A DNA stretch of 64,000 bases from Parapedobacter pyrenivorans (GTDB lineage: Bacteria; Bacteroidota; Bacteroidia; Sphingobacteriales; Sphingobacteriaceae). The stretch lies in contig NZ_BMER01000007.1 of NCBI RefSeq assembly GCF_014636865.1, positions 130,921 to 194,920 on the forward strand, in the 5' to 3' direction. The position numbers and the translations under genes were made by a program. The notes under the pieces are model-generated. The model was not told the origin of the DNA, searched no databases, and was given only the letters and a program-made list of their open reading frames with translations. This document shows, in pieces, positions 1 through 64,000 of the stretch (the first letter of the stretch is position 1; each line of letters opens with the position of its first letter).

Positions 1-138
1 TTGCCGTTCATCCTGCGCAGGCTTGGTGCTGACCCGGCTTCCTCTTCGGCACCTTTCGTGTCGACGCTCGTGGATGTAACCGGATTGATTATTTATTTTA
101 CGGTGGCTACAGTAATTCTCACCGGGGTGTTGTTATGA
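1..138 (+). CDS. mgtE: Magnesium transporter MgtE, C-terminal end only (partial)
   Basis: The window opens inside this gene; only the last 45 codons are present, ending at a TGA. The visible stretch reads as the final transmembrane part of an MgtE Mg2+ channel: an LRRLGADPA segment followed by a [12 protein letters not shown] helix. In characterised MgtE the Asp of this last helix lines the ion pore, and it is present here. The protein would sit in the inner membrane as a dimer and let Mg2+ in, gated by cytoplasmic domains that lie outside the window. The stop overlaps the ATG of the next gene (ATGA), which suggests co-transcription and translational coupling. Confidence 0.8.
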
Positions 139-788
139 GCGGTTTCAAGATGTGTCGAATGGTGTGGGTAGGGTTGCTGCTTTCGGCGATGACACTTTCC
201 GCCCAGGAGAAACTACCGATTTTCTTGGAGGTAGAGGCAGGTGTTGAACGGTTGTGTAGTCCGTCCATTCAGTCCGTTTTCCCAACAGGTGCAAATGTAA
301 AGATGGGTCCTGTATTTGCATTGGCAGAAGAATGGCGACTCCGGCTCCGGCCGCAGGCTGGCGTAAAATTATTCTTCAACGAAATTGACGAATGGGTTAC
401 CGAGCAGCTTCTTATTATCAAAGTGGGCGGACAGGTGAGTTATGATGCGTTTTATATTGGACAGGTAACGTTTTTTCCTTATCTCGCAGCTGATTTCAAT
501 TGGGTAAGCAACTACGATGCGGAAAGTGACGGAGGGACTGGTGAAGATGAGAGCATCACCTATTCGGATAGTTATTTAAAGGGCTCCGGTTTTTCGCAAG
601 AAGTGGGGATGCGGATACAGCTGCAAAAATGGTATGTAAAAATGGGGTACGAATTTTTTAAACCCCGCCTGAAGGCCAGGCGTACTATCATTACGGATGA
701 TTTGGCATCCGGTTATCTCACCCCAAAGTCGCATCCCTTCGTCTTCAATACGTTTAATATCACCATCGGTGCCACGCTGGGTCTATGA
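135..788 (+). CDS. Exported outer-membrane beta-barrel-like protein, unknown function
   Basis: A 217-residue protein with a signal peptide of about 24 residues ending in LSAQ. The rest alternates polar and hydrophobic residues in short strands rich in aromatic residues and glycine. It ends in a strand-like [11 protein letters not shown] tail, as expected for a small outer-membrane barrel. No specific family was recognised. It starts within the stop of mgtE (4-nt overlap) and its own stop overlaps the start of the following lipoprotein gene by 4 nt, so the three probably form one operon. Any link to magnesium uptake is only inferred from position. Confidence 0.6.
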
Positions 789-1873
789 AGCAAGTTTACA
801 AAAGAATAGGAGTGGCCTTGGCCGGGATAGCCTTTCTCTTAGGTTGTAAGGGCGATGGTACGCTATTGGATTTATACCCCATAGACCCCATCGTGAATCC
901 CGATGTTGGTATCTTGATACAAGAGAACCGGTTTATGAACGTCCGTTTGGACGGCCGGCAGCGAATCAGCGGAATTACTGAAAAAGGAGTGTTCTCAACC
1001 AACGATAGGTTTCAGTCTTTTGATTTCGAATCCCATCCGTGGCAGGGGGTGCAGGGAGTGGTGGCATTTGGTGACGACCTCATCGTACATGCCCCAAATG
1101 ATGGGCTATCATTTTCCCTGCGGTATTCTACCGATAACGGTTTGACCTGGGCTACTTACGACAAGCCTGTATTGGATGAAGCTGATCTTGCCGCCGGGAG
1201 TGTTTCGGTTGTGCAATTGCTGGTTTCGGCAAATCGCTTGGTTTGGCTGTTATGCCAGCAGCATAACGGGGCCGACCGTAGGATGTTGCTCTATCGCGTG
1301 GATTTGGAAGCAGAAAGCAGCCAAAAGCTGTTTAGTAAAGCGCATGCGATTGGCGTGGATGCCAGCTTTTCAGGCGGTGAAAGCGGATGGTTGCTTTATG
1401 CGGAGCAGGATGAGCCGGAAGGCCGAATCCATGTGCTGAAAACGACAGACGGTGGCCATTCTTGGTCGGAGGGCGCAATGTTGGACGGCGTTGAGCATCC
1501 CGCTATCGAGCCACTGGATGCCCGAACGTTGCTCGTGTACGATACGGCGGGTAACGTATTTTATTCTGCCGATGGAGGTGTTTCTTTTGCTCCGGTAGCA
1601 ATTGTAGGAGGCAGGATAAGTCGGTGCCGGGCGGTGTCTGCCAACATCGTCTATGCCCTCTTAGCTAGTGGCGTAGCCAAAAGCATCGATGGCGGGCGAA
1701 CGTGGGTTATTTTGGATGCGGAAGCTCACGGTATTAAAATATCGGGCTCTGCTATGCATTTTTACAATGAGCGGCAAGGCATTGTGTATGGTGACGATAA
1801 GTTATTTCTTACCGATGATGGCGGAGCGCATTGGGATATCCTTGTTTACCCCTATGACTACGTAATTAGATAA
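785..1873 (+). CDS. Lipoprotein with BNR/Asp-box repeats (beta-propeller-like)
   Basis: A 362-residue protein with a clear lipoprotein signal: a hydrophobic stretch ending LLGC, with the lipidated Cys at about residue 21. The mature part carries at least five Asp-box-like repeats of the form S/T-x-D-x-G-x-x-W: STDNGLTW near 116, TTDGGHSW near 220, SADGGVSF near 262, SIDGGRTW near 300 and TDDGGAHW near 343. Such repeats mark sialidase/Vps10/Ycf48-type beta-propellers. The catalytic residues of a sialidase were not seen, so a binding or assembly role is more likely than hydrolysis. It is coupled to the preceding barrel protein by an ATGA overlap and may be its partner at the cell surface. Confidence 0.65.
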   Translation: MKQVYKRIGVALAGIAFLLGCKGDGTLLDLYPIDPIVNPDVGILIQENRFMNVRLDGRQRISGITEKGVFSTNDRFQSFDFESHPWQGVQGVVAFGDDLIVHAPNDGLSFSLRYSTDNGLTWATYDKPVLDEADLAAGSVSVVQLLVSANRLVWLLCQQHNGADRRMLLYRVDLEAESSQKLFSKAHAIGVDASFSGGESGWLLYAEQDEPEGRIHVLKTTDGGHSWSEGAMLDGVEHPAIEPLDARTLLVYDTAGNVFYSADGGVSFAPVAIVGGRISRCRAVSANIVYALLASGVAKSIDGGRTWVILDAEAHGIKISGSAMHFYNERQGIVYGDDKLFLTDDGGAHWDILVYPYDYVIR

Positions 1874-2004
1874 GAACGATTCCCACGCAAATGAGTAGCT
1901 GTTGATAGCGAATGAGTTGCGTAATTTTTGAAATATTTTTTGTTTATTCGACGGAAAGTTCCGAATATTGCAGTCCCGAAAACGGGGTATACCAGCTAAA
2001 ACAC

Positions 2005-2078
2005 TCCTGAATAGCTCAGCTGGTTAGAGCATCTGACTGTTAATCAGAGGGTCGCTGGTTCGAGCCCAGCTTCAGGAG
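2005..2078 (+). tRNA. tRNA-Asn (anticodon GTT)
   Basis: The 74-nt sequence folds as a cloverleaf. The acceptor arms TCCTGAA and TTCAGGA pair perfectly. The D arm GCTC/GAGC, the anticodon stem TCTGA/TCAGA with loop CTGTTAA (anticodon GTT at 2039-2041) and a T arm with GGTTCGAGCCC are all present. The discriminator base is G and no CCA is encoded. A strong terminator hairpin follows seven bases later. Confidence 0.95.
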
Positions 2079-2084
2079 CACGAA

Positions 2085-2118
2085 GAAAGCCTTACAGCAA
2101 TGTAGGGCTTTCTCTTTT
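2085..2118 (+). terminator. Terminator downstream of tRNA-Asn
   Basis: GAAAGCCTTACA and TGTAGGGCTTTC form a 12-bp stem (one G-T pair) around a GCAA loop, followed by TCTTTTCT. It lies directly after the tRNA. The remaining bases between 1874 and 2215 hold nothing else that could be recognised. Confidence 0.85.
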
Positions 2119-2215
2119 CTGCACTGAGAAGGAATAGAAATGAAAAGATAACAGAAATGTGTCGGGTGGTTGGTGATGTGTCAATTCGCGGGCTGTGCTG
2201 AGATTTTCTGGCTGA

Positions 2216-3181
2216 TCAAGCGGTTATCGTGATGACGACATTGCCAGTCTTCTGCCCCGTTTCAACATAGCGATAAGCATCCACAATCTGTTCCAGTGAA
2301 TAATGCCTGTCGATAATCGGTTTAAAATGGCCAGACTCTGCCAAATCCCTTAAAAATAGCACATCTTCCTTCGTGATCTTGGGGATAGGAAAAAGCACTT
2401 TTTTGCCTGTTGAAAACATACCCACCAGTGCCAGGAATATATTTTCGGAGTTCTTGCCCAATTCGGTCGATATGTAAACACCCTTTGTGGTCAGCAATGG
2501 TTTGCATTGCCCGAAAGAGCTTTTACCCACGGCATCAAATATGAAGTCGAATCGCCGATCGGTTTTGGTAAAGTCCTCGTTCAAATAATCAATGACTTTC
2601 TGTGCCCCAAGCTTCTCCACCAAACCGAGGTTTTTCGTTTGACACACGGCGGTGACATGCACACCAAAATACGTTAACAGTTGGACCGCCGCTGATCCGA
2701 TGGCACCCGTAGCACCGTAGACCATGGCGTATTGTCCGGATGTTACCTTTGATGCTTTGATGTTGCCCAACGCATAGTGTGCGCCTTCGGTTAATGGAGC
2801 GGCGTCTTCATATGTCCAGCCCTCCGGTATCGTAGCCAACGGGTCGTTTGCGTCCATGATTTTATATTCGGCGTGCGATCCGAAGCGGGTGTCGTCGTAA
2901 CCGAATACGCGGTCGCCGACTGAAAACCCGGTAACATCCGTTCCAATAGCTGCGATTTCACCGGCAAACTCGTTGCCCAGTATTTTTCCTTTTGGTCGTA
3001 AAAGGCCGCTCCAAAACCTTGAAACGAAATATTCAGCGCTCCTGAACCCACAGTCTGTCCGATTCACCGTCGTGGCATAGATCTTTATGAGGACTTCATT
3101 AGCCGTTGGCTGGGGGGTACTCACCTCTGCCACCGAAACTACTTCAGGAGGGCCGTATTGTGTATATATTGCGGCTTTCAT
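2216..3181 (-). CDS. NAD(P)-dependent alcohol dehydrogenase / quinone oxidoreductase (MDR superfamily)
   Basis: A 321-residue medium-chain dehydrogenase/reductase. The N-terminal GroES-like domain holds LGNEFAGEIAAIGTDVTGFSVGDRVFGY near residues 73-95. The Rossmann nucleotide-binding turn follows, with YGATGAIGSAAVQLL near 155. The catalytic and structural zinc ligands of true alcohol dehydrogenases are not evident, which places it with the zeta-crystallin/quinone-reductase branch. It would reduce quinones or reactive carbonyls with NADPH in the cytosol. It begins MKAAIYTQYGPPEV, the usual start for the family. It appears to be transcribed alone. Confidence 0.85.
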   Translation of the reverse strand: MKAAIYTQYGPPEVVSVAEVSTPQPTANEVLIKIYATTVNRTDCGFRSAEYFVSRFWSGLLRPKGKILGNEFAGEIAAIGTDVTGFSVGDRVFGYDDTRFGSHAEYKIMDANDPLATIPEGWTYEDAAPLTEGAHYALGNIKASKVTSGQYAMVYGATGAIGSAAVQLLTYFGVHVTAVCQTKNLGLVEKLGAQKVIDYLNEDFTKTDRRFDFIFDAVGKSSFGQCKPLLTTKGVYISTELGKNSENIFLALVGMFSTGKKVLFPIPKITKEDVLFLRDLAESGHFKPIIDRHYSLEQIVDAYRYVETGQKTGNVVITITA

Positions 3182-3237
3182 CTACACTTCCATCTATTTT
3201 GATGCACAAAAGATAATGCTTCCATATTAACTTTCTG

Positions 3238-3693
3238 TTAATTAAGTGCAGCTGGAGGATAACCACTTCCCTTCAATCCCTCCAACACCTCATCGTAAAG
3301 CGATTGGTCCTTGCTGATGCCGTCATCTTTAAAATGGTAGGTTTTATTATGGATATCTCCGCCGAACATCTTGGTAGCGATTTGGATTTGAAGCCGAACA
3401 GTTGATGTATGTTCTGCTTCGCCCGGTCGGATGAAAAAATTGTAGGTTCGTTGCTCACCGCTTTTCGCTGACAGCGCCTTTCTTATACTGACGAACTGCG
3501 TAGCTTGGATAAAGCCGGTAGCCCGATCTGCATTTGCGAAAAAATAGTCGTGCTCCAATAGGTAATCAATCGTTTTTTGAAAGAGGACATCAGCAGCTTG
3601 GTGAAATGTCGCCTGACTGACAACGCGTTTTTGTGCGTGGAGGGTAAGAACGAGCAGTAACGGGAGGAATGCGGATAGAGCGAGCTTTTTCAT
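3238..3693 (-). CDS. Small exported protein of unknown function
   Basis: A 151-residue protein with a signal peptide (MKKLALSAFLPLLLVLTLHAQ) and a compact mixed alpha/beta mature part of about 130 residues with no recognised motif. The mature region contains QATFHQAADVLFQKTIDYLLEHDY-type helix sequence followed by several strands. This resembles small periplasmic proteins that are common in Sphingobacteriaceae, but no named family could be assigned. It is a single gene, divergent from the PfkB kinase. Confidence 0.6.
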   Translation of the reverse strand: MKKLALSAFLPLLLVLTLHAQKRVVSQATFHQAADVLFQKTIDYLLEHDYFFANADRATGFIQATQFVSIRKALSAKSGEQRTYNFFIRPGEAEHTSTVRLQIQIATKMFGGDIHNKTYHFKDDGISKDQSLYDEVLEGLKGSGYPPAALN

Positions 3694-3775
3694 ACCGCAA
3701 GGTACTGCATAGTACTTAAAAATGCAATCGGGATGACAATTGCCGTAGGAAACAGCGATTATGTGAAATAAATCC

Positions 3776-3783
3776 TACCTTTG
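3776..3783 (+). promoter_or_regulatory. Bacteroidota -7 promoter element upstream of the PfkB kinase gene
   Basis: TACCTTTG matches the TAnnTTTG -7 consensus exactly, 22 nt before the ATG. A clear -33 TTG at the usual distance was not found. Confidence 0.6.
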
Positions 3784-3805
3784 CGCCCAAATTGAAAATA
3801 ACACC

Positions 3806-4726
3806 ATGAGTTTAGTTATTATTGGTACCATTGCTTACGACGCAATAGAAACACCTTTCGGAAAAACGGATAAAATTGTAGGCGGGGCGGCGACCTTTGC
3901 AGGGTTGGCAGCGTCGTACTTATATCATCAAGTGAAATTGATCGGTGTGGTCGGAGAGGACTTCGGTGACGATAATTTGAATATTTTAAAATCAAAGGGT
4001 ATCGATCTGGACGGTGTACAGGTAAAAAAGGGAGAAAAGTCTTTTTTCTGGTCGGGTAAATACCATAACGATATGAACAGCCGGGATACCTTGGTTACCG
4101 AACTCAACGTGCTGGCAGATTTTGATCCGATTGTTCCGGAAAGTTACCAGGACTGTGAATACCTGTTGTTGGGTAATCTTACCCCGCAAGTACAGCAGAC
4201 GACGCTCGATCGGTTACGGCACAAACCCAAACTGGTGGTGTTGGATACCATGAATTTCTGGATGGATATTGCGTGGGACGACTTACTCAGCGTATTGAAG
4301 CGGGTAGACGTGTTGACCATTAACGATGCAGAAGCCAGGCAGCTTTCCGGTGAGTATTCGTTGGTAAAAGCTGCGGAAAAAATTCTACAACTCGGGCCGA
4401 AATATTTGATTATAAAGAAAGGCGAGCACGGTGCCCTGCTATTTGGTGATGGCGGTATTTTTTCGGCGCCCGCGCTCCCGCTAGCAGAGGTCTATGACCC
4501 TACTGGAGCAGGGGATGCCTTTGCCGGCGGATTCATTGGCTACTTGGCTAAGGTGGGGACGATAACATTCCACAATATGAAAAATGCCGTGATTTTTGGT
4601 TCGGCATTGGCATCCTTCTGTGTTGAAAAATTCGGAACTGAGCGCCTGAGGGAGTTGGACGAAAATGTTATTAACCAGCGTATTGCTCAATTTACAGAGC
4701 TCAGCAAGTTTGAAATCGGTGATTGA
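3806..4726 (+). CDS. PfkB-family sugar kinase
   Basis: A 306-residue ribokinase/PfkB-family kinase that phosphorylates a sugar or nucleoside with ATP in the cytosol. The N-terminal substrate region has GGAATFAGLAASY near 35 and LIGVVGEDFGDDNL near 50. The C-terminal signature DPTGAGDAFAGGF lies near 230-242; its GAGD carries the catalytic Asp and the oxyanion hole. Length is normal for the family. The exact substrate cannot be read from the sequence. It converges on the cytochrome-b5-like gene, with 6 nt between the stops. Confidence 0.85.
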   Translation: MSLVIIGTIAYDAIETPFGKTDKIVGGAATFAGLAASYLYHQVKLIGVVGEDFGDDNLNILKSKGIDLDGVQVKKGEKSFFWSGKYHNDMNSRDTLVTELNVLADFDPIVPESYQDCEYLLLGNLTPQVQQTTLDRLRHKPKLVVLDTMNFWMDIAWDDLLSVLKRVDVLTINDAEARQLSGEYSLVKAAEKILQLGPKYLIIKKGEHGALLFGDGGIFSAPALPLAEVYDPTGAGDAFAGGFIGYLAKVGTITFHNMKNAVIFGSALASFCVEKFGTERLRELDENVINQRIAQFTELSKFEIGD

Positions 4727-4732
4727 GGCGAC

Positions 4733-4999
4733 TTATTGCAATGTGCCTACGACGTCAAACCGCAAAAACACGTCGTCGGTGTGCGGAGCGTCTATTAATT
4801 CTTCTGTGAGGTCCTGCCCGGCCCAATGTTCGTAATGCATTCCCCGTAACCAAAGCCGGCTTTTAGAAACGTCATAAATATATCCACGATAAGCAATCCA
4901 AATTTCTGGCCTGTCCTGACCGTTTCTCAGGGCTAATTGTGATTTAGAGTACGTGGGGAGTTCTTCTTGTAGACTAAACCCGTTCATACTTATAGGCAT
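4733..4999 (-). CDS. Cytochrome b5-like heme/steroid-binding domain protein
   Basis: An 88-residue single-domain protein matching the small bacterial cytochrome-b5-like family (predicted heme/steroid binding protein). Key segments are LPTYSKSQLALRNGQ near 14, IWIAYRGYIYDVSKSRLW near 33-50 and HYEHWAGQDLTEEL near 55-68, followed by APH. The His residues of HYEHWAG and APH are the likely heme ligands. The start overlaps the stop of the sigma-factor gene by 26 nt. A second in-frame ATG at 4987 would shorten the overlap to 14 nt. The overlap suggests that the two genes are translated together. The electron-transfer partner is unknown. Confidence 0.75.
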   Translation of the reverse strand: MPISMNGFSLQEELPTYSKSQLALRNGQDRPEIWIAYRGYIYDVSKSRLWLRGMHYEHWAGQDLTEELIDAPHTDDVFLRFDVVGTLQ

Positions 5000-5489
5000 T
5001 CAATGTCCTTTTCATGGTTCGCCGCGCCACATGTATGCGCGTTTTGACAGTACCGATCGGAATTTTGAGATGTTCGGAAATCTCGTGGTATTTGTAGCCT
5101 TCAAAATACATACTGAACGGAACGTAATAGTCGTCGGATAACCCGGCCATTGCATCCTTAATATCCTCCATTACGAACCTTCGTTCACCATCATTGGTTG
5201 TTGCGCTGTGAACTAAGTGCGTGTTAGGAATCTCATTGGATTGGGAAACCAATCCACTGGTCTTTACAAACCTTCTGTAGTTATTGATGAATGTGTTTTT
5301 CATGATGGTGTACAACCATCCTTTGAGGTTTGTGCCTTCTTTGAATTTGCCGTGGTAAGTCACTGCTTTCAGCATGGTGTCCTGTACGAGGTCATTTGCA
5401 TCTTCATTGTCGCGTGTAAAATGCAACGCATACCCTCTGAGCGATTCGGTATGCTCCACCACTAATGTGTTAAACTCAAATCTCGTCAT
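4974..5489 (-). CDS. ECF-type RNA polymerase sigma factor
   Basis: A 171-residue sigma-70-family protein of ECF size. Region 2 spans about 10-80, with DANDLVQDTMLKAV (core binding and -10 recognition) and LKGWLYTIMKNTFINNYRR. Region 4 spans about 110-165, with YHEISEHLKIPIGTVKTRIHVARRTMKRTL, a helix-turn-helix for -35 recognition. No anti-sigma gene lies next to it; the downstream partner is the overlapping cytochrome-b5-like gene. An inverted repeat lies about 65-90 nt upstream of its start. Its regulon and inducing signal are unknown. Confidence 0.9.
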   Translation of the reverse strand: MTRFEFNTLVVEHTESLRGYALHFTRDNEDANDLVQDTMLKAVTYHGKFKEGTNLKGWLYTIMKNTFINNYRRFVKTSGLVSQSNEIPNTHLVHSATTNDGERRFVMEDIKDAMAGLSDDYYVPFSMYFEGYKYHEISEHLKIPIGTVKTRIHVARRTMKRTLNAYKYERV

Positions 5490-5552
5490 CTTTTTACGGT
5501 TTAAGGGGTTTCAGGTTAGGGCCTGATCCTCCATGTTAAACAATTTTTGATA

Positions 5553-5581
5553 CAAAATAAGCGGTCTCAATGCTTATTTTG
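5553..5581. repeat. 10-bp inverted repeat upstream of the ECF sigma gene
   Basis: CAAAATAAGC and GCTTATTTTG pair perfectly around a 9-nt loop. It sits in the 209-nt intergenic stretch between the sigma factor and murB, both on the minus strand. It could be a weak terminator for murB (T-rich on the minus strand after the stem) or a regulatory site for the sigma gene. Nothing else was recognised in this stretch. Confidence 0.5.
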
Positions 5582-5698
5582 GAAAACCTGACGTTTTACT
5601 TCGGTCTATTAGTGCCGCAATGGTTACTGCAAGTATCGTGCTAGAAGGAGTGTATGTGCTGTATATGTAGGGCTAATTTAGAAAAAATAATGATTACA

Positions 5699-6727
5699 TC
5701 ATAATATATTTACTTCGCGCTCCAGGGTGATGCCGAACCGCCTCTCCACGTCTTGGATGATCTGTTCGGATAATTCGTAAATGGCTTTCCCAGAAGCATT
5801 TCCATGATTTACCAATACCAGTGCTTGGTTTTTCCATGTGCCTGCATCACCAACTCGTTTCCCTTTCCAGCCGCATTGTTCGATTAACCACCCCGCGGCA
5901 ATCTTAACGCAGCCATCTCCTGCTGGATAATACACAAAGTCCTTGTCTGGTAAAGTGGACTGTAGCTGTTCTAAATGCTGTCTGGATACGATGGGGTTCT
6001 TGAAAAAACTACCCGAATTGCCAATGGTTGACGGATCGGGTAGCTTGTCGGTACGGATGGCAGACACTACCTCTGCAATATCGCTAATGGTGGGCACGGT
6101 GATGTTTCGTCGAGCTAGTTCGGTATTTATTGCGCCATAGGACGTATTGATCACGGGTTTAAGTGATAAACGGAAGGTCACCTGCGTAATAATATAACGA
6201 CCTTTTGCTTCATTCTTGAATAGGCTTTCCCGATAAGAAAAGCGGCAAGCTGCCCGATCAAATGTGGAGATTTTCCCACGTTGTGTATCGAAAGCGCGAC
6301 AGCTGACAAAAACATCTTTAAGCTCAGCGCCATAAGCACCGATGTTTTGAACAGGTGCTGCCCCAACCGTGCCCGGAATAAGGGCCATGTTTTCTACGCC
6401 CGCAAAATGATGGTCAACACAATACCATACAAGTTTGTTCCACACCACCCCGGCGCCGGCAACGACCGTTGCAGCTGTTGATGAAATAGCATGGGTGATG
6501 CCGGGTATATTGATTCGGACGACTAAGCCATCGAAGTCTCTGGTGAATAGGATGTTGCTCCCACCTCCTAAAACAAGGATCGGCTGCCGCGTGATTTCTT
6601 TTCGTTCGGTAAATAGGTAGGTGAGTTCTGCTTCCGTGCGGATTTCTATATATTGTTTTGCAAACGCCTCAATACCAAAGGTGTTGTAATCTTTTAGGGG
6701 AAAATGTTCCTGAATCGACAGTTCCAT
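5699..6727 (-). CDS. murB: UDP-N-acetylenolpyruvoylglucosamine reductase MurB
   Basis: A 342-residue FAD-dependent enzyme that reduces UDP-GlcNAc-enolpyruvate to UDP-MurNAc with NADPH in cytosolic peptidoglycan synthesis. The N-terminal FAD domain carries PILVLGGGSNILFTRDFDGLVV near 48-70. GTVGAAPVQNIGAYGAEL follows near 120-135, and YRESLF near 170 marks the type I enzyme. GSFFKNP near 240 supplies the catalytic Ser. The C-terminal block AAGWLIEQCGWKGKRVGDAG lies near 280. Length and motif order fit E. coli-type MurB. It starts MELSIQEHFPLKDYNTFG, the standard opening. Confidence 0.95.
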   Translation of the reverse strand: MELSIQEHFPLKDYNTFGIEAFAKQYIEIRTEAELTYLFTERKEITRQPILVLGGGSNILFTRDFDGLVVRINIPGITHAISSTAATVVAGAGVVWNKLVWYCVDHHFAGVENMALIPGTVGAAPVQNIGAYGAELKDVFVSCRAFDTQRGKISTFDRAACRFSYRESLFKNEAKGRYIITQVTFRLSLKPVINTSYGAINTELARRNITVPTISDIAEVVSAIRTDKLPDPSTIGNSGSFFKNPIVSRQHLEQLQSTLPDKDFVYYPAGDGCVKIAAGWLIEQCGWKGKRVGDAGTWKNQALVLVNHGNASGKAIYELSEQIIQDVERRFGITLEREVNIL

Positions 6728-6769
6728 AAAATTTGACCAATATTTTCAACTATTCAAAATAATGACTAT

Positions 6770-6782
6770 CTTTAACTTAAAG
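6770..6782. promoter_or_regulatory. Possible operator between murB and a TetR-family gene
   Basis: CTTTAACTTAAAG is a perfect 13-bp palindrome with a single central base. It lies between the divergent murB and TetR genes, 43 nt from murB and 80 nt from the regulator start. A binding role is only inferred from position and symmetry. Confidence 0.35.
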
Positions 6783-6861
6783 TTTTGCGGGTTGCTGCCC
6801 TTAACTGAACGCTCAAAGATAATAGATTGACCTGACAGCACAACTAACTTGATTGCACCGT

Positions 6862-7470
6862 ATGATTAATGCAGATAAAAAACGCACGCAGATATTGGAG
6901 GCGGCCACCCGGCGATTCGCACATTTCGGATTGGCTAAGACCACAATGGCTGAAATCGCCCAAGACCTCTCGTTTTCTAAAGCACTATTATACTATTATT
7001 TCCCGGATAAAAACACCTTGTATGCCGCAGTGTTAGAACACGTGATTAACCAATCTTTCTACGAGATGGAAACAGCATTGCCCACCATACCGGATTGCCA
7101 GGCGACGATGATGTTTGTATTGGATAAACGAATCGAGTTTATAACGAAATATTATAATTTATTGGAATATTCCGTATCGGCTGTACAGCAGGTTCCGGAT
7201 GTCATGGCGCGTGTGCTGGCAGAATCCAAAGACAAAGAGCAAACCATCATCACCAAGATACTTCAAAAAGGCATTGATAGCGGGCAATTACACGTCGAAG
7301 ACGTGCAAGAAACAGCTGAAATCATGCTGTTTGCTTTGGTAGGTATGCGATTCAGTATTCTAAAAGATATAAAGGGTATGTTGTTCCCAACCAAAGGGGA
7401 ATTTGACAGGATATTAAGCCTTCAGAAAAAAATGGCTACGGTGTTCTTGAAAGGGCTGGCGAAGCCTTAG
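6862..7470 (+). CDS. TetR/AcrR-family transcriptional regulator
   Basis: A 202-residue regulator. The N-terminal helix-turn-helix spans roughly 5-55 (ILEAATRRFAHFGLAKTTMAEIA, then FSKALLYYYFPDKNTLYAAV), followed by a helical ligand-binding and dimer domain. The ATG at 6862 is preferred over an in-frame TTG at 6853, because the family usually begins a few residues before the first helix. It is divergent from murB, and its 3' end overlaps the converging YpdA gene by 35 nt. Its target is unknown; the palindrome at 6770-6782 is a candidate site. Confidence 0.85.
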   Translation: MINADKKRTQILEAATRRFAHFGLAKTTMAEIAQDLSFSKALLYYYFPDKNTLYAAVLEHVINQSFYEMETALPTIPDCQATMMFVLDKRIEFITKYYNLLEYSVSAVQQVPDVMARVLAESKDKEQTIITKILQKGIDSGQLHVEDVQETAEIMLFALVGMRFSILKDIKGMLFPTKGEFDRILSLQKKMATVFLKGLAKP

Positions 7471-8446
7471 CTTGGTCTTGCAAAATCCGTTTTACGATTT
7501 GTTCGGCGTGTACCCGTGAATTTTCAATAAACCACAAGTGCGTGTTCATCCCACCGCAAACTACACCGGCGAGAAAAAGGCCCGGTATGTTGGTTTCCAT
7601 GGTCTCCCGGTTGTGGAAAGGTTCTCGAGAATGATCCTCAGCTAAGGTAATGCCTATTTTTTCTAAAAAAGCAAAGTTGGGCTGGTAACCGGTAAGTGCC
7701 AATACAAAGTCATTTTGGATGGTTACTAAGCCCGTTGGGGTGAGGATATCGACTTCCGTATGTCTGATTTCAACCAGCTTGCTGTTAAACAATGCACGCA
7801 CTTCGCCGTTGGCAATGCGGTTTTCGATGTCGGGGCGTACCCAATATTTCACCCGGCCACCAATGCTTTCAGCCCTTACCACCAATGTTACATTTGCGCC
7901 CTTGCGGTAGGTCTCTAGGGCGGCATCCACCGAAGAATTGCTGGCACCGACCACTACCACATGTTGCCCAGCATAGTAATGGGGGTCGTTGTAATAATGA
8001 CTCACTTTGGGTAAGTTTTCTCCCTTTATGTTCATCAGGCAAGGAATATCGTAAAATCCGGTTGCCACGACTACATATTGGGCCGAGTAGACCGATTTGG
8101 AGGTGATTACTTCAAATCCAGAATCGAGTGGGTTGACTGTCTTCACCTCTTCAAATAAATGGACTTCCAAGGCAAACTTCTGCTGAATGCGTCGGTAATA
8201 TTCCAGCGCTTCGGCACGCTTCGGTTTCGGATTGGTCGATACAAAAGGTACACCGCCTATTTCCAAACGTTCAGACGTTGAAAAAAAAGTCATGTTTTGG
8301 GGATAGCGATACAAGGAATTAACTAAACAACCTTTTTCCACAATGAGGTAGGTCAGTCCGGCTGTCTGGGCGGCGATACCGCAGGCCAACCCGATGGGGC
8401 CGCCGCCGATGATGAGCAGGTCGTAGCGTGCTGAAGGTATTTCCAT
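7436..8446 (-). CDS. ypdA: YpdA-family FAD-dependent bacillithiol disulfide reductase (putative)
   Basis: A 336-residue flavoprotein. The first Rossmann fold has DLLIIGGGPIGLACG near 9-23 for FAD. The family-typical SLYRYPQNMTFFSTSERLEIGG follows near 45-66. The second Rossmann fold has VVVVGASNSSVDAALE near 165 for NADPH. The C-terminal GLFLAGVVCGG is near 295. In Bacillus and Staphylococcus, YpdA reduces oxidised bacillithiol with NADPH; the same role is likely here if this organism makes bacillithiol. The ATG at 8446 is chosen because the Rossmann fold begins directly after it; an open frame extends 19 codons further upstream. It follows the FUSC gene on the same strand. Confidence 0.85.
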   Translation of the reverse strand: MEIPSARYDLLIIGGGPIGLACGIAAQTAGLTYLIVEKGCLVNSLYRYPQNMTFFSTSERLEIGGVPFVSTNPKPKRAEALEYYRRIQQKFALEVHLFEEVKTVNPLDSGFEVITSKSVYSAQYVVVATGFYDIPCLMNIKGENLPKVSHYYNDPHYYAGQHVVVVGASNSSVDAALETYRKGANVTLVVRAESIGGRVKYWVRPDIENRIANGEVRALFNSKLVEIRHTEVDILTPTGLVTIQNDFVLALTGYQPNFAFLEKIGITLAEDHSREPFHNRETMETNIPGLFLAGVVCGGMNTHLWFIENSRVHAEQIVKRILQDQAKASPALSRTP

Positions 8447-8503
8447 GTCGTACAAAGATACATGACAGTTTCGCGAAAACAAAACAATTGCACAGGTACG
8501 CAC

Positions 8504-10675
8504 TTAGGTGCCTTCCGGTTGCTGGCGCTGCTGCATGAGTTCGTTGCAGCTTTTGTTTAGATCGGTTGCAATGCGGTTCAGAAAATGGAGTTGATCGGTA
8601 ATCAGTCGGGATTCCTCCGAGTCGATGTTATTATCGTCGATGTCAGGTGGGGTGTCGATTTCTATTTCACGGAATTCGTCTTCATCCTCATCGGGCTCGA
8701 AAAGGTTGATGCTCTGCGCAAGTAAGAATAGCGTCTTCCGAATTACCCTCACCTGTGCGCCGGTAAGCGACGTGCTGTCGGCCCCCATCACGTTGTTGAG
8801 CAGGGTAACCGAATAAGAGGAAAGAATATGGTTGAATACAACAAATCGATTTACCTCCTTGGCATCTTTCTGTTTGCTCTTGGGTTCGGTAATCATCCGT
8901 TGGAAAGCAGAAGCCATGTTTGCGGTAGTGACGTATACATCTTTGCGGGCCAGTTTGTAGTCGGTTATGTTTGGTTGTTGACCTGCTATGACTTTGAGTG
9001 CTTGAGCCATATAGTGGTAATTGGCAATGAGCAATTTACGCATGGGGCCGTGCACCTGCATGCTTTCCCAGCTCGGTAGTATGATATAGCTTGAAAAGAA
9101 GGCCAAGCCCGACCCGATCAGTGTATCGATGATGCGTTCCCTAAGAATGGTTAGCGTATTCATATCCAAGAAGCTAAACAGGATCAGGATATAAGGTGTC
9201 ATAAAAACAACACTGATGACGTAGTTGATGCGGATGAGGCTGTAAGTAGCCACCATGAAGACCAATAACAGGATAAAGAGCGACGTCTCGTCGGTAATGA
9301 ACATCAAGAGAAGTGCACCACCAATACCTCCGATGATGGTGCCGATCAGCCGTTGGAAATTCCGTTGTTTGGTCAGGCTGAATCCCGGCTTCAAGATCAC
9401 CATGATCGTCAGCAATATCCAGTAACTGTGTGCCCCCACATTGATGACCAATGACAGGAGGTAGCCCAGTCCCATCACAATGGCCATCCGAAGTGCGTGA
9501 CGGAATAGCGTAGACTTCATGGTCAGATTTTCCCGAAGCGGCTTGAGGTCTATTTCCTTATGTTCAATAAACTTGCTGAGATCCGTTTCTTCCTTCTTGA
9601 AGGAGTTTTTAGACTCCATGTTAAAATATCCGTAGATCGAGTCGATGCGCTGGATGAGGTTACGGACATTGATCAGGATTTTCTTCAGCGGTAGCGTATT
9701 GATTTGATGGGTTGTCTCTACGTTGTCAATGGCGGCGCGTATCCGCTCCAGATCGGTCTTGAAATTGTATAATGCCGTAGGTTTTTTGTTGGCATTGATT
9801 TGATAGGAGAGGTGTGCGAGTTCGTTGCCGATTCTCCGAATGGTGGCGTTGAAATACTGAAGTACGCCAGTTGGACCAAATTGTTGGCGGATCGTATCGT
9901 AATCGTAATGGGTGGCCATGCTCTGCTCGAACAGGTCGACAATATCGGTGAAAATCACGATCAGCAACCGCCCGATCTTGGTCGTATCCTTGATCGTTTT
10001 TTTGCCACGGAATAAAAGCTCACGCACATCGTCTTGATGCTCGCTTACGATGATTTGCTGCTCGATTAAGGCACGATAGTTCTTTTCGCTATTCAGCTCA
10101 GTCGTATAAAAGTTTGCCTTGATGCGAATATAATCGGCGACATTTTGAATGGACTCAGCAAGTGCTTGCTGCGCTTGTCGATAAGGCCTTACCTGCTGTA
10201 GTGACAAGCTTAATAGCATATACCACGTGCAACCCGCCAAAATGTATGACAAATGCGCAATCACCCCGCGGGACGTGTCGTCTATGGCGTCTATACTAAG
10301 TACCATGACCAGAATACCCATGGTGCCTACCGACGAGGCACGGGCACCATAAACCGCAAACATCGAAAACAGAAACGATAGGGCAATAATAATCAATGCG
10401 AGAAGCCACGGAATACTGCTGGCCAACACCGTAATGAGGACCGATACCAATACGACTAATGTACATAACCACATGCCATTCCGCCGGTGATTTAGCGGAC
10501 CAGGTGTGTCTGATAAGCCAACCACCATGGCGCCCAATGAGATGATAATGCCCACCTGAAGATTGCCAAGCAGAGAGAAAATCAGTGCAGGAACTACCGT
10601 GCCGAATGTGATACGAAGGCCGTCGGCAAAGTACTGGCTGTAAAAAAAATTCTGGATTTCTTTCGTCCTATTCAT
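8504..10675 (-). CDS. FUSC/YccS-family inner-membrane protein
   Basis: A 723-residue membrane protein. A first block of about six hydrophobic helices occupies residues 20-180. A long soluble part to about 395 comes next, then a second hydrophobic block (about 400-530) beginning RHALRMAIVMGLGYLLSL. The cytoplasmic tail is acidic, with EPDEDEDEFREIEID. This two-block layout is that of the YccS/YhfK and aromatic-acid exporter (FUSC) families. The start at MNRTKEIQNFFYSQYF is chosen because the residues before it look like translated upstream DNA. The substrate is unknown; export of organic acids or an envelope role has been suggested for relatives. It lies upstream of ypdA, 57 nt from its start. 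Confidence 0.8.
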   Translation of the reverse strand: MNRTKEIQNFFYSQYFADGLRITFGTVVPALIFSLLGNLQVGIIISLGAMVVGLSDTPGPLNHRRNGMWLCTLVVLVSVLITVLASSIPWLLALIIIALSFLFSMFAVYGARASSVGTMGILVMVLSIDAIDDTSRGVIAHLSYILAGCTWYMLLSLSLQQVRPYRQAQQALAESIQNVADYIRIKANFYTTELNSEKNYRALIEQQIIVSEHQDDVRELLFRGKKTIKDTTKIGRLLIVIFTDIVDLFEQSMATHYDYDTIRQQFGPTGVLQYFNATIRRIGNELAHLSYQINANKKPTALYNFKTDLERIRAAIDNVETTHQINTLPLKKILINVRNLIQRIDSIYGYFNMESKNSFKKEETDLSKFIEHKEIDLKPLRENLTMKSTLFRHALRMAIVMGLGYLLSLVINVGAHSYWILLTIMVILKPGFSLTKQRNFQRLIGTIIGGIGGALLLMFITDETSLFILLLVFMVATYSLIRINYVISVVFMTPYILILFSFLDMNTLTILRERIIDTLIGSGLAFFSSYIILPSWESMQVHGPMRKLLIANYHYMAQALKVIAGQQPNITDYKLARKDVYVTTANMASAFQRMITEPKSKQKDAKEVNRFVVFNHILSSYSVTLLNNVMGADSTSLTGAQVRVIRKTLFLLAQSINLFEPDEDEDEFREIEIDTPPDIDDNNIDSEESRLITDQLHFLNRIATDLNKSCNELMQQRQQPEGT

Positions 10676-10785
10676 GCATAGACGGATGGTAACTGCAAAG
10701 GTACATAAAAGGATTGTGATAAAGACGAGGAGTTGGCGGTATAAAATACCCAATAGTGAGTATTTTATCTTACTTTTTACATAGC

Positions 10786-10793
10786 TAGGTTTG
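10786..10793 (+). promoter_or_regulatory. Bacteroidota -7 promoter element before the exported protein gene
   Basis: TAGGTTTG matches TAnnTTTG exactly, 73 nt before the ATG at 10867. No convincing -33 TTG was found at the usual spacing. Confidence 0.5.
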
Positions 10794-10866
10794 TCTCGTC
10801 AACCGATGGCCAACCATCTGTAGACCCAAAAACTTAATTTTTAAGATTCAATCAACAACAAAGACT

Positions 10867-11550
10867 ATGAAAAGTAGAAATTTACTGATGATTTTCACTC
10901 TTGTAGCGGTAGGTTTGATCGCTACATCGCTAACCGGTTATGCCCAAAAGGCCAAGAATAGAACCATTACGATTAGCACAGAAAGTGGTGCAAGCATGTT
11001 TGTAGACGGCAACCAGGTGACCTCTCCAGCCAAGATCAAAATTTCGAAGTATGCTACGGTAAACCTGCGTGTTGAAAAAGTAGGAATGGTTACCGAGATA
11101 CGGAATTATGAGAATAATGGGGTAAATGTCATCCCAAAGACCGATTTTATCCAATTGGTAAAGGATGAAGCGTACGAAAATTCGTTTGTAACCAATTTGG
11201 CCAATCAGGATATTGATATCAGACCCTCCAGGAACGCCGATGAATCGTGGATACTTTTGAATCGCATCGTCACGGGCTCTTTTGATGTCATTGCCATCAT
11301 GGACAAATCCACGGGTTACATGGCCACAGCGTGGTCCGCCAAGGCATTCAATTCGGGCGTGGTTCGCACCCGGCTAATTGTGAAAACTAGCAATACCAGT
11401 CCACTGGAATATAAAGCAAAGCTGGTGTCGGAAATAGCCCCTCCAGGTACCAGTGTAAATGCGGATGAATCTTTCCGCCGGTGGGATCGAATCTTACGTA
11501 CTTACGAAAATGTCATCCCCGATCTACAAAGCCGATTAGGCGTTAATTAA
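10867..11550 (+). CDS. Exported protein with PEGA-like segment, unknown function
   Basis: A 227-residue protein with a signal peptide ending in GYAQ near residue 26. Residues about 33-70 read like a PEGA-type small beta domain: ITISTESGASMFVDGNQV, then PAKIKISKYATVNLRVEKVGM. The rest is a mixed fold ending in a helix (ENVIPDLQSRLG). No family with a known function was recognised. It lies 28 nt upstream of a beta-barrel protein gene and may share its transcript. Confidence 0.55.
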   Translation: MKSRNLLMIFTLVAVGLIATSLTGYAQKAKNRTITISTESGASMFVDGNQVTSPAKIKISKYATVNLRVEKVGMVTEIRNYENNGVNVIPKTDFIQLVKDEAYENSFVTNLANQDIDIRPSRNADESWILLNRIVTGSFDVIAIMDKSTGYMATAWSAKAFNSGVVRTRLIVKTSNTSPLEYKAKLVSEIAPPGTSVNADESFRRWDRILRTYENVIPDLQSRLGVN

Positions 11551-11578
11551 TCAGACCTTTTTCAATTCTTTTTTAACT

Positions 11579-12274
11579 ATGAAAGCAATCAGATATTGTA
11601 TTGCCGTTTGCATGGCATTCGGTATGGCGCATCTTTCGTACGCACAACAAGCGACGGTAGTGAGGCAGGGTTACAACAATGAGTCTGACTACGGGAAATT
11701 CTATTTGCGTGTGGGCGCGAGTTTCCTGAACAACGATTTTATAACGCAATTGAACGATGGCGAGATCGGCGACGGATATTCCGCACCGACGGGACTGAAC
11801 TTCGAATTGGGCAGGTATTTTTTCCTGCAATCGGAGCCTGTTGCCGACCTGTTTAAAGTGGGGATCGATGCCACATTCCTTTCAATAGGATACAATCCAT
11901 TGAAATGGAACGATCCGGATGACCCAAGTTATTCGGAAAAATTTGATTTGACAACTGTTGGGGTTAAGCTTGGTCCGGTGATTTCATTCAATCCGCTAGG
12001 AGATTTATATGTCGACGCATTTGCAAAAGTTGCACCGACTGTATTGACTTCTATCGCCGGACTGGAAGATGTTGAATCGGTATTGTTTGGCTGGAAAAGT
12101 GATTTTGGAGTAAATCTTCGTTACAAAAAGGTGACACTTACGGCCGGGTATGAATCCGGTTCATTTAAATACGATTCTTACGAATACGATGAGGTTACCG
12201 ACATCGAATCCTCAAGCGAGGAAAAGTTCCCGATGGGAATGTTCCAAGTCAAGCTAGGCTTACAGTTTTATTGA
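11579..12274 (+). CDS. Outer-membrane beta-barrel protein, unknown function
   Basis: A 231-residue protein with a signal peptide (cleavage near YAQQ, residues 22-24). The mature part consists of alternating amphipathic strands with aromatic ends: KFYLRVGASFLNNDF, LKVGIDATFLSIGY-type strands, and a final FQVKLGLQFY. A C-terminal aromatic residue is the usual Bam recognition signal. It is probably an 8- to 10-strand outer-membrane barrel. It lies between two other exported proteins on the same strand, 19 nt before the next gene. Confidence 0.7.
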   Translation: MKAIRYCIAVCMAFGMAHLSYAQQATVVRQGYNNESDYGKFYLRVGASFLNNDFITQLNDGEIGDGYSAPTGLNFELGRYFFLQSEPVADLFKVGIDATFLSIGYNPLKWNDPDDPSYSEKFDLTTVGVKLGPVISFNPLGDLYVDAFAKVAPTVLTSIAGLEDVESVLFGWKSDFGVNLRYKKVTLTAGYESGSFKYDSYEYDEVTDIESSSEEKFPMGMFQVKLGLQFY

Positions 12275-12293
12275 TTGCGGCAAGGCAAGCGAG

Positions 12294-13253
12294 ATGAAAT
12301 ACAACCTGGATAAATTTGCGGTGATGTTTGGTTACTTGGGAAAGGCAGCCAGTCAGTCAAACCGACCTGTTTTTGCGTCCGATGGAGGTGGTAGGCTCTC
12401 AGCGGAAGAGAAGGTAGCCGAAATCGAGCGCAAAGTATCAGCCCGCCTAGCGGTGAGAAAGTCTTATCTGTGTGGGGTGGGGCTGATCCTTTTACTGGGG
12501 ACAGTACTGCCGCGTAACGCATTTTCGCAGCAAGTCGTTGGTAGCGCAGCTGTTGATGATGGGATTGATATGAATATTGCTAAGATAAACGTATTGGCGC
12601 TGCCTTTTCGCAATTTCTCCCTGCAATATGAGCGGCTGGTTTCCCGCAAAATATCCGTGGCTGTCGGTGTACGGCTGATTCCGAAAGGCGCGTTTCCGCT
12701 ATTAAATGCATTTGAGTCGTATATCGATGATGAAGAGACGTTCAACGAATTGCAAAACCTTAGGGTAAACAACCAAGCCATTACCATAGAACCCCGGTTT
12801 TATTTTGGCAGGCATGACGGGCCGCGCGGCTTTTATATTGCACCGTATGCACGCTATAGCTCATATGGACTGGGGTTCGACCGATTTGAATATACCGTAG
12901 GATTGGAAACCGAAGAGGGAGATTATCAAGAGGAAACGCATACGATGGCGCTTGACGGAAACATAAACGGGTTTACAGGCGGTGTTTTATTCGGCTGTCA
13001 ATGGCGGATAGCCCGCTGGGTATACTTGGATTGGTGGATATTGGGGCCCGCATACGGCGCAGCCAAAGGTAAACTTAGCGGTGCTGCACCGTTGACGCCA
13101 GCGGCACAATCAGCACTGCGAGACGAACTCAATGCATTGGAAATCCCTATGGTAAAGACCGAAGCTCATGTAGATGCTAATGGTGCACGGCTGGATATGA
13201 AAGGTCCCTGGGCTGGAGTAAGGGCAGGACTGGCGGTGGGAATACGATTTTAA
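12294..13253 (+). CDS. DUF3575-like outer-membrane protein (start uncertain)
   Basis: As drawn the protein has 319 residues, but a good signal sequence begins only at residue 54 (RKSYLCGVGLILLLGTVLPRNAFSQQ). A GTG codon sits exactly there, at 12453. Translation from 12453 would give a 266-residue exported protein; the longer form would have an odd 53-residue cytosolic-looking leader. The mature part is barrel-like: KINVLALPFRNFSLQYERLVSRKISVAVGVR, FGRHDGPRGFYIAPYARYSS, and a final GVRAGLAVGIRF. This resembles DUF3575 proteins of Bacteroidota. It lies upstream of the sensor kinase gene. Confidence 0.6.
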   Translation: MKYNLDKFAVMFGYLGKAASQSNRPVFASDGGGRLSAEEKVAEIERKVSARLAVRKSYLCGVGLILLLGTVLPRNAFSQQVVGSAAVDDGIDMNIAKINVLALPFRNFSLQYERLVSRKISVAVGVRLIPKGAFPLLNAFESYIDDEETFNELQNLRVNNQAITIEPRFYFGRHDGPRGFYIAPYARYSSYGLGFDRFEYTVGLETEEGDYQEETHTMALDGNINGFTGGVLFGCQWRIARWVYLDWWILGPAYGAAKGKLSGAAPLTPAAQSALRDELNALEIPMVKTEAHVDANGARLDMKGPWAGVRAGLAVGIRF

Positions 13254-13341
13254 TTTAGAAGCTGTTTTGTGACGTTGGATAAAAAAACTATTATTGCAAC
13301 ATGGACTAAAAAAGCCAATATCAATTTGGACCGATTTTACG

Positions 13342-15552
13342 ATGAAGGATTTATTAAGCTGTTACGTTTTTTTAGCGTTAGCTCTTTGCCAAACTGCTTT
13401 CGCGCAACGGAATTCGAGTCGCGATGCGATTGACAGCATAAGTCAACTTATAACGAGTGAAGTAGATCCGGAAAAACGCGATGAGTTGATTCTTAAACGC
13501 GCCGTCCAATATCCTGCCGAGGCATATGACCAAGCCGTAGAAGAGGCAGAGCAGGTACTGGTAGCAGCGCAGCGGGCCGTTAATGCCGAAGGCGTTGTGC
13601 ATGCATATATTACATTGGGTAATATAAATCACAAAAGCAGAAAATACCGACAAGCCCTCGGCTATGATTCCTTGGCCCTGAATCTAGCCAAGGATGCCGG
13701 CTATCGTAAAGGGGAGGTATTGGCGTTCGGAAACATTGGCAGGGAGTTTTACGCGCGAGGCGACTTGAAGACGGCTGCCGAAAATTATTCAAAAGCACTA
13801 GCGCTGTCGCCATCAAATGCATCTACAGAAAGTTTGCTGACTTATTATAATCAGCTCGGGGTCATCAACCGGATATTCGGGGAGTTTCGACAATCCATCA
13901 TCTACTTGGATAAGGGGATCGACCTGGCTGAGGAAAACCAGGAGCTCCGGTCGCTGGCGCTGCTATACATGAATAAGGCAAACACACTTGCCGAAACATC
14001 CCAATATGATGAATCTGCCACACTGCATTTAAAGAGTATAACCATTAAGGAACAACTAGGTGACAGGTTGGGGCTTGGCCAGTCATATGGGAATTTGGCC
14101 ATTGTTTTCCGTAGAGCAAAGGAATATGATAAGGCAATTTCCTATTTCTTCAAAAATAGGGATATCGCCACAGCATTGGGGGAGCATAAGAGCCTTGGGC
14201 TTGTGGCGTCAAATTTAGCCGTTACCTATATCGAAAAGGGTGATTTTGATGAAGTTCGAGGTTTTTTCAACGAAGCGATCCTGAATTTTGATAAGATTTC
14301 GGATATCCGTGGGCTGGGCCTTTCTTATCATAACTACGGCAACTTCTTGTTTGATATGAACGAGCTAGACAGCGCGGAGGTCTTAATGAAGAGGGCACTG
14401 GGATTTCGGGAAAAAGTTGGATCCGATACGGAAATCAGCTCCACATTAGCCAATTTAGGGAGGTTATACCTGAAAGCCGGAAAAGTTGGTCTTGCGGAAA
14501 AGTACATATTGGATGCCCAATCACGATTGGATACGACCCACAAAACAAAAGGACTTTTGGATGTTTTCTCCTATCTAAGTACGTTGTATGCAAAGAAGGG
14601 CGACTATCGAAAGGCCTTCGAATACCAATCGAAATTTCTCGACCTCGAGAAAAGTATGCTCAATGAGAATGAACGGATCAATATATTGAAAGCCGAATCC
14701 AAATATGAGTTGGAGAAACGCGATTTACAATTGGCTTTTGAAAAGGATAAGCTACGAGAAAGGCAGTTCAACATCATTTTGATCGCTGCATTAGTGATCC
14801 TGGCATTAGTCGCCCTGATAGGTATATCGTTGTTCCGACGAAAACAGGCTAAGGAGCGACATCAAGCACAACTGATGCAACTTGCCCAAGAACACCGCAT
14901 TGCTACCGCACGGGCACTGCGAGAGGCGGAAAAAGAGGAACGTAAAAAGATAGCCGGGAAGCTACACGATGAAGTGGGTGCTCAACTTTCCATTGCGAGA
15001 TTGAACATCAATCAACTTGAATCAACGATGTTCGCCGCCGACAGTGAGGCCGGTGCTAAACTTGAAGCTGCGCAGAAGCTATTGGGCGATATGAGCGAAA
15101 CCGTAAGGGCGATTAGCCATTCACTCATGCCCATTGCCCTTGAAAAATATGGTCTTAAGGCAGCTATCCTTGATCTCGTCGATGCGGTTAATGCTTCGGG
15201 AAAAATAAGGGTCGAGGAAGTGATTGACGGGCTAGCTAACGCCGATAGCTGGAGCGATGAATTCCGGTTTGGTCTTTACCGGATCGTGCAGGAAGTTCTT
15301 AGTAATATCATTAAACATGCACAGGCCAGTCATGTGTTGGTGCAGATCGTAGAGCTTCAGCGCTCGGTTACCATTTATATGGAAGATAATGGAAAGGGAT
15401 TGGATAGCAATGGGGCGCCGTTGGGTCTCGGGCTCAAGCTGCTGAAAAGCAATATTGAATATTTCAATGGGGTCATCGAGATTAACGGACGCGAAAATCA
15501 AGGTACGTTTGTGTTGATCGAACTGCCGCTGGAAAGCCCTGCGGTTGGCTAA
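13342..15552 (+). CDS. Sensor histidine kinase with periplasmic TPR repeats
   Basis: A 736-residue protein. It has a signal peptide (MKDLLSCYVFLALALCQTAFAQ), then about ten tetratricopeptide repeats (roughly 60-440) and one transmembrane helix near 475-497 (IILIAALVILALVALIGISLF). A coiled linker and a HisKA_3-type phosphoacceptor block AGKLHDEVGAQLS follow (His near 542), then an HATPase domain with NIIKHAQAS, DNGKGL and LGLGLKLLKSN. It autophosphorylates and passes the phosphate to the NarL-type regulator encoded 125 nt downstream. The ATG at 13342 is chosen because the signal peptide starts there. The TPR domain is the likely sensor; its ligand is unknown. Confidence 0.9.
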   Translation: MKDLLSCYVFLALALCQTAFAQRNSSRDAIDSISQLITSEVDPEKRDELILKRAVQYPAEAYDQAVEEAEQVLVAAQRAVNAEGVVHAYITLGNINHKSRKYRQALGYDSLALNLAKDAGYRKGEVLAFGNIGREFYARGDLKTAAENYSKALALSPSNASTESLLTYYNQLGVINRIFGEFRQSIIYLDKGIDLAEENQELRSLALLYMNKANTLAETSQYDESATLHLKSITIKEQLGDRLGLGQSYGNLAIVFRRAKEYDKAISYFFKNRDIATALGEHKSLGLVASNLAVTYIEKGDFDEVRGFFNEAILNFDKISDIRGLGLSYHNYGNFLFDMNELDSAEVLMKRALGFREKVGSDTEISSTLANLGRLYLKAGKVGLAEKYILDAQSRLDTTHKTKGLLDVFSYLSTLYAKKGDYRKAFEYQSKFLDLEKSMLNENERINILKAESKYELEKRDLQLAFEKDKLRERQFNIILIAALVILALVALIGISLFRRKQAKERHQAQLMQLAQEHRIATARALREAEKEERKKIAGKLHDEVGAQLSIARLNINQLESTMFAADSEAGAKLEAAQKLLGDMSETVRAISHSLMPIALEKYGLKAAILDLVDAVNASGKIRVEEVIDGLANADSWSDEFRFGLYRIVQEVLSNIIKHAQASHVLVQIVELQRSVTIYMEDNGKGLDSNGAPLGLGLKLLKSNIEYFNGVIEINGRENQGTFVLIELPLESPAVG

Positions 15553-15677
15553 TAGGTCCAATCCTGCGACGTTGCTCGTGGTTGGATCATTCCATTTAAA
15601 AATTGCGGTATTCCAGAAAAAATGGTAGTATTGTGCCATCATACTGATGTCACCTGAAGAATGTTAATCTACCTGCC

Positions 15678-16319
15678 ATGGAAACACGCCTTATCATAGC
15701 TGATGATCATCCCATCGTTATACAGGGTATTAAGGATGTGCTAAGCAAACGCAAGGAGATTCATGTGGTCGCAACGTTTAGTGATGGCAGGTTGTTGTTG
15801 CAGTCGCCTATGTTGGCCAATGCAGATGTATTGCTGCTTGATCTTAATATGCCTAATATAGACGGGTTGCAGGTATTAGATGAATTGAAAAGGCTTCATC
15901 TTACCCTGAAAATCATTGTTGTTACCTCTTACCTATCCCCGCAGTTGGCCGAACAATGCAAGGATGCGGGAGCAGCGGGTTATCTGATCAAATCCGAAGA
16001 CCTCCATCAGTTGGTTAAGAATATTGATGATGTACTATCCGGAAAATTGGTATTCCCCGATTTTTCTCGTTCTGAGCAGCGAACAGTGAATGATTTTTCA
16101 TATTTTGATGAATTTCTGAAGAAATACAAACTCACCAAGCGTGAGGTAGAAATTATCCGGATGGTCTGCAACGATTATAATTCCAAAGAAATTGCGGATC
16201 GACTATACCTTTCCACGTTTACAGTCCAAACTCACCGACGCAATATTGTTAAGAAACTAGGATTGGACGACTCGAGAATCTCGCTGTATCGATTTGCAAA
16301 GGATAATGGCGTAATCTGA
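15678..16319 (+). CDS. NarL/FixJ-family response regulator (LuxR-type HTH)
   Basis: A 213-residue two-domain regulator. The receiver domain (1-120) has acidic residues in IIADDHPIV, the phospho-acceptor Asp in LLLDLNMPNIDG near 55, and the Lys in GYLIKSED near 105. The C-terminal LuxR-type helix-turn-helix (about 148-205) reads LTKREVEIIRMVCNDYNSKEIADRLYLS, then TVQTHRRNIVKKLG. It is the evident partner of the TPR histidine kinase just upstream. The genes it controls are unknown; the neighbouring outer-membrane protein genes are candidates by position only. Confidence 0.93.
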   Translation: METRLIIADDHPIVIQGIKDVLSKRKEIHVVATFSDGRLLLQSPMLANADVLLLDLNMPNIDGLQVLDELKRLHLTLKIIVVTSYLSPQLAEQCKDAGAAGYLIKSEDLHQLVKNIDDVLSGKLVFPDFSRSEQRTVNDFSYFDEFLKKYKLTKREVEIIRMVCNDYNSKEIADRLYLSTFTVQTHRRNIVKKLGLDDSRISLYRFAKDNGVI

Positions 16320-16335
16320 TTGGGTGATTTCGGAA

Positions 16336-16401
16336 AATCTGATATTATTTTATTTTTAATTTTTCGTGACGTTTCTTGTTATAATTATAACACATCAGAT
16401 T
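16336..16401. repeat. Nested inverted repeats in the AT-rich gap before ppc
   Basis: AATCTGAT (16336-16343) and ATCAGATT (16394-16401) form an 8-bp inverted repeat. It encloses a perfect 14-bp palindrome, GTTATAATTATAAC, at 16378-16391. The stretch is AT-rich and lies just after the response-regulator stop, so it may end that transcript. A regulatory use is also possible. Confidence 0.35.
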
Positions 16402-16420
16402 ATTGTTAAATAAATTTTTA

Positions 16421-16428
16421 TATATTTG
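16421..16428 (+). promoter_or_regulatory. Possible -7 promoter element for PEP carboxylase
   Basis: TATATTTG matches TAnnTTTG, 139 nt before the ATG of ppc. No -33 TTG is found at the usual distance. The leader would be long, and nothing structured was recognised in it. Confidence 0.4.
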
Positions 16429-16566
16429 GTGGTTTGGTTACTCAATATGTATTGTTTGTCGAGGGCCGGCGAACGGTATTGATCAACAATCCCTATATTA
16501 GTTTTCATAATTTCCCATCCCGAAAATCGGAGGAATTACGGAGCCTTTGAATAGTAAAATATACAG

Positions 16567-19143
16567 ATGAATTTAAGTAAAAAACAAGCGGTCTTTGAAA
16601 GTGAAGTAGTTACTCGTTTCGAATTATTCAATAGCCTGTTCATGACGCTGCCGTTTTATCAGGTGAAGCATACCGGTACATTACTGCCTTTTTTTACAAC
16701 ACATTGCGAGCATGGCGTTGCTGATAAAATGGATCCGGAGGCTATTATTGAGAGTTTTTTTGGCCAATATGAACAATATGTGCGCGAGTCGGACCGGATA
16801 GATCTATTGTTTAGGATCATTCAATATATCGAGCGGCAGGTAGTGCTCTTTGACGCAGTGGAAGATGCCGCCTTCCGCAAAACAGGCCGCTCCGATGAAG
16901 CAGGACTGCTCGATTCGGTTTTTAAACAAACGGAAAACAATAAAGAGCTTCGAAGCAAACTGGTAGAAAAGCTTAATGATTTTTCATTGCGACTGGTTTT
17001 GACAGCCCATCCTACGCAATTCTATCCCGGACCTGTTTTGGCAATCATTACCGATTTGATTGAAGCGCTGAAGACAAACGATATCCACAATATTCATCTT
17101 TTGCTGCAACAGTTGGGTAAAACGCCGTTCATGAAAAAGAATAAGCCGACGCCGGTGGATGAGGCTGTTAGTTTGGCTTGGTTTCTTGAGAAAGTATTTT
17201 ATCCAGTGGCTTCGGGTATTCAATCCAAGATTGAAGACGAATTCGATCTTCCCGCCGATGAAAACAGGCAGTTGGTAGAGCTTGGTTTTTGGCCTGGTGG
17301 CGATCGCGATGGTAACCCAAATGTGACGGTTGAAAGCACCAAGCGTGTGGCGCTACTGTTACGCGCTGTTCTCTTTCGCTGCTATTACCGGGATTTCAGG
17401 ATACTCAAACGGCGGATCACCTTCAAAGGTGTTGAGAAATATATGGACGTGCTGCAGGACCGATTTTACGAGAATAGCTTTAACCCGTCGGAAAATCCCG
17501 AAAATGAAAAGCCGGTGATCGTCCACAATCTCAAAGAAATTAAACGGGTACTGACCGACTATCACGATGGGTTATTTGTGGAGCTGGTGGATGATTTGCT
17601 TCGCAAGGTAAAAACCTTTGGGTGTTTCTTTGCTACGCTTGATATCCGGCAGGATAGCAGCATCATCCGGCAGACCCATGCCTACCTGCGGAAGGCCTAT
17701 GCTGAACGCATAACGATACCGGATAATTTCGAGCAATTGGACGAAGTAGGTAAGCAACAGGCACTGAAATTTGAAGAACACGATTTGGCACCAGGAAAAG
17801 ATGCTTCTGCGTTGGTAGCCGATACGCTACAGGTTATCCGGCTGATCAGCGGCATTCAGCAATCAGGCGGCGAACGGGCGGCCCAGCGGTTTATCATCAG
17901 CAATTGCCAACAGGCCTACGACATCTTGGAGCTGATGGAGCTTTTCCTGTGGAGTGGGTGGAAAACAGAGTCGCTGCATATCGATTTTGTGCCTTTGTTT
18001 GAAACCGTTGATGACCTTAAGCGTGCGGCAGCAGTGATGGACAGGTTATACACGCATCCCCAATACCAGGCGCACCTCAAACGCCGCGGCAATAAGCAAA
18101 CGGTTATGCTTGGTTTTTCTGACAGTACGAAAGACGGAGGATACCTGATGGCGAATTGGTCGATTTATAAGGCCAAAATAGAACTTACGGCTATAGCACG
18201 CCAGTACGATGTTGATTTGGTGTTTTTCGATGGGCGCGGCGGTCCACCGGCGCGCGGTGGTGGGAAGACACAGCGCTTTTATGCATCCATGGGCAAAGAA
18301 ATCGCCAATGATCATATCCAGCTAACGATACAGGGGCAAACCATCAGCAGCCAATACGGCTCGCTGGATACTGCGCATTATAACATTGAACAGTTGCTTC
18401 ACGCGGGGCTTACCTCGCATATTGAGCAAAGAAACGGGGATACCTTGTCGACCGACAAAAAGGAGTTGATCGAATACATGGCCCAAATCAGCCACGGACG
18501 ATTTTTGGAGTTGCGGCATAATCCACTGTTTCTCAAATATCTCGAGCATTTCAGTCCGCTCAAATTCTTGTCACAGATCAATATTAGCAGCCGGCCGGTC
18601 AAACGGAATGCGGATAGGGAATTGCGTTTGGAAGATTTGCGGGCAATTAGTTTTGTCACATCCTGGAGCCAGTTAAAGCAGAATATACCCGGATTTTATG
18701 GCGTGGGTTCAGCACTTAAGCAGGCAGAGCAAGACGGGAAATGGGAGCAGGTGAAAGACCTCTATGAAACGTCGAGGATGTTCCAAACCATTATAGACAA
18801 TTGTATGATGTCGATGTCGAAATCGAATTTCGACCTGACTTCCCACATCCAGCACGACGAAACCTTTGGCGCGTTTTGGAAGGAAATGCGCGATGAGTAC
18901 GAGCGCACTACCGAGTACATATTGAAACTCAGCGGAAGCAAGGTGTTGATGGAAAACTATCCGGTGGAACGGGCGTCGATAGCACTACGGGAGAAAATCG
19001 TCTTGCCGCTGCTGATCATCCAGCATTATGCTATTAAAAAGTTGCAAAAAGGTAAGCTTAATGAAAAGGATCAAGAAGTGTTTTCTAAATTGATCACCCG
19101 AACCATCTACGGGGTCGTCAACGCAGGCCGGAATCTGGCCTGA
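16567..19143 (+). CDS. ppc: Phosphoenolpyruvate carboxylase
   Basis: An 858-residue enzyme that carboxylates PEP with bicarbonate to oxaloacetate, refilling the TCA cycle. The catalytic His motif LTAHPTQ lies near residue 147 and GGDRDGNPNVT near 244. GFSDSTKDGGYLMANW is near 518, and the bicarbonate/PEP loop FFDGRGGPPARGGGKT near 557. The length is slightly below that of the E. coli enzyme. The C-terminus ends in NAGRNLA, whereas most PEP carboxylases end in RNTG, a tail known to matter for activity; this may be a lineage variant. It appears to be transcribed alone. Confidence 0.95.
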   Translation: MNLSKKQAVFESEVVTRFELFNSLFMTLPFYQVKHTGTLLPFFTTHCEHGVADKMDPEAIIESFFGQYEQYVRESDRIDLLFRIIQYIERQVVLFDAVEDAAFRKTGRSDEAGLLDSVFKQTENNKELRSKLVEKLNDFSLRLVLTAHPTQFYPGPVLAIITDLIEALKTNDIHNIHLLLQQLGKTPFMKKNKPTPVDEAVSLAWFLEKVFYPVASGIQSKIEDEFDLPADENRQLVELGFWPGGDRDGNPNVTVESTKRVALLLRAVLFRCYYRDFRILKRRITFKGVEKYMDVLQDRFYENSFNPSENPENEKPVIVHNLKEIKRVLTDYHDGLFVELVDDLLRKVKTFGCFFATLDIRQDSSIIRQTHAYLRKAYAERITIPDNFEQLDEVGKQQALKFEEHDLAPGKDASALVADTLQVIRLISGIQQSGGERAAQRFIISNCQQAYDILELMELFLWSGWKTESLHIDFVPLFETVDDLKRAAAVMDRLYTHPQYQAHLKRRGNKQTVMLGFSDSTKDGGYLMANWSIYKAKIELTAIARQYDVDLVFFDGRGGPPARGGGKTQRFYASMGKEIANDHIQLTIQGQTISSQYGSLDTAHYNIEQLLHAGLTSHIEQRNGDTLSTDKKELIEYMAQISHGRFLELRHNPLFLKYLEHFSPLKFLSQINISSRPVKRNADRELRLEDLRAISFVTSWSQLKQNIPGFYGVGSALKQAEQDGKWEQVKDLYETSRMFQTIIDNCMMSMSKSNFDLTSHIQHDETFGAFWKEMRDEYERTTEYILKLSGSKVLMENYPVERASIALREKIVLPLLIIQHYAIKKLQKGKLNEKDQEVFSKLITRTIYGVVNAGRNLA

Positions 19144-19163
19144 TGGAATGCCCGATAAAATTG

Positions 19164-19194
19164 TTGATGGGAATGACATTTTTAGCTAAGTTTG
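19164..19194 (+). promoter_or_regulatory. Bacteroidota-type promoter for the DUF4142 gene
   Basis: TTG at 19164-19166 and TAAGTTTG at 19187-19194 are separated by 20 nt, matching the -33/-7 pattern of the Bacteroidota primary sigma factor. Transcription would begin near 19201. That makes the ATG at 19219 a better start than the one at 19204. Confidence 0.75.
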
Positions 19195-19218
19195 TTGCAT
19201 TAAATGATTAAATTCAAT

Positions 19219-19773
19219 ATGAAATTCCATACCATTTCTTTCGTTGCTGCTTTTAGTGCGGTTGCCTTGTTGGGATCCTGTAGCCGATCCGGCGAACCTG
19301 TTGGACGTAATAAACTCTACCTTAATGCAACGGATACGGATTCTGAAGCATTCACATTCCTGAAAACCGTACATGAAAAGGCGGTTTTTGAAACCGAATT
19401 GGCAAAATACGTTGCATCTACTTCAGCCTCGTCTGAAGCGAAGACATTGGCGGCTGACGTTGTAAAGACATACGATGCAATCATCCCCGAACTGGAAGAG
19501 CTGGCTGCTACGTTTCATGTCGTTTTACCAAGCCCGGGAATGCCAGCATTTGTTCTGCCGGACCAGTTTTTGGCCGATAGTCTGGCTAGTTTTGATAATG
19601 CGGCTTATGCTGGACACGTTCAACATGAGCAAGAAGCTATACGGGCACAGTTTGAGCGACTTAGCCGGAATACAATCAGCGAGTTGAGGGTATATGCGAA
19701 TGAAAAACTCCCTGCCGTGAAAACGCTTTTTGCCGCCGCGGGTGGTGAAGAAGACCATGGTGCCCACCATTGA
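19219..19773 (+). CDS. DUF4142 domain lipoprotein
   Basis: A 184-residue protein with a lipoprotein signal (MKFHTISFVAAFSAVALLGSC) and a four-helix mature domain of the DUF4142 type: FLKTVHEKAVFETELAKYVASTSAS, AKTLAADVVKTYDAIIPELEELA, then an EQEAIRAQFERLSR-type helix, ending in a His-rich tail (EEDHGAHH). The family is common in the periplasm of Bacteroidota and Proteobacteria, and its function is not known. An in-frame ATG five codons upstream (19204) is too close to the predicted transcription start. Confidence 0.75.
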   Translation: MKFHTISFVAAFSAVALLGSCSRSGEPVGRNKLYLNATDTDSEAFTFLKTVHEKAVFETELAKYVASTSASSEAKTLAADVVKTYDAIIPELEELAATFHVVLPSPGMPAFVLPDQFLADSLASFDNAAYAGHVQHEQEAIRAQFERLSRNTISELRVYANEKLPAVKTLFAAAGGEEDHGAHH

Positions 19774-19788
19774 TAACATTGTAATGCC

Positions 19789-20820
19789 ATGTCCAAAAAA
19801 AGCATAGTCACAGGTATTTTATCGTATGGTATGTCCGGAAGGGTATTCCATGCGCCGTTCATCAATCAGAAGACGCGGTTTGAACTGCGGGCCGTTGTTG
19901 AGCGACATGAGAAGCGTGCCAAGCAACGGTATCCCGACATCATCAGCTACGACTCCGTAGATGAGCTGTTGAATGACGATAGTATCGAACTGGTCATCGT
20001 TAATACGCCAAACAATACCCATGTGGACTATGCGATACGGGCATTGAGGGCTGGTAAGCATATTCTCGTTGAGAAACCTTTTGCCCCGAATAGTGCGGAA
20101 GCGAAGCACGTGTTCGACGTAGGAAAGGAAATGGGCAAACATGTCATGGTATTCCAAAATAGAAGATGGGACAGCGACTTCAAATTGCTCAAACAGGTGG
20201 TGGGGCGTGAGCTGTTGGGGGAGCCGATTGAGTTGCACGTCAGGTTCGATCGCTATCGTATGGAGAAAAGTCCCAAAACCTTTAAGGAGCAAAAAATTCC
20301 AGCAAGTGGTGTACTCTATGACCTCGGCCCTCACCTCCTTGATCAAGTAATCAGTTTGTTCGGTAAGCCCGAGAAGAGCATAAAGATCGTCTCCACCCAT
20401 CGACCGGGCTCTGAAGTGGATGATTTTTCAAGCTTGGTACTTACCTACCCAAAGGGGCTTACCGTATTTATCTATGCAAGTTTGCTGGTAGCTAATCCGC
20501 TTCCAGCTTACGTATTACACGGTACCAAAGGCTCCTTTCAAAAGGTAAGGGCGGATGTGCAGGAAGACCAATTGCAGGCAGGAATCTCACCAAAAGACCC
20601 AGAATACGGGATAGAGCCCATCGGAAAAGAAGGGTTGATTACACTCATGAAACCGAATGGCGATCGGGAAATGCGTTACCGCGAAGCCCTTAAGGGAGAC
20701 TACAATGATCTGTTCAATGCAGTGTATGCACAGATACGGAAAGAGGAGCCTTTTCCCGTGAAGCAGGAGGAAATCCTCTGGCAACTGGAAATCCTTGAGC
20801 AATCAGCGTTGAATGGGTGA
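19789..20820 (+). CDS. Gfo/Idh/MocA-family oxidoreductase
   Basis: A 343-residue NAD(P)-dependent sugar-type dehydrogenase. The N-terminal Rossmann domain opens with GILSYGMSGRVFHAPFI, continues with VIVNTPNNTHVDYAIRALRAGKHILVEKPF near 70-100 (the Lys of EKPF is the usual catalytic Lys), and is followed by a C-terminal alpha/beta domain. The VFHAPFI signature is typical of the YdgJ/YhhX branch. The substrate is unknown, probably an inositol- or sugar-like polyol. It starts 15 nt after the DUF4142 gene on the same strand. Confidence 0.85.
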   Translation: MSKKSIVTGILSYGMSGRVFHAPFINQKTRFELRAVVERHEKRAKQRYPDIISYDSVDELLNDDSIELVIVNTPNNTHVDYAIRALRAGKHILVEKPFAPNSAEAKHVFDVGKEMGKHVMVFQNRRWDSDFKLLKQVVGRELLGEPIELHVRFDRYRMEKSPKTFKEQKIPASGVLYDLGPHLLDQVISLFGKPEKSIKIVSTHRPGSEVDDFSSLVLTYPKGLTVFIYASLLVANPLPAYVLHGTKGSFQKVRADVQEDQLQAGISPKDPEYGIEPIGKEGLITLMKPNGDREMRYREALKGDYNDLFNAVYAQIRKEEPFPVKQEEILWQLEILEQSALNG

Positions 20821-20966
20821 TGATATTTAGTGTTTATTTAGTTATTCCCGTCGTTAAGCGTTAAGTCCGTTACCAATACGATGTTTGCTTATCGTGAATT
20901 AATACACGATTAACATAAAGGAAACTTTGCATTGTTATTATTGGCCGAGTAACTTAAGACGGCCGT

Positions 20967-23033
20967 ATGTTAACAGTTGTGAAGCGCAAATTCCCCCTTA
21001 TAAACCGAGAAATAAGCTGGTTGTATTTCAACGAGCGGGTGCTGCAGGAGGCCGCGGATAAGACCGTTCCTTTGATGGAGCGTCTTCGTTTTCTGGCTAT
21101 TTTTTCATCCAATCTGGATGAATTTTACCGGGTACGGGTGGCTACGCTCAACCGGCTGGTAGACATTAACAATAAGACCAAGACCATGCTTGGCTTCAAT
21201 CCGAAGAAACTCCTCAATGAAATAAAAAATATCGTGGTAAAGCTCGAAAAGCGCTTCGACTACCTTTATGAGCAGGAGATCATCAAAGAATTAGAAGCAC
21301 GAAAGATTTTTATCATCAACGAGCATCAGCTGAATGTTGCAAGAGGTGCTTATGTGCGTGGTTTTTTTAGGCAGCAGGTGTTGCCCACCCTTGTGCCCAT
21401 TATGCTGGAAGGCGATGACTCGGCTAAACCATTTCCAGAGCTCAAGGACAGGCACATCTATTTTATCGTGAAACTGACCTTCCGAAAGAAGGTCAAATAC
21501 GCCCTGATCGAAATCCCCACTTCCATTTTTTCAAGGTTTCTCATATTGCCTGAAAACAAAGAGCTGAAGTTTATCATTTTATTGGATGATATCATCCGGT
21601 ATTGCTTGGATGATCTGTTTTTCATTTTCGAGTACGATACGGTAGAAGCTTATAGCATACAGCTTACGCGTGATGCAGAATTGGATATCGATGCCAATGT
21701 AAGTGAAAAGTTTGTTGATGCGCTGATGCACAGCCTTCAGCGCCGGGATAAAGGGAGGCCTATGCGGCTGCTTTACGATAGTGATATTCCGTTGGACACA
21801 CTCAATTACCTCGTTTCTCGCATGCAGCTGGATCAGGAAGCACTCATCCCGGGTGGGCGATACCACAATTTCAAGGACTTCGTCGACTTCCCCAATGTCG
21901 GGGGGGAGCCGTTGGAATACCCACCCATGACCCAGCTAAGAGTCAATAATTTGGATTTGAGCCGGAGTATATTTAGCCAAATGGCACAGCGTGATTATTT
22001 GGTCAGCCTGCCATACCAATCGTTCGACTATATCGTCCATTTTCTTCGGGAGGCGGCTATAGACCCCAAAGTGAAGGAAATCAATATATGCCTATACCGT
22101 TTGGCGGAAAATTCCAGCGTTATCAATGCGTTGATCAATGCGGCACAAAACGGGAAAACGGTCAATTGCCTGCTCGAATTGAAGGCCCGTTTTGATGAGG
22201 AAGCAAATATCTACTGGCGCAATCGACTGGAAGAAGGCGGTGTCAATGTCAATATAGGTGTTGTGCAATATAAAGTCCATGCCAAGGTTTGCCTCGTTAC
22301 CCGGCGAGAGAAGCGGGGGCTGGTTTATTATGCCAACCTTGCAACGGGTAATTTCAATGAGAAGACGGCTAAGCACTACTGCGACCATAGCTTATTCACG
22401 ATTGATCCGTTAATAACTAAGGATTTAAAGCATCTTTTTAAAGGCTTGGAAAAGCAGGTGTTTTACAATGGTTATAAGTCCATTATCACCTCACCGTTGG
22501 GAACACGCCAGCGATTGTACCAGCTCATTGCAAATGAAATAGAAATGACCAGGTTGGGGAAGAAGGGATACCTAATCCTCAAAATGAATAGTCTTTCGGA
22601 TGAAGAGATGATTGAAAAACTCTATGAGGCTAATAATGCTGGAGTGACCATTCAGCTCATCATCCGCGGCATGTGTTGTCTCGTGCCGGGACAGGAGGGG
22701 TTCAGTGAGCGGATCACCGTTAGGAGTATCGTGGACCGGTACCTGGAGCACGCGCGGGTATGGATTTTTGGAAATGGTGGTGACGAATTGATGTACCTGT
22801 CGTCTGCCGATTTGATGACACGCAATATTGATCGCCGGGTGGAGGTTGCTTTCCCTATTCTCGATGCCCGTATCCGGAAGGAAATACGCGATATCATCGA
22901 CATCCAATTGCGGGATAATACCAAGGCCCGCGAAATCAATCAGTTGAATAATAATCGCTATATCGGCGCCAAGAGTAAAATCAGGCACCGTGCGCAGGAA
23001 GACATTTACAATTATCTTAAATATAAATCCTAA
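20967..23033 (+). CDS. ppk1: Polyphosphate kinase 1
   Basis: A 688-residue enzyme that reversibly builds inorganic polyphosphate from ATP at the membrane. The N-terminal domain starts NREISWLYFNERVLQEA near 15, with IFSSNLDEFYRVRVATL near 46. The catalytic core has ELKARFDEEANIYW near 403 and YKVHAKVCLV with the autophosphorylated His near 438. ATGNFNEKTAKHYCDHSLFT, near 454-473, includes the second conserved His. The C-terminal SSADLMTRNIDRRVEVAFPI is near 611. Length and motif order are normal. The Ppx/GppA gene starts 6 nt downstream. Confidence 0.96.
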   Translation: MLTVVKRKFPLINREISWLYFNERVLQEAADKTVPLMERLRFLAIFSSNLDEFYRVRVATLNRLVDINNKTKTMLGFNPKKLLNEIKNIVVKLEKRFDYLYEQEIIKELEARKIFIINEHQLNVARGAYVRGFFRQQVLPTLVPIMLEGDDSAKPFPELKDRHIYFIVKLTFRKKVKYALIEIPTSIFSRFLILPENKELKFIILLDDIIRYCLDDLFFIFEYDTVEAYSIQLTRDAELDIDANVSEKFVDALMHSLQRRDKGRPMRLLYDSDIPLDTLNYLVSRMQLDQEALIPGGRYHNFKDFVDFPNVGGEPLEYPPMTQLRVNNLDLSRSIFSQMAQRDYLVSLPYQSFDYIVHFLREAAIDPKVKEINICLYRLAENSSVINALINAAQNGKTVNCLLELKARFDEEANIYWRNRLEEGGVNVNIGVVQYKVHAKVCLVTRREKRGLVYYANLATGNFNEKTAKHYCDHSLFTIDPLITKDLKHLFKGLEKQVFYNGYKSIITSPLGTRQRLYQLIANEIEMTRLGKKGYLILKMNSLSDEEMIEKLYEANNAGVTIQLIIRGMCCLVPGQEGFSERITVRSIVDRYLEHARVWIFGNGGDELMYLSSADLMTRNIDRRVEVAFPILDARIRKEIRDIIDIQLRDNTKAREINQLNNNRYIGAKSKIRHRAQEDIYNYLKYKS

Positions 23034-23039
23034 TAGAAC

Positions 23040-23933
23040 GTGAGGTACGCAGCAATAGACATCGGATCAAACGCAGTAAGGCTCCTTATAGCCGACATCA
23101 TTCAGAACAACGATATCGTGTCGTTCAAAAAAAATACATTGGTGCGGGTGCCATTGCGTCTTGGCGACGATGCCTTTATCGATCGACGGATATCCGAATC
23201 CAAGGCCGTGGATTTGGTGAAGACAATGTTAGCCTTCCGCAACCTGATGGATGTATACAAGGTAAGTGAGTACATGGCCTGTGCCACATCTGCCATGCGT
23301 GAAGCCACGAATGGCGGGTCGTTGGTTGAAGATGTCAAGGCCGCAGGGATAGACCTTCAGATTATTGACGGTGCCGAAGAGGCAAGAATCGTATGTAGCA
23401 GCCATATCGAGCAACACGTTGCCAATAAAAAGGCTTACCTGTATATCGATGTTGGCGGAGGAAGCACAGAATTGTCCGTATTTGCCGATGGCACCTTGTT
23501 GGCGTCCACGTCGTTCAATATCGGCACCATCCGCATACTGGATAACCAAGATAAAGAGGAAACGTGGGATGAGATGAAAGCATGGGTGAAAATCCACACG
23601 CGCGAGTTTAAATCTGTCTATGGCATTGGCACGGGTGGCAATATCAATAAGTTGTCCCGGCTTGCCAACAATAAGGAAGATAAGCCCATTTCATTTGCTA
23701 AATTGAAGTCGTTGTACGAATACTTGAATTCCTTTTCGTTGAAGGATCGAATCAATGTGCTTGGGTTGAACAATGACCGTGCGGACGTAATTATACCCGC
23801 TTGTGAGATTTTCCTTACCTTGATGAAGCATGGTCATCTCCGGCAAATCATCGTTCCGCGCGTGGGTTTAGCGGATGGCCTTATCCAAACGTTGATCGAT
23901 AGGCACCTAGCGCCGACTTTGCGCGAAGCCTGA
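23040..23933 (+). CDS. ppx: Ppx/GppA-family exopolyphosphatase
   Basis: A 297-residue member of the ASKHA ATPase fold that removes phosphate from polyphosphate ends or from pppGpp. The phosphate-1 motif AAIDIGSNAVRLLIAD opens the protein. A catalytic-base region DGAEEARIV is near 114 and the phosphate-2 motif DVGGGSTELSVF near 137. It is the short form, without the C-terminal HD domain of E. coli Ppx. The start is GTG, 6 nt after the ppk1 stop, so polyphosphate making and breaking are encoded in one transcript. A small hairpin (AGCCCTG/CAGGGCT, 23951-23969) follows without a T-run. Confidence 0.92.
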   Translation: MRYAAIDIGSNAVRLLIADIIQNNDIVSFKKNTLVRVPLRLGDDAFIDRRISESKAVDLVKTMLAFRNLMDVYKVSEYMACATSAMREATNGGSLVEDVKAAGIDLQIIDGAEEARIVCSSHIEQHVANKKAYLYIDVGGGSTELSVFADGTLLASTSFNIGTIRILDNQDKEETWDEMKAWVKIHTREFKSVYGIGTGGNINKLSRLANNKEDKPISFAKLKSLYEYLNSFSLKDRINVLGLNNDRADVIIPACEIFLTLMKHGHLRQIIVPRVGLADGLIQTLIDRHLAPTLREA

Positions 23934-24015
23934 GTTCAGTTTTCACCTATAGCCCTGTCTTTCAGGGCTGGATGAGCGAACGATAAAAATTGTTTTATAT
24001 GCCGTTTCTGTAAAC

Positions 24016-24046
24016 TTGCATATCAATACAATTTTATCTAAGTTTG
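24016..24046 (+). promoter_or_regulatory. Bacteroidota-type promoter for tRNA-Leu
   Basis: TTG at 24016-24018 and TAAGTTTG at 24039-24046 are 20 nt apart, the same spacing and -7 sequence as the promoter at 19164-19194. The tRNA begins 16 nt after the -7 element. Confidence 0.8.
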
Positions 24047-24061
24047 CGCCTGTTAATCCCC

Positions 24062-24144
24062 GCGGAAGTGGCGAAATTGGTAGACGCACCATCTTGAGGG
24101 GGTGGCGCCTTACGGGCGTGGCAGTTCGAATCTGCTCTTCCGCA
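24062..24144 (+). tRNA. tRNA-Leu (anticodon GAG)
   Basis: An 83-nt class II tRNA with a long variable arm. Acceptor arms GCGGAAG and CTTCCGC pair perfectly. The D loop has AATTGGTAGAC, and the anticodon stem CCATC/GGTGG encloses loop TTGAGGG, giving anticodon GAG. The T arm contains GTTCGAATC. The discriminator is A; ACC follows, so a full CCA is not encoded. Its last 16 bases plus downstream sequence are repeated at 24324-24352. Confidence 0.95.
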
Positions 24145-24157
24145 CCGACGAAAAAAG
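24129..24157 (+). repeat. Direct repeat, copy 1: 3' end of tRNA-Leu (att-like)
   Basis: These 29 bases cover the end of the T arm and acceptor of tRNA-Leu plus 13 bases downstream. They recur without mismatch at 24324-24352, a period of 195 bp. Each copy is followed by a terminator hairpin with a CCTCTGC stem. Confidence 0.9.
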
Positions 24158-24181
24158 CCTCTGCTAAAGCAGGGGTTTTTT
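24151..24181. terminator. Terminator directly downstream of tRNA-Leu
   Basis: CCTCTGC and GCAGGGG (one G-T pair) form the stem around a TAAA loop, flanked by A6 on the left and T6 on the right. It can therefore work on either strand. Confidence 0.85.
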
Positions 24182-24234
24182 CATTTAAAAGGGTGCGCCA
24201 AGCTTGCTTGAGCGTGCCCTTTTAAATGAAAAAA
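24176..24234. repeat. Long inverted repeat (18-bp perfect arms)
   Basis: Arms at 24176-24193 and 24217-24234 are perfect complements (core CATTTAAAAGGG / CCCTTTTAAATG, with T6 and A6 at the outer ends). The 23-nt loop contains a further CGC/GCG pairing. It lies between the two tRNA-Leu 3' copies and shares the T-run of the terminator before it. Confidence 0.85.
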
Positions 24235-24323
24235 AATAAGCACGGAGTGCTAGGCTTTTTTCGTTGCAGCCACCCCTTTACAGATGGCTGCGGCCGTCGC
24301 GTGCGGGGTAGTGGGGCACAGCC

Positions 24324-24352
24324 AATCTGCTCTTCCGCACCGACGAAAAAAG
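24324..24352 (+). repeat. Direct repeat, copy 2: displaced tRNA-Leu 3' end
   Basis: An exact second copy of the 29 bases at 24129-24157. No cloverleaf can be drawn from the sequence upstream, so this is a tRNA tail fragment, not a gene. Confidence 0.9.
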
Positions 24353-24377
24353 ACCTCTGCGCATGCAGAGGTCTTTT
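24351..24377. terminator. Bidirectional terminator after the displaced tRNA-Leu end
   Basis: AGACCTCTGC and GCAGAGGTCT pair perfectly around GCAT, with A6 before and T4 after. On the minus strand it could end the HU transcript, on the plus strand the tRNA region. Confidence 0.8.
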
Positions 24378-24381
24378 ATTT

Positions 24382-24411
24382 CGGGTATGGATGCAACCGC
24401 ATCCATACCCG
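24382..24411. repeat. 13-bp perfect inverted repeat near the 3' end of the HU gene
   Basis: CGGGTATGGATGC and GCATCCATACCCG pair around AACC, 22 nt from the HU stop codon. It may protect the HU mRNA end or help terminate it together with the hairpin at 24351-24377. Confidence 0.7.
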
Positions 24412-24433
24412 TTTGCAAGAGATTTTGGGATTT

Positions 24434-24724
24434 TTATTTGGGTAACTTGGCCTTTTCCACTGTTTCACTCAGGGTTTTGCCCGGCTTGAATTTGGCCAGC
24501 TTTTTCGCTTTGATTTTAATGGTTTCCCCGGTTTGTGGATTACGGCCATTTCTGGCCGATCGTTGCGATACAGAGAACGTGCCGAAACCGACCAAGGTAA
24601 CCGATTCACCTTTTTTTAAGGAGGCTGTTACCGATCCGGTGAAACTGTTGAGTGCTTTTTCCGCTTGTCCTTTGCTGATACCAGATTCTTTGGCGATTTT
24701 TTCAATAAGATCTGCTTTTTTCAT
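24434..24724 (-). CDS. HU-family DNA-binding protein
   Basis: A 96-residue histone-like protein. It starts [25 protein letters not shown] (dimer helices), followed by [11 protein letters not shown] and the DNA-binding arm with [26 protein letters not shown]. The ATG at 24724 is the family's usual start; an open frame runs 16 codons further upstream but does not resemble HU. HU dimers bend and compact DNA. It is a single gene, on the strand opposite to tRNA-Leu. Its length is normal apart from a short charged tail (EKAKLPK). Confidence 0.95.
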
Positions 24725-24886
24725 AACTGTTAGCGTTAATTGGTGGTGTAATTTTAGACAATAGTTACGCACAAATTTTATGCCGTATCTCTCACTTCTG
24801 CATTATTTTTCGGCTGCTGTCCTTGTTTCTTCGCGCATATTATTCATTCTACGATTTGCAAAACCGCGTGCTACAGACAACATCGG

Positions 24887-25291
24887 TCATGTCGCTTTGG
24901 GCGTAGGCGCAAGCGTGAGTAGAAACATGCTTTCTTCGATAGCCAACACGCTATGAGGTATCCCTTTGTGCAAGGCTACCATTTCCCCTTTTTCCAATTG
25001 TAGTGATTCGCCCCCAGTACCGAACCGCAACTTTCCCTGCAACACTTGTACACTAATCATGCCGTCGGCCGTATGCGTAGGAAGTTCCGCACCGGCGTGT
25101 AATGCAATCAGCACGATGCGTAGGTAATCGGATTTAAAGACGGTGATTGCATTCCGCGGTCCGTTCAGCCAGGCAGCCTCACTTTTGATCTGTTCCATAA
25201 AACGGGGTAGGTCGATGGCCACCAGTGGCGCGTTGACCATCCGTCCCCCTTCTGGGCGTTGCGGGGTAGACTCATTCATTTTTTCTTCCAT
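24887..25291 (-). CDS. Small cupin-domain protein
   Basis: A 134-residue single-domain cupin. The core shows RIVLIALHAGAELPTHTADGMISVQVLQGKL near 58-88 and LEKGEMVALHKGIPHSVLAIEESMFLLTLAP near 103-130, matching cupin motifs 1 and 2. Motif 1 has HT.A...Q rather than the full HxH...E set, so metal binding may be weak or altered. Motif 2 keeps the His of IPHSV. Such proteins are often dioxygenases, isomerases or sensors; no substrate can be named. The second in-frame ATG (residue 5) is also a possible start. Confidence 0.75.
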   Translation of the reverse strand: MEEKMNESTPQRPEGGRMVNAPLVAIDLPRFMEQIKSEAAWLNGPRNAITVFKSDYLRIVLIALHAGAELPTHTADGMISVQVLQGKLRFGTGGESLQLEKGEMVALHKGIPHSVLAIEESMFLLTLAPTPKAT

Positions 25292-25405
25292 AGTCTGGAG
25301 CTAAACAATAGGATAAGATAGGCATAATCGATAGCGTGCCTGTCTTCCCTAAAACAAATCATTCATCCAATATGTTTACATGACACAAACATTAAATGAT
25401 ATATT

Positions 25406-25621
25406 ATGGCTATTGTAAAAGTAATCGAGGTTATCGCCTCGTCTGATTCCAGTTTTGACGATGCGATCCGCAATGCGGTAAAGGAAGTATCGGCTACGGT
25501 TGCCAACATTGACTCGGTCTATGTTAAAGATTTTAAGGTGCATGTGAAAGACGGAGAAATCACCTCCTACGGAGCAATCTGCAAAGTGGCCTTTCGGGTA
25601 GAACGAGGCGGAATGGTCTAG
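25406..25621 (+). CDS. Dodecin-family protein
   Basis: A 71-residue protein with the dodecin beta-alpha-beta-beta fold: IVKVIEVIASSDSSFDDAIRNAVKEVSATVANIDSVYV, then KVAFRVE. Dodecins form hollow 12-mers that store or buffer flavins. In the archaeal and Thermus proteins a Trp stacks on the flavin; the aligned position here is Ser (NIDSVYV), and the partner Gln is also missing, so flavin binding is uncertain. Its stop overlaps the converging CarboxypepD_reg-like gene by 4 nt. Confidence 0.8.
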   Translation: MAIVKVIEVIASSDSSFDDAIRNAVKEVSATVANIDSVYVKDFKVHVKDGEITSYGAICKVAFRVERGGMV

Positions 25622-26388
25622 CGGCTTTCACGCTCGGGGATCTTTATCTCCGAACGTTGCTTAGGGGTCAATGCCTTGAACTTGGCATAGGTATCCATAA
25701 TGTAAAGCCGTAGGTCGGATTCATTGGCCGTGGTGAGGAATTCTACAGTGGGGCGGTATTTGGTCATGTATAGTTCGAGATCTTCCCCTTTCAGGGGGGT
25801 GATCGCCATAATCGCCTCTGGCGTAAACCGGGCATCGATTTGTCTCCTTTCCTTTTCGGCGAGCAGCATCTCGTGGCGTTGCCTGGCCTGTCGGCCCGTT
25901 TTCCCAAACCATCGCGATGGGGATATACGTACACCGCCACGTTGTTGGGAGGTTTCTGTAAACTGGCCTTCGACTTCCGCACGTTTGAGCTCTGCATCCA
26001 ACCGGCTGTCCGTCATGGCTTGGATCTGTACTTCGTCGAGTTGAATGGCGCTGCCATCAGGCGCCATGTACACCCGTTTGATCGTGAATTCGATAACCAC
26101 CAAGGTGTCGGTACGATATCCGGGATATTCAAATTGAAGCCGCTCGTTTTTCTTTGCCGCGATGCTGAACCTGCCATCTTCGAGGCTTTCCGCAGCTACA
26201 CCCGTTTTCAGGTTTTTGATTTCTACGTATTGCAGCGGCTCACCACTATCCAATTCCAATACGTATCCGGTAAGGAGGGAGTCTTGCGCAGCCACGTGGG
26301 AGGCGGCTATCCCTAATAAAAGGAAAACATACAGCGCTTTGATAACAACGTTTACTTTAGTGCTCGGTATTGATCTTTGACGCTGCAT
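25618..26388 (-). CDS. Exported carboxypeptidase-regulatory-like domain protein
   Basis: A 256-residue protein with an N-terminal signal sequence (about 16-34, ending SHVAAQ). One CarboxypepD_reg-like beta-sandwich follows (about 37-105): LTGYVLELDSGEPLQYVEIKNLKTGVAAESLEDGRFSI. The remaining 150 residues are charged and helical, ending in a KALTPKQRSEIKIPERESR tail. This is a common but unstudied Bacteroidota architecture, probably periplasmic. It starts 33 nt after the M1 peptidase stop on the same strand, so the two may share a transcript. Confidence 0.7.
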   Translation of the reverse strand: MQRQRSIPSTKVNVVIKALYVFLLLGIAASHVAAQDSLLTGYVLELDSGEPLQYVEIKNLKTGVAAESLEDGRFSIAAKKNERLQFEYPGYRTDTLVVIEFTIKRVYMAPDGSAIQLDEVQIQAMTDSRLDAELKRAEVEGQFTETSQQRGGVRISPSRWFGKTGRQARQRHEMLLAEKERRQIDARFTPEAIMAITPLKGEDLELYMTKYRPTVEFLTTANESDLRLYIMDTYAKFKALTPKQRSEIKIPERESR

Positions 26389-26421
26389 GTTCTTTTATAT
26401 TTTACTATACCTTGTATGGAT

Positions 26422-28392
26422 TTATTGTGCGGGGGCTTCCCATCGATTATTATCCGGATTGTGGTCTGGATATACTTTATCGGGATCGAGTTGGACCGCC
26501 ACGATTTTTTCATCTGTGGGGGCTTTGAATGTCCATTTGCTGTTTCGTTCCCAGATCTCTACCGGTAGTTTTACGCGATGCACCTCACCGCTTTCCGTAG
26601 TGATATCTACCACCACAGGCATCGGTAATTTTTCGAAGTTTTCCACGGTGATCATCCCATTGATGCTCGGATCACTGGAATCGGTTATGACCATAACAAC
26701 CCCCTGATCAAACCGCCAGTTATATTTGAACCAGCCGCGCCAAAACCAATTCAGGTTTTCTCCCGCAACATTTTCAATCGTACGGAAAAAATCATCCGGT
26801 GTCGGATGTTTAAACGCCCATCGGTCTAGATACGCCTTAAATGCACGGTCAAATCGTTCGGGGCCAAGGATTTCATTACGAAGTAACGTAAGGCCAAAGC
26901 CCGGCTTGAAGTAAGCTAATGTGCCGATATTACGCTCCTGCATATTTTGGGGTGTACTCATCACGGGCTCGAGATCCGGCCGTGTCAGCGCCTGTGCAAG
27001 CCGGTTGGCATCGCCCATGGGGCGGTAGTATTCCCCACCGTTGAACGCTTCTGTAGAGAGGTCATTGATGAACGTGTTGAATCCTTCGTCCATCCAGGCG
27101 TGAAGCCGCTCGTTGCTGCCTACAATCATGGGAAACCAGATATGGCCGAATTCATGATCGGTGACCCCCCATAGTCCGGCACCTTTGGATTTATAACTGC
27201 AGAACACGATGGCTGGATATTCCATCCCGCCTATATCTGCCGCGACATTCACGGCTATTGGATAGGGATATTCCATCAATTTATTCGAGTAAAACTCGAT
27301 GGATGCCTTGGTGTATTCTGTAGAACGCTCCCAAGCGTTACCGCCATTGCTTTCCACAGGATAGGCCGATAGGGCGAACGAGCTATTTCCGCTGGGCAAA
27401 TTGATTTTTGCTCCGTCAACGATGAAGGCTGGCGAAGATGCCCAAGCCACGTCATGTGCTTTTTCAAGCCTGAATTTCCAGGTCAGTTCCTTGTTTGCTT
27501 GGGGACGCGATTGGGGCTGCGTCACTTCTTCGGCGGAACGGATGATGACCGTTTTATCACTTTTCTTCGCCTGTTCCAGACGCTTCAGTTGTTCTGGTGT
27601 ATATACCTCACTTGGATTGAGGAGTTCTCCCCCCATCACCACGATGTGATTGGCTGGAGCGGTGATATCCACTTCGTAGTTGCCGAATTCGAGGTAAAAT
27701 TCACCCGGCCCAGTATAGGGTTGCACGTTCCAGCCGAGGATATCGTCATATACCGCCACGCGGGGAAACCATTGCGCGATAGCGAAGATTTTACCATTTT
27801 GAGTTTCCAATACGCCCGTACGGTCGGCCCCATGGGTGGGTACGATATACGAGTAGGCGATGGTAATGGTTGTTTTACCACCGTTGGGCTTCAGGGGTTC
27901 CGGCAAAAATACCTGCATGCGCGTGTCGGTGATCAGGTGTTCCGCGGCCGCACCGCTACCAAACTTGACCGACTTAATGTCGTATCCCCCGTCAAATTCC
28001 GACTGTGCATCACCATAGCGGCTTTTCGTGAGCGGCACGATGAGATGTCCGCGACCTTCCTGCGAAAACATGTTTTGATCCAGCTGCAGCCAGATGAAAT
28101 CAAGCGCATCAGGGCTATTGTTGGTATAAGCCAGCGTTACAGTTGCGTTAATCTCGTTGGTTTCGTCATCCAGCCGGGCACTGATTTTATAGTCGACCGC
28201 ATTCTGCCAATATTTAGGTCCCGGCATTCCACTCGCTGAGCGGTATTCAGTGCCATTGTTCGTATAAAAGAACGGATTGAATGCTTCTTTGTAGTCATAC
28301 TTAGGCTCAGGGGCTTGTGACAATCCGACCAGGGGTAAAGTCCCAATCAACAATAGGATGCCGGTAATGCGCGATATTAACGATGTATTCAT
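26422..28392 (-). CDS. Exported M1-family metallopeptidase
   Basis: A 656-residue zinc aminopeptidase with a signal peptide (MNTSLISRITGILLLIGTLPLVGLSQ). The zinc site is visible as HEFGH at 413-417 and the third ligand Glu near 436 (AWMDEGFNTFIND), giving HExxH-18x-E. GGMEYPAIVF near 390 is the GxMEN-type substrate motif in a GGMEY form. The N-terminal beta domain (about 45-270) and the C-terminal region fit M1 enzymes. It probably trims peptides in the periplasm or at the surface. It lies upstream of the CarboxypepD_reg-like gene in a possible operon. Confidence 0.9.
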   Translation of the reverse strand: MNTSLISRITGILLLIGTLPLVGLSQAPEPKYDYKEAFNPFFYTNNGTEYRSASGMPGPKYWQNAVDYKISARLDDETNEINATVTLAYTNNSPDALDFIWLQLDQNMFSQEGRGHLIVPLTKSRYGDAQSEFDGGYDIKSVKFGSGAAAEHLITDTRMQVFLPEPLKPNGGKTTITIAYSYIVPTHGADRTGVLETQNGKIFAIAQWFPRVAVYDDILGWNVQPYTGPGEFYLEFGNYEVDITAPANHIVVMGGELLNPSEVYTPEQLKRLEQAKKSDKTVIIRSAEEVTQPQSRPQANKELTWKFRLEKAHDVAWASSPAFIVDGAKINLPSGNSSFALSAYPVESNGGNAWERSTEYTKASIEFYSNKLMEYPYPIAVNVAADIGGMEYPAIVFCSYKSKGAGLWGVTDHEFGHIWFPMIVGSNERLHAWMDEGFNTFINDLSTEAFNGGEYYRPMGDANRLAQALTRPDLEPVMSTPQNMQERNIGTLAYFKPGFGLTLLRNEILGPERFDRAFKAYLDRWAFKHPTPDDFFRTIENVAGENLNWFWRGWFKYNWRFDQGVVMVITDSSDPSINGMITVENFEKLPMPVVVDITTESGEVHRVKLPVEIWERNSKWTFKAPTDEKIVAVQLDPDKVYPDHNPDNNRWEAPAQ

Positions 28393-28418
28393 ATGTGTAT
28401 TGTTTGGTGCAGTATTAT

Positions 28419-28763
28419 TTACGTAAGCTTAGCTTTGTACTCTGATTCGTCGAACCCCACGATGATTCCCCCCTTGCTTTCAATCACCGGGCGCTTGATA
28501 ACGCTGGTTTTTGCCTGCATCAGCGCATTTGCGCTATCGGAATCGATAACGGCAGTCTGCTCCTCAGACGAAAGTTGTCGCCAAGTGGTACCCCGTTTGT
28601 TAACCAACGGCTCCCAGCCAATTTGGTTTTCCCAAGTAAGCAGTTTCTCTTCGGATATGCCTTCTTTCTTGAAATCATGGAACGTGTAGGAAATAGCATT
28701 GTCCTCCAGCCATGTTAAGGCTTTTTTTACTGTATTGCAATTTTTGATTCCGTAAACGTGCAT
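28419..28763 (-). CDS. ArsC/Spx-family protein (YffB-like)
   Basis: A 114-residue thioredoxin-fold protein. It begins MHVYGIKNCNTVKKALTWLEDNAISYTFHDF, with a single Cys in NCNT where arsenate reductases have theirs. It ends with SVIKRPVIESKGGIIVGFDESEY, the usual C-terminal block. YffB/Spx relatives act as glutathione- or thiol-dependent reductases or transcription modulators; which applies here is not clear. The ATG at 28763 gives the normal family length. It lies 26 nt upstream of the M1 peptidase gene start. Confidence 0.85.
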   Translation of the reverse strand: MHVYGIKNCNTVKKALTWLEDNAISYTFHDFKKEGISEEKLLTWENQIGWEPLVNKRGTTWRQLSSEEQTAVIDSDSANALMQAKTSVIKRPVIESKGGIIVGFDESEYKAKLT

Positions 28764-28825
28764 AGTTGGGCTTTTTTGCAAGCAAACTTAAAATTAAATA
28801 TCCATTTGTCGAAAAAATCACGTGC

Positions 28826-31270
28826 TTAATTTCCCCCCTGTTGCCCACCACCTCCCGAAACGTCATCGTTTTTGATTCCGCGCCGATTCTTACGGATTTC
28901 ATCTTTCAATCGGCCGAAGCGGTAGGAGAGACTCATGCTGAAGGATCGGTAGTAATTCTGGAAAAACGACGACTGGGTAAAGTTGGGACCGGTCATATCG
29001 TTGATGTAGTTGCGGTATTTATTAAAGGGGTTTGATACGGATCCGGAGATACTCAATTTTTCCTTAATCAGATCTTTAGAGGCACTGATGCCGTAATAAG
29101 GGAAGGAGTTGCTTTGACCCTGTAGCATGATATATGCGGTGCTGTAACTAAAGTTGCCATTAACCCGCCATCCCTCTTCAAATAGGTAGCTCAATCCGCC
29201 ATACATGTAGCCCCGTAGCCCGGAATTGCTGGTCGCCTTGCCATCCACGACGCCTTCTAGCCAAATGTAGCTCATATCGCCGCTCATATTGAGGTTAAGT
29301 TTTTTTGTGATGGGATAATTGATGCTGACGTTGGTGCCCAGTGATTTGTCCTTACCGATGTTTTCGTAAGTAAAACGAGAGATACCCGTCTCCTCATCGT
29401 AATTGATCAGTCGTTGTATGGTATTATTCGCAAAGGAATAACTCATCCCGACATTGATGTTGGCTTTACTGAAACTGCTATAACGGAGGTTGAATGTATT
29501 GTTGAGGACAGGCCGGAGGTCGGGATTTCCAGCGTATTCAAAATTTGGATTTGAGCGATTCACGAACGGATTCAGGTTCCATATACCCGGGCGCTGTACC
29601 CGTTGCGTATAGCCTAAGTTCAATGTTTTGCCCTGCTTGAGAATATGGTTAACGGCTATCGATGGGATAAAGTTGAAATAATTTTGGTCTACATTGGAAT
29701 CGCTGGAAATAAAATCGGCTTTGACCACGGTCTGCTCGGCGCGTAATCCGGCACTGAACCCCCATTTCTCAAGCTTGTACTGATAGGAATTGTAAACGCT
29801 GAGAATGTATTGATTATTTTCGTAAGTGTTTGTTTGGTTTGGAGCTTCGACGAATGCGCCGCTGGTTTCATCGAAATTAGCCGACCGAAAATCGCTGCTA
29901 TTCAGCCGGAAAATTCCCTTTACTCCACCTTCGATGTTCAACTTGTTGACCGGGTGTACGTAGTCAAGTTGTACCGTGTGTTCGTCTTGGTTGCCGTTAT
30001 TCGTTTGGTTGTAATCGGGCACTTCGTAGTTAATGCGGTCTGCGATGCGCATCCGGTTATCTTGCCCGTCCTTGTCATGACCAAAGCGGTAAGAAAACGT
30101 GAGCATTTGCTCTTTATTGCGCTTGAAGCCTTTTTGATAATTGAGCCCAATGTTGTAGCCATCCCAACGGTTTTTCCCGACGTTGTACATACTGAATCCC
30201 TGCAACGGCGAACCCTCTAGGGTGCTTGTATTAGAAAATTGACTGCCGTTATTGTCAAACCGACCCAAATTGAAGCCAATCTCGCCGGTGATAAGATTTA
30301 GGCTGTCAATATCATAACTGAGTTCTGTGCCCAAGTAAGTAAAGTTGCTTTTGCCATCATTGAGGCCATTTTGGAACAAGATATTCGGTTGATTGCCCAA
30401 GGTTGCGCGTTCGAAATTACTTTGCGTTTCGGGGCGTTGTGAAAGACTCCCTCCGAAGTAACCGGATGCACCGAATTTCCCTTGCTTAAGTGTAAAAGAG
30501 CCACCTACCCCAGGTCCACCCGCCGGACTGCGGTAATTGAGGTTGGCCGACCCGCGGTAGCCATTGTCGACATTTTTGTTGGTAATGATATTGATGATAC
30601 CTGCCAGCCCCTCGCTTTCATACCGTGCTGGAGGCGTAGTAATAACCTCTATTTTTTCTATGGATTCAGCGGGCATGGCCTTCAATACATCTTTTGGATT
30701 GCGCGCAATCATGGTAGACGGTTTGTTGTTGATAAAAATCCGGTAGTTGGAATTACCCTGTAGCAATACGTTTTCATCGCCATCTACGGAAAGCAACGGA
30801 ATCTTTCGCATCATGTCCAGCGCAGTCAGTATCTTGCTTTCGGGATCAGCCTGCACATCGTAGGTCAATCTGTCGATATCCTGTTTCACAATGGGTCGGC
30901 TAGCCGTTACCACAACTTCATCCAGCGCTTGGGCATCGGCAGCTAGTGAGATATTACCCAAATTGAGTTCGGCTGTGTGATCGAGCAGTTCAATCGGCAA
31001 TTCCTTGGTTTGGTAGCCCACAGCAATGAATGTCGCCGTGTAATTTCCCGTATTCAATCCGGCAAGCTCAAATTCGCCCTTCGCATCGGTAACAAGGGAT
31101 TTGAATGCCGCACTGTCCGTACGGATATTGACGGTTACGTAGGCTATCGCATTGCTATCGACGGAGTCTACCACTTTGCCTTTCAAGGCATGTGTAGTGT
31201 CCTGTGCAAATGAAATAGAGAGCGTAGCGGCGAAGAATAGCGCGAATAAGGGTAAGAATTTACGGGTCAT
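28826..31270 (-). CDS. TonB-dependent receptor-like outer-membrane barrel protein
   Basis: An 814-residue protein. It has a signal peptide ending in SFAQ, a CarboxypepD_reg domain (about 27-110: LKGKVVDSVDSNAIAYVTVNIRT) and a plug domain (about 118-235: DEVVVTASRPIVKQDIDRLTYDV, then IEKIEVITTPPARYESEGLAGIINIITNK). A barrel of about 580 residues of the OMP_b-brl_3 type follows, ending in a Gly/Gln-rich tail (GGGGQQGGN). It probably imports or exports a ligand through the outer membrane with TonB energy. There is no SusD partner, so it is not a classical polysaccharide-uptake pair. It appears to be transcribed alone. Confidence 0.88.
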   Translation of the reverse strand: MTRKFLPLFALFFAATLSISFAQDTTHALKGKVVDSVDSNAIAYVTVNIRTDSAAFKSLVTDAKGEFELAGLNTGNYTATFIAVGYQTKELPIELLDHTAELNLGNISLAADAQALDEVVVTASRPIVKQDIDRLTYDVQADPESKILTALDMMRKIPLLSVDGDENVLLQGNSNYRIFINNKPSTMIARNPKDVLKAMPAESIEKIEVITTPPARYESEGLAGIINIITNKNVDNGYRGSANLNYRSPAGGPGVGGSFTLKQGKFGASGYFGGSLSQRPETQSNFERATLGNQPNILFQNGLNDGKSNFTYLGTELSYDIDSLNLITGEIGFNLGRFDNNGSQFSNTSTLEGSPLQGFSMYNVGKNRWDGYNIGLNYQKGFKRNKEQMLTFSYRFGHDKDGQDNRMRIADRINYEVPDYNQTNNGNQDEHTVQLDYVHPVNKLNIEGGVKGIFRLNSSDFRSANFDETSGAFVEAPNQTNTYENNQYILSVYNSYQYKLEKWGFSAGLRAEQTVVKADFISSDSNVDQNYFNFIPSIAVNHILKQGKTLNLGYTQRVQRPGIWNLNPFVNRSNPNFEYAGNPDLRPVLNNTFNLRYSSFSKANINVGMSYSFANNTIQRLINYDEETGISRFTYENIGKDKSLGTNVSINYPITKKLNLNMSGDMSYIWLEGVVDGKATSNSGLRGYMYGGLSYLFEEGWRVNGNFSYSTAYIMLQGQSNSFPYYGISASKDLIKEKLSISGSVSNPFNKYRNYINDMTGPNFTQSSFFQNYYRSFSMSLSYRFGRLKDEIRKNRRGIKNDDVSGGGGQQGGN

Positions 31271-31465
31271 GTGCTTGTTTATAAAATATGTACTATTGTT
31301 TTAGTTATGGCAAAGAAATGGGTTTCAATAATTCATATTTGTTAATTAACGTTAAAAGACGCTACCACAACTGTTAAAATATGCTATTTATGATAAATGT
31401 CGTAGCATTTGATGACGCTAGGATAGGATGTTGATAAGAATGTTACGTAGATTCCATATTTCCCC

Positions 31466-31473
31466 TACTTTTG
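31466..31473 (+). promoter_or_regulatory. Bacteroidota -7 promoter element for the DUF6157 gene
   Basis: TACTTTTG fits TAnnTTTG, 46-52 nt before the two possible start codons. A TTA stands where a -33 TTG would be expected. The 248-nt gap from 31271 otherwise holds nothing recognised. Confidence 0.55.
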
Positions 31474-31518
31474 TTACAAAATTTTAACTGACGAAACGTG
31501 GCATACTGAATAATTGCG

Positions 31519-31938
31519 ATGGTTATGAACACACATACGACAAACTACGAGAACGCCTTCATTGCAGTTGCAGACGATTGCAAGGCGATAAATGGTGAGG
31601 TACCACCCACAAAAGGAGCGAAAAAATCGGTTGCTAATATCCAGTTTGAAATGATCAGTAAAAAGCCTTATCAGTTTACGTCGGATGATGTGGTATTTGG
31701 CGTATTTGCTGAACGGAATGATTTGACGGAAGGCGAATTCGCCGAAGCACGGGCAATGTTTTTTTCAAAAGGGCAACCTTGTTTGCGGGCGTCGCCACTG
31801 ACCAAACGGTATGGGTGGGGGGTGCATAGCGATCAAAACGGCAGAATCGCTATCTATGGTCGCGAGACAGCGGAATATGAACGGTTGATAAGCGACAAAG
31901 GCGTGAAGGTTGTGAAAGCAATGAAGTCCAGTAGATAG
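31519..31938 (+). CDS. DUF6157 family protein
   Basis: A 139-residue cytosolic protein of the DUF6157 type: THTTNYENAFIAVADDCKAINGEVPP near 4-29, VANIQFEMISKKPYQFTSDDVVFGVFAERN near 39-68, and a C-terminal SPLTKRYGWGVHSDQNGRIAIYG block. The family is widespread in Bacteroidota and other soil bacteria, and its function is unknown. The second ATG (31525) gives the more usual MNTHTTNYEN start. It precedes dnaX by 29 nt on the same strand. Confidence 0.75.
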   Translation: MVMNTHTTNYENAFIAVADDCKAINGEVPPTKGAKKSVANIQFEMISKKPYQFTSDDVVFGVFAERNDLTEGEFAEARAMFFSKGQPCLRASPLTKRYGWGVHSDQNGRIAIYGRETAEYERLISDKGVKVVKAMKSSR

Positions 31939-31967
31939 TTTCGACCGAAATTCCTATCTTCGTACCG

Positions 31968-33758
31968 ATGGATAATTTTATCGTTTCGGCTCGTAAATAT
32001 CGTCCTGCCACGTTTGATACGGTGGTTGGTCAACAGCATATTACCGTTACTCTCAAAAACGCCATTAAAAATAAGCAGCTGGCGCAGGCGTTTTTATTTT
32101 GCGGCCCGCGGGGCGTCGGTAAGACTACCTGTGCCCGCATTTTGGCCAAGACCATTAATTGCGAGCGCTTACGGGATGATATGGAGGCTTGTGGGCAATG
32201 TGATAGCTGTAAGTCTTTCCAAAACGGTAACTCCTTCAGTATCCATGAACTCGATGCCGCGTCAAATAACTCCGTGGATGATATCCGCAGCCTCATCGAC
32301 CAAGTGCGCATACCACCGCAAACAGGCAAGTATAAGATATATATTATCGATGAGGTGCATATGCTGTCCCAGCAGGCATTCAATGCGTTCCTGAAAACAT
32401 TGGAAGAACCTCCTTCCTACGCCATATTTATTCTGGCCACCACCGAAAAACACAAAATCCTGCCTACTATCCTGTCTCGGTGTCAGATTTTTGATTTCAA
32501 TCGCATCAAGGTGGCGGACATGGCAGGGCACCTGGCTTCAATCGCTGATAAGGAGGGGGTGTCTTATAACAGCGACGGGCTCCACATCATCGCGCAGAAA
32601 GCCGACGGTGGTTTGCGTGATGCGCTGTCCATGTTCGACCAGATCGTGAGTTTCTCCAATAAAGAGGTGACCTATCAGGCCGTTATTGACAACCTCAATA
32701 TCCTCGATTACGAGTATTATTTCCGGCTTACCGATGCGCTTGTCAACGAGGATTCGCCAACAGCCTTGCTTATCCTAGATGAGATATTGGCTCACGGGTT
32801 CGATGGCAGCCATTTCATCAGCGGGTTGGGGTCGCACTTTCGAGATCTGCTTGTGGCCAAGGAGCCTGCTACGCTTAAGTTGCTGGATACCAGTGATGCC
32901 ATTCGCCAGCGCTATCAACAACAAGCCCAACGGCTCTCTCCAGGTTTACTGCTTTCGGCACTCAATATTTCCAACCAATGTGAAGTTAACTACCGCACGA
33001 GCAAAAACCAACGCTTACAGGTAGAACTGGCCTTGCTGAAGATGTGCCACATCACGGCAGCGATTCAATTGGCGAAAAACAATGTTGTGCATCCCCCTAT
33101 GGAGACGGCTGAAAAAAAAAAGCCTCGTGAATCCGTAACACCTACGGTGACCACGGACCATGAATCACAGCCACCGATTCCCCAACCACCGACCACGGAA
33201 CGTCAACCACCGGTCACGGATGTTCGCGTCCCAGCATCGCAACCTCCGGCTACCGAACCCTCACCTAAGGCCGTCCGCTCATGGGGTGATGTCAAACTGG
33301 GTAATGCCGTTCCTGACCTGAACAAGATTTTCGATGATAAGCAAACCGTAGCGCAATCCGATGAGCCCGAATTGCTTAATGGCGAAGAAAGGGAGATATT
33401 CAGTCCTGATGAACTGTTGGAACAATGGCATGCATTTGCTGACAAACTGAAGGCGGAAAACAAGATCAACCTGTTTACGTTGATGACGGCCAACGTACCC
33501 CAGCTCTTACCGGATTTTCAAATCGGCGTGGTGGTCGAGAACCCCATTCAGCAGGATTTGTTGAGCACCTCCAAGATCGACATCCTCAATGGACTGCGTA
33601 CGAAACTGCGTAATTTCGCAATAGATCTCGTTCCGATACAGGTCCAAAACGACACAACGCGAAAGCCCTATACGGCACAAGAAAAATATCAGGCCATGGC
33701 AGCCAAGAACCCGACGCTTGATGTGTTGCGGAAAACGTTTAACTTGGGGCTGGAATAA
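31968..33758 (+). CDS. dnaX: DNA polymerase III subunit gamma/tau
   Basis: A 596-residue clamp-loader ATPase. The AAA+ core has Walker A FCGPRGVGKTTCAR near 44, a zinc module with CGQCDSC near 78, Walker B YIIDEVHMLS near 125, and sensor 1 ATTEKHKILPTILSRCQIF near 160. The collar domain runs to about 370. A proline-rich linker (about 385-450) and a tau-specific C-terminal domain follow. The core loads the sliding clamp; tau also binds polymerase and helicase. At codons 382-385 an A10 run forms a probable -1 frameshift site that would yield a gamma-like product of about 387 residues (see the separate entry). Confidence 0.96.
   Translation: MDNFIVSARKYRPATFDTVVGQQHITVTLKNAIKNKQLAQAFLFCGPRGVGKTTCARILAKTINCERLRDDMEACGQCDSCKSFQNGNSFSIHELDAASNNSVDDIRSLIDQVRIPPQTGKYKIYIIDEVHMLSQQAFNAFLKTLEEPPSYAIFILATTEKHKILPTILSRCQIFDFNRIKVADMAGHLASIADKEGVSYNSDGLHIIAQKADGGLRDALSMFDQIVSFSNKEVTYQAVIDNLNILDYEYYFRLTDALVNEDSPTALLILDEILAHGFDGSHFISGLGSHFRDLLVAKEPATLKLLDTSDAIRQRYQQQAQRLSPGLLLSALNISNQCEVNYRTSKNQRLQVELALLKMCHITAAIQLAKNNVVHPPMETAEKKKPRESVTPTVTTDHESQPPIPQPPTTERQPPVTDVRVPASQPPATEPSPKAVRSWGDVKLGNAVPDLNKIFDDKQTVAQSDEPELLNGEEREIFSPDELLEQWHAFADKLKAENKINLFTLMTANVPQLLPDFQIGVVVENPIQQDLLSTSKIDILNGLRTKLRNFAIDLVPIQVQNDTTRKPYTAQEKYQAMAAKNPTLDVLRKTFNLGLE
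33101..33147 (+). promoter_or_regulatory. Putative programmed -1 frameshift site in dnaX
   Basis: The zero frame reads GAA AAA AAA AAG CCT. The heptamer A AAA AAG occupies 33116-33122 within an A10 run (33112-33121). A Shine-Dalgarno-like GGAG lies at 33101-33104, 11 nt upstream. A -1 shift gives GCC TCG TGA, stopping at 33128-33130. A small hairpin CCGTA/TACGG (33133-33147) follows. In E. coli dnaX the same parts (SD-like site, A AAA AAG, early stop, stem-loop) produce gamma. Function here is inferred; transcriptional slippage on A10, as in Thermus dnaX, is an alternative. Confidence 0.7.
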
Positions 33759-33777
33759 TTCGCAGTCAAGGGTCGGC

Positions 33778-35520
33778 TTACCGCCGCTCTCCGATCTGTT
33801 GCCGCCACATGGCGTAGTATAAACCTTTCGCGGCCACCAATTCGCTATGCGTACCCGTTTCGGTGATTTTTCCTTTTTCCAATACGATAATCCGATCTGC
33901 GTGCATAATCGTCGACAATCGATGGGCAATCAGCACCGTAATTTGTTCGCGTTCGCCGGATAGCGTCCTCACCGTTTCGGTGATAGCCTCTTCGGTGAGT
34001 GAATCCAATGCGCTGGTTGCCTCGTCGAAAATCAACAGGCGGGGATTGCGTATCAATGCCCGTGCGATGGAGATACGTTGTTTTTCACCACCGGACAACT
34101 TAAGCCCACCTTCGCCCAAGATCGTGCGTATGCCCTTTTCACTGCGGGCCAACAACAGATCACAGCTGGCTTTATGCAGTGCTGCGAGCACTTCTTCCTC
34201 GGTCGCATCCGGTTTTACAAATAGGAGATTGTCTTGGATGGTACCGGCAAACAATTGGGTGTCCTGTGTTACAAAACCGATTTGCCGCCGCATCTCATTG
34301 AACCGAACTTCTTCGGATGGGATATCATTGAATAAGATACTGCCGGATACCGGTCGGTATAATCCGACTAGCAATTTGACCAGGGTCGACTTCCCCGAGC
34401 CCGATGGACCAACAAATGCGATTGTCTCGCCGGTCTTGGCGGTGAAAGAAATACCATCGATAGCATTTTGAGCCGCTGTTTTATGCCGGAAAACCACCCG
34501 ATCAAAAACTACTTCCTCTAACGGGCCGATCGGAACCGGATCTTCCGGTCGCCGCTCGATGGGTTTCGCCATCAGGTTGTCAAATAGCTGTACGGAAGCT
34601 TCGGCTTCGCGGTATTGCACGATGATGTTGCCGATATCCTGCAACGGCATAAAGATGGAAGTGGATATGAACTGCATGGTTATCAGTTCGCCGGGTGTAA
34701 GCACATTCCTGAAAATGAGCCAAAGCAACGTAAACAGAATGGATTGCCGCAAGAGGTTCAAGGTGGTGCCCTGAAGGAACGAGAGGAAGCGGACACGGCG
34801 TGTCTTGGTCATTTCCAAATCATAAATGGTTTGCGTGTGCCCGCGCATCCGCCGTATCTCCGGAAAGGTTAGGCCAAGGCTTTTGACCAGCTCGATATTG
34901 CGCAGTGATTCGGTGATGATACCGGACATCCGGGTCGTTTCGCGGTTGATGCTCCGTTGCGTAGTTTTTATTTTTCGGCTTAACAATCCTGTGATGGCAC
35001 CAATGACCACGAAGCCGATGAGGAAAATCGGAATCAACGCCCAATGTTTGGTGATGGCATACCAAATCAGAAAACTGAGACCTACCAAGGACGAGAACAG
35101 GATGTTGATACCCGAATTGATGAAGCGCTCCGTATCGGTACGTACTTTTTGCAATATAGCGAGTGTTTCGCCGCTGCGCTGTTCCTCAAACTCCTGAAAC
35201 GACAGGCGTAAAGTCTGCCGTAGCCCATCATTGAATATTTGCATGCCGAAACGCTGAACAGCGAGACGCATCACATAGTCCTGGAATGATCGGGCCAAAC
35301 GGGCCAACAGGGCAATGCCAATCGCTATAAAAAGCCAGAAAAGTACACCTTCGACCAGCTCTTGTTCGCTGCGTCCATCCCGATTGTTTGCATAGTCATC
35401 GATAATCTTCCCGAAAATGATAGGGTCGATCATCGAGAGTAATTGGGCGGCAGCAGCCAACAGTAACGCAAAATAGATGTACTTGCGTTGCGGTTTGAGG
35501 TATTTCCAAAGAATGAGCAC
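33778..35520 (-). CDS. ABC transporter, fused membrane and ATPase domains (MsbA/MDR-like)
   Basis: A 580-residue half-transporter. Six transmembrane helices (about 15-310) are followed by an ATPase domain with Walker A GPSGSGKST near 375, signature LSGGEKQRISIARAL near 477, Walker B LLIFDEATSALD near 500, and H-loop IAHRLSTI near 532. It would work as a homodimer exporting lipid, peptide or drug. There is no N-terminal peptidase domain. The stop lies 20 nt from the converging dnaX stop; the start is 3 nt after the LOG-family gene, so both may be on one transcript. Confidence 0.9.
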   Translation of the reverse strand: MLILWKYLKPQRKYIYFALLLAAAAQLLSMIDPIIFGKIIDDYANNRDGRSEQELVEGVLFWLFIAIGIALLARLARSFQDYVMRLAVQRFGMQIFNDGLRQTLRLSFQEFEEQRSGETLAILQKVRTDTERFINSGINILFSSLVGLSFLIWYAITKHWALIPIFLIGFVVIGAITGLLSRKIKTTQRSINRETTRMSGIITESLRNIELVKSLGLTFPEIRRMRGHTQTIYDLEMTKTRRVRFLSFLQGTTLNLLRQSILFTLLWLIFRNVLTPGELITMQFISTSIFMPLQDIGNIIVQYREAEASVQLFDNLMAKPIERRPEDPVPIGPLEEVVFDRVVFRHKTAAQNAIDGISFTAKTGETIAFVGPSGSGKSTLVKLLVGLYRPVSGSILFNDIPSEEVRFNEMRRQIGFVTQDTQLFAGTIQDNLLFVKPDATEEEVLAALHKASCDLLLARSEKGIRTILGEGGLKLSGGEKQRISIARALIRNPRLLIFDEATSALDSLTEEAITETVRTLSGEREQITVLIAHRLSTIMHADRIIVLEKGKITETGTHSELVAAKGLYYAMWRQQIGERR

Positions 35521-35523
35521 AGC

Positions 35524-36267
35524 CTAGGCTCTTTTCAGCTTCCGTTCACCCAAAAGCCAAGCCGCTTTTCGTGGCGGTTCCAACTTGATGCTGGGTGAGC
35601 CCTCAGCGTGTTTACGGATATGGGCTACCACCTCCTGTACCGAATCCGTAAAGAGTAGGAGGTCCATGTCTTCAGGGCTGATGGTTTGTTCGTCCATCAT
35701 ACGCTGTACATGGGCAATGATTTCTTTGTGAAAACCTACGCCCATTACCACAATCGGAAACCGTTGGATCTTGCCGGTTTGGATGAGGGTAAGTGTTTCG
35801 AAGAATTCATCCAACGTGCCAAAACCTCCAGGTAATACCACGAAAGCAAACGAATATTTACGCAGGAGCTCTTTGCGGACAAAGAAATACTCCATGGTGA
35901 CAAATCGGTCGAGATAGGGATTGTGGGCCTGTTCATGCGGGAGCAGGATGTTGCATCCGACGGAAAGTGCCCCCGCTTCTTGGGCACCACGGTTGGCTGC
36001 TTCCATGATGCCGGGACCACCGCCCGTCATGATGGCGAACCCCAGTTTGCCGATTTCAGCAGATACCTCCCGGGCGAGTTCGTAGTAGGGGTGATCTGCC
36101 TTGAAACGCGCGGATCCGAATACCGTGACACATGGCCCAATGAAATGCAATTCCCGGAACCCTTTTAGGAATTGCATCACCACACCGCCCACGTATTTCA
36201 GTTCTTTCCAGCGGGCGCGGGCCCCCTCCATGAATTTCTTTTCCTCTTTTAAAAATGCATTCCTCAT
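35524..36267 (-). CDS. LOG-family protein (TIGR00730-type nucleotide 5'-monophosphate phosphoribohydrolase)
   Basis: A 247-residue Rossmann-like protein. The family motifs are VTVFGSARF near 43, MTGGGPGIMEAANRGA near 80-95 and PGGFGTLDEFFETLTLIQTGK near 141-161. LOG proteins hydrolyse nucleoside monophosphates (cytokinin ribotides or purine/pyrimidine nucleotides) to base plus ribose 5-phosphate. The ATG at 36267 is chosen because it falls 5 nt after the stop of the nuclease-like gene; a longer frame upstream would overlap that gene by 95 nt. Similar LOG genes elsewhere sit next to lysine decarboxylase-like or nucleotide-metabolism genes; here the partner is a DNA-cleavage-type protein. Confidence 0.85.
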   Translation of the reverse strand: MRNAFLKEEKKFMEGARARWKELKYVGGVVMQFLKGFRELHFIGPCVTVFGSARFKADHPYYELAREVSAEIGKLGFAIMTGGGPGIMEAANRGAQEAGALSVGCNILLPHEQAHNPYLDRFVTMEYFFVRKELLRKYSFAFVVLPGGFGTLDEFFETLTLIQTGKIQRFPIVVMGVGFHKEIIAHVQRMMDEQTISPEDMDLLLFTDSVQEVVAHIRKHAEGSPSIKLEPPRKAAWLLGERKLKRA

Positions 36268-36271
36268 CGCA

Positions 36272-37108
36272 TCACTGGTTTTGATGGTTAACCAACTCGG
36301 TGGCTTCCTGTACAATTCTTTTTTTCTTTCGCGGGGCACAATCCAGTGTATCCAGCTGGGCCTCATCGTCGAGAATGTCCTTTACCAAGATACACCCCTG
36401 TTTCAAAAGCAGTTCTTTTTCAGCTTTGTTAACGGTTGTGAGGCAGGTGATCGGATATAATCCCGCATAATCTACACGGCGTTTAATACTGCTTTCTTCC
36501 GGATAATCCCAGGATAGGAGGTTGAGATCGTAGTATTTCGAAAATTCGATCGAGTCGGTAGTGACGTAGGCGTTGGTGACAAGCCAGCCCGCCGTAAATT
36601 GCATGCTTTTACCGAAGAAGGAAAATGAAAGTCCCTCGAAATCCTTTACCCGCGATAGGAAATACATGGGTGTGGTGACCGTGATCTTCGCGTCTTCTGT
36701 GTTTCTGAACTTGCATTCGACCAATAAGAGCTCGTCATCCTTTTGCGCTACTACATCCACTTCATGCGTTACCGAGTTACCCCGGAGGTGCTGGCTGGTT
36801 GTCGTCTGATAAGACACGTATCTGAAAAGCTTGGCCACCCATTGTTCAAAATAATAACCTGCGGGACCCAAGTCTTTGAGCGCCTGTTTGAGGCTGTAGC
36901 GGGCAGCGAGGGAATTGGCTTCCCGTTTTAATAAACGGAAGGCGAGTTTGTAAAGATCACGGGTATGGATCCCGTCATAGACCAGGGGTTTCATCGTTTC
37001 CCATACTTCGTCTACGACATCCGGCGAGGCACCCGATTTAGACAGCGAGCCTTTCAGTCGGCGCACATCAAATTCAACGAGTTCACCCGAATATTTCTTT
37101 ACTTGCAT
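36272..37108 (-). CDS. ATP-cone plus Mrr-like restriction endonuclease-fold protein
   Basis: A 278-residue protein with two domains. Residues 1-85 form an ATP-cone: VKKYSGELVEFDVRRLKGSLSKSGAS, then DLYKLAFRLLKRE, as in ribonucleotide reductases and NrdR. Residues 85-190 match the Mrr_cat/PD-(D/E)xK nuclease core: a Glu in YYFEQWVAKLF near 88, Asp 118 in HEVDVVAQ, and Glu 131-x-Lys 133 in LLLVECKF. It could therefore be a nucleotide-gated nuclease. The ATG at 37108 is preferred to one seven codons upstream. The stop is 4 nt before the LOG-family start. Its biological role is not known. Confidence 0.75.
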   Translation of the reverse strand: MQVKKYSGELVEFDVRRLKGSLSKSGASPDVVDEVWETMKPLVYDGIHTRDLYKLAFRLLKREANSLAARYSLKQALKDLGPAGYYFEQWVAKLFRYVSYQTTTSQHLRGNSVTHEVDVVAQKDDELLLVECKFRNTEDAKITVTTPMYFLSRVKDFEGLSFSFFGKSMQFTAGWLVTNAYVTTDSIEFSKYYDLNLLSWDYPEESSIKRRVDYAGLYPITCLTTVNKAEKELLLKQGCILVKDILDDEAQLDTLDCAPRKKKRIVQEATELVNHQNQ

Positions 37109-37159
37109 AGCAGATACTTTTTCAAGCACCTAATATGCGATTTTTTTGTTAAAACGCCA

Positions 37160-37888
37160 TCACAAACCGGTCGAAAACGCAGGTTCCCACCTTTCAAGCA
37201 ACCGGGGTAATTGATTGAAATCCCCGATTTCGGCATCCGAAATCCCCAACTCGTCTATTCCCCATTCTTCCCAGCTCTCCACATTAAGCCAAACCGTTTG
37301 ACAGCCGATTTCTTTAGAAGGTAAAATATCGCGGTTGTATGAATCACCGACAGCTACGCACTCCTCCGCTGCGTAACCGAGCTTCTTTACTCCCCGCTCA
37401 TATATTTCGGTATTGAGATGCGAAGCCGAGTCGGTCGTTTCAACAACGTCTGAAAAATACTTCCGGATGCCGAAATCGGTCAATACCGCATTGAGGTTGC
37501 CATAGAAATTTGAAACCAAGACCACAGGGAAGGCACTCGATAGAATTTCCAGAATACCCCGAGCTTTCCGCAGCGTCCGTTGAGCTAACTGGTCACATTC
37601 TTTTGCAATGGAATCAATTACAGTATAGTCGAGCTGATAACCCTGGTAGGTCAAATAATTGAATTGTTGCGTTATTTTATGGATAAGCACATCCAAAAAC
37701 ACATGGTTGGGCTTGATGATGTCACCGGTTGCCAAAGCCGCTTCCGAAAACATGTATGCCTTGTTGAACGCTGCTTTGTCCAGACCGATGTTGTGCTTCT
37801 GGAATTTGTGCCAAAGTATCGCCCCCCAATGCTGACCATTCGTATCAATCGTACCTTCGTAATTTAGTAAAATGCCTCGTGTTTGCAT
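37160..37888 (-). CDS. HAD-superfamily hydrolase-like protein with altered catalytic motif
   Basis: A 242-residue HAD-fold protein. Motif I, normally DxDGT, reads NYEGT at residues 9-13 (RGILLNYEGTID), so both the nucleophile Asp and the general-acid Asp are replaced. The later motifs look normal: VVLVSNFYGN near 120 (motif II Ser) and CVAVGDSYNRDILPSKEIG near 177-195 (motif IV acidic residues). It may be a non-catalytic binder or have altered chemistry. The ATG at 37888 is used because motif I begins just after it. It precedes the nuclease-like gene on the same strand, 52 nt from its start. Confidence 0.75.
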   Translation of the reverse strand: MQTRGILLNYEGTIDTNGQHWGAILWHKFQKHNIGLDKAAFNKAYMFSEAALATGDIIKPNHVFLDVLIHKITQQFNYLTYQGYQLDYTVIDSIAKECDQLAQRTLRKARGILEILSSAFPVVLVSNFYGNLNAVLTDFGIRKYFSDVVETTDSASHLNTEIYERGVKKLGYAAEECVAVGDSYNRDILPSKEIGCQTVWLNVESWEEWGIDELGISDAEIGDFNQLPRLLERWEPAFSTGL

Positions 37889-38053
37889 GGTTGTCAATCT
37901 GTTAAACTTGAGTGGTAAACAATTTGACTTTTGTTTACCATAAGTCAAATGTATAAAATTTATTCCAGTTGCTGTACGTACTTTTTAAGTAGACGAGAAT
38001 AATGACCAACAAATTACAATCCGCAGGATAAATAATTTGCGGTTGGTTATTGC

Positions 38054-39172
38054 TTAGTTTGTTTTTCGGTAATTCCATATTGCCCAGCTATTTAATACGA
38101 GCGCGAAACCCAGTATCGCACCCAGGTGCGGAAGAACGGCTCTCCAGCCACTGCCTTTCAGGATAATCATCCGCATCACCTCCACAAGATAACTCACCGG
38201 GTTTAGGTTAGCAATCACCTTGGCCCATCCAGGCATGCTGTTTATCGGTGTGAACAGTCCGCCCATCAGAATGAAAATCATCATGAAGAAGAACATGATA
38301 AACATGGCTTGCTGCTGCGTATCCGTGTAAGTAGAGATCAACAGCCCGAAACCCAGCACGGCCAATAAGTAAACCCAAATGAAGCCATACATCGCCAATA
38401 AGTTGCCTTGCGGAAATATACCATAGACGAGCCATGACACCAGTAGGCCGAGGGTGAATACGACATTGCCCAATATCCAGAAAGGGATAAGTTTGCCAAG
38501 AATGAAATGATGCTTTTTGATAGGCGTTACGTTGATTTGCTCTATGGTGCCGATTTCCTTCTCCTTTACGATATTCAATGCCGAGAGAAAGCCACCGACC
38601 ATGGTCAACAGAATAGCCAATATACCCGGTACCATGAAGAACTGGTAGTTGAGCAGTGGATTGAATCGGTTATTGGGTACTATCTCGATGATAGGTAGGG
38701 ATTGGAAGCGTGTCGGTATGGTTAGCTCCGTCCTGATGTGTTGGTTGTAATCACGGATAATGTCGGCAAGATAGGCTCCACCCAAACCGGCTTTGGTTCC
38801 ATTGATGGCGTTGACGGCTATGAACAGCTGTTGTTCACCTTCCCGGATAAGGTTGCGCTCAAATCCATAAGGTATTTCCAGTGCGAGATCAGCCTTGTCC
38901 TGTTCAATCGACCGGTAGGCTTCTTCGATTGACGTGTGATATCCCTGCAACCTGAAATACCCGGATGCGGTAATCTTCGAGATCAATTGCTGTGAATATG
39001 GAGAGTGGTCATGGTCGACTACTGAAAGATTGATGTTCTTTACTTCATAGTCGGCAGCTAGCGGCAAGATGATCAATTGCATGACCGGCATCACCATGAT
39101 GAGGATCAGGATGGCGCGATTACGGAAAATCTGCCGGAATTCTTTTTGTAGTAGGAATTTGATGGTTCTCAT
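38054..39172 (-). CDS. ABC-2 type efflux permease (YbhR-like)
   Basis: A 372-residue inner-membrane permease of the ABC2_membrane_3 type. One N-terminal helix near 20-42 (AILILIMVMPVMQLIILPL), a periplasmic domain to about 175, and five C-terminal helices (about 180-365) are visible. The family motif VKEKEIGTIEQINVTPI lies near 203. It is the last gene of a seven-gene efflux operon and pairs with the permease encoded just upstream (17-nt gap), as YbhR pairs with YbhS in E. coli. The substrate is unknown. Confidence 0.88.
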   Translation of the reverse strand: MRTIKFLLQKEFRQIFRNRAILILIMVMPVMQLIILPLAADYEVKNINLSVVDHDHSPYSQQLISKITASGYFRLQGYHTSIEEAYRSIEQDKADLALEIPYGFERNLIREGEQQLFIAVNAINGTKAGLGGAYLADIIRDYNQHIRTELTIPTRFQSLPIIEIVPNNRFNPLLNYQFFMVPGILAILLTMVGGFLSALNIVKEKEIGTIEQINVTPIKKHHFILGKLIPFWILGNVVFTLGLLVSWLVYGIFPQGNLLAMYGFIWVYLLAVLGFGLLISTYTDTQQQAMFIMFFFMMIFILMGGLFTPINSMPGWAKVIANLNPVSYLVEVMRMIILKGSGWRAVLPHLGAILGFALVLNSWAIWNYRKTN

Positions 39173-39189
39173 TTTTTTAGTTGAACGGG

Positions 39190-40296
39190 TTACTCCAGTC
39201 GTATTTTAAAGCTTTTCAAACTCACAATGAAGAAAAATAGCGTAATTCCACACAGTACGAGTGTTTCTTTCCATATCTCTGCGAAACCCATGCCTTTGAT
39301 CATGATGGATTTCACAATAATATAAAACCATTTTGCAGGGACAATATTGGAGATAACCTGCAGTGGAACCGGCATGTTTTCGATGGGAAACATAAATCCG
39401 CTAAACATCACCGTGGGCAGCATCATACCCATCAGTGATACCAGCATGGCCACTTGTTGGGTCTTCGTCTTGATGGAAATGAAGATTCCCAACGTGAGGC
39501 ATGTGATAATGAACAACGTACTTTCGGCAAACAGCAATAGCCAGCTACCCGCTACCGGGAGCCGCAGTACGAACACACTCATCAACACAATGGATAGTAC
39601 ATTGATGAGCGAGAGGAATAGATAAGGAACTGCTTTTGACAGGATGACCCACACCGGCCGAAAGGGCGAAACCAGCAGGACTTCCATGGTGCCCGTTTCC
39701 TTTTCCCTGACAATGGCGATTGCCGTCATCATGACGGAAACCAACATCAAGACCAACGCCATCACGCCCGGCACGAAATTGGGAGCACCTTTTAATTGTG
39801 GGTTGTAAAGCATACGGATCTGTGGGGTGATCCGGTAGGGCAGGGCAGCATTTTCACTGAGTTCCGTTTGGTAATCCCGGATAATCGAGGATACATAATT
39901 AGTCAATGTGGTGGCATAGTTCGGGTCGGAAGCGTCTGCAATTACTTGTATTTGGGCGTGATTTTGATGGACGAGGTCGTTGTGGAAGTTAGCAGGAAAT
40001 ACTACCGCGAGTTTGACGGTACCTTCCCGGAATGCCATTTCCATGCGATCCCTATCCATCACATCCTCCCCGAGTTCGAAATAGTTACTGGCGGCAATTT
40101 GGGCGATGATACGCTGGGAGGCATTGTCCTTCGCATGGTCCACGACCACAATACGGGCATTTTTTACTTCATTTGTCAACGCGAATCCAAAAATGAGGAT
40201 TTGAGCGAGCGGCATTCCAAAGAGGATGAGTAACGTCCGCCGGTCACGTAAAACGTGATAGCATTCCTTTCTTACAAATGTGAAAAACTGTCTCAT
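39190..40296 (-). CDS. ABC-2 type efflux permease (YbhS-like)
   Basis: A 368-residue permease with the same layout as its neighbour: an N-terminal helix (LLILFGMPLAQILIFGFAL), a periplasmic segment, then VREKETGTMEVLLVSPF near 200 and five more helices. It starts directly after the ATPase stop with no gap, which implies tight translational linkage. The two permeases probably form a heterodimer served by the two ATPases encoded upstream. Confidence 0.88.
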   Translation of the reverse strand: MRQFFTFVRKECYHVLRDRRTLLILFGMPLAQILIFGFALTNEVKNARIVVVDHAKDNASQRIIAQIAASNYFELGEDVMDRDRMEMAFREGTVKLAVVFPANFHNDLVHQNHAQIQVIADASDPNYATTLTNYVSSIIRDYQTELSENAALPYRITPQIRMLYNPQLKGAPNFVPGVMALVLMLVSVMMTAIAIVREKETGTMEVLLVSPFRPVWVILSKAVPYLFLSLINVLSIVLMSVFVLRLPVAGSWLLLFAESTLFIITCLTLGIFISIKTKTQQVAMLVSLMGMMLPTVMFSGFMFPIENMPVPLQVISNIVPAKWFYIIVKSIMIKGMGFAEIWKETLVLCGITLFFFIVSLKSFKIRLE

Positions 40297-41043
40297 TTAA
40301 TCGCTTCTTTTAGCTCCTCGTGCCAGTTGATAGAAAACGCCGTCCATGGTAGATTCATTCAGCTTTATTTTTAATTCTTGCGGTGTTCCTAGTGCTTCGA
40401 TCCGGCCATCCACCATGATGGAGATGCGGTCACAGTATTCTGCCTCATCCATGTAATGGGTGGTTACAAATAGGGTAATGCCGCGGCTTGCCGCTTCATA
40501 GATCAGCGCCCAGAATTGCCGACGTGTTACGGGGTCCACACCACCTGTAGGTTCATCAAGAAATACAATCTTGGGCTCATGCAGCACCGAAACAGAGAAT
40601 GCCAGTTTTTGTTTCCAGCCCAAAGGCAGTTCACCGACCAGTTTTTTCGTTTCCGATTGCAATCCGAGCCGTTGCACCAGTTCCTCGCTTTTTGATTTGA
40701 GCTGCCGATTGTCCAGGCCATAAATTCCGCCGAAAAAGCGAATGTTTTCCAATACCGTAAGGTCTTCATATAAGGAGAACTTCTGACTCATGTAACCGAT
40801 GTGTTGTTTGATCTGTTCGGTTTGGCGGTACACATCGAAGCCAGCGACGGTTGCCTTGCCCGAAGAAGGGGTAGACAAACCGCATAACATGCGCATGGCG
40901 GTGGTTTTGCCGGCACCGTTGGCACCCAGAAAGCCGAATATTTCACCTTTAAGTACCTCAAAGGTAATTTCATCGGTGGCGATGAAATCACCGAATCGTT
41001 TGGTTAGTTTTTCGGTTTTGATGACGGAGTCTTTGCGTGTCAT
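40297..41043 (-). CDS. ABC transporter ATPase, second of a pair (YbhF C-half-like)
   Basis: A 248-residue nucleotide-binding subunit. Walker A is GANGAGKTTAM near 37, Walker B IVFLDEPTGGVDP near 158, and the H-loop FVTTHYMDEA near 192. The signature motif is degenerate: LPLGWKQKL instead of LSGGxxQ. The start overlaps the stop of the first ATPase by 4 nt. In E. coli these two domains form the single protein YbhF; here they are separate genes. The weakened signature suggests one of the two ATP sites is less active. Confidence 0.9.
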   Translation of the reverse strand: MTRKDSVIKTEKLTKRFGDFIATDEITFEVLKGEIFGFLGANGAGKTTAMRMLCGLSTPSSGKATVAGFDVYRQTEQIKQHIGYMSQKFSLYEDLTVLENIRFFGGIYGLDNRQLKSKSEELVQRLGLQSETKKLVGELPLGWKQKLAFSVSVLHEPKIVFLDEPTGGVDPVTRRQFWALIYEAASRGITLFVTTHYMDEAEYCDRISIMVDGRIEALGTPQELKIKLNESTMDGVFYQLARGAKRSD

Positions 41044-41954
41044 TTGGTTAGCATTTTAATGAAGCAATCTTCTATGGTAGGGGTAATTGGCATCACTTCA
41101 ATCTCGCGGAATCCTTCTTTTGCGAGGAGGGTGGTGAGTTCTTCTGTCAGGTACTTACTGCTTACCCCCTGCGGATCAACATGGATATACTCACCGAATA
41201 TATAGCTGCTGAAAGACGGTGCATGGGTAGCCAATGCCTGAGTGATACGTGGCTTATCCGTAGCTTTGATGGCATACAATGGACCGGGATATGCCCTGAT
41301 GATCCCCTGCGGTGAATCGATGGATAGGATTTTCCCATGTTGCATCAGTGCGATCCGGTCACACCGTGTGGCTTCGTCCATGTAGGGAGTAGAAACCAGC
41401 ACCGTGATGCCCTGTTGTTTCAGTCGCTTGAGCATTTCCCAGAATTCCTTACGCGAAACGGGGTCTACCCCCGTTGTCGGTTCGTCGAGGAAGAGCACCG
41501 TAGGCTTATGGATGAGCGCACAGCAAAGGGCCAGTTTTTGCTTCATTCCGCCTGATAACTTTCCCGCCCTGCGCTTTTTGAAAGGCTCCAACTGGATGTA
41601 GATGTCCTCGATGAGGTGGTGATTTTCCGCTACTGTCGTGTTGAACACCGTTGCGAAAAACTGGATATTTTCTTCGATGGTAAGGTCCTGATAGAGGGAA
41701 AACCTACCCGGCATGTAGCCCACGTGGTTGCGGATGTACCGGTAATCTTTGACGACGTCGTGTCCATCAACGGTAGCCGTGCCGCCATCCGGCAACAGCA
41801 GGGTGGTCAATATGCGGAAGATACTGCTTTTACCTGCGCCATCCGGTCCGATCACGCCGAATAGTTCGCCCTTTTCAACCGAAAAAGAGACATCGTCGAC
41901 CGCCTTTACGGCACCTTTGTTGTACGTTTTCGTGATGTTGTTTACGGTAACCAT
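41040..41954 (-). CDS. ABC transporter ATPase, first of a pair (YbhF N-half-like)
   Basis: A 304-residue nucleotide-binding subunit with intact motifs: Walker A GPDGAGKSS near 34, signature LSGGMKQKLALCCALI near 134, Walker B VLFLDEPTTGVDP near 155, H-loop STPYMDEA near 190. A C-terminal extension of about 80 residues follows the ATPase fold. The H-loop His is replaced (STPY), while the partner subunit keeps it. It begins 1 nt after the membrane-fusion protein gene. Confidence 0.9.
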   Translation of the reverse strand: MVTVNNITKTYNKGAVKAVDDVSFSVEKGELFGVIGPDGAGKSSIFRILTTLLLPDGGTATVDGHDVVKDYRYIRNHVGYMPGRFSLYQDLTIEENIQFFATVFNTTVAENHHLIEDIYIQLEPFKKRRAGKLSGGMKQKLALCCALIHKPTVLFLDEPTTGVDPVSRKEFWEMLKRLKQQGITVLVSTPYMDEATRCDRIALMQHGKILSIDSPQGIIRAYPGPLYAIKATDKPRITQALATHAPSFSSYIFGEYIHVDPQGVSSKYLTEELTTLLAKEGFREIEVMPITPTIEDCFIKMLTK

Positions 41955-41955
41955 A

Positions 41956-42858
41956 TCAGTTGAATCTCACCTGCCCATACATTCCGATTTTCAGCAAGCC
42001 GTCGTTCTTTACCCTGATTTTGGTGGCGTAAACCAGGTTCTCGCGCTCATCCTTGGTCTGGATCGTTTTTGGAGTGAACTCCGCTTTGTCGCTGATCCAT
42101 TCCACAATTCCTTCGTACTCCCGGTATTTTCCCGCCGCGTCGTCTACCAGTACCGTTACCTGTTGATGGAGTTTGATTTGGGTAAACTGAGGTCCCGTTA
42201 CGTACGCACGGAGGATGATGGACGACAAGTCAGCTATCTTATACAGCGGTTTGCCTACGATTGCTGTTTCATTGGCTTCGGCATATTTAACCAATACGGT
42301 GCCTTCAAGGGGGTTGACGATGCGACTTTTGGCCAGCTGGTCTTCCAATTGCGCAATCTGGATTTCCAGAGGAGAAGCTTCCTCGGTGAGACTGGATGCC
42401 GTGATCCCGAGTGAAGATCGCTGGGCTGCGATTTGCTTTTTGATCACAGCCACTTGGGCATTGGCATCGTCCAGCTGTTTGGGCGTCGCAGCGTCGGCTT
42501 CTGCCATGTTGGCAATCCGCTGCTGTTCTCGGATAGCTTGGTGCAGTTGCTCCTGCAGGGCGGCCAGCTGTATGGCAACGTTGGGTTTTCGACTAAGCAC
42601 AGCACCGATTTGTGCTTGGAGCTGCCGTTTTTTTAAGTGAAGTTGCGTACTATCGATATACCCCACCATCTGCCCAGTTTGTAATAACTGGCCTTCCTGT
42701 ACGTTGAGTTCCTGGATGACGCCGCTTGCTTCAGCAGAAATAATAGTTTCCACGGCCTCGAAGGTGCCGGACGCATCGTAACCACTTCGGTCATCGTTGC
42801 ATGAAGCCAGCAAGAGAGCGGCGAGTGTGAGGATTTTTACGTTGTTCATCATTGTCAA
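41956..42858 (-). CDS. HlyD-family membrane fusion lipoprotein (YbhG-like)
   Basis: A 300-residue periplasmic adaptor. A lipoprotein signal (ILTLAALLLASC) anchors it in a membrane. A barrel-sandwich half (ISAEASGVIQELNVQEGQLLQTGQMVGYID), a long coiled-coil hairpin (about 70-160, rich in Leu, Gln and Ala) and a beta-barrel end follow. It connects the permeases in the inner membrane to the TolC-type channel encoded just upstream (9-nt gap). Two further ATG codons close to the start are possible alternatives. Confidence 0.88.
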   Translation of the reverse strand: MTMMNNVKILTLAALLLASCNDDRSGYDASGTFEAVETIISAEASGVIQELNVQEGQLLQTGQMVGYIDSTQLHLKKRQLQAQIGAVLSRKPNVAIQLAALQEQLHQAIREQQRIANMAEADAATPKQLDDANAQVAVIKKQIAAQRSSLGITASSLTEEASPLEIQIAQLEDQLAKSRIVNPLEGTVLVKYAEANETAIVGKPLYKIADLSSIILRAYVTGPQFTQIKLHQQVTVLVDDAAGKYREYEGIVEWISDKAEFTPKTIQTKDERENLVYATKIRVKNDGLLKIGMYGQVRFN

Positions 42859-42867
42859 TCTTTATGG

Positions 42868-44139
42868 TTAATTACCGGTTGTGTATTGGATATCGTATTG
42901 GGCTTTCAATAGTTGGAGTTCGTGGTATATTTTGGCTAACTTGGCACGATCCTCCGCATTGACTTCTCGTACGTAGTCGGCCGTATTGATCACCCCATTT
43001 TCCAGTTGGGTGAGTGCCGCGTCTTTTATCGACGTCCGGAGTGCGATGATTTCATTGTCGGTTTCCAAAAGCTGCCGATATTTGGCTGCTTCCGTATTTT
43101 GCTGCTGCACTGAGAGGTCAATGTTAAACAGGAATGTTTCCTCTTGTACATCGATAGCTGTCTTTCTGATGTCCAGTAGCGCCCTTTCCTTTCTCAACGT
43201 ATAGAAACCGGATATTGGAATAGTTAGCCGAACACCGCCGTAGTAATACGTTTCAAAATCGTTGCTCAACATGTTTAACGCCGGCCGCCCGGCACCGGCT
43301 TGCAGAAACAACCCTAATTTGGGGCGATTCTTGGCGAGCACTAGCTTGCGTTCTACATCGATACCTTTTTGTTGTAGTGCATACCAGTTCAATTCCGGTC
43401 GGTTGATTGCCGCCGAAATGGGTTGGGATACTGGTTTTTCCAATACGGTACGCTCGTCGAGGGATTGGTCGATGAAAAGACCAAGCATGCACAGGTAAGC
43501 CTTTCGCGTGGCCCGTAGTTCGGTAACCTGTTGCTCGGCCTTGAGCAACTCGGCGTCAAGTAGGTTCCCGCTACTTTTTAACGCTGCACCGTTGGCAATG
43601 GCAGCGCGGGTCTTCTCCAAACCCGCTTGGATGTCCTTTTGGTACAGGTCGTTTTGCAGCAGTTGCTCATTCAGCAATAGGATGCCAAAGTATAGTTGAT
43701 TCACTCGGTCCTTGACCTTATAGAGCTCCACTTCCAACGCCTGTTGCTCCAAGTCGGCATTAGTCGCAATGGCTTGCTTTTGCAGCCTGATTGCACCGCC
43801 ATCATAAAGATGCTGGTTTACCTCCCCGTATAGCTTATACTGATCTTTGTTTAACGTGGGTACATCCATTCCCGGCACGCGTAGGGGTATTTCAGTGACG
43901 GCAGACTGATACGTGGCTTGCCCATTGATATTGATTTGTGGAAAATAGCCGTCGTTCGCCTTATCGATGGAGTACGCCGTACTTTGGGTAATGAGGTCGC
44001 GTTGTCTGACCATCGGGTAGTTTTCAGCAGCTTGGGCGTGAGCTTCAGGGAGTGTGAGCGACAGAAGCTGCGCCTGCGTTGTTTTCAGCGAAATTCCCAG
44101 CGAGCAGATGAGCAGTAATGTGGAATATGGGTTAATCAT
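42868..44139 (-). CDS. TolC-family outer-membrane efflux channel
   Basis: A 423-residue outer-membrane factor. A signal peptide (to about 23) precedes two repeats of long coiled helices separated by barrel strands, typical of TolC/OprM. Visible blocks are LTLPEAHAQAAENYPMVRQRDL near 27, NINGQATYQSAVTEIPL near 71, and VRLTIPISGFYTLRKERALLDI near 305. It lies first in the efflux operon after the regulator, with an operator-like palindrome 19-34 nt before its ATG. In the related E. coli system no TolC gene is included, so the set here is self-sufficient. Confidence 0.88.
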   Translation of the reverse strand: MINPYSTLLLICSLGISLKTTQAQLLSLTLPEAHAQAAENYPMVRQRDLITQSTAYSIDKANDGYFPQININGQATYQSAVTEIPLRVPGMDVPTLNKDQYKLYGEVNQHLYDGGAIRLQKQAIATNADLEQQALEVELYKVKDRVNQLYFGILLLNEQLLQNDLYQKDIQAGLEKTRAAIANGAALKSSGNLLDAELLKAEQQVTELRATRKAYLCMLGLFIDQSLDERTVLEKPVSQPISAAINRPELNWYALQQKGIDVERKLVLAKNRPKLGLFLQAGAGRPALNMLSNDFETYYYGGVRLTIPISGFYTLRKERALLDIRKTAIDVQEETFLFNIDLSVQQQNTEAAKYRQLLETDNEIIALRTSIKDAALTQLENGVINTADYVREVNAEDRAKLAKIYHELQLLKAQYDIQYTTGN

Positions 44140-44157
44140 TTTATTTATTGTTTTGAA

Positions 44158-44173
44158 TTAATCATTTGATTAA
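44158..44173. promoter_or_regulatory. Palindromic operator candidate before the efflux genes
   Basis: TTAATCATTTGATTAA consists of perfect 7-bp half-sites around TT. The identical 16 bases recur at 44862-44877 upstream of tetR. It lies in the 53-nt gap between tetR and the TolC gene. Confidence 0.75.
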
Positions 44174-44192
44174 TATGAGTCCAAAAAAAAAG

Positions 44193-44807
44193 CTACGTTG
44201 CAGCTACCATAGCTGAAAACCACGTTTTAACCAGCATTTTGCGCTCTTTCATCAAGGTAATGGCCTGTTCAGATTTTAACCCCGTAATCAACTGGATAAG
44301 TGGCTTGCCGATAAATGGGAAGATAATAAGGCCAAGCATATTGAAGATAAAATGCAGGGGGTCAATATCCGGGCGCTTTTCGGCCAACTGCTTGAAGAGT
44401 GTCGAATCGGCGATGTTTGTTTTTGTCTTAATCAAGCTTGCAAACTTATCCGGGTTACTTCTGATTTCACCCAATACAAACAACGGGATATCCGGGTTAG
44501 CCAAGAGGGTATCAATATAGTGTTCGGCGACTTGTTCCACTTTTTCTTCGATGGAGGTGTTTTTATCCATAATGATCGGCCCTATTTTGCCGAGTAGGAT
44601 TTGCATTTTCTCCATGATGATCAACTCGAATAGCTTTTCCTTGCTACGGAAATAGTAATTGAGCAGTGCCAGGTTGATGCCGGCTTCTTCTGCGATATCC
44701 CGTGTGCGTGTAGCAGCATAGCCTTTTTGAGTGAAGACCTTCCGTGCAGCTTCCTTGATCTTTTCCTCGGTGCTGAGGTCCGCTTTTGCCGCTTTCGTTT
44801 TTGCCAT
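44193..44807 (-). CDS. TetR-family repressor of the efflux operon (CecR-like)
   Basis: A 204-residue regulator. The HTH domain (about 12-62) reads EEKIKEAARKVFTQKGYAATRTRDIAEEAGINLALLNYYFRSKEKLF, and a helical sensor domain fills the rest. It is the first gene of the operon, ahead of TolC, fusion protein, ATPases and permeases, matching the place of CecR before ybhGFSR in E. coli. Identical palindromes before it and before the TolC gene indicate self-control and control of the efflux genes. The inducer is unknown. Confidence 0.9.
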   Translation of the reverse strand: MAKTKAAKADLSTEEKIKEAARKVFTQKGYAATRTRDIAEEAGINLALLNYYFRSKEKLFELIIMEKMQILLGKIGPIIMDKNTSIEEKVEQVAEHYIDTLLANPDIPLFVLGEIRSNPDKFASLIKTKTNIADSTLFKQLAEKRPDIDPLHFIFNMLGLIIFPFIGKPLIQLITGLKSEQAITLMKERKMLVKTWFSAMVAAT

Positions 44808-44840
44808 AATCTATGTGATACGCTGCAAATATAAACAGGG

Positions 44841-44859
44841 TATTTGGTTTAACCAAATA
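44841..44859. promoter_or_regulatory. Second palindrome upstream of tetR
   Basis: TATTTGGTTTAACCAAATA is a perfect 19-bp palindrome (9-bp arms, one central base). It lies between the tetR start and the operator at 44862-44877 and differs in sequence from it, so it may bind another regulator. Confidence 0.5.
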
Positions 44860-44861
44860 TT

Positions 44862-44877
44862 TTAATCATTTGATTAA
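44862..44877. promoter_or_regulatory. Palindromic operator candidate upstream of tetR
   Basis: An exact copy of the 16-bp palindrome at 44158-44173. It lies 55 nt before the tetR ATG on the minus strand and also faces the divergent SRPBCC gene, so it could control both. Confidence 0.75.
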
Positions 44878-44919
44878 CTACGAGGTTTGATTCGTAGGCG
44901 CAATGTCTGTGAAAAAGGA

Positions 44920-44927
44920 TATTTTTG
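44920..44927 (+). promoter_or_regulatory. Bacteroidota -7 element before the SRPBCC gene
   Basis: TATTTTTG fits TAnnTTTG and lies 29 nt before the ATG at 44957. It falls inside a longer open frame beginning at 44903, which argues for the later start. Confidence 0.55.
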
Positions 44928-44956
44928 CAAAACAATTACAACACTATTTTTTGCAA

Positions 44957-45334
44957 ATGAAGGATTATAAGGCATATTTCATCATACCTGCACAACCCGA
45001 AGAGGTTTATTTGGCACTAACGACTGCAATAACTATCAATCTCTGGACTGGAGAGGAGGCCGTTATGGCGGAGGTACCCGATACCGAATTCTCCCTGTGG
45101 AGCGGTGCGATTGTGGGAAAAAACCTCTCGTTCGTGAAAAACAAGGAAATCGTGCAGCAGTGGTATTTCGGCGAAAACACGGAATCCATCGTCACCATTA
45201 GGCTACATGCACATAAACGTGGTACGTCCATGGAAGTGCGGCAGTCCGGTATTCCCGATGGGGATTACGATGATATTGTGGATGGCTGGAAGGATACCTA
45301 TGCGGCGTCGCTTATTGATTTCTATCGTGAATAA
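44957..45334 (+). CDS. SRPBCC (START/AHA1-like) domain protein
   Basis: A 125-residue single-domain protein: MKDYKAYFIIPAQPEEVYLALTTAITINLWTGEEAVM, central strands, and a C-terminal helix (DGWKDTYAASLIDFYRE). The fold binds small hydrophobic ligands or assists Hsp90-type ATPases; which one cannot be told. The ATG at 44957 is preferred to 44903 because of the promoter element in between and because the domain begins right there. Its 3' end overlaps the converging crcB gene by 13 nt. Confidence 0.75.
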   Translation: MKDYKAYFIIPAQPEEVYLALTTAITINLWTGEEAVMAEVPDTEFSLWSGAIVGKNLSFVKNKEIVQQWYFGENTESIVTIRLHAHKRGTSMEVRQSGIPDGDYDDIVDGWKDTYAASLIDFYRE

Positions 45335-45708
45335 GCCACCTGGCTTACCCATATTCCCGCCCATACCAATGCGATGCCTAAGACCACGCTCAATAGGGTA
45401 TAGCCGATCGCCAAGGGTATTTGCTGGTTTTCGATGAGTAGCAGGTTTTCATGGGCAAATGTAGAAAATGTGGTATAACCGCCGCAGAAACCGGTGATCA
45501 GTAAAAATCGCATGTTATTACCTACGTGGGGCGGTTGACTGAAAATCCCGACCAATACGCCGATCAGGAAACAACCGGAAAGGTTAACCAATAACGTGGA
45601 CAGCGGAAATGTGCCGTGGACAAATCTGCTGGTCGATACCGACACGAGGAACCGGAGCATGCTTCCGAGACCTCCACCTATTCCCACTAAGATAAGTTGT
45701 TTTATCAT
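45322..45708 (-). CDS. crcB: Fluoride channel CrcB/Fluc
   Basis: A 128-residue four-helix membrane protein that exports fluoride. Family motifs are VGIGGGLGSMLRFLVS near 8-23, PLSTLLVNLSGCFLIG near 35-50, and ITGFCGGYTTFSTFAHE near 71-87, with the pore Asn and Phe/Thr residues conserved. A single gene implies a homodimeric double-barrelled channel. No fluoride riboswitch was recognised in the 24 nt between this gene and the exporter stop upstream. Confidence 0.93.
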   Translation of the reverse strand: MIKQLILVGIGGGLGSMLRFLVSVSTSRFVHGTFPLSTLLVNLSGCFLIGVLVGIFSQPPHVGNNMRFLLITGFCGGYTTFSTFAHENLLLIENQQIPLAIGYTLLSVVLGIALVWAGIWVSQVAYSR

Positions 45709-45732
45709 ACGCGTTTCATGACTACAAAGATA

Positions 45733-46512
45733 TCAAAACAACTCCCTGCTCAAAATATAAATCCCCATGGTGAGCACAAACCAACCGAAACCTGAACGCA
45801 GCCGATCCCCCGGTATATTACGGCCGAAAGCACTTCCAATGACCACACCAAATACAGTAATGGCCAATATTTTCAATAAGAACGGCCAGTCGATGTAGAC
45901 ATGCCCGATATCGCCGACAAAGCCCACCGACGAGTTAACGGTAACGATAAATAACGAGGTACCGATAGCCGTTTTTATGGGAATACGGGCGAGTAAGACC
46001 AACGCGGGGATAATCAGAAATCCGCCGCCTGCTCCCAGAAGTCCGGTTACCAAGCCGATACCTGCTCCAAAAGCCAATAATTTGGCTAAGTTGGTCGGTG
46101 TGTCTGTAGGTTGCTCCCGATGCCCGAGAATCATGGAAACCGATGCGGCAAGCATCAAGGCCGCAAAGAAAACCATAATGGCTGTGGATTTGGTGAGCGT
46201 AATGGCTCCCAGTTGCAGAAGCACCTCGGGAATTGCTGGCAGCACGTATTTCCTAACAATAAAAACGGTCACCACCGACATCAGTCCAAACGAAAGGGCT
46301 GCCTTCATATCCACATAGCCCTTGCTGTATTGATAAACTGCGCCCGTGAGGCTGGTCATCCCAACAATAAACAGCGAATAGGAGGTCGCCAACGTCGGTT
46401 CGATATGGAATAGATAAACAAAGACAGGTACCGTGAGTATGGAGCCACCGCCACCGATGAGACCCAGGGAAATGCCAATAAAGACAGCCAGGATGTAGCC
46501 TAAAATTTCCAT
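45733..46512 (-). CDS. TauE/SafE-family sulfite/anion exporter
   Basis: A 259-residue protein with about eight transmembrane helices. The two family repeats are visible: MEILGYILAVFIGISLGLIGGGGSILTVPVFVYL at the start and LAFGAGIGLVTGLLGAGGGFLIIPALVLLARIPIKTAIGTSL near 146-187. It would export or import a small sulfur- or carboxyl-containing anion. The ATG at 46512 is chosen because the first repeat starts there; the open frame continues 99 codons upstream without family-like sequence. It shares a divergent promoter region with the DUF2892 gene, a pairing often seen in sulfur metabolism. Confidence 0.88.
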   Translation of the reverse strand: MEILGYILAVFIGISLGLIGGGGSILTVPVFVYLFHIEPTLATSYSLFIVGMTSLTGAVYQYSKGYVDMKAALSFGLMSVVTVFIVRKYVLPAIPEVLLQLGAITLTKSTAIMVFFAALMLAASVSMILGHREQPTDTPTNLAKLLAFGAGIGLVTGLLGAGGGFLIIPALVLLARIPIKTAIGTSLFIVTVNSSVGFVGDIGHVYIDWPFLLKILAITVFGVVIGSAFGRNIPGDRLRSGFGWFVLTMGIYILSRELF

Positions 46513-46666
46513 CAATGGTGCATCGTGTCGTTGGGTACGTTGGACAAAGTACGTGTAATTTAACATATCTACCAAGGCGATCAACGGATATAATGTGCTT
46601 TCCCCGAAAACCAAATGGCAAGGTAGTTGTTTGTATTTATAGCTAGTAAAGGTAATTATCAAGAGA

Positions 46667-46963
46667 TTGAAAGATATGGACACCAAAACCAAAGAAATAT
46701 TGGACGACGTAAGAGAGCGGCTCAGGGAAGCCAATGACAACCGAAACATCGCCAATTCCGAGCGCCTTTTGTCAGTGGCAGCCGGCACTTTCGTGTTGTA
46801 TACGGGCATTACGCGTATGTTTAAAACACCGCTTTCCTCGTTGGCCGAAGTAGCGGTTGGGGGTGCACTTATCCTGCGCGGAGCTACCGGTTATTGCCCG
46901 GTCAAGGACTCCGTTTGCCCGCAACATGAAATAACCGTCGTTGAACGGATATTGGAAGACTAA
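46667..46963 (+). CDS. YgaP-like (DUF2892) small membrane protein
   Basis: A 98-residue protein. A charged helix (1-35, KEILDDVRERLREANDNRNI) precedes the YgaP-type membrane block: RLLSVAAGTFVLYTGITRMFKTPLSSLAEVAVGGALILRGATGYCPVKDSVC. This domain usually accompanies rhodanese or sulfur-handling proteins; here it stands without a rhodanese but divergent from a TauE/SafE exporter. A second ATG at 46676 is an alternative start. Confidence 0.8.
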   Translation: MKDMDTKTKEILDDVRERLREANDNRNIANSERLLSVAAGTFVLYTGITRMFKTPLSSLAEVAVGGALILRGATGYCPVKDSVCPQHEITVVERILED

Positions 46964-46979
46964 GGGTAAGTTTTGGCCG

Positions 46980-46997
46980 ATCGGCATTTTTGCCGAT
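46980..46997. terminator. Hairpin between the DUF2892 gene and the polysaccharide cluster
   Basis: ATCGGCA and TGCCGAT pair perfectly around TTTT, 18 nt before the flippase ATG. It has only a weak T-run after it. It may end the upstream transcript or lie in the leader of the cluster; TAAGTTTT at 46967-46974 resembles a -7 element. Confidence 0.5.
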
Positions 46998-47014
46998 ATT
47001 GCTGGGCTTAAAAT

Positions 47015-48589
47015 ATGAATCCCAATACCACCGTACCGCCACAGGAGACAGTCGGCGAGTCACATCGTGCGAAACGGGTATTTGCCGGCTCGCTATGGGG
47101 CATCTTGGCCAAGATCCTTGATGCGCTGGCTAAATTTATCACCATCCCACTGCTTGTAGGTTTCTATGGCAAGGCCGATTACGGCCTTATTGCATTGGCT
47201 TTTTCACTCAATGCGTATCTCCGATTAATGGATTTGGGATTCAATGTAGGTGCGGTGCGATATTTTTCCATGTGGACTGCGAAAGAGGAGTGGGAGAAAA
47301 TCGGAAATGTATCGCGTTCCAGTGTTGTTTTCTATGGCGTAATCGGGCTGGCCAATGCGGTCATATTCCTTGGTATGTCTGCCTATGGTCAACAACTTTT
47401 CAACCTGACGGATGCACAGGTGCCGCTTTATCGGCAAATGATGTATATCCTCGCCTTTTCCACCGTGTTGAACTGGCTTTCCGGCGTGGCAGTCCAGCTA
47501 CTTAGTGCTAAGGACGAATTGGCGTACGTCAATCGGGTGACGGTCGTCAGTAGCATACTCAATTTTACAGTGGCACTGCTGGCTATCCAATTGCATTGGA
47601 CGCTCATTACGTATTTCGCCTGGTATACGCTGACCACGCTCATTCCCATCCCGTTTTACATATGGCGCCTACGGGTCTTCCCGATATCTCGAAGCGTATT
47701 ATTAGCGCCCCGATGGGATGGTGGTGCTTTCCGGGAGATATTGACCTATAGTTTGGCGATTTTTCTCATGGGGCTGTTTCAATTGACGGCCAATAATCTC
47801 CGGCCATTGTTGTTGGGCAAGTTTGCCAACGGAATGGAGGTACTTACCGATTACCGGGTCATCCAGACCATCGCGATGCTCATTGTAGCATTCGGCGGCG
47901 TATTCATGCAGGTACTCTTGCCTTCAACATCCAAGGCGTATGCCGAGGGAGATCACCAACGTATTGAACGCATGGTATTCGAGGCCACGAAATACATCTC
48001 CATTTTTTTGAGTTTCATGGTTTTCGTACTGATATTGAATGCAGACGAAATCTTGTTGTTGTATATGGGCAATGACTACAGCGGCCTTTCATTATGGTTG
48101 TCGCTTTGGTTACTCACGGTGTTGCTTTCCATGCACAACACGCCCGTTGCCAGTTTGGTGCTTTCTACCGGGAAAACACGGTTTCTGGTTTACTCTTCGG
48201 CTGTGGCTTGCATGGTTTCCCTACCCATCACCATCATCTTTGCGCCTAGCTTGCAAGTGGGGGCGGCTGTGGTAGGATATCTGGTGTATATGGTACTCCA
48301 GATTGGTTTTTTTTACAGTTATTACATCCCGAAAGTGCTCCGACTGGATGGGTTTCGGTTGTTCACCCGCGCCTTTCTGCCCGCAGCAGTCGGCGGTGTA
48401 TCGGCACTGCTCATTAGTCGGTATGCTACAGGCCAGCTTACCCTGCCTCACGGATATGGCATGGTTATCGCCAGTTCAGTTATCTTCGCGGTGATATATG
48501 TGGTATACCTGTTGATGTTTGTGCTAAAGCCAGCAGCTATCCGCGAATTGAAAGAAACACTTATGGGGAAAGGAAATGGCAATGCCTAA
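47015..48589 (+). CDS. Polysaccharide flippase (Wzx/MATE-like)
   Basis: A 524-residue membrane protein with 12-14 hydrophobic helices. It begins RVFAGSLWGILAKILDALAKFITIPLLVGFYGKADYGLIALAF, a typical opening for the polysaccharide_synt family. It would flip lipid-linked repeat units across the inner membrane. It opens the cluster and overlaps the next glycosyltransferase by 14 nt. Confidence 0.85.
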   Translation: MNPNTTVPPQETVGESHRAKRVFAGSLWGILAKILDALAKFITIPLLVGFYGKADYGLIALAFSLNAYLRLMDLGFNVGAVRYFSMWTAKEEWEKIGNVSRSSVVFYGVIGLANAVIFLGMSAYGQQLFNLTDAQVPLYRQMMYILAFSTVLNWLSGVAVQLLSAKDELAYVNRVTVVSSILNFTVALLAIQLHWTLITYFAWYTLTTLIPIPFYIWRLRVFPISRSVLLAPRWDGGAFREILTYSLAIFLMGLFQLTANNLRPLLLGKFANGMEVLTDYRVIQTIAMLIVAFGGVFMQVLLPSTSKAYAEGDHQRIERMVFEATKYISIFLSFMVFVLILNADEILLLYMGNDYSGLSLWLSLWLLTVLLSMHNTPVASLVLSTGKTRFLVYSSAVACMVSLPITIIFAPSLQVGAAVVGYLVYMVLQIGFFYSYYIPKVLRLDGFRLFTRAFLPAAVGGVSALLISRYATGQLTLPHGYGMVIASSVIFAVIYVVYLLMFVLKPAAIRELKETLMGKGNGNA

Positions 48590-49529
48590 ATTCTCGATTT
48601 GCATCCCGGCTTATAAAAGCCGCTTTTTGGAAGAATGCTTACAGTGTGCGCTCAACCAGTCGTTCGTCGATTTTGAATTGGTCATACTCAACGATTGTTC
48701 GCCCGAACCTGTGAAGGAAATCGTAGCAGCGTATACGGACACCCGTATCCGCTACTATGAGAATGAACGCAACGTTGGTGCAGTCCGATTGATCGATAAC
48801 TGGAATAAATTACTGGCATTGGCCGAAGGGGAGTATATCGTCATACTGGGTGACGATGACCGGATGGAACCCGATTTCCTGAGTGAATTTACGGCTTTGA
48901 TGGCAAGTTATCCCGGCTTGGATGTCTATCATTGCCGGAGCCTGGTCATCGACGATCATAACCATCCGATCCAGCTCACACCGGCGAGCCCGGCCTTTGA
49001 GCATGTATGCGATCATATCTGGCACCGCCTCCGGCAATGGCGCTCGCAATACATCTCCGACTTTGTATACCGCACGGATGCCCTTCGGGAGTCAGGGGGT
49101 TTTTATGACCTGCCGCTCGCCTGGGGTTCGGATGATATCACTGCATACAGAGCCTGTGCGGGAAAGGGTATCGCCCATACGAACAAACCGGTGTTCAACT
49201 ACCGGAGTAACAGCCTATCCATCAGTTCCTCAGGGAGCGACTTGGAAAAAATGCGAGCCAACGTTGCATATGCCCGATGGCTGCGTGATTTTTTGGAAGG
49301 GCACACCCCGCATGAAACGGAACATGTTGTGTATAACAGCTTAATTGAACAGCAAACGATGCTCATGGAACAGCGCAAGCAGTATACGATGGCGTTGTCC
49401 ATGCGTGGCCGCCGGTTGAACAAGTTCTGGATGTGGTACACACACCGTAAGGAATTCGGTATCCGGTTCAGCGATATCATCGTCGCGGCGTTAAAATCAC
49501 AGGGGCTGCGCAAAAAAATGCCGAATTGA
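48576..49529 (+). CDS. Family 2 glycosyltransferase
   Basis: A 317-residue GT-A enzyme. The N-terminal FSICIPAYKSRFLEECLQCALNQSF is the GT2 opening. YIVILGDDDRMEPDFL near 88-103 carries the metal-binding Asp residues, and a C-terminal region from about 230 follows. It transfers a sugar from a nucleotide donor to the growing lipid-linked unit on the cytosolic face. The donor sugar cannot be told. It overlaps the flippase (14 nt) and the next gene (4 nt). Confidence 0.88.
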   Translation: MAMPKFSICIPAYKSRFLEECLQCALNQSFVDFELVILNDCSPEPVKEIVAAYTDTRIRYYENERNVGAVRLIDNWNKLLALAEGEYIVILGDDDRMEPDFLSEFTALMASYPGLDVYHCRSLVIDDHNHPIQLTPASPAFEHVCDHIWHRLRQWRSQYISDFVYRTDALRESGGFYDLPLAWGSDDITAYRACAGKGIAHTNKPVFNYRSNSLSISSSGSDLEKMRANVAYARWLRDFLEGHTPHETEHVVYNSLIEQQTMLMEQRKQYTMALSMRGRRLNKFWMWYTHRKEFGIRFSDIIVAALKSQGLRKKMPN

Positions 49530-50602
49530 AGACCATGGATATAATCTTCAATCCCCCGGTCAATGATGAAAACCAATATATTCGATTATTGGTAGACGAA
49601 TTGCGCGCCAAGGGTTATCGGATACATCCATTAGATACCCTATTTTCCAGCCGCAAACATTTTCGGTCTATTAAACTGGTGCACCTCAATTGGTTTGAAA
49701 ATATCGATGATAGCAGTTTTTTTGTGGCATTGCGGAGCTTTCTGCGTAAGCTGATTGTACTGGTTGCCATCCGAATCAGCGGCAAACCCTTAGTTTGGAC
49801 CATGCACAACCGGGTTTCTCATGAACAAGGTACGGCCCTTTTCAGTCGTGCAATCACCGCCCTGCTGCTACGTTGGTCACATCGTATTGTTATCCATGCC
49901 CGACAATCTGAAGGTATAGTTGCTGCACATGGAGTAAAGGTATTACAGCGTTTAGTATACATTCCCCACCCAAATTTCATCGGCGTGTATGGAGCGGTAC
50001 ATCCTCGCCATGCCCAGGGGTCCGATAAGTTGCACCTGCTGTTTACCGGCATGGTGAAGCCCTATAAAAATCTGGAACTGCTTATCGATGTGGTAGGTAG
50101 TTTCGGGGAGCAAGTACAACTCACCATCGCAGGTAAAGCCCTTAATGAACGCTATGAGCAACAGGTGCTCAATCGCGCACAGCACATGGGAAATGTAACC
50201 CTGCTGCCTTATTTCGTGCCCGATGGAGAAGTGGCAGCGTTGTTGGCGGATGCGGACGCAGTAGTGTTGCCGTATGATTTGGCAAGCAGCCTCAATTCTG
50301 GTACAGCGATTTTGGCATTTTCCTATAAAAGGACGGTGATATGTCCTGAAATTGGAACGATTTCGGACTTAGACCAGCATATGGGGGATACGTTTCACTA
50401 CCGGTATGGTACCGAAGAACAGCACCGTAGGGTATTAAGGGAACAGATCGCCCGGGCGCTGAAATTAAAACAGCGCGACCCAGCCGCCTTGGACAACTTG
50501 GGCAACCAGTTGTACGAATATATGGCGGCGGTACATGACCGGCAGCGGATAGGCTGGGAACTGGATAGGGTATACCAACACGTATTGGGGAGGGCGGCAT
50601 GA
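49526..50602 (+). CDS. Glycosyltransferase (GT-B, family 4-like)
   Basis: A 358-residue GT-B-fold enzyme. The N-terminal half has IRLLVDELRAKGYRIHPLDTLF and PLVWTMHNRVSHEQGTALF. The C-terminal donor half has HLLFTGMVKPYKNLELLIDVV near 170-190 and VLPYDLASSLNSGTAILAFSY near 250-272, where family 4 enzymes place the E-x7-E region (here without clear Glu residues). It is coupled to both neighbours by 4-nt overlaps. Confidence 0.8.
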   Translation: MKTMDIIFNPPVNDENQYIRLLVDELRAKGYRIHPLDTLFSSRKHFRSIKLVHLNWFENIDDSSFFVALRSFLRKLIVLVAIRISGKPLVWTMHNRVSHEQGTALFSRAITALLLRWSHRIVIHARQSEGIVAAHGVKVLQRLVYIPHPNFIGVYGAVHPRHAQGSDKLHLLFTGMVKPYKNLELLIDVVGSFGEQVQLTIAGKALNERYEQQVLNRAQHMGNVTLLPYFVPDGEVAALLADADAVVLPYDLASSLNSGTAILAFSYKRTVICPEIGTISDLDQHMGDTFHYRYGTEEQHRRVLREQIARALKLKQRDPAALDNLGNQLYEYMAAVHDRQRIGWELDRVYQHVLGRAA

Positions 50603-51804
50603 AGATTTTATACATCAATGCACTTTATGCCCCGCATATCGCAGGCGGTGCCGAAATCTCCCTCAAACTCATTGTGGAGGGTATGCAGGCCAGGGGGCAC
50701 GAAGTGGTTGTGTTGAGCTTGGCGCCGGAGGGTGGTTTGCGAAGCGAATGGGTGGATGGGGTGAAGGTCTATCGCGCTGGTTTGAAGAACGGTTACTGGC
50801 CATTTGCCAAGGAGCGTCCAGGCAGATTCCGCAGGTTGCTGTGGCATGTCCGCGACCGTTATAATACATCCATGCGAGCTTATGTCCGCGAAGTGTTGAA
50901 CGCGGAACAACCAGCTGTCGTATCCTGCCACAATTTGGTGGGCTGGTCGATTTCCGTATGGGATGAGATACATCATGCGGGCATTCCCATTGTGCAGGTA
51001 TTGCATGACATGTACCTGTTAAGCCCGAATAGTACGCTTTTCAAAAAGGGACGCACAGCGGCACACCAAGATGCGCTGAGCCGCTTACTGCGAGTTAAGC
51101 ACCGGCGGGCATCACGTGGGTTGGCTGCTGTAGTCGGCATCAGTCAAAGTGTGTTGGGGCGCTTTCTCCAATACGGGTATTTCGAGCAAATTCCACATTA
51201 TGTGGTGCACAACGCGCGGGATATCCCCGCAGCCCATCCGCCGCGTACACGCGAGGAAGGTGCTCCACTCACGGTCGGCTATATCGGCACACTTACTGCG
51301 GTCAAGGGTGTGGAATGGCTCATCGAGCAGTTTAAGGCGTCAGGAGTGGAGGGCCGACTGGTGATTGCGGGTAGTGGCAAAGCAGACGATGTTCAGCATT
51401 TTCAGCAGCTCGCCGGAGATGGTGGCCGTATTGTGTTCGCGGGCTATGTAGATCCAAGTGACTTTTATGCGAACATCGATCTGCTGGTTGTTCCTTCCCT
51501 ATGGGAGGAACCCTTGGGCATGGTGGCTGTAGAAGGTTTGGCAAACAATTTGCCGGTTATTGCAAGCAATCGGGGCGGTTTGCGAGAAACCGTCGTTGAT
51601 GGCGATAATGGAATCCTGTGCAACCCCGATGAGCCGGATTCGCTCGGACAGGCGCTGATCTGGCTTTGGAAAGATGTCGCGTTGTATAACCGGATGGCGC
51701 GCGCAGCGCGGCCATCCGTTGGCGAATACCTGAGCGTGGAGCGCATGGTAAACCAATACGAAAACGTGTTAAGTACGGTAACAACGGATCATGCAAATAC
51801 CTAA
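50599..51804 (+). CDS. Family 4 glycosyltransferase
   Basis: A 401-residue GT-B enzyme. The N-terminal part reads ILYINALYAPHIAGGAEISLKLI with the GGAE acceptor loop. The C-terminal donor site reads VPSLWEEPLGMVAVEGLANNLPVIASNRGGLRETV near 295-330, including the conserved E-x7-E. It adds one sugar to the repeat unit. It overlaps the polymerase gene by 14 nt. Confidence 0.9.
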   Translation: MKILYINALYAPHIAGGAEISLKLIVEGMQARGHEVVVLSLAPEGGLRSEWVDGVKVYRAGLKNGYWPFAKERPGRFRRLLWHVRDRYNTSMRAYVREVLNAEQPAVVSCHNLVGWSISVWDEIHHAGIPIVQVLHDMYLLSPNSTLFKKGRTAAHQDALSRLLRVKHRRASRGLAAVVGISQSVLGRFLQYGYFEQIPHYVVHNARDIPAAHPPRTREEGAPLTVGYIGTLTAVKGVEWLIEQFKASGVEGRLVIAGSGKADDVQHFQQLAGDGGRIVFAGYVDPSDFYANIDLLVVPSLWEEPLGMVAVEGLANNLPVIASNRGGLRETVVDGDNGILCNPDEPDSLGQALIWLWKDVALYNRMARAARPSVGEYLSVERMVNQYENVLSTVTTDHANT

Positions 51805-52978
51805 AACGATGGCGGAGCATAAGACGACGATTTGCGAGGTGCTATTTTGCGTGGCCCTACTTGCCGTTTTCCTGCCGTTTAAAATCTATCCACTGGTGTT
51901 TTTAGTGGCATCACTTTTTTTCGCGATGGATACGTCGGTTAGGCTGTGGCACCCGTGGGTGGTTTTTCTGGCGATTTTTACGGGCTATGCCCTGCTTGTC
52001 TTCCTCGTCGGTTTACCAGACGGCCATCGGGACATGACCAATTTCCTCAAGCTGCCCATCAATTTCTGTTACCTGTATTTTGCGGTGGGATGGCTCGCGC
52101 GGCGCGATAACAGCCGCCTATTGCGCTGGGTGGATCTGGCGTTGCATGTCGCGCTCGCCCTTACGTTGTTGCAATTGTTGATCTATCATCAGGCCGTTGG
52201 ATTCCGCTGGATAGCTGGTGCGAGCGGTTCAGCACAGGGAAGTGCCCTTTACCGTGCTTCCCATTATTTCTGGGGGTTGGATGATAAGAATATGTTCGGC
52301 GCCCGTATTGCCCTATTGGGGTTTGTCTATGTGTTATTGCCGCTCGTGCGGCAACAAGGCAGGGTGTGGTGGCGTATTGCCTTGGTTTTGCTGCTTGCCT
52401 GGCTGTCCCTGTCGCGTACACCGGTGGTGGCATTGCTCATGGGTGTATTTTGCCTTGTTTGGGCGGCTTCGGGCATCCGTTGGCGGGTGGTACTTGGTTT
52501 AACGGCGGTATTGGCACTTCCGCTCATCGCCCAAAAAGTTATCCGGATAGAAAACATCACCGCCTCCAACGACGGCATGGGGGTCCGGATGGTGTATTGG
52601 AAAGCATTTTTCGAGCACTTTACCACGATTTCACCACTGGGCAACGGGTTTATGAGCGGCGGCGATTTCCTGGATCGGTATGCAGCGTTTTATCACGGCG
52701 AGCCGCATATCCATAACACGTTCCTCAGTTGTTACCTCGATTTCGGTATTATCGGTTTGGCTTCTTATGTGTTGTTCCTTTTTTACTTTTATCGTTTCTG
52801 CCTGGCGAGGCAATCCACTAAACTATTTTGGTGGATCGCGGCTGTCCCCCTGCTGGCCATCATGATGATTTTGTATTCAGGGTACGACAATGATATTATC
52901 CTTTACCTGGTATTGATATTCTTATTGGGGAGCGGCCATCCCGTCGCTATAAAGCATGTTAAGGGGAGGATAGCCTGA
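51791..52978 (+). CDS. O-antigen/exopolysaccharide polymerase (Wzy-like)
   Basis: A 395-residue membrane protein with about ten helices and a larger exposed loop around 265-310. The WLSLSRTPVVALLMGVF segment near 198 and the HNTFLSCYLDFGIIGLASYVLF segment near 305 match the Wzy_C/O-antigen ligase superfamily, whose exposed loop holds the conserved His. It would join repeat units in the periplasm after flipping. A ligase role cannot be excluded. Its stop shares one base with the next start (TGATG). Confidence 0.8.
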   Translation: MQIPKTMAEHKTTICEVLFCVALLAVFLPFKIYPLVFLVASLFFAMDTSVRLWHPWVVFLAIFTGYALLVFLVGLPDGHRDMTNFLKLPINFCYLYFAVGWLARRDNSRLLRWVDLALHVALALTLLQLLIYHQAVGFRWIAGASGSAQGSALYRASHYFWGLDDKNMFGARIALLGFVYVLLPLVRQQGRVWWRIALVLLLAWLSLSRTPVVALLMGVFCLVWAASGIRWRVVLGLTAVLALPLIAQKVIRIENITASNDGMGVRMVYWKAFFEHFTTISPLGNGFMSGGDFLDRYAAFYHGEPHIHNTFLSCYLDFGIIGLASYVLFLFYFYRFCLARQSTKLFWWIAAVPLLAIMMILYSGYDNDIILYLVLIFLLGSGHPVAIKHVKGRIA

Positions 52979-53979
52979 TGGATATGCGTGTACTGATCGA
53001 TAACAGGTGGGATGGCGATACGGGTATCGGAAAGCTGTACCGTGAGGTGATGGCTAGAATGCCTGCAGAAATTTCACCTTCGTTTGTACAAAGCCGATTG
53101 GCGTTGGGCAACCTGCTAACCCCTTTGGTGCTCGCCCGTGAAATCCGTCGGTGTGATGCTGAGGTATTTTATAGTCCATCGTTTATGCCGCCGCTGTACA
53201 GTCGTATTCCATTTGTGTTTACGATCCATGATTTGATGCACCTGTTTTATTACACACCGTGGCATCGCCTGTACTACCAACAGGTGATTGCTAGGCTGGC
53301 TACAAGAGCGAAGCAGATCATTACCGTATCGGATTTCAGCAAAGGGCAACTGGTCGATCTGCTTGGGATTGACGAACGGTTGATTACGGTCGTGTATAAC
53401 GGTGTGGACGACCGCTATCGGGAAAATACGGACGCATTTCAGTGGGAAGTGCCGTATTTTCTCTATGTGGGCAACAGGAGAAAGAATAAAAACCTACCCG
53501 CCATGCTGACGGCGTTTGCCCGCGCATCTATCCCCTCGGATTTTATGTTCTTCCTTTCCGGTCACATGGATGAAGATTTATCGGTGTTGATTGGACAGCT
53601 CGGTATCAGCCGGAGGGTTCGGTTTTTAGGGCGTATTCCCGAGGAAAACCTGCCCGCACTGTATAAGGGGGCTTATGCCACGTTCTTTGTATCGCTCATG
53701 GAGGGTTTTGGACTACCCATTATCGAATCCATGGCAACCGGCACGCCGGTACTGACGTCTACGGCCGGTCCCTTGCCCGAAGTCGCAGGCGACGCCGCGC
53801 TATGTGTGGATCCTCGCAATGAAGACGCGATTGCAGCTGGCATCGAAACACTGGTAAACGATCGTACCCGCTATGATACATTAAAAAATAAAGGCTTGGT
53901 GCGGGCCGCCCAATTTACCTGGGATAATACGGCAGCGAAGACGTGGAATGTGATCACAACAAAACGGCCAAAGCAATGA
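52978..53979 (+). CDS. Family 4 glycosyltransferase
   Basis: A 333-residue GT-B enzyme. IPFVFTIHDLMHLFYYTP lies near 77 and PYFLYVGNRRKNKNLPAMLTAF near 158-180. The donor site FVSLMEGFGLPIIESMATGTPVLTS lies near 238-262 with the E-x7-E pair. This resembles mannosyl- or fucosyl-type GT4 enzymes. A second ATG two codons in is also possible. The stop overlaps the beta-helix gene start by 4 nt. Confidence 0.9.
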   Translation: MDMRVLIDNRWDGDTGIGKLYREVMARMPAEISPSFVQSRLALGNLLTPLVLAREIRRCDAEVFYSPSFMPPLYSRIPFVFTIHDLMHLFYYTPWHRLYYQQVIARLATRAKQIITVSDFSKGQLVDLLGIDERLITVVYNGVDDRYRENTDAFQWEVPYFLYVGNRRKNKNLPAMLTAFARASIPSDFMFFLSGHMDEDLSVLIGQLGISRRVRFLGRIPEENLPALYKGAYATFFVSLMEGFGLPIIESMATGTPVLTSTAGPLPEVAGDAALCVDPRNEDAIAAGIETLVNDRTRYDTLKNKGLVRAAQFTWDNTAAKTWNVITTKRPKQ

Positions 53980-55529
53980 AGGTAGCTCATTTTTTTCAAC
54001 TCTTATCGATTTACGGGGCTTTTATGGCCTTGGCATGCGTAGCCGAGACGCCGCGGCAGGCAGAAGCCGCTATGGTTGAAGGCGGGCGAAGGATCGATGT
54101 CAAGGCGTTTGGTGCCAAGGGCGATGGGAAAGCCGATGATAGCCAGGCCATACAAGCTGCCCTTGACAGCGCATCGATGGGCGACACGGTTTATCTTCCT
54201 AAAGGGACATACCTGGTACGTACCATCCGGCTGGTACCCAATGTCCACCTGGTTGCGGATGGTATGCTGAAGCAACCAAAGGAACTAACAGGGCATTTTG
54301 CAGTGGAGAAGCAACATTCAGACGCACCACTTTTTCGCGCGCACCGGATTTCCAATGTGTACCTCGCTTTTAATGCGGAGACCGTCAATGAAGCCATTTA
54401 TGCATCGCAATGCGCCAATATCACGATTGCCGATAGCCATATCACCGGCGATTCCACCAATGACCGCTCTTTTCCAGCGGTGTTGTGGTACGATTGCTTG
54501 GCCTCACGCGTGGTGGGTACGACCATCAGCCATTTCGGAATCGCCCGCAAATCCCCGAAAACCTATCACCCTGGTACGGCCGTTCGGGTGCTATCAAGCC
54601 AGGGTGTTACCATCTCCGGCAATCGCTTCCACCACAATGGGGAAAACGGCATTTTCGTCCACGACAGCGGTGACGTCGAAATCGACGGGAACCACATCCA
54701 TCACAACGGGATGAGTGGTATCCAGGTGGCTTTCAATACGGCCGATCGAGTGGCTAATTACCGGATTACCAACAACCGGCTGGAACATAACGCTGCCGAT
54801 GCCGTGGATATCAATAACCGGGCGCATGGCCGGGTGGTAGCCATCAATGCACTCATTGCGGGAAATTATAGCAATAACAACGGTTTTGTGAACGGCGAAT
54901 CGACCCCCGATGGTTCTGGAATGGGTACCCTTATCGGTATCTCGGGGGTGACTCTGAGTGGAAACCAGGCTTTTAACAACAATAGGCCTGCACTCTATAT
55001 TGAAGGGTGCGGAGACATCACGGCCAACCGGAACATGACCGACGGAGCTTTTGAATTGGTAGGACGGTGGGAGAATATCCGTATGGAAGGAAACAGTTTC
55101 CATACGTTGCGCTTACTGGCCAATGCTGAAGGGCGGTCACTGGATATCAGGCACAGCCAAATAGGTAGTGTGATGTTGCCCAATGGTATCCGCATCGACA
55201 CCTTGCGCCTCATCGAAAACGAAATCAAGAGCGGTCCCGTCAATATCAACATGGAAGGGCACTTGAAGTTTGAAGGAAACCGCCTGAACAGCGGCCATGA
55301 AGGCGGAGCACTCCTATTGGTCAATGTGGCAAGCGCTTCCCTGTTGGGTAACCACATCCTCAATGCAAAGAATGCAGCGATTACGGTAAGGAAGACAGCT
55401 TCGAATGTGCGTATAGATAGCAATTTCGTCACATCCGGTGGTGCCTGGATCCATGATTTCGGCCCGCCGAATATCAAAATCAACAATAATCAGATAAAAG
55501 AACACGTCAAATTGGATGGATTGCGATGA
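53976..55529 (+). CDS. Exported right-handed parallel beta-helix protein (pectate-lyase-like)
   Basis: A 517-residue protein. An N-terminal signal sequence (about 1-32) is followed by a Pectate_lyase_3-type start (IDVKAFGAKGDGKADDSQAIQAALDSA), then beta-helix rungs across about 90-510, e.g. VTISGNRFHHNGENGIFVHDSGDVEIDGNHIHHNGMSGIQ near 207-245. Such proteins cleave, epimerise or acetyl-modify polysaccharides in the periplasm. It sits inside the glycosyltransferase operon with 4-nt overlaps on both sides, so it probably acts on the polymer made here. The ATG at 53976 starts the signal peptide. Confidence 0.85.
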   Translation: MKVAHFFQLLSIYGAFMALACVAETPRQAEAAMVEGGRRIDVKAFGAKGDGKADDSQAIQAALDSASMGDTVYLPKGTYLVRTIRLVPNVHLVADGMLKQPKELTGHFAVEKQHSDAPLFRAHRISNVYLAFNAETVNEAIYASQCANITIADSHITGDSTNDRSFPAVLWYDCLASRVVGTTISHFGIARKSPKTYHPGTAVRVLSSQGVTISGNRFHHNGENGIFVHDSGDVEIDGNHIHHNGMSGIQVAFNTADRVANYRITNNRLEHNAADAVDINNRAHGRVVAINALIAGNYSNNNGFVNGESTPDGSGMGTLIGISGVTLSGNQAFNNNRPALYIEGCGDITANRNMTDGAFELVGRWENIRMEGNSFHTLRLLANAEGRSLDIRHSQIGSVMLPNGIRIDTLRLIENEIKSGPVNINMEGHLKFEGNRLNSGHEGGALLLVNVASASLLGNHILNAKNAAITVRKTASNVRIDSNFVTSGGAWIHDFGPPNIKINNNQIKEHVKLDGLR

Positions 55530-56434
55530 AGGTGAATGTTTATATACCGACACTGAATGGAGGCAAACGCTTTCTGGACTTACTCGAAGCATTGGCCGGA
55601 CAGACCCTTCCCGTACAACACTATATCGCGGTCGATTCGGGCTCCACGGACGGGACGGTAGAAGCGGCGCGGGCCAACGGCTTTGAGGTGATGGGATTGG
55701 GGAAAACCGGATTCGACCACGGTGGCACACGCCAATTGGCGATCAATACATACCCCGAGGCAGACGTTTATATTTTTCTTACACAGGATGCCATTCCGGC
55801 CGACGCTTCGACGTTCGCCAACCTCGTCCGTGCTTTTGATGATCCGCAGATCGGTATGGCATACGGTCGGCAGCTCCCGCATGCCGGTGCCACACTTCAA
55901 GAAAGTCATGCCCGGTTGTTTAACTATCCAACGCAATCCCAGATTAGGGAGTTGGCCGATGCGGATAGGTATGGCATCAAAACAATCTCCTGTTCCAATT
56001 CCTTTGCCGCCTATCGCCGCGTTGCTTTCGAGGAAGTGGGCGGCTTCCCGTTGGGTACCATCATGGGCGAAGATGTTATTGTGGCCGGTAAATTATTGCT
56101 GAACGGCTGGAAGATGGCTTATGCCGGGAATGCTTGCGTATACCATTCGCATGATTACCGGGTGCGCGAGGAGTTTGAGCGTTATTTCGATATCGGCGTA
56201 TTCCATAGTGATAATCGCTGGATATTCGATTCTTTTGGGCGCGCCGATGGCGAAGGCTTCCGGTATGCCAAGTCTGAAGTCAGGTATGTGGGCCGTCGTA
56301 ATCCGTTTGCTCTTTTCAAAGTAGGTTGTTCCTTCGTTGCAAAATGGCTGGGGTACAAACTCGGACTTGCTTATCGATCACTACCCCCCACGCTGCGGAA
56401 GGCGTTTTCGATGTACAAAGGTTATTGGAAGTAA
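55526..56434 (+). CDS. Family 2 glycosyltransferase (rhamnosyltransferase-like)
   Basis: A 302-residue GT-A enzyme: VNVYIPTLNGGKRFLDLLEALAGQ, YIAVDSGSTDGTVEAARANGFEV near 32-54, FDHGGTRQLAI near 63-73, FLTQDAIPAD near 82 with the metal-binding Asp, and a C-terminal VCYHS-like HSHDYRVREEFERYFDIGVFH block. The DHGGTRN-type segment is characteristic of rhamnosyltransferases (RfbF type). It is the last gene of the tightly overlapping block; 158 nt separate it from the phosphoglycosyltransferase. Confidence 0.87.
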   Translation: MKVNVYIPTLNGGKRFLDLLEALAGQTLPVQHYIAVDSGSTDGTVEAARANGFEVMGLGKTGFDHGGTRQLAINTYPEADVYIFLTQDAIPADASTFANLVRAFDDPQIGMAYGRQLPHAGATLQESHARLFNYPTQSQIRELADADRYGIKTISCSNSFAAYRRVAFEEVGGFPLGTIMGEDVIVAGKLLLNGWKMAYAGNACVYHSHDYRVREEFERYFDIGVFHSDNRWIFDSFGRADGEGFRYAKSEVRYVGRRNPFALFKVGCSFVAKWLGYKLGLAYRSLPPTLRKAFSMYKGYWK

Positions 56435-56549
56435 ACTCGGCCGCCACACCCTAAATTGTGGAATTTTTCCCCACTTTATCAGCCATCTGATTCCATCAAC
56501 CCTGCCTGATTCGCTATATAGGGCATTAGGTATGATTTGTAGAATATGG

Positions 56550-56584
56550 CACTTAATTGGCATTTAAGTCAATGTAATTAAGTG
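56550..56584. promoter_or_regulatory. Inverted repeat just upstream of the phosphoglycosyltransferase gene
   Basis: CACTTAATT (56550-56558) and AATTAAGTG (56576-56584) are perfect complements with a 17-nt spacer, ending 8 nt before the ATG. It could be an operator or an RNA hairpin hiding the start region. Nothing else was recognised in the 158-nt gap. Confidence 0.5.
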
Positions 56585-56592
56585 GAGACACC

Positions 56593-57303
56593 ATGATAAG
56601 AGAAAATCAAATACAGCAGCTGACCTATAACGTCGATAATTCGATATATGAGTTGATAACTTATCAACCGGCATTTCGGATAGATCTTAACGCAGTGAAA
56701 CGGAAACTCCTGGTTTACCAGGAAACCATCTTTCTCAAACGCGTATTTGACATCTTGTTTTCTGCCCTGGTGCTGATCGCAGGCTTGCCAGCTTACGTGG
56801 TGCTGGCCTTGATCACGAAATTCACTTCGGCTGGCCCGGTATTCTATAAACAGGAACGCATCGGCAAAAATCAGAAGCCATTTTTTATCTACAAGTTCAG
56901 GAGCATGCAGGTGAATGCTGAAAAAGCAGGTCCTCAATTGGCATCTGATGATGACCCCCGGATTACGAAATGGGGGAAATTTATGCGAAAAACCCACCTC
57001 GATGAGCTACCCCAATTTTGGAACGTATTGAAGGGTGATATGGCCATCGTCGGCCCTCGTCCCGAGCGTCGGCATTTCATCAACGAGATTAAGGAGCGCA
57101 AGCCCGAATACACGCAACTCTTCCGCCTTAAGCCAGGTATCACCTCCATCGGACAGGTGTATTATGGCTACGCCGAAAACGTGCAACAAATGTGCGAACG
57201 GGTGAACTATGACTTGGATTACCTGTCGAGCATGAGCTTAAAGACCGATATCGGTATCATCATGCAGACGGTGAAGGCAATGGCCCAAGGAAAGGGGAAG
57301 TAG
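56593..57303 (+). CDS. Initiating phosphoglycosyltransferase (undecaprenyl-phosphate sugar transferase)
   Basis: A 236-residue monotopic enzyme that starts repeat-unit synthesis by moving a sugar-phosphate to undecaprenyl phosphate. A membrane hairpin lies near 45-70 (FLKRVFDILFSALVLIAGLPAYVVLALI). Catalytic motifs follow: GPVFYKQERIGKNQKPFFIYKFRSM near 77-101, RKTHLDELPQFWNVLKGDMAIVGPRPE near 134-160. It has the short form without the extra WcaJ/WbaP N-terminal helices. It is placed last in the cluster and may have its own control through the inverted repeat upstream. Confidence 0.93.
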   Translation: MIRENQIQQLTYNVDNSIYELITYQPAFRIDLNAVKRKLLVYQETIFLKRVFDILFSALVLIAGLPAYVVLALITKFTSAGPVFYKQERIGKNQKPFFIYKFRSMQVNAEKAGPQLASDDDPRITKWGKFMRKTHLDELPQFWNVLKGDMAIVGPRPERRHFINEIKERKPEYTQLFRLKPGITSIGQVYYGYAENVQQMCERVNYDLDYLSSMSLKTDIGIIMQTVKAMAQGKGK

Positions 57304-57348
57304 TTCAGTAGTTCACGGCCTACTTAACTGACTAACAGTGGTTTCTTT

Positions 57349-58803
57349 TTACGGGGCGTATTTTACCTCCTGCGTAACGCTTGGCCAATCGTCCGTGCGA
57401 AACGGTGCCGCCGGCAACCCAATTCCATTAAAGAGACTGCTTTCGCCCGCGTCATCCGCCCACGCATAGCGAACTGCAACTGGCTTGGCTACCGAATCAC
57501 TGTGCAAGATAACCGTGTTTCCTTTGATGGTAGCATGCGCAGGCTTGAATTGTTGATCTTCACCAGCTATTTCAAAACCAAGCAATTCGGTGGCATTGTT
57601 TTTCGCGGCCAACCCGCCGTCAACATGGTCGAAGCTCACGGTCAGCCGATTGCCCGATACCTTAAACTGCTTAAAAACCGGACCACTGTATTCCACCTTT
57701 TTGCCGTACGCGTCGTGCAATGCTACCAATGCCAGCCGTTTTCCGACATCCTGTTTGTTACGGGGATGGATATCGTCCGTCTCCCCGATGTCGGTGGTTA
57801 CGGCCATGCCGGTGTGCGGAAGGGACAAGGTCAGGGTTTGCGCTTCGCGTAGCTCAGCCCAGGTACTACCCGTGGCGCTTGTGCCGCCACCAGCTTTGAA
57901 GCTGGCCAATTGCACAAAGTAAAATGGAAAATCGCCCAGCCCCCAGCGTTGGCGCCAGTCTTTGATAAGCAAAGGGAAAGCCTTGCGGTATTGATAAGCG
58001 CGGCCGGCATTGCTCTCACCCTGATACCAGATTGCTCCTTTGATGGTATATGGAATTAATGGACTCACCATGGCGTTAAACAATAGGGTAGGGTAGGCAT
58101 TGGGTTTGCCCTTGATGGCTTCTGCTTCGAGCTCGGGTACGTTGGCTATCATCGCAGCAAATTCGGGATCTTGTTCAAAGGCTTCCTTGCTTGTCCATGT
58201 TTCCACCATGGTGCCACCCCAAGAGGTGTTGATTAGCCCAATGGGCACATCCAATGCGTTACGGAGTTCGCGGGCATAGAAATAACCCACGGCGGTAAAG
58301 TTACCTACGTTAGCCGGGGTGGTCTCCTGCCATGTTACGGCACCATCGATGTCCGGTAATGGTTCCCCGGCCACTGTATTCGGTATCTTCACGTGCCTGA
58401 TCTTCGGATAACTGGCCGAAGCGATTTCCTCGTCTGCGTTGGCCGAAGCACTGACAGGCCATTCCATATTGGATTGGCCGGAGCAGATCCACACGTCACC
58501 GACCAATACGTCTGTGAATTCCAATTTATTTTTACCATTGACTGCTAACTGGTACGGGCCCCCAGCGCGCTCCGCATCCAGTCGAACCAGCCATTTACCG
58601 TCGCTTGTTGCCGTTATTGTCTTTGTCTGTTTGTTCAGGGATACCGTTACCGACTCATTTGGGTCTGCCCACCCCCATACTGCGATGGGCTGGTTTCGTT
58701 GCAGGACCATGCCATTGCCGAAAATTTTAGGTAACCTTACATCGGCAAATACGACGTTACCTATAAAAAGTAATGCGAAAGATAATAGCGTAATTTTTTT
58801 CAT
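57349..58803 (-). CDS. Exported sialate O-acetylesterase-like SGNH hydrolase
   Basis: A 484-residue protein with a signal peptide (to about 20). The catalytic Ser motif WICSGQSNMEWPV lies near 106-118. GAIWYQGESNAG near 262 supplies the conserved Gln/Asn block, and TDDIHPRNKQDVGKRLAL near 346-364 the catalytic Asp and His. The C-terminal beta domain starts near 380. This is the domain set of sialic-acid and hemicellulose acetyl esterases in Bacteroidota. It lies next to, but on the opposite strand from, the polysaccharide cluster. Confidence 0.9.
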   Translation of the reverse strand: MKKITLLSFALLFIGNVVFADVRLPKIFGNGMVLQRNQPIAVWGWADPNESVTVSLNKQTKTITATSDGKWLVRLDAERAGGPYQLAVNGKNKLEFTDVLVGDVWICSGQSNMEWPVSASANADEEIASASYPKIRHVKIPNTVAGEPLPDIDGAVTWQETTPANVGNFTAVGYFYARELRNALDVPIGLINTSWGGTMVETWTSKEAFEQDPEFAAMIANVPELEAEAIKGKPNAYPTLLFNAMVSPLIPYTIKGAIWYQGESNAGRAYQYRKAFPLLIKDWRQRWGLGDFPFYFVQLASFKAGGGTSATGSTWAELREAQTLTLSLPHTGMAVTTDIGETDDIHPRNKQDVGKRLALVALHDAYGKKVEYSGPVFKQFKVSGNRLTVSFDHVDGGLAAKNNATELLGFEIAGEDQQFKPAHATIKGNTVILHSDSVAKPVAVRYAWADDAGESSLFNGIGLPAAPFRTDDWPSVTQEVKYAP

Positions 58804-58828
58804 ATAAGTTTAGAAATGGTACAATTTG

Positions 58829-58847
58829 TCTTTGATAATCAAAGATA
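58829..58847. promoter_or_regulatory. Palindrome overlapping the -7 element of the esterase gene
   Basis: TCTTTGATAATCAAAGA (58829-58845) is a perfect 17-bp palindrome. On the minus strand TATCTTTG (58840-58847) matches the TAnnTTTG -7 element for the esterase, 37-44 nt before its ATG. A protein bound here would block that promoter. Confidence 0.55.
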
Positions 58848-58857
58848 GCTCTTTTTC

Positions 58858-58890
58858 TTTGCGTAGCTGTTGCCCGCAGGAATATTTTTG
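58858..58890 (+). promoter_or_regulatory. Bacteroidota-type promoter for the MFS gene
   Basis: TTTG at 58858-58861 and TATTTTTG at 58883-58890 are 21 nt apart, close to the -33/-7 consensus spacing. The MFS ATG is 42 nt downstream. Confidence 0.65.
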
Positions 58891-58931
58891 AGCTTACGTA
58901 ACAATTAACTACGAAGCATCGTTAACAGCGA

Positions 58932-60200
58932 ATGAACACAACTCCGATGACACAATCCTCTACGATTCCGTTTACTCGCTACCAGATCATGGTAGTTGTT
59001 ATTTTAGCCATCACGCAATTTACGGTGATCCTCGATTTTATGATTATGTCTCCCTTGGGCGATATCTTGATGAAATCGATGCACCTGATACCTTCGGAAT
59101 TTGGCTTGGCAGTATCGGCCTACGCCTTTAGTGCTGGCATTTCGGGCTTCCTTACTGCCGGCTTCTCCGATCGGTTTGATCGTAAGAAATTGTTATTGTT
59201 CTTTTACGTCGGCTTCATCATCGGCACGGTGCTCTGTGGAATCGCACATACCTACTGGTTTTTGGTATCGGCACGGATCATTACCGGACTGTTTGGCGGA
59301 GTTATTGGATCGATTTCCATGGCGATCATCGCCGATTTATTTGCCCTGCAACAGCGTGGTCGTGTGATGGGTTACGTGCAGATGGCTTTCGGTGCCAGTC
59401 AGGTGTTGGGTATCCCTATCGGATTATATATCGCTACCGGTTGGGGCTGGGAAATGCCTTTCCTCATGGTAGCTGCACTCGGGGTGTTGACTGCTGTGGT
59501 CATCGGGTTTTACTTGCGCCCCATCAACGAACACCTGCGTGTCAAAAGTGAAAAATCGGCTTTTGCTCACCTTTGGCATACACTTGCGCAGCGTAATTAC
59601 CGTATTGGATTTATGGCTACCGCGTTGCTGTCGGTGGGAGGCTTCATGATGATGCCCTTCGGTAGTGCATTTGCCATCAATAACCTGCAGGTGACCGAGC
59701 AACAGTTACCACTATTATTTATGGTATCAGGGCTGAGCACGTTGGTTATTATGCCTTTCGTGGGCCGCTTTAGTGACAAAGTGGATAAGTATAAACTGTT
59801 TGTGATCGCGTCATTGTGGTTGATGGTGATGTGCGTTTGGTATACCAATCTCTCAGTAACCCCACTTTGGATCGTGGTCGTGCTCAATGTGTTGTTGATG
59901 GCCGGGGTCACCAGTCGGATGATTCCCTCTTCGGCGCTGACGAGTGCCGTTCCTGAACTGAAAGATCGGGGAGCTTTTATGAGTATCAACGCATCTTTGC
60001 AACAATTAGCCGGTGGCATTGCAGCAGCATTGGCGGGAAAGATTGTGGTGCAGCAAACCAATTTCAGCCCCCTTGAGCATTATGACGTAGTGGGCTATGT
60101 CGTCGTGGTCTTTTCCATACTCGGATTGTTTTTTATGTATCGGGTGGATCGGGTGGTAAAAAGGGGGATTGCCCTTAAAAACACAAAAGCACCTCTTTAA
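58932..60200 (+). CDS. MFS transporter (drug:H+ antiporter-like)
   Basis: A 422-residue protein with 12 transmembrane helices. The first (about 17-37) is VVVILAITQFTVILDFMIMSPLG; the loop 2-3 motif GFLTAGFSDRFDRKKLLLFFY lies near 76-96. The substrate is unknown. The last codons (KNTKAPL and TAA) fall inside a displaced copy of the tRNA-Arg terminator region, so the original C-terminus has probably been replaced. It is divergent from the esterase gene. Confidence 0.88.
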   Translation: MNTTPMTQSSTIPFTRYQIMVVVILAITQFTVILDFMIMSPLGDILMKSMHLIPSEFGLAVSAYAFSAGISGFLTAGFSDRFDRKKLLLFFYVGFIIGTVLCGIAHTYWFLVSARIITGLFGGVIGSISMAIIADLFALQQRGRVMGYVQMAFGASQVLGIPIGLYIATGWGWEMPFLMVAALGVLTAVVIGFYLRPINEHLRVKSEKSAFAHLWHTLAQRNYRIGFMATALLSVGGFMMMPFGSAFAINNLQVTEQQLPLLFMVSGLSTLVIMPFVGRFSDKVDKYKLFVIASLWLMVMCVWYTNLSVTPLWIVVVLNVLLMAGVTSRMIPSSALTSAVPELKDRGAFMSINASLQQLAGGIAAALAGKIVVQQTNFSPLEHYDVVGYVVVVFSILGLFFMYRVDRVVKRGIALKNTKAPL

Positions 60201-60208
60201 GGTGCTTT
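60186..60208. terminator. Terminator in the displaced tRNA-Arg copy, overlapping the MFS stop
   Basis: AAAGCACC and GGTGCTTT pair around a 7-nt loop that contains the MFS stop codon (TAA, 60198-60200). Compared with the stem at 60315-60335 one base pair has changed on both sides (T-A to C-G), so pairing is kept. Confidence 0.75.
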
Positions 60209-60228
60209 CTAGTGTTCCCGAAGGGATT
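60202..60228 (-). repeat. Direct repeat: displaced tRNA-Arg 3' end
   Basis: These 27 bases are identical to 60329-60355 and hold the last 15 tRNA-Arg bases plus part of the terminator. With weaker matching the repeat extends left to about 60173 (against 60301), over some 55 bases in total. Confidence 0.88.
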
Positions 60229-60314
60229 TGCTGCGTCCCTTTACCCCGTACGCTTATCCGCAGCGAGATAGTTCGAACCCCGGCCCGCTTCGGTTCTCAT
60301 CCCTAAAAACACAA

Positions 60315-60335
60315 AAAGCACTCTGAAAGTGCTTT
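60315..60335 (-). terminator. Terminator of tRNA-Arg
   Basis: AAAGCACT and AGTGCTTT pair around a 5-nt loop; on the minus strand a T-rich run follows. It begins 5 nt after the tRNA 3' end. Confidence 0.85.
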
Positions 60336-60355
60336 CTAGTGTTCCCGAAGGGATT
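60329..60355 (-). repeat. Direct repeat: native tRNA-Arg 3' end
   Basis: The native copy of the 27-bp repeat, covering the tRNA-Arg acceptor/T-arm end and the start of its terminator. The other copy is at 60202-60228, 127 bp away. Confidence 0.88.
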
Positions 60356-60411
60356 CGAACCCCTATCTTCAGAACCGGAATCTGAAATTCTATCCATTGA
60401 ACTACGGGAAC
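60340..60411 (-). tRNA. tRNA-Arg (anticodon CCG)
   Basis: A 72-nt cloverleaf on the minus strand. Acceptor arms GTTCCCG and CGGGAAC pair perfectly, and the D loop has TTCAATGGATAGAA. The anticodon stem TCAGA/TCTGA holds loop TTCCGGT (anticodon CCG). The T arm has GGGTTCGAATCCC. The discriminator is A and no CCA is encoded. Confidence 0.95.
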
Positions 60412-60418
60412 AGGGTTG

Positions 60419-60426
60419 CAAAGATA
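60419..60426 (-). promoter_or_regulatory. -7 promoter element for tRNA-Arg
   Basis: On the minus strand TATCTTTG matches TAnnTTTG, 7 nt before the tRNA 5' end. No clear -33 TTG stands at the usual distance. Confidence 0.65.
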
Positions 60427-60441
60427 TTCAAAATTTCGAAA

Positions 60442-60614
60442 TCAAGACAGTGGCCAGCCAATATTTTTAAGTTTTACTAAAAGCTCAGGGCAACACCTTC
60501 CCACAATGCAATCATTTCCTCGCTATTACCCCTGTGTGTTTTAACCGACTCAAACTTCAGCTCGCGGTATTCCTGATTTATCGCGTACGCTCTTTCACAC
60601 GGGCTACCTGCCAT
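60442..60614 (-). pseudogene. Possible frameshifted remnant of a small gene
   Basis: From an ATG at 60614 the minus strand reads MAGSPCERAYAINQEYR, then ELKFESVK, in one frame. After the CACACA run near 60531-60537 the protein-like sequence continues in another frame, including GNSEEMIALWEGVALSF, to a TGA at 60442-60444. One inserted or lost base would join the two parts into about 57 residues. No family was recognised. It lies behind the tRNA-Arg promoter. The rest of 60201-60748 outside the tRNA and repeats shows no gene. Confidence 0.25.
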
Positions 60615-60748
60615 GGATGAACAACAGAATCCGTATATTAGCCATATGAATCCGGCATTCAGGAAGATGGTGGGTCATGAGTATCTCCGCTGAATTCCAT
60701 TGGATAGCTTATCAGCTAACGACAGGAAACATTTTAAATACATACGAT

Positions 60749-61111
60749 ATGAAAACTACTCCCGAGCACGATGCGAGAATTGCAAAAATGACATTTGCAT
60801 CGGTATATCCGCATTACATCACTAAGGTTGAGGGTAAAGGCAGGACAAAAGCAGAATTACATCAAATCATAGAATGGCTGACCGGATTTGATAACAAAAA
60901 ACTGCAAGAACTCATTGACGAGAACGTAACTTTTGAGACTTTTTTTAAGCGAGCAAAATTGAATCCCAATGCACCACTGATAACGGGGGTAATCTGTGGT
61001 TATCGGATAGAAGAGATTGAAAATCCATTAACCAGACAGGCGAGGTACCTAGACAAGTTGGTAGACGAATTGGCAAAAGGCAGAAAGATGGAAAAGATCT
61101 TAAGGCAGTGA
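60749..61111 (+). CDS. DUF2200 family protein
   Basis: A 120-residue cytosolic protein matching the whole DUF2200 domain: [31 protein letters not shown] near 6-36, [27 protein letters not shown] near 39-65, [24 protein letters not shown] near 70-93, and a C-terminal [20 protein letters not shown] helix. The function of the family is unknown. The ATG at 60749 is used because similarity starts there; the frame stays open 24 codons upstream. It appears to be transcribed alone. Confidence 0.85.
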
Positions 61112-61248
61112 TCAAAAAAACGGAAATGTAGATTATCCGATGGCCATAACTGCAGCTCGGCGGGGAAATGGTTGGTTTTCCAGAAACAAAAAGGTATATT
61201 GCTTGCGCAATCGTCATCTAGAAAGAAACGAACCAATATTACCTGTCT

Positions 61249-64000
61249 ATGATGCAACGAAATATATCGGCTATTTGGTGCACGGTGTTCCGCAATAAGC
61301 TAATTGATTTGCTCCTTCTCCTTTTTATGCTTTTGGCTATCCAAACGGCCACCGCACAGCACAAGGCCTTAAAGGTTACGGAGCAGGCGTTGGATCGGCT
61401 TCGGGAAACAGCACCATTGGAAAAGCTTCATCTACAGTTCGACAAATCAAGCTATATCCTGGGTGACACGTTGTGGTACAAAGCTTATGTGTTGGATGGA
61501 TTTATGGGAGCGCCCTCGCTACGGAGCGGCATTGTCTATGTCGAATTGGTGGACGGTGAGGGTGAATTGGTGCAGCGATCCAGGCTGGTTGTTTTGGGCG
61601 GGTCGGCCCATGGTGAATTCGTGCTGGACCCGGCGGTTGCAAAGGCCGGCCGGTTTATGGTTCGTGCTTACACTCGGTGGCTACTGAACTTCGGGGAAGA
61701 TTTCTTTTGCCATCAGTATATCGATGTTTTTGGCGACTACCACCAGGAGTGGGCGATAGACATGTCACCTGTCAACTTCGTCGATTCCGCTGATGGATCG
61801 GTACTCGATATGGCGATGGTTTTGAGAAGCGTGGATGGTACTCGATTCGAACCGCAGCCGGTAACGGTGGAGCTGCGGGATAACGGCCGGCCGGTGTCCA
61901 GCCAACTTGTGCTGGTGGATGGATCGGGAGCGCTAGCAACGCAGTTGAAGGTTCCCAAAAGAACGGTTTCGGGGGATATGGAGGTGGTATTGCGGAGCTA
62001 TGAGGAGGTCAGGTTGCGGTTTCCATTAACCACGGGGATGGTCAACGCGCACTACGATGTCCAATTCCTCCCGGAAAGTGGTTATTGGTTGGCGGATATC
62101 CCGGCGGTCATGGGAGTGAAGGCGGTAGACCAAGATGGCTTGGGCGTGCGTGCGAAAGGGGTTGTGGTAGCGCCAGATGGTACGGAAGTTGCAAACTTTG
62201 ATTGCGTACATAAAGGGATGGGGCGCGTAGCGCTACCGCCTTTGCCCGTGGGCAATTACCAGGCCCGGGTAACCTTCCCCGACGGCGCTCAAGCTACCTA
62301 TCCGCTTCCAGGACAAAAGACAAAGGGGTTGGCGCTCCACTATAGCGAGCAGCTGAGCACACCCGAACGTTTCGCAGTGCAAGTTTTGGGTACCGATGCT
62401 GCTTTTGTCGATGGCTTGGTCTTGGTGGGGTTTGCACGTGGAGCCATGTGTTACGGCATTTCGATCAAGAAAGGCGATAATCTATTGTATGTCAATGTGA
62501 AAAAGGATGCCTTTCCTGAGGGTATTGTCCATTTTTCGCTGTTGGATGCCGCCGGAAAACCCCTGGCTTCCCGTATGGTGTACAACCACAGAGAGAACAG
62601 GGGATTATCGATACAGGTGTCTCCCCACCGGCAAGTGTACGGCAAGCGCGACAGCATTGCACTGCATGTCAAGGTTACAGACGCTGATGGGCAACCGGTA
62701 CGTGGCAACTTTGCCATGGGGGTGACAGACGACGGCCGTTATCATGCAAATAGATTGGAAGAGACCATTCGTACACGCTACCTGCTATCGTCCGAGCTCC
62801 AGGGATATATCGAGGATCCTGGTTTCTACCTGGCTGCCGACAGTGGTGCCCGGATGGCTGTCGACAATCTCCTCCTTACCCAAGGATGGGTACGTTACGA
62901 CCAGTCGCTACTACCGAAGGTCGCCAAGTTTACCCACCCGCCTGAGCCTTTCTTCCGAATTGCTGGGACGGTCAGTAACGGATTCGGTAAACCGCTTGGA
63001 AATACCGAAGTCTCTTTGGCGGCGATAGGCAAGAACGCGTTTATGATGGATACGGTGGCAGATGAAAATGGGGTGTTCCGATTTCAGCAGTTCCCGCTAT
63101 TCGATTCGTTGGGATTCGTCATAACAGCCAAGAACAAGCGGGGTAGGAGTTTCAACGTGAGAATCGAATTGGCGCCGGATGTCGAGCGGATGGTCACACC
63201 CAACACGGACTGGCGGGCGGGCGAACGTTTGCCCTGGTATGTCAATTTAAATCGGAACACCCAACGCGCGGTGATTGCCCAACGGGAGCACTTACGCAAT
63301 ACGATTTACGGCACGGAAGGCGGCGACCTCAAGATGGTTATGCTGGAAGAGGCTAACGTAACCGGACGGCGGGTAATCAAGGGGTCGACAAACCTCAACG
63401 GACCGGGAAATGCTGACCAAGTGATTGATGAGGAAGAATTGATGGAACACGGTACGAAAACCCTCCTGCAGATACTCGCAGAGCAGGTGGAAGGATTTCA
63501 GGTGGGGAGGTTCCCACGTAGTCGTTCCGGGAAACCTGCGTACATGGTTTTCAACAGGCCCGTACGGATCATCTTTGACGGAATGGATATCGAACGGTTT
63601 TACGACCCGGTAGAAGGGATGCCCGAAAACGACCATCTCTTATTTGTAAAAGGTCACTTGCAGGGCTATACGGTAGACGAATTGGTCGGTATTGAGGTGA
63701 TGTCTGGTGCAGGATACAGTTCAAGGTACAATTCCTATTTTTTGCATGGTTCGGAGTTGGTCGCTTCTTCGGGGCAAGCACAGATTGCGCAGCCCGGTCC
63801 CGGCGCGGTAAACCCCTTAAGCAGGACGAGTGCCGTTATGGGGCTCAATCCCGTATACATTAACATTACAACACGTAGTGGTATGGGTTTGTATGACCGC
63901 CGCACGCCGGGCGTGGTGCATTTCAGGCCCATGCCATTCGCTTGGCCACGCGATTTCTACAAACCCCGTTACCCGGTCGCTTGGGCCGATAAGGGAATAC
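61249..64000 (+). CDS. Large exported protein with MG2-like domains and TonB-plug-like segment (partial)
   Basis: An open frame of 917 codons that runs off the window end, so the C-terminus is missing. A signal sequence lies near 18-37 (KLIDLLLLLFMLLAIQTATAQ). LEKLHLQFDKSSYILGDTLWYKAYVLDG near 62-90 is the macroglobulin MG2-type opening, and ISPHRQVYGK-like sequence near 463-475 is a second such strand set. A CarboxypepD_reg-like domain lies near 570-625 (FRIAGTVSNGFGKPLGNTEVSLAAIG), and a plug-like part (ADQVIDEEELMEHGTKTLLQILAEQVEGFQV) near 722-752. It is probably periplasmic or surface-attached. The role is unknown. Confidence 0.75.
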   Translation, partial: MMQRNISAIWCTVFRNKLIDLLLLLFMLLAIQTATAQHKALKVTEQALDRLRETAPLEKLHLQFDKSSYILGDTLWYKAYVLDGFMGAPSLRSGIVYVELVDGEGELVQRSRLVVLGGSAHGEFVLDPAVAKAGRFMVRAYTRWLLNFGEDFFCHQYIDVFGDYHQEWAIDMSPVNFVDSADGSVLDMAMVLRSVDGTRFEPQPVTVELRDNGRPVSSQLVLVDGSGALATQLKVPKRTVSGDMEVVLRSYEEVRLRFPLTTGMVNAHYDVQFLPESGYWLADIPAVMGVKAVDQDGLGVRAKGVVVAPDGTEVANFDCVHKGMGRVALPPLPVGNYQARVTFPDGAQATYPLPGQKTKGLALHYSEQLSTPERFAVQVLGTDAAFVDGLVLVGFARGAMCYGISIKKGDNLLYVNVKKDAFPEGIVHFSLLDAAGKPLASRMVYNHRENRGLSIQVSPHRQVYGKRDSIALHVKVTDADGQPVRGNFAMGVTDDGRYHANRLEETIRTRYLLSSELQGYIEDPGFYLAADSGARMAVDNLLLTQGWVRYDQSLLPKVAKFTHPPEPFFRIAGTVSNGFGKPLGNTEVSLAAIGKNAFMMDTVADENGVFRFQQFPLFDSLGFVITAKNKRGRSFNVRIELAPDVERMVTPNTDWRAGERLPWYVNLNRNTQRAVIAQREHLRNTIYGTEGGDLKMVMLEEANVTGRRVIKGSTNLNGPGNADQVIDEEELMEHGTKTLLQILAEQVEGFQVGRFPRSRSGKPAYMVFNRPVRIIFDGMDIERFYDPVEGMPENDHLLFVKGHLQGYTVDELVGIEVMSGAGYSSRYNSYFLHGSELVASSGQAQIAQPGPGAVNPLSRTSAVMGLNPVYINITTRSGMGLYDRRTPGVVHFRPMPFAWPRDFYKPRYPVAWADKGI

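Follow-up and report, generated by a model that had tools for sequence, protein, structure and literature searches.

The dnaX gene in the 64,000-nucleotide stretch of Parapedobacter pyrenivorans DNA analyzed here (contig NZ_BMER01000007.1, positions 130,921 to 194,920; "the window") carries a run of ten adenines within its reading frame, raising the question of whether a shorter gamma form is made beside tau and, if so, whether it is RNA polymerase or the ribosome that slips. By its NCBIfam matches (PRK14971, E = 5e-249, and TIGR02397) and its Pfam matches to AAA+ parts, the lid, and domain III, it is a DNA polymerase III gamma/tau gene of the usual Bacteroidota kind. A preliminary description of the locus had reported the run with its A AAA AAG heptamer, a -1 frame stop shortly after the slip, and a position past the AAA+/collar region; each coordinate was found to be right, and domain III ends at residue 364, upstream of the run at codons 382–385. 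The features are as follows.

31968..33758, + strand: dnaX, tau form, 596 amino acids (596 codons); open reading frame with NCBIfam and Pfam matches
31968..33130, + strand: predicted gamma reading, 387 amino acids, 43.2 kDa, ending EKKKAS; putative product from in-silico run-length variants
33101..33104, + strand: GGAG, proposed Shine-Dalgarno (SD)-like stimulator, from sequence; probably a chance occurrence at such spacing
33112..33121, + strand: A10 slip run, then G; codons 382–385 (GAA AAA AAA AAG), from sequence
33116..33122, + strand: A AAA AAG heptamer, in phase, at the end of the run, from sequence
33128..33130, + strand: -1 frame stop TGA (GCC TCG TGA), which would end gamma after the gain of one A
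33133..33147, + strand: CCGTA/TACGG hairpin (CCGTA 33133–33137, TACGG 33143–33147), proposed stimulator, uncertain
33136..33138, + strand: +1 frame stop TAA, which would end gamma after the loss of one A or the gain of two

Matches to A10 or T10 number 13 in the 5,925,444 bases of the genome, corresponding to 11 distinct runs (two pairs overlap). The sole other A/T run of at least nine within the window, an A9 at 44183–44191 on the + strand (T9 on the - strand), lies directly past the stop of an ORF (44193–44807, - strand) that resembles a TetR-type regulator. Given the encoded peptide and the gene's own codon use, synonymous resampling gives P = 0.135 for a run of at least nine in the window dnaX, and the case therefore rests on conservation. 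An Rfam scan of 32900–33400, with E values up to 5, returned a single match far below its gathering score.

Conservation of the Run in Bacteroidota

We considered 239 loci, of which 21 were left out (14 duplicates; L051, L058, L116, L123, L125, and L313, with fewer than 300 codons after the core motif; and L193, with no recognized core), giving 218 distinct dnaX genes; the loci L140–L152 and L223–L296 came from searches not aimed at dnaX and stand outside the counts. A run was scored as at the site when it comprised at least nine A and began 215–275 codons past the LKTLEEPP motif or its near variants, and L066, with an A10 at 312 codons, was thus counted as run-less. By this definition 173 of the 218 genes from the phylum carry A9–A13 at the matching place, with 9, 10, 11, 12, and 13 A in 23, 136, 12, 1, and 1 genes, respectively; in the other 45 the longest A run in the site region is 2–7, and no gene has a run of eight. 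All three codon phases are represented among the run starts (83, 60, and 30 genes). These conservation counts, like the stop and motif statistics below, ignore shared descent.

The run is present in 52 of 56 genes from the set of relatives, 61 of 77 from named genomes, 41 of 62 from the phylum sample, and 19 of 23 from the class sample. The relatives' set covered 60 genomes, of which G016 and G045 gave only weak, paralogue-like matches (no dnaX came from G016, which belongs to the same family); the phylum sample took the dnaX loci of 70 of 118 genomes, 30 automatically and 40 picked to cover families; and the class sample used 30 of 62 matching genomes. The named-genome set consists of the best 80 matches listed, and one of the six peptides used to search for it, METAEKKK, contains the start of the run and could favor run-bearing genes. 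All nine genomes of the genus, including that of the window, have A10 followed by G in identical phase, with a -1 stop 6–27 nt and a +1 stop 11–59 nt after the run, and all 36 genes read from the same family have A9–A13 (tau in frame in 32, gamma in frame in 4). The loss of the run or of the -1 stop in close relatives, named in the preliminary description as a refuting sign, was thus not seen.

The run thins out with rising GC content and in the phylum sample. Grouped by core GC, it is found in 63 of 69 genes below 40%, 85 of 100 at 40–50%, 15 of 27 at 50–55%, 6 of 12 at 55–60%, and 4 of 10 above 60%, and it is kept in the GC-rich Hymenobacter genes L090, L094, and L096 (dnaX GC 64–65%). Elsewhere in dnaX, only four runs of at least nine A occur in 325,384 bp, comprising the cores of the 218 genes and the rest of the tau-in-frame genes.

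Stops in the Other Reading Frames

The run divides the genes into two layouts, called by which frame stays open for at least 300 nt past it. Of the 173 run-bearing genes, 130 have tau in frame, 42 have it in the -1 frame, and one (L170) has it in the +1 frame; homology between the -1 ORF and tau was seen among the matches listed for the relatives' set. Since the window dnaX has a single tau ORF it falls outside the two-ORF kind, which is found in 43 relatives. Compared by eye with L172 from the same genus, L170 (genome G142) appears to have an extra C before the run, which would be either an error in the sequence or genuine slippage in the opposite direction. A FastTree built from the DnaX core of 195 genes, with the columns of the run outside the part used, requires at least 21 exchanges of layout. 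Well-supported (starred) branches force 13 changes of the gamma-in-frame label; the tool itself cautions about long branches and advises less trust in FastTree stars. In the gamma-in-frame genes (43 of 173), a gene caller blind to slippage would be expected to split dnaX or to lose its end.

In the full set, all 130 tau-in-frame genes have a -1 stop no more than 30 nt past the run and 118 have a +1 stop there, leaving 12 with no such +1 stop; both non-tau frames are thus closed within 30 nt in 118, the window gene included. Control positions, taken at other places in the same linkers, were available for a 195-gene set that predates the class loci. All 114 tau-in-frame genes of that set have the near -1 stop, compared with 51% of control positions, and 102 have the near +1 stop, compared with 41%. 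Its 39 two-ORF genes all close the 0 frame (control, 40%), and 37 of them close the +1 frame (control, 47%); for the two-ORF genes of the full set, the corresponding counts are 42 of 42 and 40 of 42. Such a tendency to close both wrong frames is expected if slippage feeds both, and the keeping of a +1 stop is more than a -1 ribosomal shift alone would call for.

Motifs and Structure around the Run

The preliminary description had modeled the site on an Escherichia coli-like frameshift, with GGAG as an upstream stimulator and the CCGTA/TACGG hairpin as a downstream one. Both elements are present in the window gene. The GGAG at 11 nt is peculiar to it within the genus, being found in none of the other eight genes, and of the 173 run-bearing genes, 4 have an SD-like 4-mer (AGGA, GGAG, or GAGG) that ends 11 nt upstream of the heptamer and 6 have one that ends 10 nt upstream. 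There is no excess of such 4-mers 9–16 nt before the run (5 of 173 genes, compared with 7.3 by shuffling); there is one within the 8 nt directly before it (54 of 173, compared with 21.0), a position closer in than that of a stimulator of the E. coli type, and Flavobacteriaceae glutamate codons (ATGGAG, by eye) may account for much of it. Bacteroidia ribosomes are described as hiding the anti-SD sequence in a bS21/bS18/bS6 pocket (passages of PMC9976891), which counts against the SD part of a ribosomal model; a bS21 gene was found in the window genome.

Folding after the run is modest in the window gene (z of -2.02, -1.62, and -1.4 for 50, 75, and 60 nt), and across the 173 genes the post-run stretch is no more structured than a control place (z of -0.33 and -0.31). 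Within the genus, the 60 nt after the run have a mean z of -1.47 over the nine genes, with four of the nine at about -2 or lower, and are more structured than later stretches (mean z of -0.04, -0.69, 0.26, and -0.19), while the predicted structures themselves differ between species. In the comparison folded at 50 and 75 nt, L002, the sequence of which begins about 30 nt past the run, is uninformative directly after it. Post-run structure is thus mildly favored in the genus and not in the phylum. The heptamer A AAA AAG stands in phase in 41 of the 173 genes with a run and in nine of nine in the genus, and its fixation there together with the structure makes some ribosomal shifting well possible in these species.

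A tRNA search of the window genome, in which 150 of 234 candidates were scored, gave 44 tRNA matches, all of them named by ARAGORN, including one tRNA-Lys with anticodon UUU (L227) and one with CUU (L236); the genome thus departs from the E. coli pattern of a single tRNA-Lys serving both codons. The lowest score of the 44 belongs to a second tRNA-Trp (CCA; L266, G000:C6:68144-68214).

Mechanism and Alternative Explanations

The run is real rather than a product of chance and, by these comparative signs, functional; its conservation strongly supports the proposal in the preliminary description that the gene gives tau (596 amino acids) and a gamma-like form of about 387. We consider it rather likely that the A10 is a programmed transcriptional slippage site from which both are made. 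RNA polymerase would slip on an A run about as long as its RNA:DNA hybrid, resulting in a mixed mRNA pool. As translated in silico for the window dnaX, mRNAs with 10 or 13 A would yield tau (596 or 597 amino acids), those with 11 A would end at the -1 stop with a 387-residue product (…EKKKAS), identical to that of a -1 ribosomal shift, and those with 9 or 12 A would end at the +1 stop with 389 or 390 residues, respectively (…SLVNP in both). The short forms would be gamma, with the AAA+ module and collar but lacking the C-terminal region specific to tau. The absence of A8 runs and the predominance of A10 agree with a hybrid of 9–10 bp, as reported for Thermus RNA polymerase, and slippage that adds A's in falling proportion would explain why 42 of the 43 genes with tau out of frame have it in the -1 frame. 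What the sequences show is the run, its two flanking stops, the conservation of these, and the reversals of layout; from them we infer slippage in this organism, a mainly transcriptional origin for it, and the entry of the resulting gamma into the clamp loader.

Gamma is probably made, and transcriptional slippage of the Thermus type, which the preliminary description had named as an alternative, appears to be a likelier route than an E. coli-type frameshift and to fit the whole better, given that the run length and both stops are kept. That the 387-residue gamma alone is made, by tRNA-Lys slipping on A AAA AAG in a programmed -1 ribosomal frameshift, perhaps aided by structure, strikes us as unlikely, even though the window gene has the heptamer, the GGAG, the stop, and the hairpin together, the most shift-prone (AAG) form of the heptamer is fixed in the genus, structure is favored there directly after the run, and the position of tau in the -1 frame in the two-ORF relatives is equally its prediction. 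The GGAG spacing is lost in the eight other genes of the genus, the 173 genes have no excess structure and only 41 of them an in-phase AAG heptamer, runs of at least nine with none of eight exceed the needs of a heptamer, and the +1 stop is kept too; the presence of a tRNA-Lys with CUU and the sequestration of the anti-SD in Bacteroidia also argue against it. The preliminary description is thus supported in part, its pair of products more strongly than its E. coli-like mechanism, for which the heptamer and the somewhat better folding within the genus speak. The two kinds of slipping can act together. Every run of at least nine A, by simple reasoning, contains an in-phase A AAA AAG or A AAA AAA, and the latter is reported to shift with roughly 50% efficiency in vitro when an E. 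coli system and a stem-loop are used (passages of PMC6787027), suggesting that ribosomal slipping may add to the transcriptional kind; the structure seen at genus level likewise takes some weight from transcriptional slippage and gives it to the ribosomal route.

Two further explanations would dispense with recoding or move it to the DNA. The run could simply be a lysine-rich linker in an AT-biased code. AAA is favored in AT-rich genomes, where synonymous resampling of single genes shows that the run is not rare (mean P of 0.385; below 0.05 in 4 of 130), and the 45 genes that lack the run are more often GC-rich. We nevertheless regard this as very unlikely: KKK is absent from the site region of 42 run-bearing genes, as it is from all 45 run-less genes, and thus the peptide is not the conserved thing; where KKK does occur at the site it is spelled with at least A9 in 130 of 131 cases, compared with 1 of 18 elsewhere in these genes; the run is found in 10 of 22 genes with a core GC of at least 55%; and 43 relatives encode tau only in a frame other than that of gamma. 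What appears to be conserved is the length and the two stops, not the peptide or the heptamer. Still less probable is phase variation at the DNA level, in which genomic gain or loss of A would toggle cells between tau and gamma. A homopolymer and layouts that vary among relatives would suit it, but A10 is kept in 136 of 173 genes and each layout has its own near stops, so the layouts look like settled states. As part of the clamp loader, tau is, moreover, expected to be necessary for every cell.

Genes without the Run

Three run-less genes from metagenome-assembled genomes (MAGs) titled Bacteroidales or Bacteroidetes, L110, L117, and L130, have an in-frame TAG at the gamma/tau border, in the context TAGATTGC[A/T]AGG, with ATTGC[A/T]AGG directly after each TAG. 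The TAG follows codon 414, 370, and 387 of the open frame, respectively, and beyond it the same frame continues without a stop over 201, 189, and 254 codons that look tau-like by eye. These genes are candidates for UAG readthrough, in which readthrough would give tau and termination gamma. Predicted structures after the UAG are not consistently strong in the three, and a pattern for the UAG element matched 98 of 295 genomes irrespective of position relative to dnaX, which is about the level of the reversed control. No kin of L130 with more than 66% identity appeared among the matches listed, and this type was absent from the 23 new dnaX genes of the class sample.

Other run-less genes have other features at the border. 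L077, from a Bacteroidaceae MAG, has an in-phase G_GGG_GGG with a -1 TAG 5 nt on, a possible slip site. L105 has an in-phase A AAA AAA (seven A, below our length rule), also with a -1 TAG 5 nt on. In L124 the dnaX frame ends with TAA near the border, past which a different frame has 248 open codons.

Comparison with Known Systems

In Thermus, dnaX is described as undergoing transcriptional slippage on A9, each of the other frames being closed by a stop and two tRNA-Lys being present (passages of PMC5009743 and PMC1088944); the slippage adds one or more A's, larger additions being progressively rarer, and the hybrid is 9–10 bp (passages of PMC5009743). In E. coli, dnaX uses a -1 shift with a heptamer, an SD-like site, a stem-loop, and one tRNA-Lys (passages of PMC6787027 and PMC5009743). 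Passages of Antonov 2013 (PMC3711429) report two-ORF dnaX genes, nine of them with A10, for which slippage was proposed, and 17 dnaX genes with tau in the -1 frame, naming Thermus, genera of the E. coli type, and Chlorobi. A literature search of limited scope found no publication dealing with the run across Bacteroidota. Thermus-type slippage in dnaX is already known; the interest here lies in its apparent breadth and the reversals of layout.

We lean, with some reserve, toward a broader reading, in which a poly-A switch of the length of the RNA polymerase hybrid would be an old, phylum-wide Bacteroidota device for making gamma and tau, with many flips of layout, and lost runs in some Bacteroidales would perhaps have been replaced by UAG readthrough. 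The keeping of the slip site in most of the phylum, through changes of phase and layout, suggests that selection sees the possession of both forms. The importance of gamma is disputed; in E. coli it has been linked to UV resistance and to mutagenesis by Pol IV (passages of PMC5009743). The run-bearing dnaX set offers more than 100 natural variants for measuring slippage.

Like that of Thermus thermophilus, the window gene has one tau ORF, a run of 9–10 A, and a stop in each of the other frames, in a genome with two tRNA-Lys. It differs in having A10 rather than A9, in that slippage here is predicted from sequence, and in the position of the run, about two-thirds of the way through the gene compared with seven-eighths in Thermus (passages of PMC1088944). 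With the E. coli gene it shares the heptamer, a near -1 stop, and an end of gamma past the collar; unlike that gene, it has A10 rather than A6G, a +1 stop, an SD spacing that is not conserved, two tRNA-Lys, and structure that is hinted at only within the genus. Like the two-ORF dnaX genes of Antonov 2013, it has A10 at the gamma/tau border, and 42 of its relatives have tau in the -1 frame as described there; in contrast to those genes, the window gene has tau in frame and so would escape split-ORF screens.
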